NCBI RefSeq assembly: GCF_032854445.1
Contig: NC_088295.1
Span: 44,317,385-44,381,384, forward strand
Source: Liolophura sinensis
Lineage: Eukaryota > Mollusca > Polyplacophora > Chitonida > Chitonidae
Length of the DNA: 64,000 bases
Reading direction: 5' to 3'
This document shows positions 1-64,000 of this stretch, in pieces. Each line of letters starts with the position of its first letter. The stretch's first letter is position 1. A program made the position numbers and the translations under genes. The notes beneath the pieces were generated by a model. The model did no database searches and was not told the origin of the DNA. It saw only the letters and a list, made by a program, of their open reading frames with translations.

Positions 1-1550
1 AGTACTAGGGTGTTCTGTGTCTAATCCAGTATGAGGATGCTCTGTGTCTACTCCATTTCTAGGGTGTTCTATGTCTACTCCATTGCTAGGGTATTCTGTG
101 TCTCCTAAAGTGCTAGAGTGATCTGTGTCTACTCCAGTACTAGGGTGTTCTGTGTCTACTCCAGTACTAGGGTGTTCTGTGTCTACTCCAGTACTAGGGT
201 GCTCTATGTCTGCTCCAGTACTAGAGTGTTCTCTGTCTACTCCAGTACAAGAGGGATTTGTGTATACTGCAGTACTAGGGTGTTCTGTGTCTACCCCAGT
301 ACTAGGGTGTTCTATGTCTACTCCAGTACTAGAGTGTTCTATGTCTACTCCAGTACAAGAGGGTTTTGTGTGTACTGCAGTACTAGGGTGTTCTGTCTCT
401 ACTCCAGTATGAGGGTGTTCTGTGTCTACTCCAGTACTAGAGTGATCTCTGTCTACTCCAGTACTAGGGTGTTCTGTGTCTACTCCAGTACAAGAGTGTT
501 TTGTGTCTAATCCAGTATGAGGGTGTTCTGTGTCTTCTCCAATACTAGGGTGTTCTGTGTGTACTCCAGTACTAGGGTGTTCTGTGTCTACTCCAGTACG
601 AGGGTGTTTTGTGTCTACTCCAGTATGAGGGTGTTCTGTGTCTACTCCAGTAGTAGGGTGTTTTGTGTCTACTCCAGTACTAGGGTGTTCTGTATCTACT
701 GCAGTACTAGGGTGTCCTGTGTCTACTCCAGTACTAGGGTGTTCTGTGTCTACACCATTGCTAGAGTATTTTGTGTCTCCTAAAGTGCTAGAGTGATCTG
801 TGTCTAATCCAGTACTAGGGTGTTCTGTGTCTACTGCAGTACTAGGGTGTTCTGTGTCTAATCCAGTACGAGGGTGTTCTGTGTCTACTGCAGTACTAGG
901 GTGTTCTGTGTCTACTCCAGTACAAGAGTGTTTTGTGTCTAATCCAGTATGAGGGTGTTCTGTGTCTATTTCAGAACTAGCGTGCTCTGTCTCTCCTCCA
1001 TTGCTAGGGTGTTATGTGTCTAATCCAGTACTAGGATGTTCTGTGTCTACTGCACTATTAAACTGCTCTGTATCCACTCCAGTACTAGAGTGTTCTATGT
1101 CTACTCCATTTCTGGGGTATTTTGTGTCACCTCCAGTGTTAGGGGGATCTGTGTCTCATCCAGTATTAGGGTGTTGTGTGTCCACTCCAGTACTAAGATG
1201 TTCTTTGTCTGTCCCACTTTTAGACTGTTCTGTATCTGTATCTGTATCTACTCCAGTACTACGTGTCTAGTCCATTGCTGGGATATTCTGCGTCTAATCC
1301 ATTGCTGTGAAATAGACACAGACACCATGATATTTTGTCTCCTCCAGTGCTACTGTGATCTGTGTCTCTTTCAGTGCTAGGGTGTTCTGTGTCTACTTCA
1401 GTACTAGGGTGTTCTGTGTCTACTCCATTGATAGTGTGTTCTTTGTCTACCTCAGTGCTAGGGTGTCTTCTCCAGCGCCTGGGTGTTATGTTTCTACTCC
1501 AGTGCTAGACTGTTCAGTACTAGGCTATTCTGTGTCTACTCTGGCCGCTC
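1..1550. repeat. 27-bp minisatellite
   Basis: Tandem array of a 27-base unit, about TACTCCAGTACTAGGGTGTT followed by CTGTGTC, repeated more than 50 times and continuing off the left edge. Units diverge more after about 960. The unit length is a multiple of three and lacks stops in some frames, so long repetitive open frames (nine-residue VYSSTRVFC-type repeats) appear. They look like by-products of the array, not a gene: there is no conserved start, no unique domain and no splice context. Confidence 0.93.
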
Positions 1551-1569
1551 TGTAGGTGAAGAAGCGTAC

Positions 1570-3620
1570 AGTGTATTTAGGATCAAACCTGTCCCATGAT
1601 CATGATGAAATGTGCAGATATTGGCTGGTGTGTAGAGCCAGACACTGTGGTGATAAACTAGGTGTCTTATGGAGTGATGTAACAATAGGAATGTGTGTAG
1701 GTGTCAAACTCCTCCCATGGTTGTGATAAAATGTATGTTGGCTGTCGTGTAGAGCCAGACACTGTGGTGATAAACTAGGTGTCTTATGGAGTGATGTAAC
1801 AATAGGAATGTGTGTAGGTGTCAAACTCCTCCCATGGTTGTGATAAAATGTGTGTTGGCTGCCGTGTAGAGCCAGACACTGTGGTGATAAACTAGGTGTC
1901 TTATGGAGTGATGTAACAATAGGAATGTGTGTAGGTGTCAAACCCCTCCCATGGTTGTGATAAAATGTGTGTTGGCTGTCGTGTAGAGCCAGACACTGTG
2001 GTGATAAACTAGGTGTCTTATGGAGTGATGTAACAATAGGAATGTGTGTAGGTGTCAAACCCCTCCCATGGTTGTGATAAAATGTGTGTTGGCTGCCGTG
2101 TAGAGCCAGACACTGTGGTGATAAACTAGGTGTCTTATGGAGTGATGTAACAATAGGAATGTGTGTAGGTGTCAAACTCCTCCCATGGTTGTGATAAAAT
2201 GTATGTTGGCTGTCGTGTAGAGCCAGACACTGTGGTGATAAACTAGGTGTCTTATGGAGTGATGTAACAATAGGAATGTGTGTAGGTGTCAAACTCCTCC
2301 CATGGTTGTGATAAAATGTGTGTTGGCTGCCGTGTAGAGCCAGACACTGTGGTGATAAACTAGGTGTCTTATGGAGTGATGTAACAATAGGAATGTGTGT
2401 AGGTGTCAAACCCCTCCCATGGTTGTGATAAAATGTGTGTTGGCTGTCGTGTAGAGCCAGACACTGTGGTGATAAACTAGGTGTCTTATGGAGTGATGTA
2501 ACAATAGGAATGTATGTAGGTGTCAAACCCCTCCCATGGTTGTGATAAAATGTGTGTTGGCTGTCGTGTAGAGCCAGACACTGTGGTGATAAACTAGGTG
2601 TCTTATGGAGTGATGTAACAATAGGAATGTGTGTAGGTGTCAAACCCCTCCCATGGTTGTGATAAAATGTGTGTTGGCTGTCGTGTAGAGCCAGACACTG
2701 TGGTGATAAACTAGGTGTCTTATGGAGTGATGTAACAATAGGAATGTGTGTAGGTGTCAAACTCCTCCCATGGTTGTGATAAAATGTATGTTGGCTGTCG
2801 TGTAGAGCCAGACACTGTGGTGATAAACTAGGTGTCTTATGGAGTGATGTAACAATAGGAATGTGTGTAGGTGTCAAACTCCTCCCATGGTTGTGATAAA
2901 ATGTGTGTTGGCTGCCGTGTAGAGCCAGACACTGTGGTGATAAACTAGGTGTCTTATGGAGTGATGTAACAATAGGAATGTGTGTAGGTGTCAAACCCCT
3001 CCCATGGTTGTGATAAAATGTGTGTTGGCTGTCGTGTAGAGCCAGACACTGTGGTGATAAACTAGGTGTCTTATGGAGTGATGTAACAATAGGAATGTGT
3101 GTAGGTGTCAAACTCCTCTCATGGTTGTGATAAAATGTGTGTTGGCTGCCGTGTAGAGCCAGACACTGTGGTGATAAACTAGGTGTCTTATGGAGTGATG
3201 TAACAATAGGAATGTGTGTAGGTGTCAAACCCCTCCCATGGTTGTGATAAAATGTGTGTTGGCTGTCGTGTAGAGCCAGACACTGTGGTGATAAACTAGG
3301 TGTCTTATGGAGTGATGTAACAATAGGAATGTGTGTAGGTGTCAAACTTCTCCCATGGTTGTGATAAAATGTGCGGATATTGGCTGTCGTGTAGAGCCAG
3401 ACACTGTGGTGATAAACTAGGTGTCTTATGGAGTGATGTAACAATAGGAATGTGTGTAGGTGTCAAACTCCTCTCATGGTTGTGATAAAATCTGCGGATA
3501 TTGGCTGTTGTGTAGACTCACTATGGTGATGTACTAGTTTGCTTATGGGGTGAAGTCGCAGTAGGAATGTGTGTAGGTCCCATGGCCATGATAAAATCTG
3601 CAGGATATGGGCTGATATGT
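1570..3620. repeat. 117-bp minisatellite
   Basis: About 16 tandem copies of a 117-base unit; nearly identical in the core (1640-3460) and decayed at the right edge (3470-3620). Units differ at a few fixed sites, for example CTCC/CCCC before ATGGTTGTGATAAAATG and GTC/GCC before GTGTAGAGCC, so sub-families are interleaved. Because 117 is a multiple of three, the minus strand is open for about 614 codons (1600-3444) as a 39-residue repeat. No known protein repeat was recognised. Confidence 0.95.
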
Positions 3621-3649
3621 TTATGTATCCACACGTTGATTCCACACAG

Positions 3650-6600
3650 ATTTATACCAAGCTTCTAATCGGGCTCCCTCCCTCCCTCCTGATGGAACCT
3701 TAGCATACTAGTGTGTGGAGTTAGGGGGAGGGGTTACCCAGGCTAGGAGCCTAGTTATTGATTGCAAGCCTGTGTAATTGATGTGAAATTTGGCTGTTTA
3801 AAGGAAGTGCTCCGGTGTGGACCTATATCGTGTGTCTGAGGGAACTAGCGAGCTCAGAAATCAGGCTATACACACTGAAACACACACCTCTCCGCTTTCC
3901 CTTGGACATGATACATGCCAGTTTCACCGGCATAGCTGGCTGAAATTAAAGACGTTTCAATACAGACATTCAACACTGCCGTGGCATTACGCGAGCCTGT
4001 AATCTGGCGCGGGGGGAGAGCTGGTGGGGCCCATCCGTGAGATACAGTTACCCAACAAATTTAGATTGCCCATGCAGGCAGTCCAGACATAACCTTTCAG
4101 TTGCTATCCAGTAATATTTCATCTGTATCTGCCACACTGGGCCACTGTTCAAAAGTTATTATTTATGACTTGTGCGGATAACAATGCAGATAAATGCGTT
4201 TTCTACCTTATGACGTTTTGTGTAAGGCTGGGCAAGTAAATCTCGTCCGGATGAAGTTACCAATAAACGTACCCAAGTCTCAGTGAGAAGGAGTCTTGTT
4301 GCACATGGGGTCTTCACTTGAGCCTAGGTGTGTTACGTCTGAGCTGCCCGTTTTATCTTCCTGTCATCATGCTATCTATTTATCTTACACTGATATGGAG
4401 CATCATTTAGAGCTATTGTATGTGTCTGCATCTGCCTACATGCTGGCATTTACATGTAGGTAATGATTCTCAGATAAATTAATCATTACGTGTGCGAGTA
4501 CAGTATGGTACAAGGACAGTCCTTGATATGGGCATGATTAATTTGGATTTACTCTTTTTTGTGAAGACAACTGTGCCCCAAACTTTAGACCAATAGCACA
4601 CATTTTAGAATAAAGTTGACCTTAATATATTGTCTTTGAACTGAAGTTGGTGAAGCGATTGCTGATGAGTTGCATTCCGGTACTTTAATAAATGTTACCA
4701 GTAGCTGAAATTTCATGACTAAACATAAAATAATTTTTTTTTTTTTAATGGAAAACAATAAACGTGTTTAAATTTTCACGGAAAAAGTCGAGCTGCTCAT
4801 TCATGGAAATAAAGTAAGTGCCCTTGGGAAACAATGAGAAAGGTCTTAAATAATTCCATTAAAGGCTGAATAAAAGTATGTGCTTCCCTTTGAAGTAGCT
4901 ATAGTGAAATTCCTGAAATCGGGATTGTGTATAATAAGTATACCATAATATCCAGTAGGACGATGTATGGTGCTATCTTGGATGACTGTTAAAAGTTAAC
5001 TTTGCTTTTACTAAGTGATTCGTTGTTAAAATGATGAAAGTAACAGAAGTGCAATATCAGCGTTCAGGGGTTGTGCTCTAAACGTCACCGCTGTTTAAAA
5101 CGTGATTTAACAGGGCTTATAAACATGTGAAAAAAAGATGACCGTTAAGGGTTAGCAGATGTTGATGGTGATATTGCATGTCTAAAATGTGTTGCTTATT
5201 GTATACCTTTGCGATTTTTTCCTCTGGAGGTCATTTGTTTTAGATTTGTCATATAAGTAAGACGTATGTAAGCTTACAGACATATTTACCTTTGCATTGA
5301 TACCGCATTTCGGTTGATTTTCCATAAGAAAAAAAATTGGCGTGCAGTCATTATTTTTTTTTCTCACTGGGCATAAGATTTATTACACTCAGGTTAGTGT
5401 CTGGTATTTTTTTCATAACTGGTGTCAGATTTCTGGCTGTGGCAGTATCCGTTCCCAGTTTGTGGACAGTGTACAGAGATAATATAGATAGTCGTCTAGC
5501 CTTTTTTCCCCCAAATCTCAGGATCTTGTGTTTCAGCATACACTTGTTAGAAGACTTTCTGTACATCCACTCTTTAGTATTTATTATTTATGGGAAGATA
5601 GGGTGGAACTGGGGGTGGTGGGAGGTAGGCAGAAGAGGGGTGGTGCACAGCAACAACCGTTTCCATATTTTTCGCCTTGGAAAAATTTGGCCATTTTTGC
5701 AAATGCTCACAAGCACTTTGTACAAAATTTAATTGCGAACTCTTATAAGGTTAAAAAAAGAACTTGTGATATGACGTTAATAGTTCCAGAAATAAGCTAT
5801 GTATGTGGCATTATCCTTCTTTCCTTGGGCTTAACCCAACCTTATTATAAAAAACTATGGTTGGTCTGTGACATTGTGACATTGTGAGGGGGAAAAGTAC
5901 CAATAAAAGAAGCTTTTTTTTTAAAAATAAAATAGAATAATATAAAATAAATAATAAAGATCTTGCAAAAATCTTCAAAAGAACTGGAATTTATTTGTTG
6001 CCCTTCACTAGATTTATATAACTGTACCTTATTTCAAGTGAGGGTTTTCATGAAAAAAAATATGTCCCAAAAGCAGAATTCATGATACAACTGTAGGCCT
6101 TATATGTACTAGTATGTCTAAATTAGTACAGTTAGGTCATGGCATCCATAATTTCCCCAGAAGATTAATAAATCTGCGTATATGATATGAGTATATTGCA
6201 TCACTCATCTTTCAGAGAAAATTCTATTTGATTGGTTGAAATGCCAAACATACAAGGCTGAAAAGGATGGGTCTTCGGGGGAACATCAGTTTTCATATAC
6301 CCTGGAGTCAAGGCCTCACGCACAGATATATCCCAGAAGTCAAGGCGATGCAGATGCAAAATGTAAACAAAAAGGGCGACAACTTTGCTAGAACAAAAAT
6401 AACTTTTTGTCGTCTGCTCTGATCTTGGCCGACGGAAAACAATGCAACCACTTTTGTCTCGCACTAATAAAAAGAATGTGGTAAAATGGGCAAGTGTTAT
6501 TCCGGAAATACCAAAAAATCTAATGAGAATGCTGCAATAATTTTTGTTCCTACCGTGTTGAAAATGACAGTTGGAATCTTTTGAAGAGTTTCCTCTAGAA

Positions 6601-7231
6601 AGATCGGGTAAGTCCTAGGTCACTTTTGCCTTGGTTTGAGGCCTGAAAACAGGATGGGACAAGCCTACATAAACCTCCACTCTTTGAATACCTTTGTCAT
6701 TCCCACATGTAGTTATTAAATCACCGTCCAGAGGCTCCTGTGTCTGGACACAAATTAACCTGCCCCTGTCCCTGCCTGGTGATCAGAACGTCACCGTGTT
6801 GGATGTGAATGAGAGAAATTTGATGTGTGCAAAGACTGAGCGTTGAATGCAGAGATTTCCCCTACTGAGTACTGTACCATCTGTATTGTTATCCAAATCG
6901 ACATAATTCTCTTCTAAAATCAAAATCGCCAGAATCACATCCATCACAGTATCCTGTCATCTTGTCATCTTCACGTGTTTCATTTGGTTAGCACTGGGCC
7001 TAAAACTGACCTTGAGTGAGCTAAATCAGCTGATTAGTGAGTGTGATGACGTGGCAACACTGCCACTGACATAAAACATAGGAAAGATTTAAAGATTTTA
7101 TTTTATTACTCACAAAAAAATCCTAAGGGAGGGAACTCCGGATAAGCAGTCGGCATGGTCTCGTTAACACCAGTTTTCCTCAGTTCTCAAAAATGCTCTT
7201 TATGGTGATAAATTGGTTATACCACAACCTT
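3650..7231. other. Non-coding stretch, nothing recognised
   Basis: AT-rich DNA with homopolymer runs. Short open frames here (for example 5337-5732) have no recognisable domain, no splice context and low-complexity composition. It probably lies in a SOBP intron or upstream of it. I looked for the N-terminal SOBP exons and did not find them. Confidence 0.5.
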
Positions 7232-7340
7232 CCAGGAGTATATGGGTAGGTCTTTGGCTTTGTCTGTTAATATTTTTCCTCGTCCTGGCCTTGGCAAAAA
7301 ATTTTCGACCTCAGGCAAATATCCACCCATATACCCCTGG
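7232..7340. mobile_element. Short inverted-repeat (MITE-like) element
   Basis: Arms 7232-7259 and 7313-7340 are inverted copies matching at about 23 of 28 positions; both start CCAGG[AG]GTATATGGGT. The spacer is about 53 bases. No coding potential. The size and structure fit a MITE or fold-back element, but no clear target duplication is seen. Confidence 0.45.
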
Positions 7341-7640
7341 ATGATTGTTATATAACTAATATTTTTGATGTATTGATAAATCATAAAAACTTTCCAAGTC
7401 CAGGTAATGTGCAAAATGCCATGGCAAGCTAAATTAGATAAATGAAGAAACATGCATTTTGTTTCTACTGATTGTTTTGTTGTCATGTATTTGTCTGAAT
7501 GAAATTCTCATGATGTGGATATGTGCATGAGCAATGCAAGCAAATTTATAAAAAAAAATTTATTTGAAAACTGAAATATGCATATGGCAACATGAAATCA
7601 AGGAGAGACAACTCAAGTGCAACCCTTGACTGTATAAATC

Positions 7641-8168
7641 TTTAAAGGAGAAGAAAATTTAAATATCAATCCAATACCATTGAAAAGAGTATGCATTTCC
7701 TCGCAGGTGCATGCCATAAAAAAATTATAATATGTACCTCAAGTTGATAAATTATCAATAAAGTCAGCGCCAAAATCCGCTGTGGGCGACTCCATTTTGC
7801 CTAAGAACTAGTACTGAAGTCTTCTGTGTTGGGAGGAGAATTGCTGTCGGAAACCGCTGAAGTGCAGTTCGTACATTTCCAGTAGAACTCTTCTTCCCAG
7901 AAGGCAGCGAACAGTACAGTTCGTTTTCCACTTGACAATCGGGAAACCGGAATGCTGGACTTGGTTCCGAGTTCACACAAACAAGCCGGCAGTTTTTACA
8001 ACTCTCATTGGCTGAGAGGCAACACACCCCCAGCATAAATTACAGGGTGTTTAAAGATGGAGGATGCGATGGACTCCACCAAGTTATGCAGCAGGCACCA
8101 CCAGATAGAAAAAAATGAGCTCTTTTCAGCCTATAGTGACATTTTTTAAAGTTTTCTTCTCCTTTAAA
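7641..8168. mobile_element. 528-bp terminal-inverted-repeat element
   Basis: The left end reads TTTAAAGGAGAAGAAAA and the right end is its inverse, TTTTCTTCTCCTTTAAA. The ends would fit insertion at TTAA or TTTAAA. The interior holds a 90-codon open frame on the minus strand (7764-8036) without a transposase motif. Most likely a non-autonomous DNA transposon in the sequence upstream of the SOBP exon. Confidence 0.7.
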
Positions 8169-8336
8169 ATATGGTACCAATAATGCCATCATCACATTTA
8201 CCTACATGTAAGGGTTGATTAGTTTTTAATGCTGTACTAAAGAACTTTCACCTAAAAAACAATGGTTGCGAGCTTTTATACCAGTGAGTAAACCACTGCC
8301 TTTTATAGCTACCTGACTACATACCTGACTTGAGTG

Positions 8337-8402
8337 ATTGAGTGTGTGCTTCGGGTTTAACGTCGTACTTTGACAATTTTTCAGTCATATGACGACCACC
8401 AC
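8337..8402 (+). repeat. Short dispersed-repeat fragment
   Basis: Contains GGTTTAACGTCGTACTTTGA and then a CAGTCATATGACGACC core. From memory this resembles the conserved part of repeats common in marine invertebrates. A related piece is at 39856-39915 (GGCTTAACACCACGTTGGC). No ends or target duplications were recognised. Confidence 0.35.
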
Positions 8403-8769
8403 CTGACTTAAAGATGTAGCTGAGTCAGTGATAGCAGAATAAGAATCTTTGACCTCATTGTTCAAAGATCATTTAGCAACAGGAAAAAAACTGCTGTAGC
8501 AGACTATAAAGCTAGAAAGCAAATTACTCCCCACCCCACTAACCATGTGATATGTTCAACATATTTTTGCCAGCCCATTTGCCATAATTGGAATAAATGC
8601 ACTCAGATGAGCACTAAACAGGTTTCTCAGAAACATATATATTAAAATGTAGGTGTAACTATGTATTTAAACAAGTTTAATTATGCTGTGTGCCTGAATG
8701 TATTTAAAATAGAAATAAAGTAACTAAGAGGATTGAAATTATGGTTGATAATATATGTGGTTAAAAGCT

Positions 8770-8903
8770 TCTGTGGTCGTGGGTTTCCCTTGGGCTGTGC
8801 CCGGTTCCCTCCCAACATAATGCTGGCCGCCATCGTATAAGTGAAATATTCTTGAGTACGGCATAAAAAACCAATCTAATAAATAAGTAAATAAATAAAT
8901 AAA
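8770..8903 (+). repeat. 5'-truncated SINE copy
   Basis: Right half of the tRNA-derived SINE family of this window, plus orientation. It has GTCGTGGGTTTCCC, then ATAATGCTGGCCGCC, then TGAAATATTCTTGAGTACGG, ending in an (AAAT)n-type tail. The tRNA-like head is missing. Confidence 0.8.
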
Positions 8904-8993
8904 AGCTTCTGGCTTCAGAATCCACAGTCTCATCACTGATGTTGAATTCAGCATAAGATGCTTGTTGTGCTTTAAGGTCTTTAGAGGATATCT

Positions 8994-9091
8994 CTCAAAG
9001 GGGTCGTAATGTTACGCCGTCCTAATCACCATGACATCTCATAAACCATCTTGGGGACTTTCAAACAGCGTAACATTACAACTGCTTTGAG
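8994..9091. mobile_element. Short inverted repeat 60 bp before the SOBP exon
   Basis: Arms 8994-9017 and 9068-9091 match at about 21 of 24 positions when inverted; the core is GTAATGTTACGC. The loop is 50 bases. It could be a small MITE or a transcript hairpin just upstream of the 9154 splice acceptor. No transposon family was recognised. Confidence 0.5.
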
Positions 9092-9153
9092 AAACAGCCA
9101 ACAGTTTCAACAAAACATCAATTAATATCACTATGATCTATTTCCTCTTTCAG

Positions 9154-11192
9154 ATTCTAGCACCCGCATCATTTGTTCCTGGTGTCAGAAGTCAGGATCT
9201 AAGCTATTCACGCTGAAGTCAGGCAATGGCCACAAAGCGTTCTGCAGTGAACTCTGCTTCACCCAGTGTCGGCGAGCCTCCTTCAAGAAGAACAAAGTTT
9301 GTGATTGGTGCAAACATGTCCGCCACACGGTGAACTACGTGGACTTCCAGGACGGAGAAATCCAGCTGCAGTTTTGCTGTGAGAAGTGTCTAAACCAGTA
9401 CAAGATGAATATTTTCTGTCAAGAGACGGAGGAGCATTTGTCACAGATCCAGTCCCAGATTCGGTGTCCATCTACAGGATCTGAGGATATGGCGGGAGTG
9501 ACGCCTGAGGATAGCACTGTGAACAAGCAGATCTTGATAACCCCGGATCTGTGGCTCCAGAGCCAAAGAAAAGGTGGGAGAGGTAAGCACAGCGAGCGCG
9601 AACATGATGCCACAGCAAATGGCAGCAATACAAGCTCGAGGAAGACAAAAGTCAAATCTGAAGCAGCGGACAGTTCCAGAACAGATTATTCAGGTTCCAG
9701 ACGTCACGCTGTCACCAGGAGACACCGCAGTCATGATCAGTATGATCGTCTTGATCACACAAATGCAGAGCGGGATGAGCACTCAGACAGTACCAATGGA
9801 GACTTTGCCAAAGAGAGACTTCGCCCTAAGGATAGGTCACGAATAATTAAAACTGGAGATACTCGTGCTTCCACCAGCCCTCCAAACCACACGCCCAATC
9901 TATTGTCTTCACCTCACGACTCGGCTAGCATAAGTTCCCCGATGTTACCACCTGGACCTCTTCACCCACACTGGTTTCCTCCATCCCACATGCTGGGCTC
10001 CTTGGCCGGGGCTCAGTTGGGTCCGTATTTCCCCATGGCCCCTCAGGCCCATCCAATGTTTTACAGTAACATGACTCCTAAGGTTTCTTCAGCCTCCAGA
10101 AAAGGGTCGAGACATTCACCCCATCCCCCAACCTCCCATGAAGTGGCAGATTCAAGATCTGCTGCCAGAGACAGTCACGGCGAGACAGACATCCTCCCGT
10201 CTCCAGCTGATCACCCAGCCGCTGCAAGAATCCCATTTCCAATGCTATTACGAGGAATGCCCTCAATGCCTGGTGCCCCGTTCGGATGCCCAGTGTTACC
10301 CCCACTGCCAGATCGCAGCGCCAACCCCAATGTTCCAGGAACGCTGCCTTGTACAGGTCCCCCAGTTACAATGATGCTCCCCTTCCCTGTTGTGCTCCCT
10401 GTCCCCATCCCAATCCCTGTGCCCATTCCTCTGACCAAGGAGCAGATCATGCTGGGCATTCAAAAACTAAATGGAAACAACAACAACACAGTTAATTCTA
10501 CCTGTGAAGGTAACAGCTCTTCAGCTACAAGCAACTCAGGTCAGGAATTGATTAAGGAGACTTCGGGACATAGCCACGAAACCAGAGACCCTTCACAAAT
10601 GACTGGTCTGTCTCGCTGTGACAGCAGAGCGTCGTCAGCTTCTGCGCGCAGCTTCACAAGCCTGTCCAAGTCACCACTTCCCCGAGAGATCACCAGTACA
10701 GTCACAAGGAGCAGCTCAAGTCCGACGGCGATGGAGGGCGTTCGGAATGAAGAGGAGCAGAAGTCTTCACAACTGCGCACCATTAATCCTATCGCCTCCC
10801 CTGTGATAAGCAGTGACGAGGCCATTGATCTGTCAACGGACAAAAGCGGTCAGAAAGCATCTGCTCACTCCTCCGCAGTTAGCTATGACACACACAGTGA
10901 ATCCAATGGGCAAACTGTCCCAGTCAGGGGAGAGAACTGTAATTCTGCGCTACCCAAGATTCACATAGTCAACGTAAAACATGAGCCTCCGTTGTCACAA
11001 GAACTACCACTGCCCAAAACTAACCATCCCTACAACAAGCGCAGGGGTCTTATTCTTGACGCTCCGTTTGTTCCCAAGAGACCTCGAAGCCCCTCCCCCG
11101 AGAGAAGGGTCTATGTTCGGAACCCTCCACGGGACATATACGAACTTCAAGCCAGGCGACGGTGTGTCCGTGCCAAATTGCGGAGTAAATGA
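9154..11192 (+). CDS. SOBP: SOBP (sine oculis-binding protein) large terminal exon, 5' incomplete
   Basis: Nuclear zinc-finger protein of the SOBP family, which binds SIX/sine oculis transcription factors and is needed for inner-ear and brain development in vertebrates. The exon opens at the acceptor CTCTTTCAG (ends 9153) in phase 2, so the preceding exon supplies one base. It runs 678 codons to TGA at 11190-11192. The first ~95 residues hold two FCS-type zinc fingers: CSWC with FCSELC, then CDWC with FCCEKCLNQYK. The linker between them is shorter than I recall for vertebrate SOBP. Next come a Ser/Arg-rich region, a proline-rich region with the family's PVPIPIPVPIP run, and near the C-terminus EAIDLST, IHIVNVKHE and PKRPRSPSPERR. 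The N-terminal exons were not found and are probably left of the window. A GTG at 9330 that gives a longer-looking start is inside the second finger and is not a start. Confidence 0.92.
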
Positions 11193-11295
11193 TTTGATCG
11201 TTGCTATATGAAAGGCTCCATGATCATGGTCTTTGTAGGTGATTACATGTGGCATCACTGTACCAGTCGAGACTGTCAAAACATCAACCACACCC

Positions 11296-11915
11296 AGTGC
11301 CCAGATGTGTACTTCAACAGTCAGTGTATCACCCAGTGCCCTGGTGTGAACTTCAACAGTCAGTGTATCACCCAGTGCTCGGTGTGAACTTCAACAATCA
11401 GTGTATCACCCAGTGCCCTGATGTGAACTTCAACAGTCAGTGTATCACTCAGTGTCCTGGTGTGAACTTCAACAGTCAATGTATCACCCAGTGCCCTGAT
11501 GTGAACTTCAACAGTCAATGTATCACCCAGTTCTCTGATGTGAACTTCAACAGTCAGTGTATCACTCAGTGCCCTGGTGTGAACTTCAACAGTCAGTGTA
11601 TCACCCAGTGCCCTGGTGTGAACTTCAACAGTCAATGTATCACCCAGTGCCCTGATGTGAACTTCAATAGTCAGTGTATCACTCAGTGCCCTGGTGTGAA
11701 CTTCAACAGTCAATGTATCACCCAGTGCCCTGATGTGAACTTCAACAGTCAGTGTATCACCCAGTGCCCTGATGTGAACTTCAACAGTCAGTGTATCACT
11801 CAGTGCCCTGGTGTGAACTTCAACAGTCAGTGTATCACCCAGTGCCCTGGTTTGAACTTCAGTAGTCAGTGTATCACCCAGTGCCCTGATTTGAACTTCA
11901 ACACCCACACCATCC
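11296..11915. repeat. 39-bp minisatellite in the SOBP 3' UTR
   Basis: About 16 tandem copies of a 39-base unit containing AACTTCAACAGTCAGTGTAT and CACCCAGTGCCCTG. It begins about 100 bases after the SOBP stop codon and ends about 30 bases before an AATAAA signal, so it should be transcribed as 3' UTR. One early unit (near 11375) is two bases short. The plus frame from 11249 reads as a 13-residue repeat with two cysteines (CITQCP[DG]VNFNSQ); the minus strand is also open (11360-12052). These frames follow from a unit length divisible by three and are not called as genes. Confidence 0.93.
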
Positions 11916-11943
11916 AGATTTGATGTGGCAGACTTCGGTATTG

Positions 11944-11949
11944 AATAAA
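11944..11949 (+). terminator. Poly(A) signal for SOBP
   Basis: AATAAA in TTGAATAAAATATT, about 750 bases after the SOBP stop and just past the minisatellite. Candidate only; no transcript end can be seen. Confidence 0.5.
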
Positions 11950-13213
11950 ATATTTTTACTGGCACTTTCACTACATCTGTGCCCTGTATGAATATGTCCA
12001 GGCTGCTGGCTAGTGTACACCACATCAGCTGGACCATACGAAATTGAATCAAAGCCTTAGCTGGATTATGGATTTGTATTTATATGTGCCATTTCATCTC
12101 TTCATGAAGTCCTTAGGGATGATGAAATCATTATTGATGAATGCGGTAATAGTGCTGATTTCAACAGCTGTGATGCTTCAAGTGCCATTACAGGCAGAAC
12201 TTTAGTGCTTTTGGACAAAGGCTGTATAAATGGCCGGAAGAGGATATTAGTTAAAAATACATGAATATATATATGTATATATACATGTATTTATACATGT
12301 ATTCATGTAGACTGTTTGCATGTAATAATTGTAGTTCTCTGTATTTTTACAGAACACCAACATCTATTTTGCATGATTCGTGGTGAATTAAGTATGAAAC
12401 CAAAGTGCTAAGATATACAAAATGAGACTTCATTTGAATAATTAAAATAGCCTGATTTTGATGAGAATAGAATGTTGGAGTTAATCCGACAAGCAAACTG
12501 TTATGAATATGAACCTGCATGGTTATAGTTTAGTTTCCATCTGGATATAAAGCATGAGATGGTACATAAGCAGCATTAGCTCCTCCCTACTGTGTGAAAG
12601 TTAGCGACACATTTCAAGACTGGTGAAAATGAGGAAAAACTCAATGATGCTGGATGAATTCTCGTATTACTTTGTACATGTAAACCTTCTATTGTGACTG
12701 TTAAAGATTAAACATATTTCACCTGTTATTTATTCTGGTATTATGGATAATAATATTCCTTAGCCCAGTGCCCTCTATTTTTGTAATTTTGAAGATATAG
12801 TGATAGTTTTTCGACCAGTTTTCCGTGTAGATGTATGCCTTGTGTCACTTAGATGCAGTTATTCTCCTCTTTTCTTTTCCCCACTTTTCTTTCTCCCACT
12901 GAAATCCCTGTGGAATTCATTAAATTGAACATTGATCATATTTTCTTTTTGATGACAATTCATCATCATGAATCATCCCCTACAGGAAGAAAATAGTGTC
13001 ATTTGTTCTGGAAATCTGAATTACTGTTGATAGAAGCAAATCTATTGAATGCGTGTAAAGCTACACTGTGTGATAGTCCACAGGGACATCATGCATGTAC
13101 AGGGATAAGACCCATGCCATGGTCAACACCATAGCATCTGATTTATTTTAGGCAGTTTCACTGTTTACATTTAATAATGCCAGCCAAATGATAGCCCCAC
13201 CAGTGATGTACTG
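11950..13213. other. Intergenic stretch, nothing recognised
   Basis: AT-rich. The only structure noticed is an AT-rich palindromic patch at about 12258-12311 (TACATGAATA ... TATTCATGTA) with alternating AT/TG/CA steps. No exons were supported. Confidence 0.5.
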
Positions 13214-13227
13214 CAGATGCCAGCTTA

Positions 13228-13492
13228 TTTATTTGATTTATTTGATTGGTGTTTTACGCCATACTCAAGAATATTTCACTTATACGACGATGGCCAGCAT
13301 TATGCTGGGAGGAAACCGGGCAGAGCCCGGGGGAAACCCACAACCATCTGCAGGTTGCTGACAAACCTTCTCACTTACGGCCGGAGAGGAAGCCAGCATG
13401 AGCTGGACTTAAACTCACAGCGACCACACACGAGAGGCTCCTGGGTCATTACACTGCGCTAGCGTGCTAACCAACTAAGCCACGGAGGCCCC
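13228..13492 (-). repeat. Full-length tRNA-derived SINE with target duplication
   Basis: Read on the minus strand it starts GGGCCTCCGTGGCTTAGTTGG (13492 downward), with a tRNA-like A box (TGGCTTAGTTGG). A B-box-like GAGTTTAAGTCC follows, then a conserved body (CTGGCTTCCTCTCCGGCCGT; TTTCCTCCCAGCATAATGCT). It ends GGCGTAAAACACCAATCAAA with an AAAT-rich tail. A 14-base target duplication, CAGATGCCA[GA]CTTA, lies at 13214-13227 and 13493-13506. This shows retroposition. The conserved body resembles, from memory, a broadly distributed invertebrate SINE superfamily such as MetaSINE; that name is unchecked. Confidence 0.9.
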
Positions 13493-13506
13493 CAGATGCC
13501 AACTTA

Positions 13507-14770
13507 ATATATGTTTGAAGTTGATTGGCATCGCATAACTAGTCATGTATATTAGAGCGGAATTTGATATAGCTGTTATACATTTCCATTTTCCAGTTGT
13601 GCACAGGGAACCCAAGGTTTAAGTTGTCTCAATTCTTGCAGTTGTATGTACAAAATGGCCTTACTTGTAAATGCTGCAAGCACAATGTTCTGTACATTTT
13701 GGCAAAACTTTGGCGGGTCATTCTTTATTTGGACAGTGCCAATCCGTAAAACTAAGGAAAAATGTGGAAGGCCATCCAAAATTTTCCACTTCAACCTGTC
13801 AGTAAAAGAGCACATCTTTTTTACTCTTCACTCTCAACAAGAAAAGGCTATGGAAGTGAAATGCCAAAGGATTGCTGCAAGTGTGCTAGTGGTGAGCTAG
13901 TGGCCTGCGACTCAGGACCTATAGTATTCATGGCACAAGTAGTGCCAGCATGTGGTTGGTAGAGGAAACACACTAAGTGACAGGCACCAATTATTTGATT
14001 GACTCTTATGAAAATTGGTAGAATCCTTCCCGCTTACAAAATTATTGTTCTTGTTTTTGTCATGTATATTGCATGCCATTGTGCCCTTAGCACCAAAATA
14101 TTCTGCACAAAGCAGCCATACTGGGGAATAACTAGCTGTTGGATTCAAAGAGTGCTGTTGGCTGAAAGATGAGGCGTTGCTATGATTTTGATATTTCTGC
14201 ATACTTGTTACACTTACCACTTTATGGGTCCAAATGCTGATTGCCTCAGTAGTATTTGCTCTGCTATAAATATATGCAGAACTGAATGGTAGTGTCCATT
14301 TCAAACAGTTGCTTTAGCCAAAAAGAAAAACAACTAAGCTTTACGTGATTAGAGTTGAATTGTACCATGTTTAAGGAGCATCACCCCATGCTTGATGACA
14401 TGCGTTGTTATGTTTGCTTTATTATGGATAAAGATCAGATTTCTGATCATGATTCTATACAGACTTGGCTGCGCTTTTCTTTTCCACTGTTCATTTCAGA
14501 TGTGTTTGTCTTTATTCATCCATTATTGTTTGGTGTTTGACAAGCAAAAATGACTGATATGCACTCACAAGATGGAGCACATTTGTATTTCAAATATGCA
14601 CCCAAAAATCAAGAGCAAGGACAAGATCCCTAACAATTAAACCACCACAGCTGAAAATGTACTCAAGAACATGTCTCTTGCACGGCAGCGAGAAACCAGA
14701 CAAAAGTCCAGTGATAGAAACCACAGCAATGGGCCAGGTACCTGACAAACTTCCTAACAGAAAGATTACC
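13507..14770. other. Intergenic stretch, nothing recognised
   Basis: Several short open frames on both strands lack recognisable domains and splice signals. No repeat of other parts of the window was recognised apart from a short GCTGTTGGCTGAAAGA match to 36768-36783. Confidence 0.4.
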
Positions 14771-14777
14771 CTAAATG

Positions 14778-14990
14778 ACCCGAACTTTCATGCACAAAAG
14801 TGAATTTTTACAGGTAAATAAATGTCACAAAATATTACTTTTTGATGCTGAGACTAATTTTCCAGTAGAATATCATCCCATGTTCCAAGCAAACCTCATA
14901 ACACCTTTCTACAATCAATATTACTCTCTGAATCAGGAAATATGGGCAAGTCATGGACAAAATTCATGGTCATTTAGGGTAAATACAAAC
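14778..14990 (+). repeat. Dispersed repeat family R1, copy 1
   Basis: About 210 bases, including ATAAATGTCACAAAATATTA, ATATCATCCCATGTTCCAAG, CAAACCTCATAACACCTTTC and GGGCAAGTCATGGACA in order. The same order, with mismatches, is found inverted at 48420-48605 and in part at 29560-29720, 43640-43755 and 52090-52230. No coding potential or terminal repeats were seen; the family was not recognised. Confidence 0.65.
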
Positions 14991-15047
14991 ATTGCGATCA
15001 AGCCAGCATAAGTTGGGTTAGAACACCTGACCATTGGTCTAGGGCCA

Positions 15048-15165
15048 GTGTTGATTTGATTGTTTAATGCCATACTCAAAAAATTTTTCACATATGCAAT
15101 GGTGATCAAATACAAGAAAACTGGAGTGCTCGTGGAAAAACCACTGCCCTTTGGCATGTTACTTA
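15048..15165 (-). repeat. Degenerate SINE fragment
   Basis: 3' half of the window's SINE family in minus orientation: TTGATTTGATTG, then TTTAATGCCATACTCAAAAA, then poorly matching body sequence. Heavily decayed. Confidence 0.55.
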
Positions 15166-15607
15166 CAATTTTTTTTTTTATGTGTAAAGTACAGATGTTG
15201 ACACCATATTGGTGGGAGACAAGTGGTCTTCATTGAAAGTTAGACAACACAAACGTCCACACCACTATCTGTGATGACGGTCAGTATTGTGAAATGTAAG
15301 GTAGACCAGACAGCTCAGTCAATGAGGATCTTACTGCATTCAACACAAGGTTACAAGCAAATATTCTGGTACATTAGTCAGCTACTAATAGCTGCTACTA
15401 ATGGATGAAATATTGCCAATTTGCGGTTTAACCTTAATGATCATGCACTCCATTCCCTGGTGAGATTTCAACTTAAAACAACCACTCTTATTGAGAAAGT
15501 TTAGAAAACAAAATGAAAAAGTTAACACTTGTTTTAGGATTTTTTTTTAAATACCTGACAGACCACTAATTATATTTATAAAATGACTTCTTAATGATAA
15601 AATGATC

Positions 15608-15613
15608 TTTATT
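15608..15613 (-). terminator. Poly(A) signal candidate for SAP18
   Basis: TTTATT on the plus strand (AATAAA on the minus strand) about 420 bases after the SAP18 stop codon. Other weaker candidates exist; the transcript end is not proven. Confidence 0.35.
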
Positions 15614-16031
15614 CAATGAAAATAGGCATTTTCCTGATGAAAAATGATATCGGTTGAGTACTTGATCGCGGTACAAGTTGGTGATATACATTCCCTTTAT
15701 ACCTTTTCTATTCATTTTTCATTCCTAAAAACAGATCCTCCACAATAACAGATCATCTTTCATGGAAATAGCCGGTCATCCATTTTTATTCTGAAGACCA
15801 CTTTGCACACAAAGTTTTAGAAAACACCTAAAATATTGGTGCCATTTTTCTGCAGTTAGCTGTACATTCCTCACCCAAAGTCTATTCGTTGAGAAATCTT
15901 AGTTATGGGAGCCACAATTTCATTTTACATGGCTTCATGGCTAGCTTCAGACCTGTAATTCTGACTTCTCGGAGTCCATTCACAGAACCAGGTTAAAAAC
16001 AGTTCAGCAGAAAAGGTGGTGAGAAAAATCC

Positions 16032-18308
16032 TCAGTAAATCCTTCGTCTGTTCCTCACCCCCATGGGCGGTCCACCCTGGGGGATAGTTATGGCAATATC
16101 CAGATAATCCCCGATCTGAAATCCTTTAGACTGGAGGGATGCTGCGTCATCGGCCCCTTTGTGCCCAGAGCATGTTGTGCCTATGTCACGCATACGGTAC
16201 GCAGGGCTTCGTGCGTCAGGATAAACTACAGCAAAGTCAAAAATGGTGCCCTTTCTTCGGGCATCTGGGTTAACTTCCTTCACCAGGCTCGTCAGCTCCT
16301 TGAGGGTGGCATCCATCCTACATTGATATAATTTATTTTTTTAAAAGTGCTACTCAGCTGAAAGGAATACTCTTGGCATGTAGAAGACATTCCAAGATAA
16401 CAACCTTCTGCCACAGCTAAATGAACAAATTACCTAGACGAAGGGACACTACTCTGTTCTATCCGTCAATAAAGAAGTATAACTTAATATACTGCTGGGT
16501 CTGCGTCATCACAAAAAATGAATGGACTGGTCTTTCGCTGAAGGCCAACCTGGGCTCAACATTTCATCTAATTCCATATATAACTTTTTCCATAAAATTA
16601 TCCCCATACAGACATACAAAACAAACACTGGCAAAAAAATAACATACTCGACAGAGATAAAAGTACATGAACATAATATATGCTACACACACATAATTAA
16701 CAGTTCTGCAAATTATTTGTTGATTTGATTGGTGTTTTACGCGCTACTAAAGAATATTACACTTATATGACAGCGGCCAGCATTATGGTGGGAGGAAACT
16801 GGACAGAGTCCAAGGAAAACCCATGACCATCTGCAGGTTGCTGACAGACCTTCCCATGTACAGCCTGAGAGGAAGACAGCATGAGTTGGATTTGAACTCA
16901 CAGCGACCACATTGGTGGGAGGTACCTGGGTCATTGCAGTGTTCACGCTGACATGCTTACTCCCTTGTCTACTCTCTGCAGATTATAAAGAAGCCTTGTC
17001 TAAAACCTTGATTTGAAGCTGAGGGAGAAAGCACAGAGAAGATTTTCGTGGACTACACAGCAAGAATTTTCCTGAAAAGTGACTAAACAGACAGAAACCC
17101 TGACCTGATCTGTAACTTGCAACAGAGAAGCCAAGTAGAGAGTTCAATTTAATATGACAAGCCTTGAAATTATGAAATAAAAACCTTTTCATGACTCATC
17201 ATGATTTGCTCATTAACTTACCATGTGTAGATCTGCAGTTCATTTGCAGGTGTATTTCCTCGGGCAAATTCACTTAACATGTGATGTCTGCCGGTGTTAC
17301 AAAACACTCGCAACAGAAGCGGGCATGTCTGAAACAGGAGAGAGGAAAGGTTGCAAAATACAAATGGATGGGCAAGTGTGAAAGACGAAAGAGGACAGGT
17401 TACAAAATACCAGTGGATGGGCATGTGTGACAGAGAAGAGAGGACAGGTTGCAAAATACAAATGGATGGGCAAGTGTGAAAGACGAAAGAGGACAGGTTA
17501 CAAAATACCAGTGGATGGGCATGTGTGAAAGAGAAGAGAGGACAGGTTGCAAAATACAAATGGATGGGCAAGTTTGAAAGACAAAAAGAGGATAGGTTAC
17601 AAAATACCGGTACCAGAGGATTGGCATGTGTGAACGAGGAGAGAGGAAATCTAGAAAAATTACAGATTGAATACAAGTGGATATGCATGTGCGACAAGAG
17701 CCAGTGATTAAAATATCTATCATGATTCGTATGTCTTGCCTCAGGCTCTCATGTCCTGAGGAAAGTAGTAGGAAAAAGTCTGCGTCCAATCAAATATCAT
17801 TACCATCTCACACGACACAACAGCATGGCTGGCAATGGCAATATAAATAATAAAAATAAACAGTAGGGGTAGCGTGTTTGAGACAGGGGAGACGAAAGCT
17901 TTTGATATTGTATATCAGCTTCGTCATGTAGGCCTATAGTCTTGGAAGCTGAAGCATATCACTAAATGGACTGGTGGACAGGGATTAACGACAACCACGT
18001 CCGTAAGCTGCAAAGGACAGCACACTGAGAACCGAGAAGTGCAGTGTAAGTCAATGTTTGTATGTAGAGCTAATATTACATTAATGTTGTTGTGGTTCTA
18101 TTGTGGTGCACATGTCGATGTTGTTGTTGTTGCAAGGAAAACTGGCACGGACACGTTCATAATCTATTTTGTATTCATTGTGCAGTAAGCGCAAACGACG
18201 TTCATAAATGAGAATATAGTAGAATAAACAACATTAAACCTTTTCTCTATCGATAGGCTTCTCTGGCTCCCTGCTTTCCTCAACAACCATGGATTCTAAA
18301 GTCGACAT
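16032..18308 (-). CDS. SAP18: SAP18 (Sin3-associated polypeptide 18), complete, three exons
   Basis: Small ubiquitin-fold protein of the Sin3-HDAC corepressor and of the ASAP/PSAP complexes linked to the exon junction complex; nuclear. Coding exons: 18240-18308, 17222-17328 and 16032-16317. They join in phase to about 153 residues, the length I recall for human SAP18. Exon 1 starts at ATG 18308 (MSTLESMVVEESREPEKPID); EPEKPIDREK is a family match. Exon 2 begins TCPLLLRVFCN and ends ELQIYTW. Exon 3 begins MDATLKELTSLVKEVNP and includes LQSKGFQIGDYLDIAIT, among the most conserved SAP18 segments. Splice borders: AAAAG|GTTTAA, TTTCAG|ACATG, ACATG|GTAAGT, TGTAG|GATGG. Intron 1 (17329-18239) carries a 49-bp minisatellite abutting the acceptor; intron 2 (16318-17221) carries a SINE. 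Confidence 0.97.
16717..16975 (-). repeat. SINE in SAP18 intron 2, with target duplication
   Basis: Same SINE family, antisense to the plus strand and therefore in the sense direction of SAP18. It runs from the tail TTGTTGATTTGATTGG to a degraded tRNA-like head (GACATGCTTACTCCC). The target duplication CTGCA[AG]ATTAT lies at 16706-16716 and 16976-16986. Confidence 0.85.
17329..17690. repeat. 49-bp minisatellite abutting the SAP18 exon 2 acceptor
   Basis: Anchor words GGTTGCAAAA and GGTTACAAAA alternate at 17349, 17398, 17447, 17496, 17545 and 17594, exactly 49 bases apart. The array is therefore a 49-bp unit with a 98-bp dimeric higher order. On the minus strand each unit reads pyrimidine tract, then CACACATGCCC or CACACTTGCCC, then a TTTTGTAACC or TTTTGCAACC stretch. 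The last unit merges with the true acceptor, which reads CTCTCCTGTTTCAG|ACATGCCC. All other units have CAC or CAA in place of CAG. The array appears to derive from the splice junction itself. Confidence 0.9.
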
Positions 18309-19100
18309 TTTCGTTTGTGCTCTGCCCGGTTTCATCCACTATCAATGGAAGATAACTCTCGTGCCGCAACCCTTTCAACCAAACGGCCGAGAACAATGAG
18401 TCCCAGACATTTTTTTTTTTTTTTTTTTTGTGAAGCTGTAAATTTTTTCCACGAAACAATTTAATTGAACTATTTAAGAAATTGAACAACGTTAAATGTA
18501 CTACCTCCATATTTTATATTTCTGACATTCATTCGGTCGGTAGACAAAACAGGTAGGCCTATATGTCAGAATCTAGGGAAATCATTTAGCTCGCTGAATT
18601 ACTGTTTAAGGTGTCGTGGGAAAGACAAATACACTAATATTTATTTACAACCAGGACATAATGTTATTTTCATACAAAGACAGTTTCAACAAAACAAACC
18701 TATCAAATCATCAGTATATGCCTGTAGGCCTAGGTCTATATTGGCATACTATTCCACTTATTCATACTAACTTAAAGAGTTATTCATTGTTTGTTTGTGA
18801 AGGAAGAAAAAAAATAGGCTTATATACCCCGTACATGAAGGAAACATTTGATTTTTAGGCCTAGACTAAGTCATATATAATGTCTAAAATTAATATTTAC
18901 GTAAATTTATATACGTCTATAAAGGCTGTATAATAAGGGTTATATAGGCTAACTTGTTGTAAATGATGTACCGTACAAATTTCTTAAAATAGTCTATGCT
19001 CTAACTTCTAGCCTCAATTTTCTGTTTTTGATTTGCTTTTTGTATTTCCCAAGAACTAGAAATTCCCAATGGATGGTGCGGACTTCTGTCACTTTATATT
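18309..19100. promoter_or_regulatory. Upstream region of SAP18
   Basis: About 100 bases upstream of the SAP18 ATG is a run of 20 T on the plus strand (18412-18431), poly-A when read with the gene. Further upstream is a cluster of the palindrome TAGGCCTA (18554, 18725, 18856; another at 17929 inside intron 1). No TATA box or transcription start could be assigned. Confidence 0.35.
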
Positions 19101-19109
19101 AATTGGATT

Positions 19110-19760
19110 TTACATGTGCGGCCCTCCATCATTCACATTCAGTACATCCTCAACACATCCTACAAATTTTCACCGTACCCAAATCCAATCCTTCTCAGCA
19201 CCTCCAGAATAATTAATTCACCACAACCATCTTGTGGTTCACCGGAACCAATCATCTGCATGATCATTACATCTGTCATTCTCTCAAGATATGCCCTCGT
19301 ACAGCAACCATCAACCTGTCCGCATCCACCAATCTTTCACCGCAACCATCATCTTCTCATAGCATTCGTCATCCGCTCACTGCAAATATCAGTTTCTATC
19401 CACAGCAATCACCCTTTCACCATATCAATTATTTTCTTGCCGCATCAATCATTCTCTATAGCCACACCCATCATCCTCTTACCGCATTCTTTATTCCCTC
19501 ATCATATCCAGCAAATTGTATCCACATCCATCAACCTTCGGCCGCATCCAGCATGGCCTCACCGCTTCAACCATCCTCTCCAGTTCTAATTTCATCCATC
19601 ATCCTATCACAGAATCTGTCTTCCTCTCATCACATCCTCCATCCAATAAACACGCCCACCATCCTCCCATGCCCACTGTTCTTCCACTACATTCATCGTC
19701 CAACTTCCACCATATCTCTCTTCGCTCCATCCATCTTCCCGCCCTTACTTCTACTACCCT
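19110..19760. repeat. Degenerate ATCATCCTCTCACC-type minisatellite, left copy
   Basis: Loose tandem repetition of words such as CATCATCCTCTCACCGCATCC in a C/T-rich, stop-poor strand. It lies directly 3' of duplicated gene copy 1 (minus strand), in the same relative place as the 21340-23030 array beside copy 2. It is probably part of the duplicated segment. Confidence 0.7.
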
Positions 19761-19791
19761 GCATCTACTGCCAGCCCGCTTGGCAGGACTG

Positions 19792-20316
19792 TCAATTTCT
19801 GTCCGCACGCTCCATTTTCATCTCCAGCCTCTCTTTGTGGATATGACAGTGTTTTTCATCAGCTTGTCCCCTCTTGGCTACTGCCTGTCTCTGTCTGGCT
19901 GAGGCAATATGAGCCTTCCCCTGAACTTTTCGCAGACTTTCCCTTCTCAGGCAGGTGGCATTGATCATTCTGTTGTCCAGATTAGCCTTAATCTTCTCCT
20001 ACTCCTGTTTCAGCTCAGTTGGCTCTAGTAGCCTAGGTTTTCCAGATGGGTACGTATTACCAACCAATGACAGAAAGAACGACACACTGCCATTTTCTTT
20101 TTCTTTGAGGGTTTCAGATTTTAACAGTCCGTGGTTCTTTTTATTTTTATGCACATCTTGTTCTTTCTCTCTTTTGCGGGGATCCCTGAGTGAAGGTTGG
20201 AGAGAAAGCGGCAAATGAATTGGTTCCACCAAAGTGACATCTCTGTTACTTGTCTTGTCCTCTTCTTGAAACGGAGCAACTCTTCTGTTCTTCCTTTTAG
20301 AATTTACACATCTCAT
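19792..20316 (-). pseudogene. Stathmin-domain-like gene, copy 1, with internal TAG
   Basis: About 174 codons without introns, aligned over most of its length with copy 2 (23056-23595). It starts MRCVNSKRKNRRVAP, continues through DVTLVEPI and NGSVSF, and reaches LEPTELKQE. It then meets TAG at 19999-20001 where copy 2 has TGG (Trp). The frame stays open and conserved after that stop (EKIKANLDNRM, ASARQRQAVAKRG, HKERLEMKMERADRN) to TGA at 19792-19794. The basic helical region and the ...NGS...SF... segment recall stathmin-domain proteins such as STMND1. This is a weak family call. It was called a pseudogene because of the stop, though sequence error or a rare allele could explain it. Confidence 0.55.
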
Positions 20317-20457
20317 TTCATGACATCAATGACGTATGACAAATCCCTTTGTCAACGTACAGCTTCGATTCCCATGCATATCCATGGTGTGATGACTGAA
20401 CATCATGATTGTCAACGTCACAATCACAATTAACCTCTCACGGCCAAGAAAGAGACT

Positions 20458-20465
20458 TGACGTCA
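20458..20465. promoter_or_regulatory. CRE-like palindrome upstream of copy 1
   Basis: TGACGTCA, the full CREB/ATF site, 142 bases upstream of the copy 1 start. The same octamer with the shared context TTGACGTCATCGG lies 120 bases upstream of copy 2. Confidence 0.4.
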
Positions 20466-20660
20466 TCGGGATAAACGCCACCCCAGCCAAGGGGGTTGCT
20501 AGACATAAACATGAGACATTGCAGACAAGAGTACCGACAAGGAATAAACGCTGATTGACAGCCACTTTAAATAGACAGCCCATAAGCTGCTCGATTAACT
20601 GTATACGGTGTTTCGTTTTAATTCACATATATAGTACAAGCTTCTAGATAGTTTAATGAC

Positions 20661-20924
20661 GAGAAACGGGGCCTTCATGGTTAGCGTCCCTGTGCGGCGC
20701 AATGAACCAGGAGCCTCTTACCAATATGGGCACTGTGAGTTCAAGTTCAGCTCATACTGGCTTCCTCTCAAGCCGTATATGGGAAGGTCTTCCAGTAACC
20801 TACGGATAGTCGTGGGTTTTCTCGGTTTCCTCCCACCATAATGCTTGCGGCCGTCATATTGGCCTTAAATGAAATATTCTTGAGTATGGCGTAAAACACT
20901 AATCAAATAAATAAAAAAATAAAT
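20661..20924 (+). repeat. Full-length SINE, plus orientation
   Basis: Family hallmarks in order: GGGGCCTTCATGGTTAGCG, CCAGGAGCCTCTTACCAAT, CTGTGAGTTCAAGTTCAGCT, TTTCCTCCCACCATAATGCT, TATTCTTGAGTATGGCGTAA and an AAAT tail. It is flanked by AATGAC on both sides (20655-20660, 20925-20930). It lies upstream of duplicated gene copy 1. Confidence 0.85.
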
Positions 20925-20930
20925 AATGAC

Positions 20931-21340
20931 ATGAATGGTACAAAATACTTGTACTTAACGGCATTTTAATAATACCCATGGATGTTGAAGAGAATCAGAG
21001 ACACAATTAGAAAAACAAATGGTAAGATTATGATCACTCCCCTCCACTCAGTTTCCCTAACCCGGTCCTTATTATAATTGTTTGAAAAGTACAATGTACA
21101 CCGTTGTCTTAAAAGGCCCTTCTTGCATACTTGGCATCAGTGCATATGTACATTTAGTTGAGTGTTGTCTTTTCTTTTAAGCCTCTATATGAGTGGAAAT
21201 CACATACATCTCTGCATTCATCATTACTGATAGCAAAATGTCACATGTTGCTCTATGCCTGCGATGTACATTTTTTTCTGAGGGAAAGATGCTGCAGTCT
21301 TTTTTCATCAGCTCGCCACACCCATCATCTTATCACATCT
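20931..21340. other. Spacer, nothing recognised
   Basis: About 400 bases between the SINE and the 44-bp minisatellite; AT-rich, no exon or repeat identified. Confidence 0.4.
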
Positions 21341-22500
21341 ATATCACACCATACATCATTATATCAGTCATCCTCTCAGCACATTCATCTTCCCCTCCGA
21401 GCATCCATCATCCTCTCAGCCCACACATCATCCTCTCACCGTATGCATCCATCATCCTCTCAGACCACACATCACCCTCTCACCATATGCATCCATCATC
21501 CTCCCAGCCCACACATCATCCTCTCACCGTATGCATCCATCATCCTCTCAGACCACACATCATCCTCTCACCATATGCATCCATCATCCTCTCAGACCAC
21601 ACATCATCCTCTCATCATATGCATCCATCATCCTCTCAGCCCACACATCATCCTCTCACCGTATGCATCCATCATCCTCTCAGACCACACATCATCCTCT
21701 CACCATATGCATCCATCATTCTCCCAGCCGACACATCATCCTCTCATCATGTGCATCCATCATACTCCCAGCCCACACATCATCCTCTTACCGTATGCAT
21801 CCATCATCCTTTCAGCCCACACATCATCCTCTCAGCCCACACATCCTCCTCTCAGCCCACACATCATCCTCTCATCATATGCATCCATCATCCTCTCAGC
21901 CCACACATCATCCTCTCATCATATGCATCCATCATCCTCCCAGCCCACACATCATCCTCTCAGCCCACACATCATCGTCTCAGCCCACACATCATCCTCT
22001 TATCATATGCATCCATCATCCTCCCAGCCCACATATCATCCTCTCACCGTATGCATCCATCATCCTCCCAGCCCGCACATCACCCTCTCAGCCCACACAT
22101 CATCCTCTCAGCCCACACATCATCCTCTCACCATATGCATCCATCATCCTCCCAGCCCACATATCATCCTCTCACCGTATGCATCCATCATCCTCCCAGC
22201 CCACACATCATCCTCTCACCGTGTGCATCCATCATCCTCCCAGCCCACACATCACCCTCTCACCATATGCATCCATCATCCTCTCAGCCCACACATCACC
22301 CTCTCACTGTATAAATCGATCATCCTTTCAGCCCACACATCATCCCCTCACCATATGCATCCATCATCCTCTCAGCCCACACATCACCCTCTCACTGTAT
22401 AAATCGATCATCCTTTCAGCCCACACATCATCCCCTCACCATATGCATCCATCATCCTCCCAGCCCACACATCATCCTCTCATCATATGCATTAATCACC
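21340..22500. repeat. 44-bp minisatellite
   Basis: Tandem array of a roughly 44-base unit combining CACACATCATCCTCTCA, CC[AG]TATGCATCCATC and ATCCTC[TC]CAGCC, with shortened units between 21800 and 22130. Because 44 is not a multiple of three and the plus strand has almost no stops, all three plus frames are open over hundreds of codons (21158-22553). The frames read as shifted versions of the same 44-residue pattern, the signature of a repeat, not a protein gene. Confidence 0.93.
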
Positions 22501-23030
22501 CTTCACCACATCCATCCAATTCTATCCAAATCCATCATCTTCTCACCACTTAGATCTATCCCAATCCATCATTCTCTCACCGCACGCAACAACTTCCATC
22601 TGAACCCAACATCCTCTCACCGCATTCTTCATCCTCTTATACTGATTCTAACATCTTAGCACATGCAGTATCCATCTATTTCTTCCACACGAATCCAAAA
22701 GCCTCTCGCCGCACCCAACAACTTCTAGGTGATGTAAATTCAGCATCCTCTCACCGCACTCTTCATCCTCTTGCAGCTTCCATTATCTTATCACCAGCAA
22801 TATCTCTCTGAATCCATCATCCTCTTACCGCATCCACCTTCAACTTACCGCTTCGATCATGCACCCTCTCCGGGCTGATCCAAGGTGCACAGCATCTATT
22901 TTCCGCCACACCCCTCATGCATTCTCTCACCAGATACCATCTCCTCTCAATGAATCCATTGTCCTCTCCCTACATCTGCCTCCGCATCCATCATCCTCAG
23001 ATAACATCCTCTCATCCTTCCAACGATCTC
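22500..23030. repeat. Degenerate continuation of the ATCATCCTCTCACCGCA repeat
   Basis: Scattered imperfect words such as CATCCTCTCACCGCA continue the array at lower density up to the 3' end of gene copy 2. The composition matches 19110-19760. Confidence 0.65.
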
Positions 23031-23055
23031 TCCCTTTCCCCTCTCCTGCCACCAC

Positions 23056-23595
23056 CTACTGCCCACGAGTTCGGATAGCCTGCCGGCTCTTGGAAGCCTG
23101 CTCCATTTTCATCTCCAGCGTTTCTTTATGGATACAACGGTATTTTTTATTGGCCGGACCCCTCATGGCCACAGCCTGTCTCTGCCTGGCTGAGGCAATA
23201 CGGGCCTTCCTCATAACTTTTCCCAGACTTTCTCTTCTCAGGCGGCTGGCATTGGTCATTCTGTTGTCCAGATTTGCCTTAATCTTCTCCCACTCCTGTT
23301 TCAGCTCAATGGGCTCCAGACGTCATGGTTTTTCAGATGTGTAAGGGTTGCCATCGAATGACAGATAGAACGACACACTGCCATTAGCCTTTTCTTTGAG
23401 TGTTTCAAACAGTCCATCTTCCTTTAGTTCTTCTAGCACATCTTGCTCTGTCTCTGTTTTACTGGGCTCCTCAAGTGCCGGTTGGAGAGAAAGGGGCAGA
23501 TAAATTGGTTCCACCAAGGTGACCTTACTTGGCTTGTCCTCTTCTGGTAGCGGAGCAACTCTTCTGTTCTTCCTTTTACAATTTGCATATCCCAT
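23056..23595 (-). pseudogene. Stathmin-domain-like gene, copy 2, with internal TGA
   Basis: About 178 codons without introns. The start MGYANCKRKNRRVAP has Gly2 and Cys6, which could suit N-terminal lipidation. An acidic DVLEELKEDG segment follows, then NGSVSFYLSFDG. TGA at 23323-23325 falls where copy 1 has AGG (Arg), and the frame continues through ELKQEWEKIKANLDNRM and ASARQRQAVAMRG to TAG at 23056-23058. The basic, probably helical C-terminal half and the LEEL...NGS...F pattern are reminiscent of STMND1/stathmin-domain proteins, from memory. Each copy has one stop, at a different codon. The lack of introns could mean an old retrocopy that was later duplicated. Function not assigned. Confidence 0.55.
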
Positions 23596-23714
23596 CCCAT
23601 GCTTTTGTCAACATACGACTTTGACTCCCATGCTTATCCACGGTATGAGAACTGAACATCTTGACTGTCAAGTTACAATCACATTCAACGTCTCGCGACC
23701 GAAAAAATGAGATT

Positions 23715-23722
23715 TGACGTCA
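23715..23722. promoter_or_regulatory. CRE-like palindrome upstream of copy 2
   Basis: TGACGTCA in TTTGACGTCATCGG, 120 bases upstream of the copy 2 start and conserved with copy 1. The surrounding 150 bases are also similar between the copies. Confidence 0.4.
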
Positions 23723-24379
23723 TCGGAATAAACTTCACAACAACAAAGGGAGATAACAGACGGACATAAAATGAGACAAGTACCGAACATTCTGTAAGAT
23801 GGGTCAGAAGTCGGGGGTCACGTGACCACACTTTTGTGTCTAAATCAAAATGGCAGCCCAATGTTAAAGCATACGGGAAAAGGTCATTTTTTGCCACTTC
23901 TCTAGTGACCAGTAAGGCCTAGTTGTACAAAATAACGCCATGAAAGCTCTGCAGAAATACTCAAACTATCTGGAAAGCTGAAAATGATACAAATCCATTG
24001 GATACAAGATCGCTGACAGTGATTCCAAAAGAGGCATATTCCTATGCAATAATGTTGGGAGGACTGTTTTCTTCACCCACGCCATTTGTTACTAAGGAGA
24101 TCACGTGGTCCCTAGCTTCCGATCCGTCTTACAGAATGAACACACAAACTTTGTTAACCTGTGCCCCTCGTGGTATATGGACAATTTTAGTCTGCCTTTT
24201 TATTATCAACCACAAAAGGATTATTCCATGCCAAAGTTTGCCATATAACAAATTTATAATAAAACCTCATACAATATTTCCTTTCTTCAGTTATTCATCG
24301 TTTATAGTTGACATTTTTCATGCTCCTACCATACTACCTGTCATCAATTTTCCTCTCTGTATGGACGTTTGGGTGTTTG

Positions 24380-24510
24380 TCGTCAACTTGCCCCATCTAT
24401 GCCTGGCGGAGGCAATACGGACATTCCTCTTAACTTTTCACCGACTTTCGTAGAGATTGGCATCCAATGTTATCCTTCAAGTTTTTCAGTCAGCAGTCCA
24501 TTGTTTAAAT
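24380..24510 (-). pseudogene. Decayed third copy fragment of the stathmin-like gene
   Basis: On the minus strand, GTCCGTATTGCCTCCGCCAG encodes VRIASAR, as in the RIASARQRQ segment of copy 2, preceded by a recognisable AAAGTC..GAAAAGTTA stretch. The reading frame shifts and stops. Only this central part is recognisable. Confidence 0.5.
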
Positions 24511-25420
24511 GGTGCAGGCTACAGGGAAGGTGCAGATAAATGGTATCCTAATGATTTTTCATGATTTGACTCTTCCTGGGGCATCAATCTCAGTATGTGT
24601 TTGGTGGTCAGCTGTCAAAAGGCTGTATTTTCTGGGTCACATGTGACCATGTGCCAACTACCACACAATCTTCGCTGTTCTGGTTTTACTTTATTGAAGA
24701 CTTCTTGTCTTTCACATACATGGCGTGTAAATATGAGCATCATCCATGAGAAAGATCGTCAGTAAATTCTGTTACTGTATCACCACTGAATACGAGAAAA
24801 ATTCTTGAGTACTGCTTTAAAAACAGTCAGATAAATGTGTACTACTTACCCACATGGTAACAACTGAGACAAACCATGAGAAATATTCAAATTGGTTTTT
24901 ATTATTGTAGATTGATTAATCTAAAATAATCTGAAGGGTGAATCAGAAAAGTCCAAAACACTTGAAAACAATGTATATAAATATACATGCAATAAAAGCA
25001 CTGATTAATGAACCAACAATAATATAAATATTTTAAACACTGGATAACAGTTCTTGGTTTTATCATTTTGGCAAACAGGAAATATTGGTATACTTATATG
25101 TACATTAAATTCTATATAACCAATAATTATAGAATATTATTGAGCTTATAATACTGTTGTAACAAAACGTAACATTTAAACACAAAAATATACCTTGGTA
25201 TACAAATTTAATTTCAGCCAAAAATCAAACTGCCTTTTAATATCACACAGTAAATAGCAAAGACTAAATTCTGTGTATTGGTCTCAAGAACCTTGCACCG
25301 TTTGAAATTATGAATTACTATATTCAAAAGTAATTTTCACTCTGCATCAATCTGGACGGACTCAGGAGAATGTAACTTAGTAGGATCCATTGTTCAGAGC
25401 CATAGACACAAAACCTGGTG
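24511..25420. other. Non-coding stretch, probably including the dynein 3' end
   Basis: AT-rich DNA. A poly(A)-signal-like AATAAA on the minus strand is at 24898-24903, about 880 bases after the dynein stop. A possible decayed SINE tail (TTCTTGAGTACTGCTTTAAA) is near 24804. No exons were recognised. Confidence 0.4.
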
Positions 25421-25429
25421 AACATGGAC

Positions 25430-25790
25430 AATCCTCAACAGGAATATTTTTTAGGCGGACTCAAGGGAGATAAACCAGGGCTGCAAGTGGACAATACACG
25501 GACTTGTTGCCCAACAATTGACAGGAATTCTCCACGGGGACTGGGGGAGATAACCTGGAGCTGCTTATTAATAAAACTCCTAGGAAGATAACCCAGAACT
25601 GCAAACATGACTGATTTGATGTTAAACACAACTAACACAAGTGTTTTTCTGTAGACTGAAGGGAGATAACCCAATAAGGCCTACAGATAATAGACAGGCA
25701 AATCATTGCCCTGACTGGAGATGTCCTGCCTCGCAATTCTCACTTATTGCAACAGATGTATTTCTGTGCAGTCAAAGGGAGATTATCTAG
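25430..25790. repeat. Repeated GGGAGATAAC modules in the dynein 3' UTR
   Basis: Five spaced copies of a [AG]GG[AG]AGATAAC-like word (near 25466, 25546, 25583, 25662 and 25777), several followed by CC.[GA]G..CTGC. They lie immediately after the dynein stop codon on the minus strand. The spacing is irregular, so this is a loose array. The word also occurs near 23747. Confidence 0.5.
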
Positions 25791-28700
25791 TATGGTCTTA
25801 TGGTGGCAGACAGGCCTCTTAGTGCCCATCTACTGGCAGGGATGTATTCTCTGCGAACATCCATCTCCAATATAGGTGTTCTCTGGTTGATGCGTGATGG
25901 GAAAACGGGGCAGGCATAATATTCTGCAGCCCTCGATGTATCCTGGAAGTAGGGCTTCTCGCTGACTGGCCAGCAGGTGATGTGTACCACAGGGAGTGGG
26001 GTACAGCCCTGACGGGGTGGGAGGTCCAGTAATTCTCCTGTGGTCTTCTCCCAGGCACACCCCCAGAAGTAGATCCCGTAGACAAACATACCATCCTGGG
26101 GAGGGTCACGCAGCTGGAAAGATAACATATATATCAGATATGTTAAATATTAAAGACTACAGCATATGAAACAAAATATTGTGCAATGCACTTAAAACCC
26201 CTCAGCCATGAGCATGTAGAACAAATGAACAACATGCTGTTTTAATATGTGCAGAGGTCAAGTATAATAATTAAAGCATTAAACATAAAATAAGTATGCA
26301 CCTGTTTCAATGGAGACCATCAGCAAAAAAAAGTAGGAAAAATCTGTTTCAATGACACCTGATCTTTTTTTTTTTGAATGTTCGTGTAGATGTGGTCAAC
26401 GGAGGCAAAGCCTTAGCTTTAACTGTTTAAGACAGGTGTTTACACCTAATTAGCATTAAATAACCCTGACTTTAGTGAACCTGTTCACTGACACTACCTC
26501 AAGGCCAATTCTTCCGCTGATGGGTAAAAACCAGTGTGAAGAATGGCACTGTGATTGACTGACTGATTGATTGACTGGTGTATAATGCCATGCTTAATGT
26601 TTCACTTAATTTTCACACGTCGGTGTGTCCGGAGCATCTACCATGCCAGGTATCTGACAAGCCTCTTGACTTAAAAATCACTACTAAGAAGAAGGCAAAA
26701 GTACATGTGCCACAAATTTACTTCACCCACTACAAAATTACAGTCCAATACTTAAAAAGTATTCAATGTTGTCTTATGCCTGTCTGACTTAAAATGTGTA
26801 GTGCATCTATTATTACATAAAAAGAGCATTAACTTACATGATCTTTGTCTCTTGATGTGATTTCTGTCTGGAAGACAAACTGCTCAAAGTTTGCACCCCT
26901 GTCACTGGCATGATGAGCCATGGCCTCCTGTTTCAACAGAGCTAACAGACCCCTGGGGTTGAAGAAGGCTCCTAGCCAATACGCAGGCATCTTCTCACGA
27001 CCCTGAAAAAATATAAAGATGTGTACACACATATGTACATAAACTAAAAATGATACTTTCAATCGAACAATTGACTATCATAGATATATTTTGGTGCTGA
27101 CTGAAAGGAAGATACAGTCTAATGGTCTCATGATGGCAGAATGGCCTTTACATACATAAACTTATGGTGTTTTTCAATCATGTAATACATTTTTCACCCC
27201 CCTTTTTCCTCTGTCTAAGCAATACAAGAAACATTGAGGGAGTGGAGTAATGCAGTAGGATCTCATTCAAGACTCTGGGCAGTGGGGTTCTGATTTAGAG
27301 CCAGGTATTTATCATTGATAAACCATTCTGCATTCTCATAATACTCAAACCATTTCATAGGAGTTCCTATGTTGACATTTACAACAACCATTGTAGTAGT
27401 AAAATGTCATCACAACTGCCTACCGAAAATCTATAAATGATTCATCCTTTCGCAGCAAACCTAAGTAAATCTGACGTTCCATTTACTACTATTACTTCAA
27501 GAATGGTCTGTTAAAGTAACAGATCATGAACTGGTTTCAGCTAACGTTGTTGTTGCCAGGATATCTTACCAGAACCAGTATCTTCTCAAAGTGGTGACAC
27601 CTGCTCTGCAGCTCAGTGAGCCACTGGGCCAGTCCCCAGTTGACGGGAGGGGCAGAGGATCCAGACATCCTACACCAGGCCAGGGGGATCTTCAGGTGGT
27701 ACAAGTCATCTGCTGCAGACAGGACCTCAGGGCTACACTGATCACCAAGCAGCCTTTCCTCAGTGGCATTCTTGATGGCCTGAGGACATCAGAAACGAAC
27801 ACTTTATAGTCAGGCCTTTGTCAAATTCAGTCATCAGCCACTACTAGTATTATGTAATTAGGCTGGGTAACACTATGTACGTTTTCCAAAGCAATCTTCT
27901 GAATACTTACATTAAAAAGAGTTATTACAGCAGTTATGTTATGCTTTACCTGGAGTGTGTTTTTAATGGTCTGTAGTAGTTTGTACATGGTATCCAGCTC
28001 TCGGATGATGAACGTGTTGAAGGCAGTAAAGCCTCCTATCTTCCTCACCCTGTCCACAATGTATTCCTGAAGTAATACAACATCAACAGTATAAATAACA
28101 TATGTAATGAATGACATCTTTGTTAATCTGATTAATGCTTTAATACGACATACTGATAACTATTTTAGCTGTCCAATATGTTGGCTCAAAAAGTACCACT
28201 GTCAGTTATTAAAAACAAAATCAAACAAAACTAAAATGTGCTAAATTTATGCATAAAGCAAACTGATTTTTTTAACTTGATCATAGATTACACAAAACAA
28301 ACCTGCACATAAAAATTTATCAAACGGGCACAATATTTGAAGCTATTATTGAATGGAAACCAGTAACCTATGGGAATCATGCAATTCATTTAATATTTAA
28401 AACTTACCCATGGACAGGGGTGGTTTTGAAACTTTACTTGAGTTCTTACAAAAGTAAACCAGCAAACAGAATTTTAACAAAATTGGGGGAGTGTCTAGCA
28501 CAATCATTGCATTACTGAAACCAAACCATTTCTATATCACTTCTCTCAATATCTCGAACCCTATACTCTGGGTTTACCCTTATTTCACATTAACTGACTT
28601 GAAGGGCCTTATTCAATATTCATTGCACTGGATATATATACGCACTTGAGACTGAGCAAAATTCTCTGTGGTCTGAACATTCAGCGCATCTATTGACACA

Positions 28701-31700
28701 TGGCAATCAAAAGAGAATTCAAAGAGCATACTGCACAGTGAAGGCTGAATATCNNNNNNNNNNNNNNNNNNNNNNNNNNNNNNNNNNNNNNNNNNNNNNN
28801 NNNNNNNNNNNNNNNNNNNNNNNNNNNNNNNNNNNNNNNNNNNNNNNNNNNNNNNNNNNNNNNNNNNNNNNNNNNNNNNNNNNNNNNNNNNNNNNNNNNN
28901 NNNNNNNNNNNNNNNNNNNNNNNNNNNNNNNNNNNNNNNNNNNNNNNNNNNNNAAGCAATACAACAGGTGCTATGTAAGTTGTGATTGTAAATGTCACTA
29001 AGTGGAAGAATTACCAATAAAAACACTGCTGTCACTGCTAGATATAGTTGACATTCTATATGCACCACAGGTTGCTGACAAATCTTCCCACGTACGGCCG
29101 GAGAGGAGGCCAGCATGAGCTGGACTTGAACTGAAAGCGACCACATTACGACCATCACAGAGGTTTTACATGACTTGATTGCAGATCACTTGCCTTATAC
29201 CATAATGATATAAACAAGGAGCAGAACATGGTGGAAAGTTTGCCAGTTAAATGTCAAAGGTCAGTGGCGTATATATATACATCCAGTGCATTTATATGGC
29301 ATGAACACCAATCAATTAATCACTCAATTCACTGAACAGATATGATGCAGTAACACAAGGCTGTTCACTGACCTGACAAAGGTGTGGGAGGCCTGGGGAA
29401 GAGTTTGTGTGAGAGGGACTTGGAGGAAGGCATGTTGTCATAGATCACATTCAGACGGGTGTATATGTACTGGTCCTCACCCAGTGATGTCTGTCAACAA
29501 AATACAGTGAACCATTTGCAGCATTTTTATTTTATTTTTGGGAACACAAATTCTGTATTTGCACTGAAATTTCGCCCCAAAAAGTGTATTTTTAAAGACA
29601 AACAAAGGTCTCAAGATACTACTTTTGGTACTGAAACTGACATTTTCATAATAAAATAATATCAAATCACAATATACCTTAGAACTCTCATGAGTAACTT
29701 TGTCATGGAAGTGTTTGGTCAATTAATCATAAGGGTTCTATTATCAATGTTTTGTTAAAATTATCTCTTTAACAGTCAGTCCAGACTTTACCTGTCAATC
29801 TTAGCAGAAATCATTTACCGTATTATATTCAGTAGAAGCTGTGTTTTTTCCCTAACAAATGCACACAATTACATATGAACAAAAAACTAAAAAATATTTA
29901 TCTAGTACCATACATTCTGCAGATTAAATTATGTGCACCTTCACTCGTTATAGGTCAAAATAATGGTGTTCAGTTTTTTTCACTATTCGTTACATCTAGA
30001 CTATGTTAGTGGAAGCTGTATACAAGCTTATCACTGTAATCAAAAGCAAACATGCAATTTGAACTTTTTGAATAAAATAAAGTTTATTATTTCACTGATA
30101 AAAAGCAATTAAATCTTTCCTGTTCAAGAATAAAAAGTATATAAACTGTAACCCATGCAATGACTTCAGTCGTGTTTCAGAAGAATCATAAGCAAACATT
30201 ATATTTTGGTACAAATAGTGGACATAAACAAGAAACAAATTGAAATGCAACAGAATTAAGATCCTACCAAAAGATAACCATCCTGTGGGAAAAAAAAAAA
30301 CAACAGAAATACAAGTTAACACTACTTAGCATTTCACAATAATTGACCAGGGCATTTCGATGGCTAAGCGGCTTACCATGTTTTCTCTTGAGATTACTGG
30401 ACCTGTGTGCTAACATCTAGCTCTCAAAACCTCAGTTATTTAGTCATGTGACAAGGTTGTTTAGCTACCCAGGAAGATACACCAGTTTTCTCTGTACAGT
30501 TTTCTCGACCAATAAACCTCACCCCAATCTTTTAAGTGAAATATTGTCGAACACAGCATAAAACACATTCCAAGAAACAAAGTGCAAAATAAATATGGCA
30601 TTCCACAAAAAGTTTATCCCTTTTTGGTTTAATGTCTTCTTGCACTCTGGCAGCTCATTAAGTAAATAACCCATGTTAATAAGATGTCCAGCATTTGACC
30701 GACTGACCAACCATGTTCTTCATATAAAACTGTTTGTTATATATAAAAGGTGACCAGAATGATTTTGCAGAGGAAAAATCATAAAGTAAAATATAGCTGA
30801 CAAACACATAAATCTTCAGAACATGCAAATCAATCCTTCAGCTATGTAATTTTGTATTTAAATACTGGGGCGACATCAATGTACTTGGTCAGTTCACTAC
30901 CAATTGGCCTTTAATTGATTTTGCCTTTCTACTTTTCTAGTATGACGGAATGGAGTGCACTCAGTTATGCATGTATGTGGGACTTCATTTTATTCCAAAA
31001 CCCAAGACTCAATATTTAAATTGCCAAACATAGTGCAAATAATGTGTCTATGTCATGCCTGTTCAAATGCATGCATATAATGAATAATGTAGGACATGCA
31101 ATCCACTTCTATGCTGAGTACATACATGTACTACAATACTACGTAGGTGCAGAGCAATACATATACACATACTGTTAAGCATTATTCTGATATGTTACAG
31201 CACTGTGGTTACAAAGCTTACAGAGTAATTGTTTGATAAAACAAGAATGATCTATTAGCTGCAGCTGTATATACAAATTGCACTGACGCACTATATCAAT
31301 AACTATAGAACATTAAAACTAAAATAGTCATCTTGTAAAGATATATCTTGTGTAAACTTCTATATATAATAATAAACAGGCAAGGGATTTATGCATGGCC
31401 ATCTATCTAAACTGCTCAACTTCTCAAAGGCTTACTTCATTTTTAGGGTATTTCTTTATTTCATCTGAACGTGGAGTGGAACGTTCAATGGGAAAAATAA
31501 ATCGCCTGGCTGATGAGAATGGGATGTTGTTTTTTGGAGGAGGCACCACTTTCTTCTTGAGCTGAAGTTTATCCATCAATGCAGGGTTTACTAACTATTT
31601 ATTTGCTGATCACTGGTATCATCAATTCTGTTTTGCACTAAGATTTGTTCTTTCATTATCTTTTTATGTCACAGAGTACAACTACACCTGTTTCTGTCAA

Positions 31701-34700
31701 ATATAATGTTGTGCTGATGGAAGCTTCTATAAACTTTTAGGATCCAGGGTAATAAATGCACTGAACACTACTTTCCTTTGATAGAACCCATAAATTTCCT
31801 TCATCACTTTGCCTACTTTATTTTTCGCTTCAGCAAAATACTTAGGTTTACAAAAAGAGCTGCTCTAAATTTTTGAAGACGACTATATTTTTCGCCATTT
31901 ACATGTACGTATACATAAATCACCTCAAGGCAAAATTAGTTTTGTCTGTTTATCAGAACTTAGGAGACTTTAACCGTCAACTTAGAAGAAAAGTCAACAC
32001 TAGACCAAAGGTATAATACAGTGAAAAAGTTATACTCGAGATATTGGAGTTCAAAGAAAGCAAAATCACACACAATATAAAAATGTAATACGCCCCCATG
32101 TTATCAAATTTTTCTAAAGCCAGAAAACACACCCGTTTCATGCGAGCTCTGTTTTGATGTTGACTGAATGAGCATAGGGGACAAGTGACACAACATCGTG
32201 TTATCAAAATTAACTATGCTTAAATTAGTTGTCTTTTCTTTCAGTCAATATTTATGACATATAAATATATATATATAGGTATAGGACTGACCTCTGCATT
32301 GGAGTGTAGGTGGCCGGCCTCTGGTGTCTCCAGTAAGTGGCTGGAGAGACCATCCAGGGCCTGCAGCAGGTAGTTCAGTCTTGCATGAGGACTGAAGAAT
32401 GCCTGAGGGGTCTTGTACTTCACTGTCAACAAACAGATAAGCTTTACAATGGCTATTTCATCTTAAGACAAGAAGAAGGATAAATATCTTCATACCATGG
32501 ATATAAAATACATGTATAGTTTTATTAAGAACATGATTGTCAAACAACAATTGTGAATGATACAAAAGTAGTGAACTCTGAAAGACAAACCATTCATTTT
32601 GACTCATTTGAAGTCAATTTGAAGCCTTCTTTTTTTTTTTTTTGGAAAGTTATCGGTGGATCTACTGAATTTGGAATGAAGGGATGTTAAAATGGCCGAA
32701 TGCATGTATAAGAAGACAATGACTAGGTTGGCAGCCTGAGGTTACAGATATCTGCACAAGCTGCAAATAAAGAGGTGCACATGTATCTCTCCACATGTCA
32801 CTATATGATCTGGCATAAAAAGTTTTGATCCTACATGATACTCAGTCTGGATGCAAGGGAAAACAAATTGGGTACATAAAGATGCAATATTGAAATATAC
32901 ATAAAACGTCAATAAATTCAAGACAATCCACTTACATTTGGCCACCTCAAAGTCTTTCTTGATGGAGTTAGGAGACAACCAGTAGTCTACCATAGCGCTG
33001 ACAGTTTGTTGATCATACCGGTCTGTCGCGCAGCTGCCGTATATCACCTACATGACCAGTGGACGGTACAGTAGTTAACATTAATATGGCATAACAACAA
33101 CAACAGCCATTATGTACATACATGTATGCATTTGTAATGGGAATCAGTGTAACAAAGATATTAGCTGACACTGCTCCAGTATGATTATCTGAGAAAAGTT
33201 TAAATGACAAATCGGCACAGCAATAATGTGTTGCTCTTAACCTTGTTTTCTTGGATAACTTAATGGGTAAAATATCAGTCCACCAATACTAAGATTATAA
33301 ATCAGGTGATGTATTATTTTGATTGTTAGTTGTGTTCAGTCAGGTTATTTTGATTGACAACGGCGATCAGTCAACTGTTCTGTAATACAAGTTTTAGGTC
33401 TGACTGGTGTAGATGAATGAGTACCTCAGACAACATATAGCGCAGACCAGTCCAGGAGGTACTCCTTGTCATAGTGGTGTTCTCCAGGGAGTAACATGGG
33501 ATCGCTTCCTTAAACTCCAACAGACACAGGTTAAGAGCAGCCTGCGGGGGAAAAAAACATGATTATATATATCGTCAAATAAATTCACTCTAAAGGACTG
33601 TTCATAAATTGCTTCTGTGGCATTAACAGCTTTCATCAGTTTATGAGTCATAATTCACTGTGTAATTTGTCACAGAATGGTCTTGAAGCCTTATTCCTAA
33701 GATGTTACATGACAATGAACTGCTCAAAATCCACTGCACAAGTTAAAGATATGACAAGTACAAATTCTTTAATCCTATATGCCTGACTAGGCTAAGGCAG
33801 CGTATAGATATACCCAGGCCCATAGATTATGGGCCGGTTCCACAGATATACATGTATTTTTGACTTATATCAAAATTTAATTCAATTTCAGTTATGGAAG
33901 TTGAAATTTCGACACATTAGTCTTAAGGTAACATTGATGAGGTAGTCAAAATTTTAATTTACAGGACTTTAAGCTAAGAAATCGTAAGAAATCAGCCCTA
34001 GTAGGCCTTAAAATGAATTTACAGATAAAATTTTAGCTGTGTACACATGCCTGTAGCTCGCTGCTGCCCACATGGCTGAAGTCCTGAGGGTTGTTCCATC
34101 CTCCACGACCAAAGCGGGCCCTGTGACGGATTGCACTGTGTAAGTAGCAGATGTTATGTAGAACTGCTGGCCACTCAGGGCGATTTGACTGGCGCAGAAT
34201 GTCTGGTTCCATCCAGGTGAAAGAACGGATCAGGTTGTCCTTAACAGGCTGAAAATTAATAATGAATCAAAGTTGTGATTATCCTGTGCTCAAGTCAACA
34301 GTGTTAGAGTTTCAGAGTTAGGAAAGCACATTTATTATTTACAGAAAGTTGAAATATCAAGACTTCCTTCATAAAAGTGATATCTCACTGGCCAGATTCA
34401 GATATCACTTTTGTTATTACACTCCAACGCCATGACGTCAAAAAAAAAACTTCTTTTTTTTTTGGACATTCCGATTGGAGCTCAGTGGAATAACGTCATA
34501 ATACAAGTTCAGTTAACTTTAACATTTCTTACATCACGCAAGAGAACACAATGTCATACAAGACGTCATGTTCCACGTCATGCTATATACACAAGTCTGT
34601 GAAGGCCTACAGCTAAAAACACTGCCTAAACTTGCTCAAATACACACCATCACAATATTGTCAAAATATAAAAAATAAATAGAATATTGCACAATGAAGG

Positions 34701-37700
34701 TTGAATATCACAAATATTTTTCAAGTGAAAGGTGAAAATGATAACTTATGAGACACTATATAATGTAGCCCAAAGAAAAACACATAATTTAAATTTTCCA
34801 GGTGGCTTATCACAAAAGAAGTTACAGTTAAGGTGACTTTTGAATGCTGAATCTGACATCTTTTATACATACATATAATACTAGTTCAGCATACCAGCCC
34901 AAAGAAAAAAAATTCATGTACTTGAAGCAACTTCAATGAAGTACTATTGGCAGTTTAATATACATTTTTTTTAAATATTAAATTGCCCTGCACTTCAAAA
35001 TAGGACACCAATTTAACAATAAGTCATAACATTATCAGGTATAACAATTTAACAAAACCACTTAGGTCAGCCTCTCTGATAGGCTAACTGGATTTATGTC
35101 AGAGTAAGAATTATCCTTTGGATGTATCCACATTTTTTGTGAGAGAATCACAGTACTGGCATGACTTCAATACCTTAGGTGAGTCGACAACCGTCTTGAC
35201 AACGATCTGCAGCAGGCGTACTGGGAGAGCCTCAGGTTTGGCTTGGCTGGAGATCCAGCAGCGGAACTGAGAGTCCGCCTCAGGGTACTCTGCCAGGATA
35301 GACTCCAAGTTGTTCAGCAGGTTGGGGGCATTGTGCGCATTGTGTAACAGTAACCAGTAGCCCTGAGGACAAACATAACATATTTACATCTACATATGAA
35401 ATGTTTTTTGTATAAAAGAGGGAAAAAAAAAAATAAAAAACAAACATATATTTTCCATTTCATGCTGCAAAATCCATGAAACATACAACATAATGTAAAG
35501 AATTTCCTGAACAGTTTGTGAACAAGCATTCTGGAAGTATTGTGAATACAATATGTCTCTCCCCTGCCAGTCAAAGCGAACAAAGGGACCAGTCTAATAC
35601 CAACAAAGGTATGTCACAGTTCACAACAGAACAACCACAGCCAGAATTTTGTTAAAATGGATGAAACTCAAACCTTATCTGTAAATTGTCATGCTGAACG
35701 TACATGTATGTATCGATTAAGTTTCAATGCAACACAAAGAACAATGTTGAATAAAGTTTGCAAATTTGGGCCAAACAGAAAAATAACTTCATATGGATAG
35801 ACCATGGACCAAGTTTCAATTCAATATGATGAACTGCTTTAAAAAAAAAAAATCTGGAAAACTGTTTAAAGTTCAAAATGGTCAGAATTTTGTCCAAATT
35901 GGACATAGGGTTCCAAACCTCAATTCAACACAATAAATCATATTCAAACGTCCACAAAACTAGTGACTGACTGACGGATGAGGTGCAAACCCAGTTATCA
36001 AAACAGCAAACAAATCACTTCTTTCAGCGTGGAATTAATTTTAATTCTGTTTGCATCTGTAATAATTTGATCACATGGCTAATACATGACTGAAAACACT
36101 AAATGTGTGTACCTCTGAGACAGCCATCTGTAGATATTTGCGAGCCATCCTTTCCCCAGCAGTGCTGTTGTCGCTGAGAGAGTAGATGATAGTCTTGCTC
36201 TGTTTACGATTGGCAAAGTCTGTGAACAACTTCTGTGCCAGTTCACCCCCAGAAGAGAAGAGCAGTAAAATGGGTGTGGTAGGACTGCTCTGACGGAGAA
36301 GGCTGGCCAAATCTATCCCCACATCACCCAGGTATCTGATGAGAAAACACAAGCTTTTAGCTGGATGATAAAGTTGTGTTTGGAGATTACTGTTGATTGC
36401 CCACATTCAAGAATTTTAACATGCACTCAAAATGACTGATATCTGCCTTTTAGGGAGTGAAGGCAAACTGGACATAGATTATATGAAAAGCCTAACTCAT
36501 GCATGGGAAACCGCATTTCACCCCAAGCATGACAAATTTTCTGATAAACAGCTCTTGATAATTTACTGACTGATTGTTGTTTAACATAACGTTAGAGAAT
36601 TTTCCTTTCACTGACGGCAGTCAGTTTTAGAAGTGCTGAAAACCCCACAACCTTTGGCTAGTAACTGAGAAGCTTTCCCACTTGTGATGTACCCGCTTGT
36701 ATACCATATTTGGTAAAGAGAAGGGGTCTTCCACAACGATTAGGTTGGGCAAACGGCCCTCAGAATGCTGTTGGCTGAAAGACTACCATTCAAAGTATCT
36801 TAAACTGGCATTAAATATTTGTCTAGAATTTTTTCAACCCAGTAATATTATAATGAAACTTCGTCTTGTCATTGGTTCAGCGCGTCTCCAATATTGACAG
36901 CAAGGTGATGTCACGTTTACTCTAGCTCTTTTATGTTGAAGGTATTTCCTGTATTATAATTGTCTAAGCAATAGCCTAGGGCAGATTAAAGTTGTGGTCT
37001 TCGGCGATGGAGGATCAAGTGATAAATAGCTTTCTCGTAAATTGGACATACTGGAAGGATATTTCTTCCACTGCTTGAACTGTTCATACAGTAGGCCTAC
37101 TATATCATTTATACAGTTTACAAGTAGCCTGCAGATGCACAGCCAGGATATTCCTGATTCAGGGTGAGGCATCCATAAGGGTTGTGCTGGTACCGGTAAT
37201 TCTGACCCGTATTAAATGTTTACAAAATTACAATAGGATTGTTGTACAACTGGATTCAGGCTCAATTCTGACACAAATGGAAATAAATCTAAGCACCACT
37301 GAGGCTGATCTAGGCATTTGGCTGTCGCTAAATTTTATTCTTCAGTTTTGTTGTGGTGGCCTGATGAGAGCAGTGCTGAACTTGTTATCGTGAACATCAG
37401 AGAAAGAATCTCGGCTTAAACACAGCATTTTACTGTATTTTATAAAAGAAAACAGAAGCATGCATGCAAAAAAGACAGAGGCCAAAGTTAAAATTCTTCG
37501 GTTCTAATAAATTCAGAAAAAAAAAAATGGTATCATAAGATTAAATTAAATTTAAGCATTGTCCAAGATGCCATCTTCACATTCCCAAAAACCTTTGGCA
37601 TCCCTAATAAATTTTTTTTCTTATGTAGCAACCGCAGGCTGATTAAACGTTAACATGGATGACAAAAAAATGTATTTGTGTAATTTCAATAGTGTGTCTA

Positions 37701-40700
37701 AGTAGGCCTAAGCTCTACTGGGGAGATGAATGTAGTTTGGGTCGAGACAGCATGGTGCTGTTTGACATAATTTGTGATACTGTCGTTGAATATTACACCA
37801 CTTGTAAATCAACTGATTTTACATCTGTGGTTGTGCATAAATAATACAGACCCATCCCACAACACTGTGTGAAATGGCCCATCTGTTACACATAAATAAA
37901 TCATTGTAAACAATCTCAAAATGATGTTTTATGCAGTAGTTCTGTGTTATCATATGTCACTTCATGGAGTGAATGGGTAAAGGCTACGTCACAGCTTAGA
38001 CCGCGCAAACTGATTGCAACATGTTTGATTGGAGAAAACTCTCAAGATGGCTGCCTTGATTCAAACCAGCCATTTGAGCAGTATTGTCATTTTGCTCTGC
38101 ATGTTATTTGGTGAAATCCCATTAAAATAATACAGCATGACACTTTTCAGATAGCTTAAGTATCCTGCTTTCAACTGAAATATGTTTTAGCCAGGTACTG
38201 TCTTGCCTGGCATTTCTGATCTTACTTTTTGCCAAGTACTGAGTTGACAAACAGTGAAGAGGCATGCATGAGGCGATCACTTCGTACAGCTCTGAGAACA
38301 CACATCCTCTGTAAGGGATGATACTGTTCATCCATCTTGTCTGGTAATGGTTGTTTCTCGGGGGAGTCATTCTCACAAAGGTTACGCCACTGCATCTCGC
38401 GGCCGTCTTTTGGCATGCGATCAAACATGTCTTGGAACCACTCAAAATGACTGGCCAGAATCTGCAGGTTGTGGAACTGATCATCAGTCATCCAATCAAA
38501 CGGTTTCTTTGCTAGAGCGATCTTGCTGTCAGGGCCTTGTGCGATGCCCAGTGCTGACATCACCATAGCGGCATAGTTTGGTGAAATGATGAATTCCCGC
38601 TCACCAACCATCACATGTCCAATAGAGTCTTCAACCTGGTAAACAGACAACAGTACAAGTTGTTTATACTGTCGTTTATATTGTCAAATGTGAGCAGAAC
38701 TCAACAACCAGTAAATGTTAACTTCTATGAGTTCAACACAAGGTCTCATGGTGTCCTCAAAAAATTTAAATCTGATGAAATTTTAACTTTCAGGACTTTT
38801 TTATGGTTTTGCATTCTGAAATTAACTTTGAGATGCCATGCATATATAAATAGTACAAATGATTCTAATATTGTCCATGGAACCTGATTCTTTTTTTTTG
38901 TATCATATTTCCACTTTACAGAATATACACATCAATGAATAAACAGGAATATTATTCATTTACTTATTCATTTGATTAGTGTTTACACCATACTCAAGAA
39001 TATTTCCCTTCTTTAATGGCAGCCAGCATTATGGTGGGAGGAAACCGAGCAGAGCCCACAGGAAACTCATGACCATCCACAGGTTGCTGCCAGACCATCC
39101 TTGCACAACAAGACAGAAGGCCAGTTTGAGCTAGATTTGAACTCACAGAGATCACACTGGTGAGAAGCTCTTGAGCCATTGTGCTGTGATAACACAGTAC
39201 AGCCACATGAACTCAACAATGAGACAACGCATTTCTTTCAAAAAACACACTGCTCAATGTATATTGATCAAGTTTCTTATAAATACAGTTTACAACTAGT
39301 TTAGTCAGTAATGGACCAAGTCAGACCATATACCTCTAGGCAGAGCAGCAGCGAGTAGAGGAAGCGATCCCTTTCTAACAGGGTTCTAGCTGTGTTCAGA
39401 TAGGAGCCCAGGGTGAGTCTGTCCACTACAGCCTTCACAGCAGCTCTGAAATCATGCACAAACACAGTTTGACCACAGATACAGATATACAGTTGTATCA
39501 GGCACAAAAAGCACATGAACATTGTACTAAATGTACATCATATTTTCAAAATCATATTTTGAACTTCGGCTAGAGCTACAGCAAGCCTGAAAGCCCGACA
39601 CTTTTGAAAACACCGTAAGTAAGTGTCAAGATCCATATATTACCTATATTATACGATATATTGGACCAAGGTTTATACTTGGGTCCAGTAACCTTTGCCC
39701 AGTATGACATAACATCTATACGGACAATATGGGTTCCACCACATCTGTTATTAAACATGTCAGGAAGCTGTTTTCAGGACTGAACTGGGGTCGGACGAGT
39801 GCCAGGTAACTGCTCTACTCTTTGGATTACTGCTGTGCATTCGCCTATTTGAGCAAATGAATGATTATGGCTTAACACCACGTTGGCAATATTTCAGTTA
39901 TATCGTGTCGAGGTTTGCCTATTTGAGTTAAGGTACTGAACTGCCCAGCATATATGAACGCTCACCTTTCTGAGTGACTAATGGCTGTGTCGTACAGGGC
40001 CAGGAACTGGGTGTAGGCTGTTTGATAGAGAGGGTTCACATCTCTCATGTACTGAGCTGTGTCAAAACACACAGCACCACGTCTAGCTATCACTCGGTAA
40101 CTCTCACGCGCACGCAGAATGGATGCCTCACTGCTTTCGATCCTGGACTGGCTGCAAAGGGAAGACAAGTTAAAGTCACATCAATGTAGCTCAAGGTCGA
40201 AGAAGAGAACCGATGCACTCTGAATGCACTATTAAAATTGCTTAAGGCGCAATATTTTAACAGCTTTCTTCTCGTTTCCAGTACATGTAAAATTGAAGAG
40301 TGTTTCACGACTTTTTAAAACAGGATGCATACAGAATCAATACAATCACAACAAATAAATTAGCCATGCATGTCAAGCATAAAATATATCAGAACAAAAA
40401 AAGAAAAAACATAAGCTGGGCTCTTAAAGTTTGGGATATCCCACCTTTCTTCAGTTTCATCAAACTGTTTTTTAAGATCTGCTAACTTCTTGGTGGCATT
40501 CAAGTCATTCATCAATCTAAGATCATTGGACAGGTTGGCTAACATTTGCTGCTCAATCTTGTTCAAGAACTCCATGTTTGTCACCATTTCCTGAAAACAG
40601 AGGTTTAAAAATGCAATCAACCCAATGATGTTCAAACACACAAACAGTAGGATATACTATATCGTGAAGGTACCACAGCCTTACATAAATTAACCGGTTC

Positions 40701-43700
40701 AGTGCTATAAATGCAGAAATCTCTACCAAGCACCAAGCATATTATATTTTTAATTACATGTTAGGGCCTCCATATGGCCTCCGTGTTGATCTGAGGTTCC
40801 CATTAGTGACCCTTGGCCATTAATAACATTCTTATTAATTGAAAGTAAGTTTATATTATCAGATCAAGTACTGCTTTAAGATCATTACATCTCTGCCATA
40901 ACTGAACAACATGCTCTTTAGTCGCCATTCTGCTGCCTAAGATTGCTGTCATCTGCTATCCTCAACTGGGATGTCATGCTGCATTTGAAGGTTCACTGCT
41001 GCACTAATCAAAAAAAAAAAACTGGGGGTTTGCCATCACAACTTTTGGGTCAGTCAATACGGCTTTTGGGACGCTGAAAATGACTTCAACTTAAGAGTGA
41101 GGCTGAGCTCTAAGGCCTGTATTGCCAGGTCGCAATGACTTCACTTGTCAAATATCATAAACAATCAAAGTTTTCCCTCATTTACAATGATGATACGTGA
41201 GCTAACAGGTAACGTAGCACCCAACTGTTACAAGTGTTACCAAGTCAGTTCAGCTTTGGCTCTAGTAGTTCATTAACAAAAGATGCTATCTATCTAATCT
41301 TAAGTTATGTTGCCCCGCGCTTTCAAGTCTCAATCTACATGTTCGCCTACCTGTCTAAGTGCTGTCCTCTCATCCTCTAGTCGTGACTTCTCCTGTTTCA
41401 TAAAGCGGTCCAGCAGTTCTTCTTCCACACAGGGCCTTGACTGCTGGAAGAACAACACGGATGCATAGGCCGACAGGCGGTGAGGTACCTGATACGGCTC
41501 ACATGTCGTGTGCAGGAACAGACGGAACTTTGGGTCCACTTCTACCTCATGGTCAGAAACCTTGGAACAGACAAGACAGTTTATCATTGTTCAGTGTTTT
41601 CTCTCAAGACATAACAAGTGATTTCATCTTTCAACCATTTGCTTTAAGAGTTTGAAGTCAGCGAAAGCTTGTTTACAGTGAATGAAGAAGGTCTTCTGAT
41701 TCGTGACAGCCATAGATAAAATAGATATACACAACAATATATCAACATTTTCTATGTACTTGTTCCATAGATGGCCTTCAGCAAGAAAAGAGATAAAGTA
41801 TTTGTGAAAATTTCCCCTGAGAAAATAAAGATTTATACATATATATGTAGCTCACCAGTCTGACAAGTGAGTACCATAACGTACCACTACATAAAGCTCT
41901 TTGGTGAGGTTTACAGACCATACTGATATTGTTTAATGCCAGTCATATGACAATGCATTTTACTCAGTCCAAAAAAAATAAAATAAAAATAATTCAAGAA
42001 CAAAATGAGTAAAGGTATATTTCTGTTTTCATTCCACTTATGATACTTTACTTTATGATTTCTTTTTTTTCTCTGTAAGGTTTACCCACAACACTAAAGC
42101 ACCGACTGACACATTGCTTATGATAACCTACCATGACTTTAAAAGGCGTCTTAGACTGAACAAACATCTTGGTCTTCTGTATTGTGTCTCTGAACCTCTT
42201 ATCCCTGGACAAAGCCTGGACATCACAGTCAGTGACCAGTAAAGGGCAGCCATCTGATAGAGAACTCTCTAGCTGATGCCTCATTTCCTGCACATATGGG
42301 TACGAGCACATATAAGACATGGTAGTTAACATTACACTAAAATTCACTTTAAAAGTTTATTAGAAGGTATTCCAATTTTACAACTTCAGACTTGCAAAGC
42401 GGTAAAACCTTTAACATAGAGCCACAGACATAGATTCACTGATACATGAACTTGATCCCTGGTTAACATCAAAAAACTTACGTTCAATCATACTCCGATA
42501 ACAAAAAGTAACAAAAAAAAATTAACTCTGAAAGATTCCAGTTGTATAACATAAGTGATATGAAGCTCAGCTGATCCAAGACTGACGAGAAGACTTACAT
42601 GATATTTGACTTCTACAATGCCCTTGTCCTTGTTGAATTTCTTGAGCCAGTCAATGACTCTACTGGTTGGGTCACAGATGAGGGGCCAGGCTGTCATGGT
42701 GTGTTCCTGCATCAGGAAGCAGGAATTCTCCAGCATCAGGTGAGTGCTGGGCAGGTCTAGTAACCTCAGCTGCATTACCTCTATCTGATATCAGAAACAC
42801 AAGGAAATGAGGCATTTGTTACTTATTTATTTCACTGTTGTTGGTGTTTACTTGTCCATCTGTATATAAGAAACTATTTTACAGAAAAAGTTAAGCAGCA
42901 ATTTGGATGCAATTTTGTGTATTGGTTGGCCTTGAACTAAGGATTAATGCATTCAATTTTGGAATTATCTGAATCAAGATATGTATCAAAAAATTTTTTT
43001 TAACAGTTCTTTACAAATGCCTTACAGGATAGACATGGAAAGAATTGTCCCTTTGTTGTCTGGGAATTTAAAAATTTAGACAGGGCAGAAAGTCTTCTGG
43101 TTCATACATTTGAGAGAGATTTGGTTTATGGTTGGGAAAAACCAGGTTCTGCCACAATCCTTTTTCATCTACTTAAGTAAACCTGCTGATGTGACATTGC
43201 AAACGATTGCTAACTAACTAAATAGATCAATGATTCAGCCTGAGCAATGGCTATGTACCAAATATAACTCTGTGAACAATGAACAGTTTTCAATCATATC
43301 ATTAAAGCAGTGAAGATACACAGAAAAATCTTACATCAGGCTGAATTACATCATGTATCTCTAACAAGATTAAGAAAAAGTGTATCATTATGTCAATTTG
43401 TGATGAGTTAGTACATTGACCCACCTTTGAGTAAAGGAAGTCAAACAGTTCTATGTTCCTGAACAGCTGTTTCTTATGGAGGGGCAGGCCATGGTGTTCA
43501 CAAACTTGCATAAAAAACTCTCCCATTCTCTTTCTGAAACATCACAGAACAATTCCCTTTACAGTTAAAAAAAAAAGCCTAAAAGCAAAAGTGTATTTAT
43601 AGAGAAAATTAGGTGTCATACAATATTACTATTGTATAATATTTTCCAGTAGGATATCATCCTACCTTGGAACATACGTTGAAATACCTATCCATAGAGA

Positions 43701-46700
43701 TCATTAGAATGCTCAGAATATGGTAGAATTAGCAACTTAGTCATGGCACGTACTTCGGGTCGTTTACTTTATGTTTTACAATCTCAAGAACAGACTGTAA
43801 CTGTGATTAAAGATTTAATAAAGATGAGTTTAAATTCAAGTCAACAATAAACGACACTAAACATATTTACATGTATAGGTAACCTTGAACGAGCCAAGCA
43901 ATTGTCTGTAATTCCACTGATCAGACCAAAAAGGAATTTAAAATAAAGAATTCTCTGGATTGAGAATTAGGATATAATTAGGATGAAATGCTGTAAAGTC
44001 AGCAGTGTTTCACTTTGTTTATGTCACCTCACATACCTGGTATCTGTTGAGCCAGGGCCACTGTAGGTGAAATAAGCAGCTGCAGTCATACAGTTAGCTA
44101 ACAGTAACTCATTGCCTTCATTCTCCTTCACAAACTCTCTCCAATGCTTCTCCTGGCTCTTCAGACTAAGAAAACAAACACCAAGCAACTGTATACACAT
44201 CAAAAAAAAAAAGAAAATAAAGAAGCTTCTCCTTTTACAATTCAAAATCCAGTTACATACAACTTCTATCATCTTCATTGATACAGAACTCATTAGACAC
44301 TGCCCTACAAATACATTCAACCCCACATTAAAAGTGGTTTAAGCATTTGACACTAAACACTATTTGATGTCTTAAAATTAAATGTCACTATCACAATTGA
44401 ATTAACTGCCAAAAAAATTTAAATTTCTTAATAGTTTTAAATTTCCTATCAAGCACTACACTATACAGTGCAACAATAAATAAATAAATATCAAAAAATC
44501 TAGAACAAAAGCAGCTCCTTTAGTCATAGAATGAGTGTGTTCACACACCTATCCACCATTTCAGTGGCAGCCTTGAGCCTTTCGTTCATGGACTTGAGCT
44601 CAATCTCGAAGGAGTGTTTCTTGACGACAGCCTTGTCAAAGAGCTGCTGTTGGGCGTAGACCTCATCGCGGACCCGGGGCAGGTCAGCCTCTGTGTAATC
44701 TTCCTCTTCTTCCTCTTCCTCAGGCTGGTTTTCCTCCTGCTCCTGATCACATACACCCCACACATCAGTAACTCCCACAATCATTAACACCACGACTAGG
44801 AGGAAGAGTCCTTATATAAAAGTGGAAAGAGTTGTGCCCCCTTAATTTGTACAGGTGCATAATGTTTCTAATATGCAGAAGCTACGATCAATTGACAAAC
44901 AGTATACCCAAGCATCAATCATTATGTCAAGCACAAATATATTACGAAAAAAAAATTTCCTGAAAATAAGTTTGAATAAATGTTAATGAATAAATAATAT
45001 AGTTAGGCTGCTCACAACATATCATGATAATCGTCACAACACATTAAAATTGTGTAGACATTTCACGTTGCCCCTGAATCAGGTTAGTTGCATTTTGAAA
45101 GTAGTCCTTTTACACTTACAAGTCCATAAATAATTTTGGACTTCAACGAGAGGTTTTCAGTATCAGAGTCCAAAACACCTGCACAGTATTGGTGTGTTTT
45201 GACCACTACGAAGGCACATGAGCAGCATAACTGTATACATCATCCATTAATAAACATTAATTAATAACTTAATAACATTAATAAAATGTTTTTGAGACAT
45301 ACATTTATCAGTATGAACTGGAATATCCCCAACTTCTTTTGAATAGTATATATGCCTTGTTTCAATGAAAAGATACTAAAGGGGCATTGCTCTGTTCATA
45401 TTTAACTAAAACTGCTCATTTTAGATTTGGTTCTTCAACAATAAATATAACTTAATCCTGGAGATACACAGAGGTTAAGTCGTAACAAGCAGACTACTAA
45501 TGGATGTGTGAGACAACAATGACATCTGTCAAAGTCAAACTCATATGAACACAAATATGCAAAACACTCCACAAAGAGACCTACCAATAGTTTACTTGGA
45601 TGCACTAGAAAATAATCCTGTTAAAACATAACTACTAAATATTTCTAAATAACTTCAGGATCAAGAAAATTTGCGCATAAAACATGCTTCAGAAAAGATT
45701 CACAAATTCATACATTTTTTATGGTTTACTTTTTAATAGTCAGTTGCTATTTAAGCTAAAATAAAGCAGTTGTGTGAGATTAGTGTTTAAAATGTGTGAA
45801 ATTTAAAACATGAAACTAATAAAGCATAATTTCAACATTTGAATAAAATCATGCAACACCATTGCTACTGTTCATCCAGATGCTCTGTTGGATTAGAAAA
45901 ATTGCAAACATAGCTATAAAAGAGGACAGGACAGAAGCAGAAAGAAAGAAAAAACATCAGAGGGGCAATGGTCTTATTCCTTGTGAAATCAGTGAAATCT
46001 TCATCATGATGACATAGTAACTTCCACATTTATTTTGTGGGTCAGACTTGGAGTTGAAATCAAGCACTCTTCGGACTGCCCCCTGAGCTACGGGAAATTC
46101 TCACCAGCTATATCTTGTATAGGCACTGAACAGCTGCTCCCAACGCAACGCAATATGGTCAATGTGACCGTGTTTGGAAATTGAGCGGAGAAAAGACCTT
46201 TGCTCCAGTGTGCATGCATGAACTATAAACTGAAAGTACTGAAGTAAGAAAAGGAATGAAACACAATAGGTCAAGGAAAAGAAGACATGAAGAAAATTTC
46301 TAATAACTATTGTTATCCTAAATCTTATAGACAACATTTCATTCATACAGCAATGTTTGGCTTGGTAACTGGCATGCTCGTATAAACATACAGTAGGTAC
46401 ATGGTTATAGATTATTAAGCGCCAAACCATCAAATAATATAATAGCTGCATGCAAAACTCATCACAATCTATTTAAACTAAAAGAATAGCTTAATAAAGT
46501 CACCTTTGCTTCCCGTTCCTGCAATGAAGAAAAAGTGCTTGTAAGAATGAATACTGGCTTTGTATAGCGAAATCTTGAAAATTAAAGAAATTTAGTCTCC
46601 GTTTTACATTTTTTTGTAGTACATTCAAATCACCTATAATTTCAAGGAATTTTTTGTCCTAAAGCTATATATAGAAAGTTACACGAGATTTATTGTAATC

Positions 46701-49700
46701 CACATCATTTTTCACCAGTTCGCCAATACAACAGGGTGATAAGTGGGTGTAAAATTCCCTGAAATTATAGGTGATTTACTTCTTTTGTTGCCACTACACC
46801 ATTTACCGTGTTTTCTTTTTCCCTCTGCAGTCGTTCATTCTCCTCAATTTCCCTCTCAAGTTCATGTAGCTTCTCCAGAGCTGCCTTGAGGGGGCCACAG
46901 CGGTGGGTATACTCCACGATGGCGATGGTGTACTGTACCAGTGTAGCACAGTCCTCGCTAGAGTAGCGGGCAGATGCTATGGTGATTCCCCCTCTCTCAG
47001 GGGAAGGCGACCGGCGATGAGCAGGGAAGTGCACCTCTGAAATACCATTATCACATATATTTAATGTTCAGTGTGCTCTAGAAGTAAATTTCTGAAAACT
47101 GATATTTTTCTATTGTCTGCCTGTCTGATTAATATTGCAGGCACTTCCCAGTGTAGGACTGAAATACTGACGTGGCAATAAACCTAAATCAACCAGTTTT
47201 ACAGCACTTTAGAATTTATGCACTTGTAATCATGATAATTGGTGAAGCCTGAAAGTTGCAAATCCCAGTTAAAGTACCAGTACTTGTGTCTACAATTAAT
47301 ACACTTGTCAATAGTGTGTTTATAACTTTCAAAAACAAGAATTTGTTCTGAAAGAGTCAGAATTTTAAATATGTTTAAACAAGAACCTGCTGACTTCAAA
47401 TATACATATTAGTGTACAAATCTAACTGAAAAACTTAAACCCAGCCAAGATCTTTACTGTTTCCTATCATTTGCTTGTCCCATTTGGTTGACACAAGAAG
47501 CAAGATCAGATGTGTTTGTTACGAAGAAGGAATGTTTATTTCCTGTAGACATAACAAGGATATACCAACCTGCAGCATTTTCCAGCAAAGTTCCTTCCCC
47601 TGTTACGCCAGCTTGCCATCTCTACCAACACCAAGGTAACTCTCCACAGCTGTAAATTTTATAAAACAACATGGGAACATCACATGTTTAGAATTGCTTT
47701 CTACATTATATCGCACTTCTACATCATATTGCACTTATATTGTACTATGTATATTTAATTACAACATACTTGCATCTACTTGAGTTTCACACATTCAAAT
47801 TGCTCATTTGAGATTGGTATTAAATTACATAAGGACTACTGCAGTGTGGTTGCATGGCAGAATAATTCAACTTCAGTTATGAAATAGTAGCAATGTTGAC
47901 TGCATCTTCATTGAGTTACATGTATGATACTATGACTTAAGCACTAAAAAAACAAACAAATACAATCCAACAATCAAAAGGGTTAAGATCGCAGATTCAT
48001 TCGGGGTGTGCTTCTAGCAGTCAGCTCACCATGCAAGACGTCATCTTTGAGGCCATCCTCCCAGGGGACATTGTGTAACATATCCACAAACTTGAGCACA
48101 TCATTCATGGAGTTCTGCATGGCCTTCCAATGGGAACGATCCACTCTCTCTGAAGGCTCCTTGGTTTTACCTGAGAACACATACCACTAAACATGAAAGC
48201 TGAAACATTAAATCCGAAATACATGCACCAAGCATGAAAAGATTTTTTAAACAATCAAATCAAAGGTATGATAGTAATAAATTGGTGTTGATGACTGGAT
48301 TACACAGGCTCATCTAAAACTCTTTCAATGGAACAGTTCTTCAAAATACAATGTTGAAATGAAACACCAATATCCCCACAACGGGTACAACTGTCAATTT
48401 TAAAGTGACTTGACTCAATGACCATAAATTTCATCCATGACTCACTTCCTCATTTTTCCAGATTCTGAGAGTTCCACTGAGTTTAGAAAGGTGTTTTGAA
48501 GTTTGCTTGTAACATGGAATGATATTGTAAGTCTCAGCACCAACAATGATATTTTGGGACATTTATTTGCCTTTAAAACTGCACTTTTGTGGGTGAAATT
48601 TAGGATACTTCTGCTCTGGTGGTAGAGACTAAAAGTGAACAACTGTGTTAAAGTGAAGTGGTTTTGGAGATTTTGGATAACAGCAATCACTTTACTGATG
48701 GATGGACTGACAGACTGACACATAACATCTGACACATGTGACAGGTATTTAAAAACAGAAGTTGCCACAATTAACTATGATGTAAATTTTAACCCATGTG
48801 CCTGTTTTTATCACCAGCTTTACACATCCCATGCAAAGTGGGACACTGCTATTACCACTAATCTATTCAGATTTTACAGCCTGCATTTTTACAGAACAGT
48901 GGAAAGACATTAACTAAGTCATATAAAAAAGCAACTGGCAGCCAAATGTTCAGATACATGTAAAAAGCTTTCCCTAGTGAGTGAGAGACAATTCACCTTT
49001 CTTGCTGACTTTCGTTCCACTTGAGCTGGTAGACATGCGACTTGACACATCATCTTTGGTACTCTCTTTATCAGAGCGGTGGAATGGTAGGCGTTTACCA
49101 ATCAACGTCATTACCATCTCCATCACCTGGCCCACAGTAGTGGGAGGGTTGGAGAAAGCCTTCAGTCTCTCTATACACTGACGGTCAACCCGGCCCTTCC
49201 AGTAAATCACCTACATAACAGCAAGAATATTTGCAACTTCATCCTCACTGGAAGTTCTTTTCTTTGTTAATTCAGTGATACAAATCTTATCTTGTGCTTT
49301 ACAGGCAAGCTAACACTAAAAATTAAAATAAGGGGATGAAAATAAAACTCAAAAATTCATTTTTTAATTCACCTGATTTACATTATTTTTGTATAATTCA
49401 TGTATGACAATACTTGTAGCCTTCAGGCACATGGTATATTACCTGTTCTTTAGCGTATTCTAGTGTCTTTCTGCTGTCATCTACAACCTTCTGTGTTATC
49501 TTCAGGTCCTCTTTAGCCTGAACTTGACGGGTTTTAAGATTGGCTTCTCTCAGACGATCAAACTCTTTGTCATAGTCGTCATATTCATCTGTTGGTTGGA
49601 AAAGTCAGTGATAATAACCGGGTAATACTCACAAACTCGTATATTGTACATGTATGTGCCTATCTTACTGAACAATGGAGAATCAATCGTGTTGGAATGG

Positions 49701-52700
49701 ATTACATATATAAATATTAAAATACACTGATTCTATAGACAACTGACTTAACTTCTTGCAGCTGAATAAGATAAAGCTAAAATTTCCACATGATGTGTCA
49801 TCAGCCTTTGTCTTAAAGAAGAATGAAAGTTTTACATAGATCTCACGAACTTATGATGCTCTTATTCTGGTTTCATTTTACATGGTAGAATTTACCAGTT
49901 TTAAGCAATTCATCCTCTTCATCTTCATCTGACTCCAATTCATTGAGATGAAGATAAGCATCCAGAGAGGAACTCAATCCTACTTTCGCTTTCAGTTTCT
50001 CCAGCTTTGTGGCCTTCTCGGTCAGCTGTTCAGCAGCTGAGCTGTCTCCACTTTGGATTCCTCATACTTTGATGTGATGCTTTTGATAGCCTTTTTCATA
50101 ACTTTGACATCATTTCTTGTCTGGTCAAGTGTGGCTAAAACTTTCCTGTGACAAGAATGCAATATTGAGGCACACATGTAATAATGCTAATATCAACACA
50201 TACACATGTACATGCCAGAATATTATACAATTTCCATGAACACCTTTGGCAGAAATATTGCCTTTGGATTACAGAAATGATTTAAACAATTTCTTCCAAA
50301 AAGTTTAATTTCTTACTTTAGCCGCTCAACCTTTTCTGTCCTCTCTTCAGCCTTCATTGTATAGAGACTCTTGAAGCAGTCCATAAACCTGGCATAAGTT
50401 GTAGGGCCCACAAATGTATCATTCTTTGAAGGCTGGCTCAGACCTTTGTGTCGAAACCTGAAGAAAAGAGAAAGACAGTCATAGGACAGGTAATGTTCTG
50501 CTCTGTTCTCTACAGAGAAAAATATCAGACAAATAACACTTGAGGCGGTATTCCTCGACTATTCAGCAAGTAAGGTAACCTATCCACGGTGGACCCACCA
50601 ATCAGAAGACTAGAATTTTCTCTGCACGGCCAGTCTTTGCTCCTGGGGCACAGCAATATGACTCAGGAGCCTCTCACAAATGTGGCTTCCTCTCCGGCCG
50701 TACATGGGAAGGTCTGCCAGCAATCTATGGATGGTTGTGAGTTTCCCTTGGGTTCTGCCCTGTTTCTTCCCACAATAATGCTGGCTGTTGTCGTAAAAGT
50801 GAAATATTCTTGTTTGTTTCTGTGATTCTTTGTTTCTACTCAGGGTAGCTAGAACATTATTCCCAGGTCGCTCTGGTTAAACTCACTTGATATTCTCCTG
50901 CAAGATGACTTTTGAGTACGGCAAGTTAGGTACCATGACACTCTGCAGTTTCAGCTGGTCTTTTCTTCTTCTCACTGACCCTGACCTGGTTGACAGGAAT
51001 CTCAGCACTGAGATCACCAGCCATTGTCAGCTGTTTACAGTCCCGTAAGGCAAAACTATGGATGTTGGCCAAGCAGGTCATCACATTCTCTCTGAAATAC
51101 ACAAAGGTAAATAAACAGACAAGGCACAAAGTATGTGGTGGATAGATTATATTTTCTCAAAAGGACACCATAGCATATTAATCAACGGATCAAAAAGCAC
51201 AAAATACATAGTGGAAGCATAATTTCTCTGAAGGACAAGTACAACCAAAACAATATAAGGCTCTCACTACTTGATGAGAGTCTTGTAAAACACATATATC
51301 ACAACAGAACTTTTAATTCCAAATTTCATTTTCAGGCCCTAAAGACCAGTAACAATAAGCTTGTACCAAACAGCAAAACAAATCAATTCTGTTCATCAAT
51401 ATGCAGTAGTGCAATTTAAAAACACTTTTATTATTAAAAACTGAATGACAAAAAAGTAAGAGTATACCCAAATTGTAGAAATTGGTCTGTGCCCAAGTGT
51501 TTGCTGATGTAGTACGAGGCCTCTCCTAGCAGAGATTCCTGAGGCCAGTCACACAGCCAGTTGATCTGACAGGCACTGAGTAGCCCAGGGAAGTGACTGA
51601 AACATACAGGTCAGGTCAAACAAACTTATCAATTGTGCATCCAACATTTTACAGTTTTATTTATGGGGGGGGGGGGTTACTGCAACATACAATTTCACAG
51701 AGAAAATTGATCCTTATCCATGTTTTCTTGAAAGGTTTTATGATGTACTAGTCATTAACCTGGTTGGAAATAAACTGTAAGCATACAACATAAACATTAC
51801 CATTCAAAGACAACCGAAGGGTGCAAAATTCAGTGCCTGAAAAACATCCCAGTCCATTTAAAAACAATTGCAAATATGCAACAGCTGAATCGTTCAGCTG
51901 CATTAGTGTTTCATGTTGTCTTGCATGCCTTTCCCTTATCATCTGAATGGCAGATGTTAAAAGATTTTAGAATAACAGATACAGCAACTTGGAGCCTCTT
52001 TAGCGCTGTTAAAAATTCCTTAGGAATCCTGCTGTGATGGAAAGTACGTAGAAGAAGCACATCCAGAATAAATGAAAGTACATTTCACGTATGACTCAGT
52101 CGGACATTTTGCCTTATTCTGAGAGTTCTGTTAATCTTTAAAAGGTGTTTTGAGAATTGTTTAGGAAGATGATATCAAGCTGGAAAGTTTCACCATGAAA
52201 AATAATTTTTTGGGGGTGAAATATAAGGCCATATCAATCAATCAAATCAATCTCAAATTTTCTTGATGCGTGTTAATACACACCTAGATGCCATCTCGAG
52301 AAGATAGTGGTCAGGTGGAAGACAGATGAGGATATGAAGATTCATCTTCACCCTGGATACGAAAAACTTCATGGGGTCTGTCAGCATGTTGGGATGCTCT
52401 CTCTTCAGCTGAGGGGTCAAGGCCTGAATACATAAATAAACATGTTTACATGTACATGTCAAGAATATGTATTTACCACATCCAAAAATATAACCACTAA
52501 AAATGACACCTGTCTTTTCTATTCTGATGCATGAATGTTATTAATGTGTACTTACACATATTTGTTCATGGTAGATTGACTATTACCGTAATAACCACCC
52601 TATTTGTTCTAATATTTGGGACACTTGGTGTGCTCATTTTAGCCAATATATATGTAATTCTAGCAGAATTATTGAGTTTGTTTTTATTACATGGTTAGAC

Positions 52701-55700
52701 CATTTAATGAACAACATACTCATATCTTTACTTTTCCAAAAGGCTGGTATAGAAATGTAACATACTACTTTCCACACTACTAATATGTCCCAAATTTTAG
52801 AAGAATTAGGGTATTCATTTGTTAATGCTAAAATCGAAAAATATACTGATTATTTACCTATTTATTTATCTGATTGTTGTTTTATGCTGTACTCAAGAAT
52901 CCTTCACTTATACGACAGTGGGCAGCATTATGGTGGGAGGAAACCGGGCTGAGCCTGGGGGAAACCCATGGGCATCTGCAAGTTACTGACAGTTCTTCCC
53001 ACTTACGGCTGGAGAAGCTAGCATGAGTTGGACTTGAACTCGCAGCGACCGCATTGGTGAGAGGCTCCTGGGTCATTACCCTGTGCTAGTGCACTAAACA
53101 ACTGAGCCACGGAGGCCCCTTGACTATTATAAATACCTGCAGCAACAGAATACTTACATCACAGAACACCAAAGAAATGATCTTAGATCCTGCTTCCCAT
53201 CTCTATTAAGAAGATTCAAACTGAAACAGCATCCTCACTATAGAACCTTTAAGTCCACAACACAAACTTGGGTTCCAGTACATGTCAAAGGATATGCAAA
53301 TTAACTTAAAACGACATGAAGTAGAATTTTTGTTTTAGAAAATAGGAGTTCCTCTTGTTTCTTACCAGTAGCAGCCCTTCCATCTCATCATTAGAGAACA
53401 GGTGAGGGTATTCTCCACTGATCAGGATACTGTTAATAGCGTCCAGGTACACCGGATCATTCAGATCACGGGCCTAGAAATAGGGAGTAACCATTATCAT
53501 AATAAGTATATTTGTGACAGAGAAAGTATATTTGTGACAGAGAAAGTATATTTGTGACAGAGAAAGTATATCTGTGACAGAGAAAGTATCATCAAATGTA
53601 TATTGGCTTGTAAATCAATTCTTTACCATTCATTTGAAATTACAAATTTCTTACTATCTTTTGAGAAATATTTAGTTAGCTATAAAAGGAAATTAAAAGC
53701 AGTAGCAAAGTCAGATTAGAATTGTTGATCATAGACAAGAATAAAAGCGGTATTGAATTACTTTAAAATCTACTGCTTAAAAAGGAATAAAAATATTTTA
53801 TATGTATGTCATGACTTACTGTGAACATCATGGTAAGAATCTTCCCTTCAGATCCACTAAGTCTTATTGCTGATCTTAGCCCATCGAAAAATGTGTTCTG
53901 TTTCGATGAATCGACATGATGAATGCCAACATCTGCCACATGTAAGGCTAGACGACACAGGGTGGAGAGGTGAGACCCTATACTTCCAATCAGCAGCATG
54001 TTACCACTGCAAAATAGTCCATAAGTTATCAGTCTATCTACACAATAGCAAGTGGTGTCTTGGTATGACCAAAAGCAGAAACAAATTGGCAGGAGTCAGA
54101 TTTGATCTTCAACAAAAATAGCAATGTTCTTTACCCTTTGAACTATCATTTTACTCTATGAAAAATTAAAAATGAAATTTTACTTTACTTACAAAGAAAA
54201 TGCTATAATCACATAGCTTTGTACAGCAAATACTTCATTAAAATGATAATTAAAAACATGTGCTGATCGGTACATGTATATAACCCTGAGTGAGTATATA
54301 AAAACAGCAGATGTTAATTTACCCATTGTGGAAGCTGAGAACACGATGCATCCTGACAATGTGCGAGATGACAAAGTCTGACAGGAGGATGTTAAGAGTG
54401 ATGTTTCCAAACTCTTCATTGTAATGGTTCAGGTGGGCACTCAGACAGGCATGGACATCCTTCAGGCTCTCCACAGGCTGTAACACAACCTGGAACATAT
54501 AAACACACATGCACACTTTACATGGAGAAGTAGCAGTTACCTGAAATGTTACATTTAGCTGCGACAAACAGCTCAGTAACTCATTCTGTGTGTCAAAGCG
54601 TCAGATTTATGTCATCCTACATGTATCTTTTTGGTCATTCATTTATTGAGGGGCATCGGTACAAAATGACATCAACTTTTCGAGGGATATCTAAGCTATT
54701 GTGAATTCACACTTGCTTTAGTTCCTTTACTTATGTTTTTGATTAGTGTTTTACACCGTACTCAAGAATTTCATTTATATGACAGTGGCCTGCATTACGT
54801 TTGGAGGAATCCAGGCAGAACCAGGGAAGAAACCCATGACCATCTGCAGGTTGATAACAGACCTTACTACGGCCAGAGAGGAAGCCAGTATGAGCTGGAC
54901 TTGAACTCATAGCGATCACACTGGTGGCCCCCTTTGGGTCCCTTTAGGATTTCCAGTCACATTTAACTCCACAAGTGCATTGCACTTCTGCGGTTGGACT
55001 TTCCTAGCTCACCTAAAATACTTACATTGCACACTGAAAATAAAGATCCTAATCTGAATCGTTTTTTCTCTCCTTGCTGAGAAACTATCATCTACAGGTT
55101 CTGCAGTTCTTTACTGTACTGTACTTTGTGTCATTACAGATCATTTAATAGAGAATACATGTAGTCTCTGGTTGCCAAGATATTACAAGTGGCCAGAAAA
55201 CAGAAAAGCCAACTGTAACATGTACAAGTACTTAAAACTAATCAATCATGAACTGAATTATTTATAGTGAATCAAGCATTTGGTTTTATATATCATAAAG
55301 TAGTGTTTCAACAACAAAAAGGACTGGTCCACAAACAAGATTACCTTCACTTGTTTCCCTACAGATGCTACTGGTCTGTTGTAGAGACGGGCATCAGTTG
55401 GAAATGTTACAAAATGGTTGTGAAGTTTTTCCAAATGGGGCCAAGCCTGAAAATGAAAGACGACATGTTTTCATAAATCAAACAGGTAACATCTTTTTCT
55501 TCGATAAGCTAAATAAATAACTGATTAGGGTTGATACCAGACACACTCTGAGGACAACATATAAAGAAAACAGCTCATGAAGCATGCCTGCACAAAATAA
55601 AGGTATAGTTTTGATGTTAACTTTTCCAACCAGATAATCTTAATGACATAACATTATAGCAATCTGACATTACAGTATAAATTCATACATTGTAACATTG

Positions 55701-58700
55701 CAGATATTTCTTTATAATTTCTTCCATAACAATGGCTTGAAATCCTACTTCACACCAGCTCCATCTCAAAAATGGTATGCCACCTTTCCATTTGCGAAAG
55801 TGATGTGACCATTGAACAGAAAGTTACTATCACATACCTCTGAAATCAGGGCAGACATGGTTGTGTCGAACCAGTTGGCATCTGCAAACCTGGAGATTCT
55901 GTCTCTCATGATTCGCTCTATTTCGTGTTTCCATAGCGACACCACCATGACCTCATCAGCACGACTCTCATCTGGCAAGCGTTTCAGGCACTAGAAAAGG
56001 AGACATGTTTTATATTTTATACTACAGCTACTTTAAACCACTACATACATGAGTGTAATGTAACATAGAAAAATGTTATTTCAGTTATCTGAGCTTTATG
56101 GAGAAAAGCTGCATCTAATTTGCAGTTTTCTGTATTGTGAGCACCATCTTGGTGTCAGGTAGACATACAGTACAGCCCACGCTAAAAGTCAATTGTTCAC
56201 TGCTCGTAGCTTGCTACAAGATCTCTAGTACTGCTCACCTAGCCTCTACAGGGCTCTACAAAATCTTCACATTAATTTAACAAGCTAACGCAACTTTCTT
56301 GTAAATAAAGCATGTGCTATACGCTCGAGCATCTCGTCTGACAGTGGTTTAGTGTGGCCAGGCGCGATTCTTCACGTTCATGTGTTTCTCATGTCTGTAC
56401 AAAAGTGCGTCTAAATACTTCAATGCATTTATGTTACTGTAAGAATCTTGTATGATATGTCTGTTGTTGAAGAAACAAAAAACAACTATACATTTTTTAA
56501 CATTTATGGAAATAAAGAATGTGCTAGTTTAGCAGTCCAAGTGATCCTTTCATACAGAACTCCCACTGATTCAGTAAACCAAGAAGATGACTGCCAATTT
56601 CCGATAAAAAACAAACATATTAGAAATTTTATTTGTTGATGTATTGTTTGGTCTTAAAGAAAAATCAGAAAAATCGTGTTTATTTACAAGGAACTAGGTT
56701 TTCTGTCATCAACGTTCAACATCCAGTGCGTAGGCTTAAAAGTGCTTGACATGTGTGATCTGTCACTGTGGACAGCAGGTGAATTTCTGTCCAGAAGTTC
56801 TCTAGAGGCGTTCTATAAGCATTCTACAAGGTTTCTACAAGCCCTCTATAAGCACGCTTATCTTCTGTTTGGTTTTGACTTTTAGTTTGAGCTGTACTAT
56901 ATTAAATCATGGTCAATAATTCTAAACCTTTAACCTTTGACTATTTATATGAGCAAATTACAACACCTGGAAGCACTTGACGAGCTCCCTGAGTGAGAAC
57001 AGGTAGTGGAATCGTCCTGGCATGGGGGTCGGGGTGAGGACTGACTGAACAGTTGTTAAAAGTTTACAGGACACCTCCACCAGGGCGTTCTGAAGCTCCA
57101 GTTCTAAAGACGGTTTGTCACCCTGGGTCATGTTAGCCTGAAATAAAGTGTGAGTAAATGTATATTTATATTTTTAAATATACAAGATGGAAATCATAAG
57201 TGAAACTGTGCCAGTGTAACACTCTCTAAATACAAAATTTTTATTCATTTATTAATTCTTTTACACCAGGCTACAGATAGAAGACAAATATCTTACAGGC
57301 TAATTTATAATGGAAGTATTTTCCTCTACACTACAGGTCGAATGATACTTGGCCATAATCTCAAGTTACATTCATTAAGTGGTTGACATTAAAGCTACTA
57401 AATGAAAAGGTTGCATTACTCACCTCTAGAACTCCATACACAACCGATTTCAAAGCTTCACCTTCTGCGGCTGGCAGCCAAAATACTGCAAAGTGACGCT
57501 GAAAATAGCAAGTCAAATACCTACATAGTCAAACCAATGGTATTGAGGAATGGACGATTTGTACAGTCAGTTGTTTCAAAATTATCTGCTTGCAAATGGT
57601 TAAAGATTAACCATTTTAACAATGCCCAAAACCATGAAAGAAAGTCATGAACCATACAGAAAATTTTGCTTTTTCTCGTAAATGACACAAATGTGACACA
57701 AATGTAGTTTTGACAATGTCCTCTTCTGAAGAAATGTTGAACTTAAATTCAAATTAGCAATGAAATATCACCAAATGGTATCATGCTCAAGCTTGTTCAA
57801 TGGGATACAGAATCGATGTTGATTGGCTGACAGTGAAGATAAGCTTTCCTAGCTTAAAACCTGCAGTCATGGTCAAGCTTGAATAAATGTAACATACTTA
57901 AAATTCAGCTTAGGTAAGACATAGCCTGGACTTGCCTATCTCTCACACCAGCCAATCAGAATCAATCCAATATCCCTTTAAGACAGGAACTGGGCAAAAA
58001 GCACAAGTGCAAATTATGGACTTCACACTTTGAACTGGCAGAGGTTCCTTTAAATTGGAAATGACATTTCTGAAACACCCCAAGAAAACCTTTGTCTAAT
58101 ATTATACGGCACTGATAACATAAGTCTTAGCTCTATCTGTAAAGGGGTGTTTTTAACAATGTCACGCAGCTATTTTCACTGTACAAGAATTCGAACTCAC
58201 CAGAAGCCTGGCCGAGATGTTTCTGTTCTCCACACTGCAGTGTTCACTGTGAGACATGCCAGATATGACAGACAATCCCTCCACAGTCTTCCACTCAAAT
58301 GGCCGCTCACCAGTACACATCACCTTAGCATCCAACAACTGCCTCAAGAACTGCAACACCGCAAAGAAGACACACTAAATATACACATACAACTGGTATA
58401 CATTTCAATGTTCCAAACAGGGGTGATGTGTGAAACAAACTATATGGTTTTATATAACGCAAAATTGTGCTAGCTCTGTTGAATTGGCCAAAGGTGTTTT
58501 TTAACACTCTTCAATAATACTCTTCGCGTGCTAAACAGTTGATACCTAAATTCTTACCTCGTTGCAGCTTTGAACACCAGAGTCATCTGTTCTGGGCAGG
58601 TTCAAGTCATCAATGAACACTTGTAACTTCTTCTTCTCTTTCGCTCCATACACAAATCCTAAAATGACAACGTTATTTATACCATTTGAGAACGTTCTTT

Positions 58701-61700
58701 GACATCTAGTTTTCTTTACATCCTCTAATTGCGTGTAAAATCAAAAACGTGAAATCATGGAAATCACTTCATCATGGAAAGTGATTGAGCTCAACCCACC
58801 TTGTCTATGGTAAACATTAGCTTCAATGAACTGTTGTAGCTGTTTGGAAGAGGAGGAGCCAGAGAAGACCAGTCGTTTTATCACATACTGCTGAGGATCT
58901 GAAACAATGGAAAATCTCTTCAGTATATTGGATAACTGAGAGGCCTTTGACACATCAAAACAGTTTCTTACCTGGTAAACTCTACATCATTTTTGTATTT
59001 ACATTGACCTTGTAAGAGATAAAAATCATTATTAAAAACAAAACAACTTTGAACAGAGGGCTGCTTTTACCATGGACATGAAGGAAGTCATTGATGAGAA
59101 ATGTTTTGCCAGAGCCAGGAGGTCCAGCTAACATCACATTCTGATCAGCAGCTGTGGCCAGTTCCATTAGAACCCGAGTGCGAATCTGAAGGAAAGGGAA
59201 AGCAAACACATTCAGTACCTGAAGTCCACAAGAAAATTTACCCACCTGAATTGAACACAAAGAATGAATACAGTCCCTAATAATTCTAAGCAAGATATGT
59301 AAGGCAATTATAGTTTTCATTGCTGTTCTTAATATATTGTTATCTGGGACAGATGTTGCATGATACAAAAGTTTAACATCCAATCTATACAAAGGTAATT
59401 TTGTCATCTGTCAGGTTTCATACACAGATTAAAATCATCTTTGTGAAATGAAGTTTTGACAACAGTTAAAACCTGTAATCCAACATGTGAAACACTACTT
59501 ACTGTCTCAACGGTGTCAACCACACACTCCCCAAGTATGTTTAAACTGTCCTGTAATGGAGACTCTGGAACCCTACATGAGAAAAAGAAAAGCCACTCTC
59601 ATTTATTCTCAATTTACCTTTCATGATTGGGTATCAAGGACAGCCTCTATTCATTCTGTTAATTTTTCAGCAACTTTACATTATGTAATTATGTGTTATG
59701 AGAGCTGAATTATTTCTGACCACTGGAGGTAATTAAGGTCCATTTGTAGTTGGGTTGTTCATGTCAATCCTATCTCTTGCTCTCACTTGTAATAGAGGGC
59801 TATGCATGTGTGGTTAGTCCAAAGGGCCATAACCCTGAGTGTGGGAAGCTGGCCAGTAGAGGGCTCAGGGGAAGAGAGGAGCATGGGAGAGGGAGAGGAT
59901 GACCAGCAGTTTTTATGTGTGTATGGTGGTGGCCACGTGTTTTGTAGTGTGAATACAAGGATTACATGTACCCGTACTGGATGTGTTGTTGACTCTTTTC
60001 AGTTCATTTGCTGAATGGACTAAATATCTGACATATTACTGACAATCTATAGAACTACATACAAGACACTGATAAAATATTCTAGGAGGTGTATTAAAAC
60101 TTAATAGTACTCAATTTTCACATGTAAGTGACAGAAGAAAAATGTTAGACCTGGAGTGCCATGGATCCCACTCTCCTGATTCATCCACATAGTAATCAAA
60201 TACACAGATATCTCTGTCATCATCGGGTAAACTGGAACAAACCACATGGAAAATCAGTTCATGTGAATCACATAACATTGTGGTCAAGTTTAGGAGTTAA
60301 AGAAACCCAAGAAAGAAACAGAAAAATCACTGTGCAGATAAAACACAGGGGTTAATAAACACACAGGAAGTTTCAATGTTTTTTCCCTGATTTTCTCTGA
60401 ACATAAGCATGAAATGGTCAAATATTTTTATCTATTTACAGAATTACATTTCTGACATTGCATTTCTTATACATATCACATATAATTTGATAAATTATGT
60501 TGCTGTGTAAAATTCACCAACACAGACAAGAAAGGAGAATTAAAACCATCCCAGAAAAAGCAGTACACAGTTCACTTACGCAGATGATAGTGTCTTAAGC
60601 AGGTCACTGAAGCCTTTGCGGTCACTTTTGTCCAAAAGTCCACCAAATGTCCAGATCAAACAGAAGAGGTAGAGCCTCTCAATATGCAGTTCTCCTCCAA
60701 TCTCAATGTTGTCAGCCAGCATGGACGACAGCAGGTTTAGGCAAGTCTTTAGCATACCAACCTCTGACATTTTCAATTTCAGCCTGAAAGAGAATGTCAA
60801 TCATCTTGAGGATGCCTACTCATTATGGATTTACTTCACTTTCATAATGGTTTGGTATATCATACTTTTGTCTCGTGACAATCCATGACTGCTATCTTAG
60901 GCATCATGTTGAACTTACCAGACATAACACCAACCCACCACAGTATTCTAACAAATAGCTTTGACACCTGTGCTACCCAATAAATTTTTGTGGTTTATTG
61001 TAACCACAATTTTTTTTCAATGTTCTATTCATTATATTATAATATTTCAGTGGTCAGATTTATGTATGGTGACCACCTGAAGTTAACCTAGTCACCTCAC
61101 CAAATACATGACAAACATCTTCCAAACACATGTGATATCCAGCAAGGACATCTTTTAACAACGAGCCAGCTAGGCCTTGCTCTCAGAAGGCAAAAATTAT
61201 TCTGCTTCACATGGGTCAGCACGTCAAATTTAGTTACATGAAACATTTGTTTTTTATACATGACTTAATTCAGTACTGTTCTACAAATTGCAAGAATGAA
61301 CTATTGGACACATTTTTCAGTTAGCGTGTATGTAAAGAGTGTCAGGAAATGCTTTTACTTACTTCGATTCTTGGAGAACATAGGTTGAGACTGGATCCAT
61401 GGTCTTGTTAAAAGATCTCTGGAGAACCTGTAAAACAGATCAGAGATATACATGTACAATGGCTGTATTTATATAGCTTATATATGTAGCAGCATTCAGC
61501 TTAAAATGTCCTCGTTTGCTAAACAAGTAAACAAGTGAACAAGCAAGAACATATTGAACAATGCAAACAACACTTGGCTGACAGGCTTATGACATGTTAT
61601 CATATACATGTATTCAGTTCGTACAACTTTCCTTTAAATATTTGAGTAAGCATACAATTCAGGTAAATGAGCTTCCAAATAACTTAATGGCCAGTCAAAA

Positions 61701-64000
61701 CCATGAACAGAAACTCAATGGTTGTTGATCATATGACTAAATATACAGTAAATATGTCTGAACTTCAATTTTCCTAAAATTGTATGGTGAATAATTTACA
61801 AATAAATAATTTGAGACCATTCATCAGTTTTCTTTTACATCTGACATTCTAATCACCTATTATTAAATGTGATATAAACAGACCATACTAACTACAAAGA
61901 TAATAAATTAGGGTAAACTGTACCATTTCACAAAATCAAACAAATAATTCAATCATAATCGCAATGTAAAATCAATCAAACTTCAAAAAAGAATGTAGGT
62001 AAACTAAAAGATCAAATGCTCATTTTACCCCATCAGTGCCAAATACATCCACATTCCAAGGCTGTAATGACATAATACAGATGAACTAATTGGTGTCAAG
62101 TTCATAATGCAGAAGAATTTATTACAAACTGAAAATTGTTATTTAGTTTATACTGAAAAGCCTGGTTTTCAGTAATCACAGTAAATCACATACCGTTTTT
62201 CACCAGCTTATCATCAGGTGAAATTTTACTTGATTTACAGTAAATCTCAAATAACTTCAAATAATCTTGCATCAACTATGGTAAATGACCTTAACATTTG
62301 CCCCGAAAAATTGCATTTTATCCCAGAGGGAAAAGTAAATGTTCTAGAGGGCAAGAAATACATTATTACTTCTGGTGGAGAAAGTCACATTTTCCCTAAT
62401 AGGATATTATTGTGGTTGTGAAATTTAGGTCATTTTATACAGCAATTACCCATCTGTACTTCAGTTTGTTTTGCATGCAGTCATATGGTCTGATTCTTCC
62501 ATTCATTTTTTGTCCTAGATTCTTTTCTTAACAGTCCAAATACTGGACAGGAGAAATATTTATGCCAAAGGCATTATTAAGAAAAACACACTTTTCAAAA
62601 TGTGACTTACATGATTCTCCGCAGCAGACCTACAATTGAGCCATGCTTTGACAATTGGCTTCCAACCAAGAACATTCTTATCCACGTAAACAATTCCCTG
62701 AAAACAATGAACACAATCAAAGTAAATCACGAAAACACTGACTACATACACACATTTTAAAACATTTTTGTTTTTCAATTGTGAGGAACTTGAAAGCTAC
62801 ACTTGTAATGCCTCTACTGAAATTAAGAATTCAGGCTAACAAATGTTAACAATTGGAAGACCCTAGACAGTTTGACTAAAAAAGCAAAGCCATGTCTGGC
62901 ACTTCCTGATGATTATTGTTTGAGAAATCCAACTTTGCATGTGTGTGTATATACTGTGTATAGCTTACTAGCCTGCTTGATGATGGCAAGGTTTATGCTG
63001 TGGATATCTGTGAACATATTTGATACTTATGAAGACTATGGGTAAGTGGACAACCACACTCACAGATGACTATACTTACTGCTCTGGAGACTGTAGCCGG
63101 TGAGGCTGTGGTCAGGTCATCTGTCTCAAACAGGAGCTTTACTTTGTCAGACATGACGATCTTGTCCCCCATTCCTCAAGTGCAGGACCTTCAGAGACAC
63201 ATGGAGAGGCATGGTTAGTATCAGAACAGTGAGAAGAGGACCAGTCATACAAATGTCATAGTACTGAATTTTCCTTAACTATGCTGACAATTTTTCAGCC
63301 GTATCATGGTGATTTTCACAGAAGAAGAGCTTATGCTGATTAATTAGCAAATCTGATCAAGTGCTTGTATCAAAAACAATGACGAGGCAGCAAAATAAAA
63401 TAATCAAACTATTATAATGTATTTCATGAAAAACTTTATTCAGAAAAGAAAAAAATGATCTGTCCAGTTTTAAAATTGGCTTTTTTTTCCCAACCATTTC
63501 ACCATTTCAGGCTTAAAAAGGATATCAGAAGATTTGTTTTTACGTTACTTTGAAGGATAGTTACCCGCTCAGAGTCCAACAAGCTGTTGAAATTATCGGC
63601 CCAGGAGGCATTTAATGGTCCATCCATACATAGCCATGTTGTGCTTTGGTTCTGAAAATGGCAGTCAGTCAGTTAACACAAATCTATTATGACAACTTTA
63701 ATAGGCTGTCTTGTATGAATGTGTGAGTTCTCACAATAAAGGCATCACACTGACTATGAAAAAAAAAATAATATTCAGACAAAATGCATCATTGCTAGCT
63801 TTTAATTAGAGCTCACACTTTCAATTCAGTTACCAGTTTGACAGTGTATGTTGTCTACATCTTTAATACACATGTAGAAAAGTGAACAGGGTTTATCACT
63901 GTCCTTACTCTGTTGGCCTTTCTAAATGTGGTTGTAAATATTCCATCAACAAAGTCTTGGTTTTGATTGATGTATCCGAACATGAGGGAGTCATCATCCA
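25787..64000 (-). CDS. DNHD1: Divergent dynein heavy chain, DNHD1-like, 5' incomplete
   Basis: Minus-strand multi-exon gene. About 53 exons were joined by splice sites and phase, giving about 2,565 residues from AAA2 to the stop (TAG at 25787-25789). Order: AAA2, AAA3 (P-loop GPPGSGKT, Walker B VFIDDLN), AAA4, stalk, AAA5, AAA6 and C-terminal domain; exon coordinates are in the domain entries. Heavy-chain hallmarks include SPATVSRAGIVYVD, MDPVSTYVLQ, SRVKMNLHILICLP, FPGLLSAC, ARRGAVCFDTAQY, KPFDWMTDDQ, SSPTTPILLLFS, GYWLLLHNAH and WGLAQWLTEL. Dyneins are AAA motors on microtubules. Sequence divergence, loss of the AAA4 nucleotide site and stalk inserts make DNHD1 (an axonemal, sperm-associated protein in mammals) the best guess. 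That it is a dynein heavy chain is near certain; that it is DNHD1 is about 0.6. Three single-base frame breaks (63167-63171, 50961-50964, about 50036) are probably assembly errors. AAA1, the linker and the tail are outside the window. Confidence 0.85.
28754..28953. other. Assembly gap, 200 N
   Basis: Exactly 200 unknown bases inside a dynein intron (between exons 29373-29490 and 28646-28689). The sequence just left, CTGCACAGTGAAGGCTGAA, resembles a repeat end at 34686-34709. Confidence 0.99.
29069..29152 (-). repeat. SINE fragment near the gap
   Basis: Central part of the SINE family, minus orientation: CAGGTTGCTGACAAATCTTC, CACGTACGGCCGGAGAGGAG and CATGAGCTGGACTTGAACTG. Both ends are missing; it is close to the N gap, so the element may extend into uncertain sequence. 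Confidence 0.8.
29560..29720 (+). repeat. Dispersed repeat family R1, partial copy
   Basis: Contains AAATTTCGCCCCAAAAAGTG, ACAAACAAAGGTCTCAAGAT and ACTTTTGGTACTGAAACTGA. This matches the order of the minus strand at 48540-48605 and of 14778 onwards, with many substitutions. Confidence 0.5.
30355..30572 (+). repeat. Degenerate SINE
   Basis: Plus orientation, from GATGGCTAAGCGGCTTACCA (A-box-like) to AAGTGAAATATTGTCGAACA and CAGCATAAAACAC. Old and divergent; intronic. Confidence 0.5.
31436..31561 (-). other. Candidate Lys/Pro-rich exon in the dynein C-terminal region
   Basis: In the 2.8-kb intron between 32292 and 29490, the minus strand reads CTTCAG|CTCAAGAAGAAA...AATGAA|GTAAGC. It is 126 bases, phase 0 at both ends, and encodes LKKKVVPPPKNNIPFSSARR and 22 more residues. 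It fits the reading frame of both neighbours. The sequence before the acceptor is not pyrimidine-rich. An in-frame ATG at 31576 would allow use as an alternative first exon. Confidence 0.4.
34373..34412. repeat. Perfect 13-bp hairpin
   Basis: AAAAGTGATATCT (34373-34385) and its exact inverse AGATATCACTTTT (34400-34412) with a 14-base loop, in a dynein intron. Close by are a TGACGTCA and two further ACGTCAT words (34432-34580). It may be one end of an unrecognised element. Confidence 0.45.
34680..34750. repeat. Repeat end resembling the gap flank
   Basis: ATTGCACAATGAAGGTTGAA followed by TATCACAAATATTTTTCAAG. The first 24 bases match 28730-28753 at 21 positions. Probably the end of a dispersed element; family not recognised. 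Confidence 0.4.
36555..36690 (-). repeat. Degenerate SINE
   Basis: Minus orientation: GACTGATTGTTGTTTAACAT, then AGAGAATTTTCCTTTCACTG, then AACCCCACAACCTTTGGCTA and AGCTTTCCCACTTGTG. Decayed throughout; intronic. Confidence 0.45.
38952..39200 (-). repeat. SINE in a dynein intron
   Basis: Near full-length in minus orientation: TTGATTAGTGTTTACACC, CAGCATTATGGTGGGAGGAA, CATGACCATCCACAGGTTGC and GATTTGAACTCACAGAGATC, with a decayed head after 39180. Confidence 0.8.
39334..44165 (-). other. DNHD1: Dynein exons: AAA5
   Basis: Exons 44037-44165, 43425-43533, 42599-42784, 42132-42287, 41351-41560, 40445-40590, 39966-40151 and 39334-39445; all phases join. Landmarks: LLLANCMTAAAYFTYSGPGS (usual LSSGxIAYLGxFT), ENSCFLMQEHTMTAWPLICD (usual ENGIIxxNxxRWPLMIDPQ), SRVIDWLKKFNKD, DPKFRLFLHTTCEPYQVP, LRARESYRVIARRGAVCFD, DVNPLYQTAYTQFLALYDTA and TLLERDRFLYSLLLCLE. 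Confidence 0.88.
43640..43755 (+). repeat. Dispersed repeat family R1, weak partial copy
   Basis: TTTTCCAGTAGGATATCATC matches TTTTCCAGTAGAATATCATC of copy 1, and CTCAGAATATGG...TTAGTCATGGCA matches its right part. The middle is poorly conserved. Confidence 0.4.
46022..46097 (-). repeat. tRNA-like sequence, probably a SINE head
   Basis: On the minus strand CCCGTAGCTCAGGGGGCAGT is A-box-like; GATTTCAACTCCAAGTCTG sits near a B-box position. There is no clean cloverleaf or acceptor stem, so it is called as a tRNA-derived repeat head, not a tRNA gene. It does not match the main SINE family of the window. Confidence 0.35.
46105..46229 (-). other. Possible exon in a dynein intron, function unknown
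   Basis: Minus strand TTCAGTACTTTCAG|TTTATAG... to ...TATAGCTG|GTGAGA. It is 125 bases, open in the frame ACTLEQRSFLRSISKHGHID. The borders are good, but 125 is not a multiple of three, so inclusion between exons 46504 and 44742 would break the dynein frame. It could be a cassette or poison exon, or part of another transcript. Confidence 0.25.
46504..46518 (-). other. DNHD1: 15-base microexon in the dynein stalk
   Basis: Minus strand TTTCTTCATTGCAG|GAACGGGAAGCAAAG|GTGACT: good acceptor and donor around five codons, EREAK, in phase 0-0. It joins REKENT (46807) to EQEEN (44742), keeping a charged helix. Inclusion is inferred from borders and phase. Confidence 0.6.
46627..46777. mobile_element. 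151-bp MITE-like element with near-perfect 27-bp ends
   Basis: Left arm 46627-46653 begins AAATCACCTATAATTTCA; right arm 46751-46777 is its inverse with one mismatch in 27. No coding potential. It lies in a dynein intron, its right end only about 30 bases from the splice donor of exon 46807-47036. Confidence 0.75.
48420..48605 (-). repeat. Dispersed repeat family R1, inverted copy
   Basis: On the minus strand the order is ATAAATGTCCCAAAATATCA, ATATCATTCCATGTTACAAG, CAAACTTCAAAACACCTTTC and GTGAGTCATGGATGAAATTT, nearly the same as 14778-14990. Confidence 0.65.
50646..50815 (+). repeat. SINE with an internal deletion
   Basis: Plus orientation: CAATATGACTCAGGAGCCTC, then directly GGCTTCCTCTCCGGCCGTAC, GTGAGTTTCCCTTGGGTTCT and GTAAAAGTGAAATATTCTTG. 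The B-box segment is deleted and the tail is lost. Confidence 0.8.
52090..52230 (-). repeat. Dispersed repeat family R1, inverted partial copy
   Basis: Plus strand TTATTCTGAGAGTTCTGTTA and AAAGGTGTTTTGAGAATTGT parallel CAGATTCTGAGAGTTCCACT and AAAGGTGTTTTGAAGTTTGC at 48461-48510. The copy ends near GGGGGTGAAATATAAGG. Confidence 0.55.
52858..53119 (-). repeat. Full-length SINE in a dynein intron
   Basis: Minus orientation with an intact head (GGGGCCTCCGTGGCTCAGTT on the minus strand), body (CCACCATAATGCTGCCCACT) and an ATAAATA tail. Best-preserved copy besides 13228-13492. Confidence 0.9.
53506..53590. repeat. 20-bp tandem repeat
   Basis: About four copies of AGAAAGTATATTTGTGACAG in a dynein intron; units nearly identical. 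Confidence 0.95.
54728..54938 (-). repeat. SINE, head-truncated
   Basis: Minus orientation: TTTGATTAGTGTTTTACACC, ACCCATGACCATCTGCAGGT, GAGCTGGACTTGAACTCATA, ending at GGTGGCCCCC. The tRNA-like A-box part is mostly deleted. Confidence 0.8.
55345..57498 (-). other. DNHD1: Dynein exons: AAA3 C-terminal part
   Basis: Exons 57424-57498, 56967-57137, 55838-55990 and 55345-55446, all phase 0. They encode RHFAVFWLPAAEGEALKSVV, TPTPMPGRFHYLFSLRELVK (the heavy-chain PTPxKFHYxFNLRDxxK signature), DEVMVVSLWKHEIERIMRDR and AWPHLEKLHNHFVTFP. Intron 55991-56966 holds a Tc1/mariner-like element. Confidence 0.88.
56168..56899. mobile_element. Tc1/mariner-like non-autonomous element
   Basis: 732 bases flanked by TA (56166-56167 and 56900-56901). 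The left end is CAGTACAGCCCACGCTAAAA and the inverted right end is TAGTACAGCTCAAACTAAAA; about 21 of 25 positions match. The CAGT-type end and TA target fit Tc1/mariner. The longest internal open frame (56448-56639) shows no transposase motif, so the copy is a MITE or a decayed deletion derivative. Confidence 0.65.
57795..57985. mobile_element. Imperfect fold-back element
   Basis: Left GATGTTGATTGGCTGACAGT (57812 onwards) and inverted right GATTCTGATTGGCTGGTGTG share the TGATTGGCTG core. Looser pairing extends over about 55 bases on each side. Intronic; no family recognised. Confidence 0.4.
58201..62061 (-). other. DNHD1: Dynein exons: AAA2 end and AAA3 ATP site
   Basis: Exons 62029-62061 (33 bases, least certain), 61363-61427, 60580-60783, 60151-60231, 59503-59572, 59071-59185, 58800-58898, 58558-58658 and 58201-58350. 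They give RSFNKTMDPVSTYV, ERLYLFCLIWTFGGLLD, LPDDDRDICVFDYYVDESG and PLQDSLNILG. The AAA3 P-loop MLAGPPGSGKTFLI is intact; it is followed by QFIEANVYHRQ, the Walker B LQVFIDDLNLP and FLRQLLDAKVMCTG. AAA3 therefore keeps both nucleotide-binding motifs. All joins keep phase. Confidence 0.88.
62611..64000 (-). other. DNHD1: Dynein exons: AAA2 module
   Basis: Exons 63909-64000 (cut by the window end), 63565-63651, 63080-63188 and 62611-62697. They encode DSLMFGYINQNQDFVDGIF, then TTWLCMDGPLNASWADNF (Walker B region, matching the usual FDGPVDAxWIENMN), LLDSER, SDKVKLLFETDDL, SPATVSRAG and IVYVDKNVLGWKPIV. All four exons join in phase 0 except that exon 63080-63188 is 109 bases where 108 is needed. 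The run of five G read on the minus strand (63167-63171) carries the surplus base. Confidence 0.88.

Follow-up and report, generated by a model that had tools for sequence, protein, structure and literature searches.

In amphioxus, minisatellite-like tandem duplications that contain an intron-exon boundary, known as mirages, have been described in Adh3, in the globin genes BflGb6 and BflGb9 and in troponin C (PMC3087553), and similar duplications have been described in PGBD5 (PMC3902484). In BflGb6, the 3' end of an intron is reported to be duplicated together with the 5' portion of the exon that follows it (PMC3087553; PMC3902484), which is the arrangement that we find in the SAP18 gene of a mollusc, the chiton Liolophura sinensis. 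Besides the host, the systems differ in unit length, which is 49 bp in SAP18 compared to the 10-72 bp given for Adh3 and the 150-160 bp given for BflGb6. They also differ in their splice signals: many, although not all, of the amphioxus repeats are described as keeping AG or GT, whereas none of the seven extra SAP18 units keeps AG. Keeping these signals was not taken as a defining property of mirages. The properties that we did use are found at SAP18: the array is head-to-tail, its unit draws on both sides, intron and exon, of the neighbouring authentic junction, and the array abuts that junction.

Human genes offer further comparisons. The 31-bp VNTR of CBS, c.1444_1467+7, comprises by its notation 24 exon and 7 intron bases and spans the donor boundary (PMC2630376). 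It is length-polymorphic and lies on the donor side, whereas the SAP18 array lies on the acceptor side; the donor-side arrays that we describe below from the chiton genome are closer to CBS. Units of the IFI6 (G1P3, 6-16) minisatellite are reported to serve as splice donors (PMC4526556, citing Turri 1995), and those donors are used, in contrast to the extra SAP18 acceptors, which are without AG. A long AG-free stretch before the acceptor, like that of SAP18, is found in the AG exclusion zones of PTB exon 11 and GABBR1 exon 23, which are not described as repeats in the available text of PMC1431707; in SAP18, the upstream branch-point-like motifs are only candidates for such distant branch points.

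The SAP18 array is of a kind already known, in a lineage for which no earlier report was found: among the titles and abstract openings of the open-licence literature searched, there was no report of junction-spanning arrays in molluscs. We consider it very probable that the array is a junction-derived minisatellite of the amphioxus mirage kind, and that such arrays have been born recurrently at junctions in this genome.

Results

The SAP18 gene lies on the minus strand of the window, by which we mean the whole 64,000-nucleotide stretch analysed (C1:44317385-44381384 of a searched genome of 609,464,459 bases in 632 contigs). Exons 2 and 3 are recognised by the Pfam PF06487 profile. The features of the locus, in coordinates of the window, are as follows.

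18240..18308, minus strand: coding part of SAP18 exon 1, which reads MSTLESMVVEESREPEKPIDREK; its last bases, GAAAAG, are followed by GTTTAATG
17329..18239, minus strand: SAP18 intron 1, 911 nt, with predicted donor AAAAG/GTTTAATG and predicted acceptor TTTCAG/ACATG
17605..17706, minus strand: degenerate distal units, whose pseudo-acceptors are CAC (17630) and CGC (17691); an AG stands between them (17652/17651)
17359..17604, minus strand: five clean extra units of 49, 49, 49, 49 and 50 nt, T-type (TTTTGTAACC) alternating with C-type (TTTTGCAACC); their pseudo-acceptors are CAC in four and CAA in one
17331..17650, minus strand: AG-free run of 320 nt upstream of the SAP18 acceptor
17329..17358, minus strand: intron part of the junction unit, consisting of TTTTGCAACC, a pyrimidine tract and the authentic acceptor CAG
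17222..17328, minus strand: SAP18 exon 2, 107 nt, encoding TCPLLLRVFCNTGRHH..., which starts ACATGCCC and ends ACATG, followed by GTAAGT
16032..16317, minus strand: SAP18 exon 3 with the stop codon (Pfam PF06487, E 1.2e-21)

Exon 1 was assigned by what we take to be its likeness to SAP18 N-termini. Exon 2 matches PF06487 with an E value of 8.5e-12 and the PDB SAP18 sequence 4a8x with an E value of 3.7e-12, with TCPLLLRVF conserved. Across the four PDB SAP18 sequences, presumably human or mouse, PLLLRVF is invariant; three of them have TCP and one has TSP. The splice sites are predicted from sequence and homology, and the predicted AG of the intron 1 acceptor is at 17330/17329. The predicted donor of the same intron (18230-18240) appears poor, being far from the GTRAGT usual at +3 to +6. 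The genome search found no paralogue or retrocopy of SAP18; exons 2 and 3 each match this locus only.

The preliminary description had reported a 49-bp array, built of 98-bp dimers, that reaches the exon 2 acceptor. Tandem Repeats Finder (TRF) recovers it at 17321-17607, with a period of 49 (5.8 copies, 83% matches) and over the same interval with a period of 98 (2.9 copies, 94% matches). The interval given earlier, 17222-17690, also spans exon 2 itself (17222-17328). On the minus strand, the units start at 17604, which carries a 1-nt insertion, and at 17554, 17505, 17456 and 17407, with the junction unit at 17358; farther out the array degenerates, to about 17706. Its last unit is the authentic exon 2 junction itself. 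The whole array was also considered as a dispersed repeat and rejected, since at the search sensitivity used its genome match was its own locus only. A SINE-like dispersed element (GGCCAGCATTATGGTGGGAGGAAAC...) was seen by eye at 16734-16950, 13178-13459, 50613-50876 and other places in the window, and also in another genomic locus, L079. The window holds four further large minisatellites, of 27 bp (54 copies, 1-1466), 117 bp (17 copies, 1621-3578), 39 bp (16 copies, 11291-11903) and 44 bp (25 copies, 21401-22492), the 39-bp one following a 688-codon open frame with zinc-finger-like cysteines.

The similarity of the units to the junction was measured over 38 nt, from TTTTG to the eighth exon base (30 intron and 8 exon nt), using the four indel-free units and leaving out unit 17604. 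Units 17554, 17505, 17456 and 17407 agree with the junction at 34, 31, 33 and 31 positions, respectively. Elsewhere in the window, away from the array region, this core is matched at no more than 24/38 positions. Against the C-type unit, the junction agrees at 26/30 intron positions and at all 8 exon positions, the latter encoding the conserved TCP. This supports the earlier proposal that the repeat arose by amplification of the end of the intron together with the opening coding bases of exon 2. Of 3000 random segments drawn from the window, 1 matched all 8 exon bases, ACATGCCC; when the start of exon 2 was recoded synonymously 3000 times, 358 versions did so, and most of the 8/8 match therefore follows from the encoded residues. 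Past exon position +8, a gapped extension is equalled by 208 of 2000 random continuations, and the similarity there is weak and not secure. An exact TTTTGTAAC at exon +25, which continues the C/T alternation, is suggestive of a further likeness to the array; such a 9-mer occurred in 224 of 200000 segments drawn at random, and since the window sampled includes the array itself, this figure is an upper bound. Since the exon bases within the unit encode the conserved TCP, the exon copy would be old and the array would have copied the exon, not the reverse, a polarity that rests on protein conservation and parsimony.

The six extra units had been described as having CAC or CAA where the real site has CAG. 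Five indeed have CAC and one CAA, and to these we add a seventh, degenerate unit with CGC; AG is present in 0/7 extra pseudo-acceptors, and CAG is at the junction only. Pyrimidines make up 15-16 of the 17 bases before the pseudo-acceptor in six of the seven extra units, compared to 16 at the real site. With both strands of the window considered, no real AG-free run is longer than this one of 320 nt; the two that come next in length (28744-28970) were discarded as runs of N. An AG exclusion zone is an AG-free stretch of at least 100-150 nt ahead of an acceptor, which this run exceeds. Branch-point-like TTGTAAC motifs, candidates chosen by a hand-made consensus score, lie at -72, -170 and -269 from the acceptor.

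Parsimony on the five clean units gave 10 changes and a probability of 0.43-0.56 that no new AG would arise. With the degenerate units, which are poorly aligned, there were 33 changes and the probability was 0.06-0.15. With the junction row there were 45 changes and it was 0.02-0.07, a value that leans toward selection and counts changes on the junction branch. All of these values come from one tree, and only 0.6-3.8 AGs are expected from the 10-45 changes. When the 98-nt dimer was shuffled, 17% of the shuffles were without AG. The C and T units have CAC and further derived states in common, and the AG loss is therefore best read as one founder event; most likely, the disabling of every extra acceptor goes back to one founder mutation. 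An AG-less founder or selection had been offered earlier as alternatives. The shared derived states fit the former, which suffices, while selection on AG, the less likely of the two, did not reach significance for the extra units (P of no AG 0.06-0.56). As for the further suggestion that length changes could alter the polypyrimidine context, the last 30 intron nt, with the tract and the AG, belong to the junction unit and are thus unaltered by copy number, which makes such an effect unlikely. As read from the sequence, a change in copy number would gain or lose only the candidate TTGTAAC motifs upstream.

Genes elsewhere in the genome were surveyed at 60 loci, 30 with kinase and 30 with Ras matches. 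Arrays lie within 30 nt of a match end at two loci (L055 and L056), both of them Ras loci. Arrays cover 7.1% of the bases of the Ras loci and touch 2/60 match ends compared to about 5/60 expected; in the Ras loci, arrays thus border exon ends no more often than their density predicts. No array touches a match end at the 30 kinase loci, many of which have long open frames. At L055 (1691-2496), a 29-bp array runs up to the acceptor of a Rab-like exon (GTGAACAG/TTACAGATCTGG). Its unit is without a pyrimidine tract, and AG is present at the acceptor position in 15/29 extra units, so AG loss is not a rule. Together, SAP18 and L055, two loci, fit an AG exclusion that is confined to copies of a strong acceptor. 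The acceptor word TTTTTCAG repeated three times gave 173 matches in the genome compared to 31 for the reversed word, and an exon stood at the edge in none of the three arrays read. No second acceptor-side array clearly containing exon sequence was found in the loci examined. The TTTTTCAG array of L085 lies upstream of what looks like an acceptor in a guanylate-kinase-like gene, which we take to be ZO-1-like, and stops about 100 nt short of it. A separate observation is a row of eight haemocyanin beta-sandwich modules at C8:37880506-37891931, like a molluscan haemocyanin subunit.

On the donor side, L056 (contig C11) was retained for the content of its unit, which includes both the end of the exon and the donor, and not for its adjacency. 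The exon, which we presume to be Ral-like, is followed by a 34-35-bp array in which five units each hold the last 14 bases of the exon and the donor. Counting the authentic junction, the donors are GTGAGT in four units and GTGAAT in one, and GT is kept in 4/4 extra copies.

The genome was then searched for the donor word AGGTGAGT three times in a row with gaps of 10-40 bases, the control being the reversed word. There were 1007 matches compared to 341 for the control, counts that overlap within arrays and are not independent. Counted by hand among the matches listed, the first 31 Mb of C1 hold 13 AGGTGAGT arrays and 6 reversed-word arrays (P about 0.08). A second donor word, AGGTAAGT, likewise repeated three times, showed little excess (508 compared to 365 reversed); as with the acceptor word above, such counts overlap within arrays and are not independent. 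The 5' borders of 13 AGGTGAGT arrays and 7 control-word arrays were read. Five of the 13 start within an exon that is supported by homology, and their units carry the end of that exon with its donor. They are listed below with a sixth locus, L070, which is not among the five; agreement with the last 20 exon bases refers to the copies printed, and the fractions keeping GT are biased upward, all loci but L056 having been picked by the donor word.

L064, contig C1: ankyrin exon (E 9.8e-12); 17-19 of the last 20 exon bases agree; GT in 11/15 extra copies
L065, contig C1: presumed Mot1-type helicase exon (E 1.8e-18, aligned to the last codon); 18-20/20 agree; GT in 8/12
L066, contig C1: a different exon of the L065 protein, about 12 kb away (E 1.2e-10); 12-15/20 agree; GT in 23/29
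L071, contig C1: Fe_hyd_lg_C exon (E 4.4e-13); 16-20/20 agree, with 7 in one copy; GT in 12/12
L076, contig C1: 7tm_1 exon (E 2.9e-25); 15-20/20 agree; GT in 11/12
L070, contig C1: alpha-L-fucosidase exon (PDB E 1e-10, Pfam below the cut-off); donor and intron start repeated, GT in 17/18 copies

For L065, L066, L071 and L076, the exon-holding frame alone was scanned. We take the helicase-like match of L065 and L066 to be Mot1/BTAF1-like, and the name NARF is likewise our assumption. L070 was set apart because its copies hold only about the three last exon bases (8-11/20 agree). At L072, AG and intron bases alone are shared with the exon, which is without a Pfam match, and this locus is only suggestive of a junction array. 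At L067, L068, L069, L073, L074 and L075, no exon ending in the array's donor was found, and frames of at least 35 aa had no Pfam match; at L069, a frame that looks like an exon stops at GTAAGG a short way ahead of the array. None of the 7 control arrays had an exon at its border by eye, and Pfam matched none of the 11 open frames scanned in five of these arrays, L078 and L082 having no frame of 35 aa. The comparison of 5/13 with 0/7 gives a one-sided Fisher P of about 0.08, or 0.04 when L070 is counted, the control numbers being small. Judged from these sequences, donor-side junction arrays recur in this chiton, at the donor junctions of six other exons, which we see as a more interesting outcome than the AG loss.

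Discussion

We propose that the SAP18 array began with the tandem duplication of a segment that, as judged by sequence identity, took in about the last 30 bases of intron 1 and continued into exon 2 for 8 bases or more. Two copies of TTTTG(C/T)AAC, 54 nt apart, may have provided microhomology for the first duplication. AG would then have been lost once in one duplicate, and the AG-less 49-bp unit, later as the C/T 98-bp dimer, would have been amplified through ordinary minisatellite turnover, as suggested by the homogeneous middle and degenerate far end of the array. The extra units would be removed with the intron and the sole remaining AG used. Birth at splice junctions probably recurs in the chiton genome, given the six donor junctions above.

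Another possibility is that selection keeps the SAP18 array free of AG, in which case the array would act as an extended AG exclusion zone whose branch points lie far from the acceptor. By this logic, an AG in a unit would be the first after the branch point-like TTTTG(C/T)AAC motif and a strong tract and would be spliced to, inserting 49n bases and so shifting the frame except where n is divisible by 3. The 320-nt run, the longest real one in the window, the 15-16 pyrimidines of 17 at 6/7 pseudo-acceptors and the TTGTAAC motifs at -72, -170 and -269 all agree with this, and the tract-less acceptor-edge array L055 retains AG in 15/29 units, as the model allows. In humans, AG exclusion zones of 287-438 nt are reported to mark known or predicted distant branch points, and AGs put into such a zone impaired expression (PMC1431707). 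The low probability of no AG (0.02-0.07) obtained once junction-row changes are counted points the same way, but among the extra units alone it is 0.06-0.56, the shuffled dimer is AG-less 17% of the time and one founder loss accounts for all units. We regard selection as rather unlikely. Also doubtful is the broader proposal that chitons, like amphioxus, bear junction minisatellites genome-wide while purifying selection forbids AG in the SAP18 array, such that donor arrays may keep their signals and strong acceptor arrays must lose them.

The direction of copying could also be reversed, with an ordinary intronic minisatellite coming first and the acceptor region being overwritten by gene conversion or by growth of the array to the exon. 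The 26/30 agreement on the intron side is what this would give, but the 8/8 match runs into exon bases coding conserved residues, which is unexpected of an independent array, and we find overwriting improbable. An alternative transcript in which the array is translated, giving SAP18 a repeat extension, would be allowed by the exon 2 frame, which is open throughout the array for 176 codons (17221-17748, minus strand). However, an AG-less, pyrimidine-rich unit has few stops, and the other two minus frames are likewise open over the array (129 and 66 aa); with no start or promoter evidence and no Pfam match of the extension itself, this is highly improbable. Three 49-bp units would make an in-frame insertion within the open exon 2 frame. 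As for chance similarity between array and junction, the exon part is just 8 bases long and 358/3000 synonymous recodings match all of them, but agreement of 31-34/38 over the junction, in phase with the unit, where the best core match outside the array region is 24/38, makes chance scarcely credible. A junction-derived minisatellite is the reading that we prefer.

In the literature searched, junction minisatellites were those of amphioxus and a few human genes, and the finding of several in one chiton suggests that the process is wider. With their tandem series of donors and acceptors, the chiton arrays offer a natural test of how the spliceosome chooses among near-identical sites, and they can inform models of how introns are gained and of the effects of copy number on splicing.
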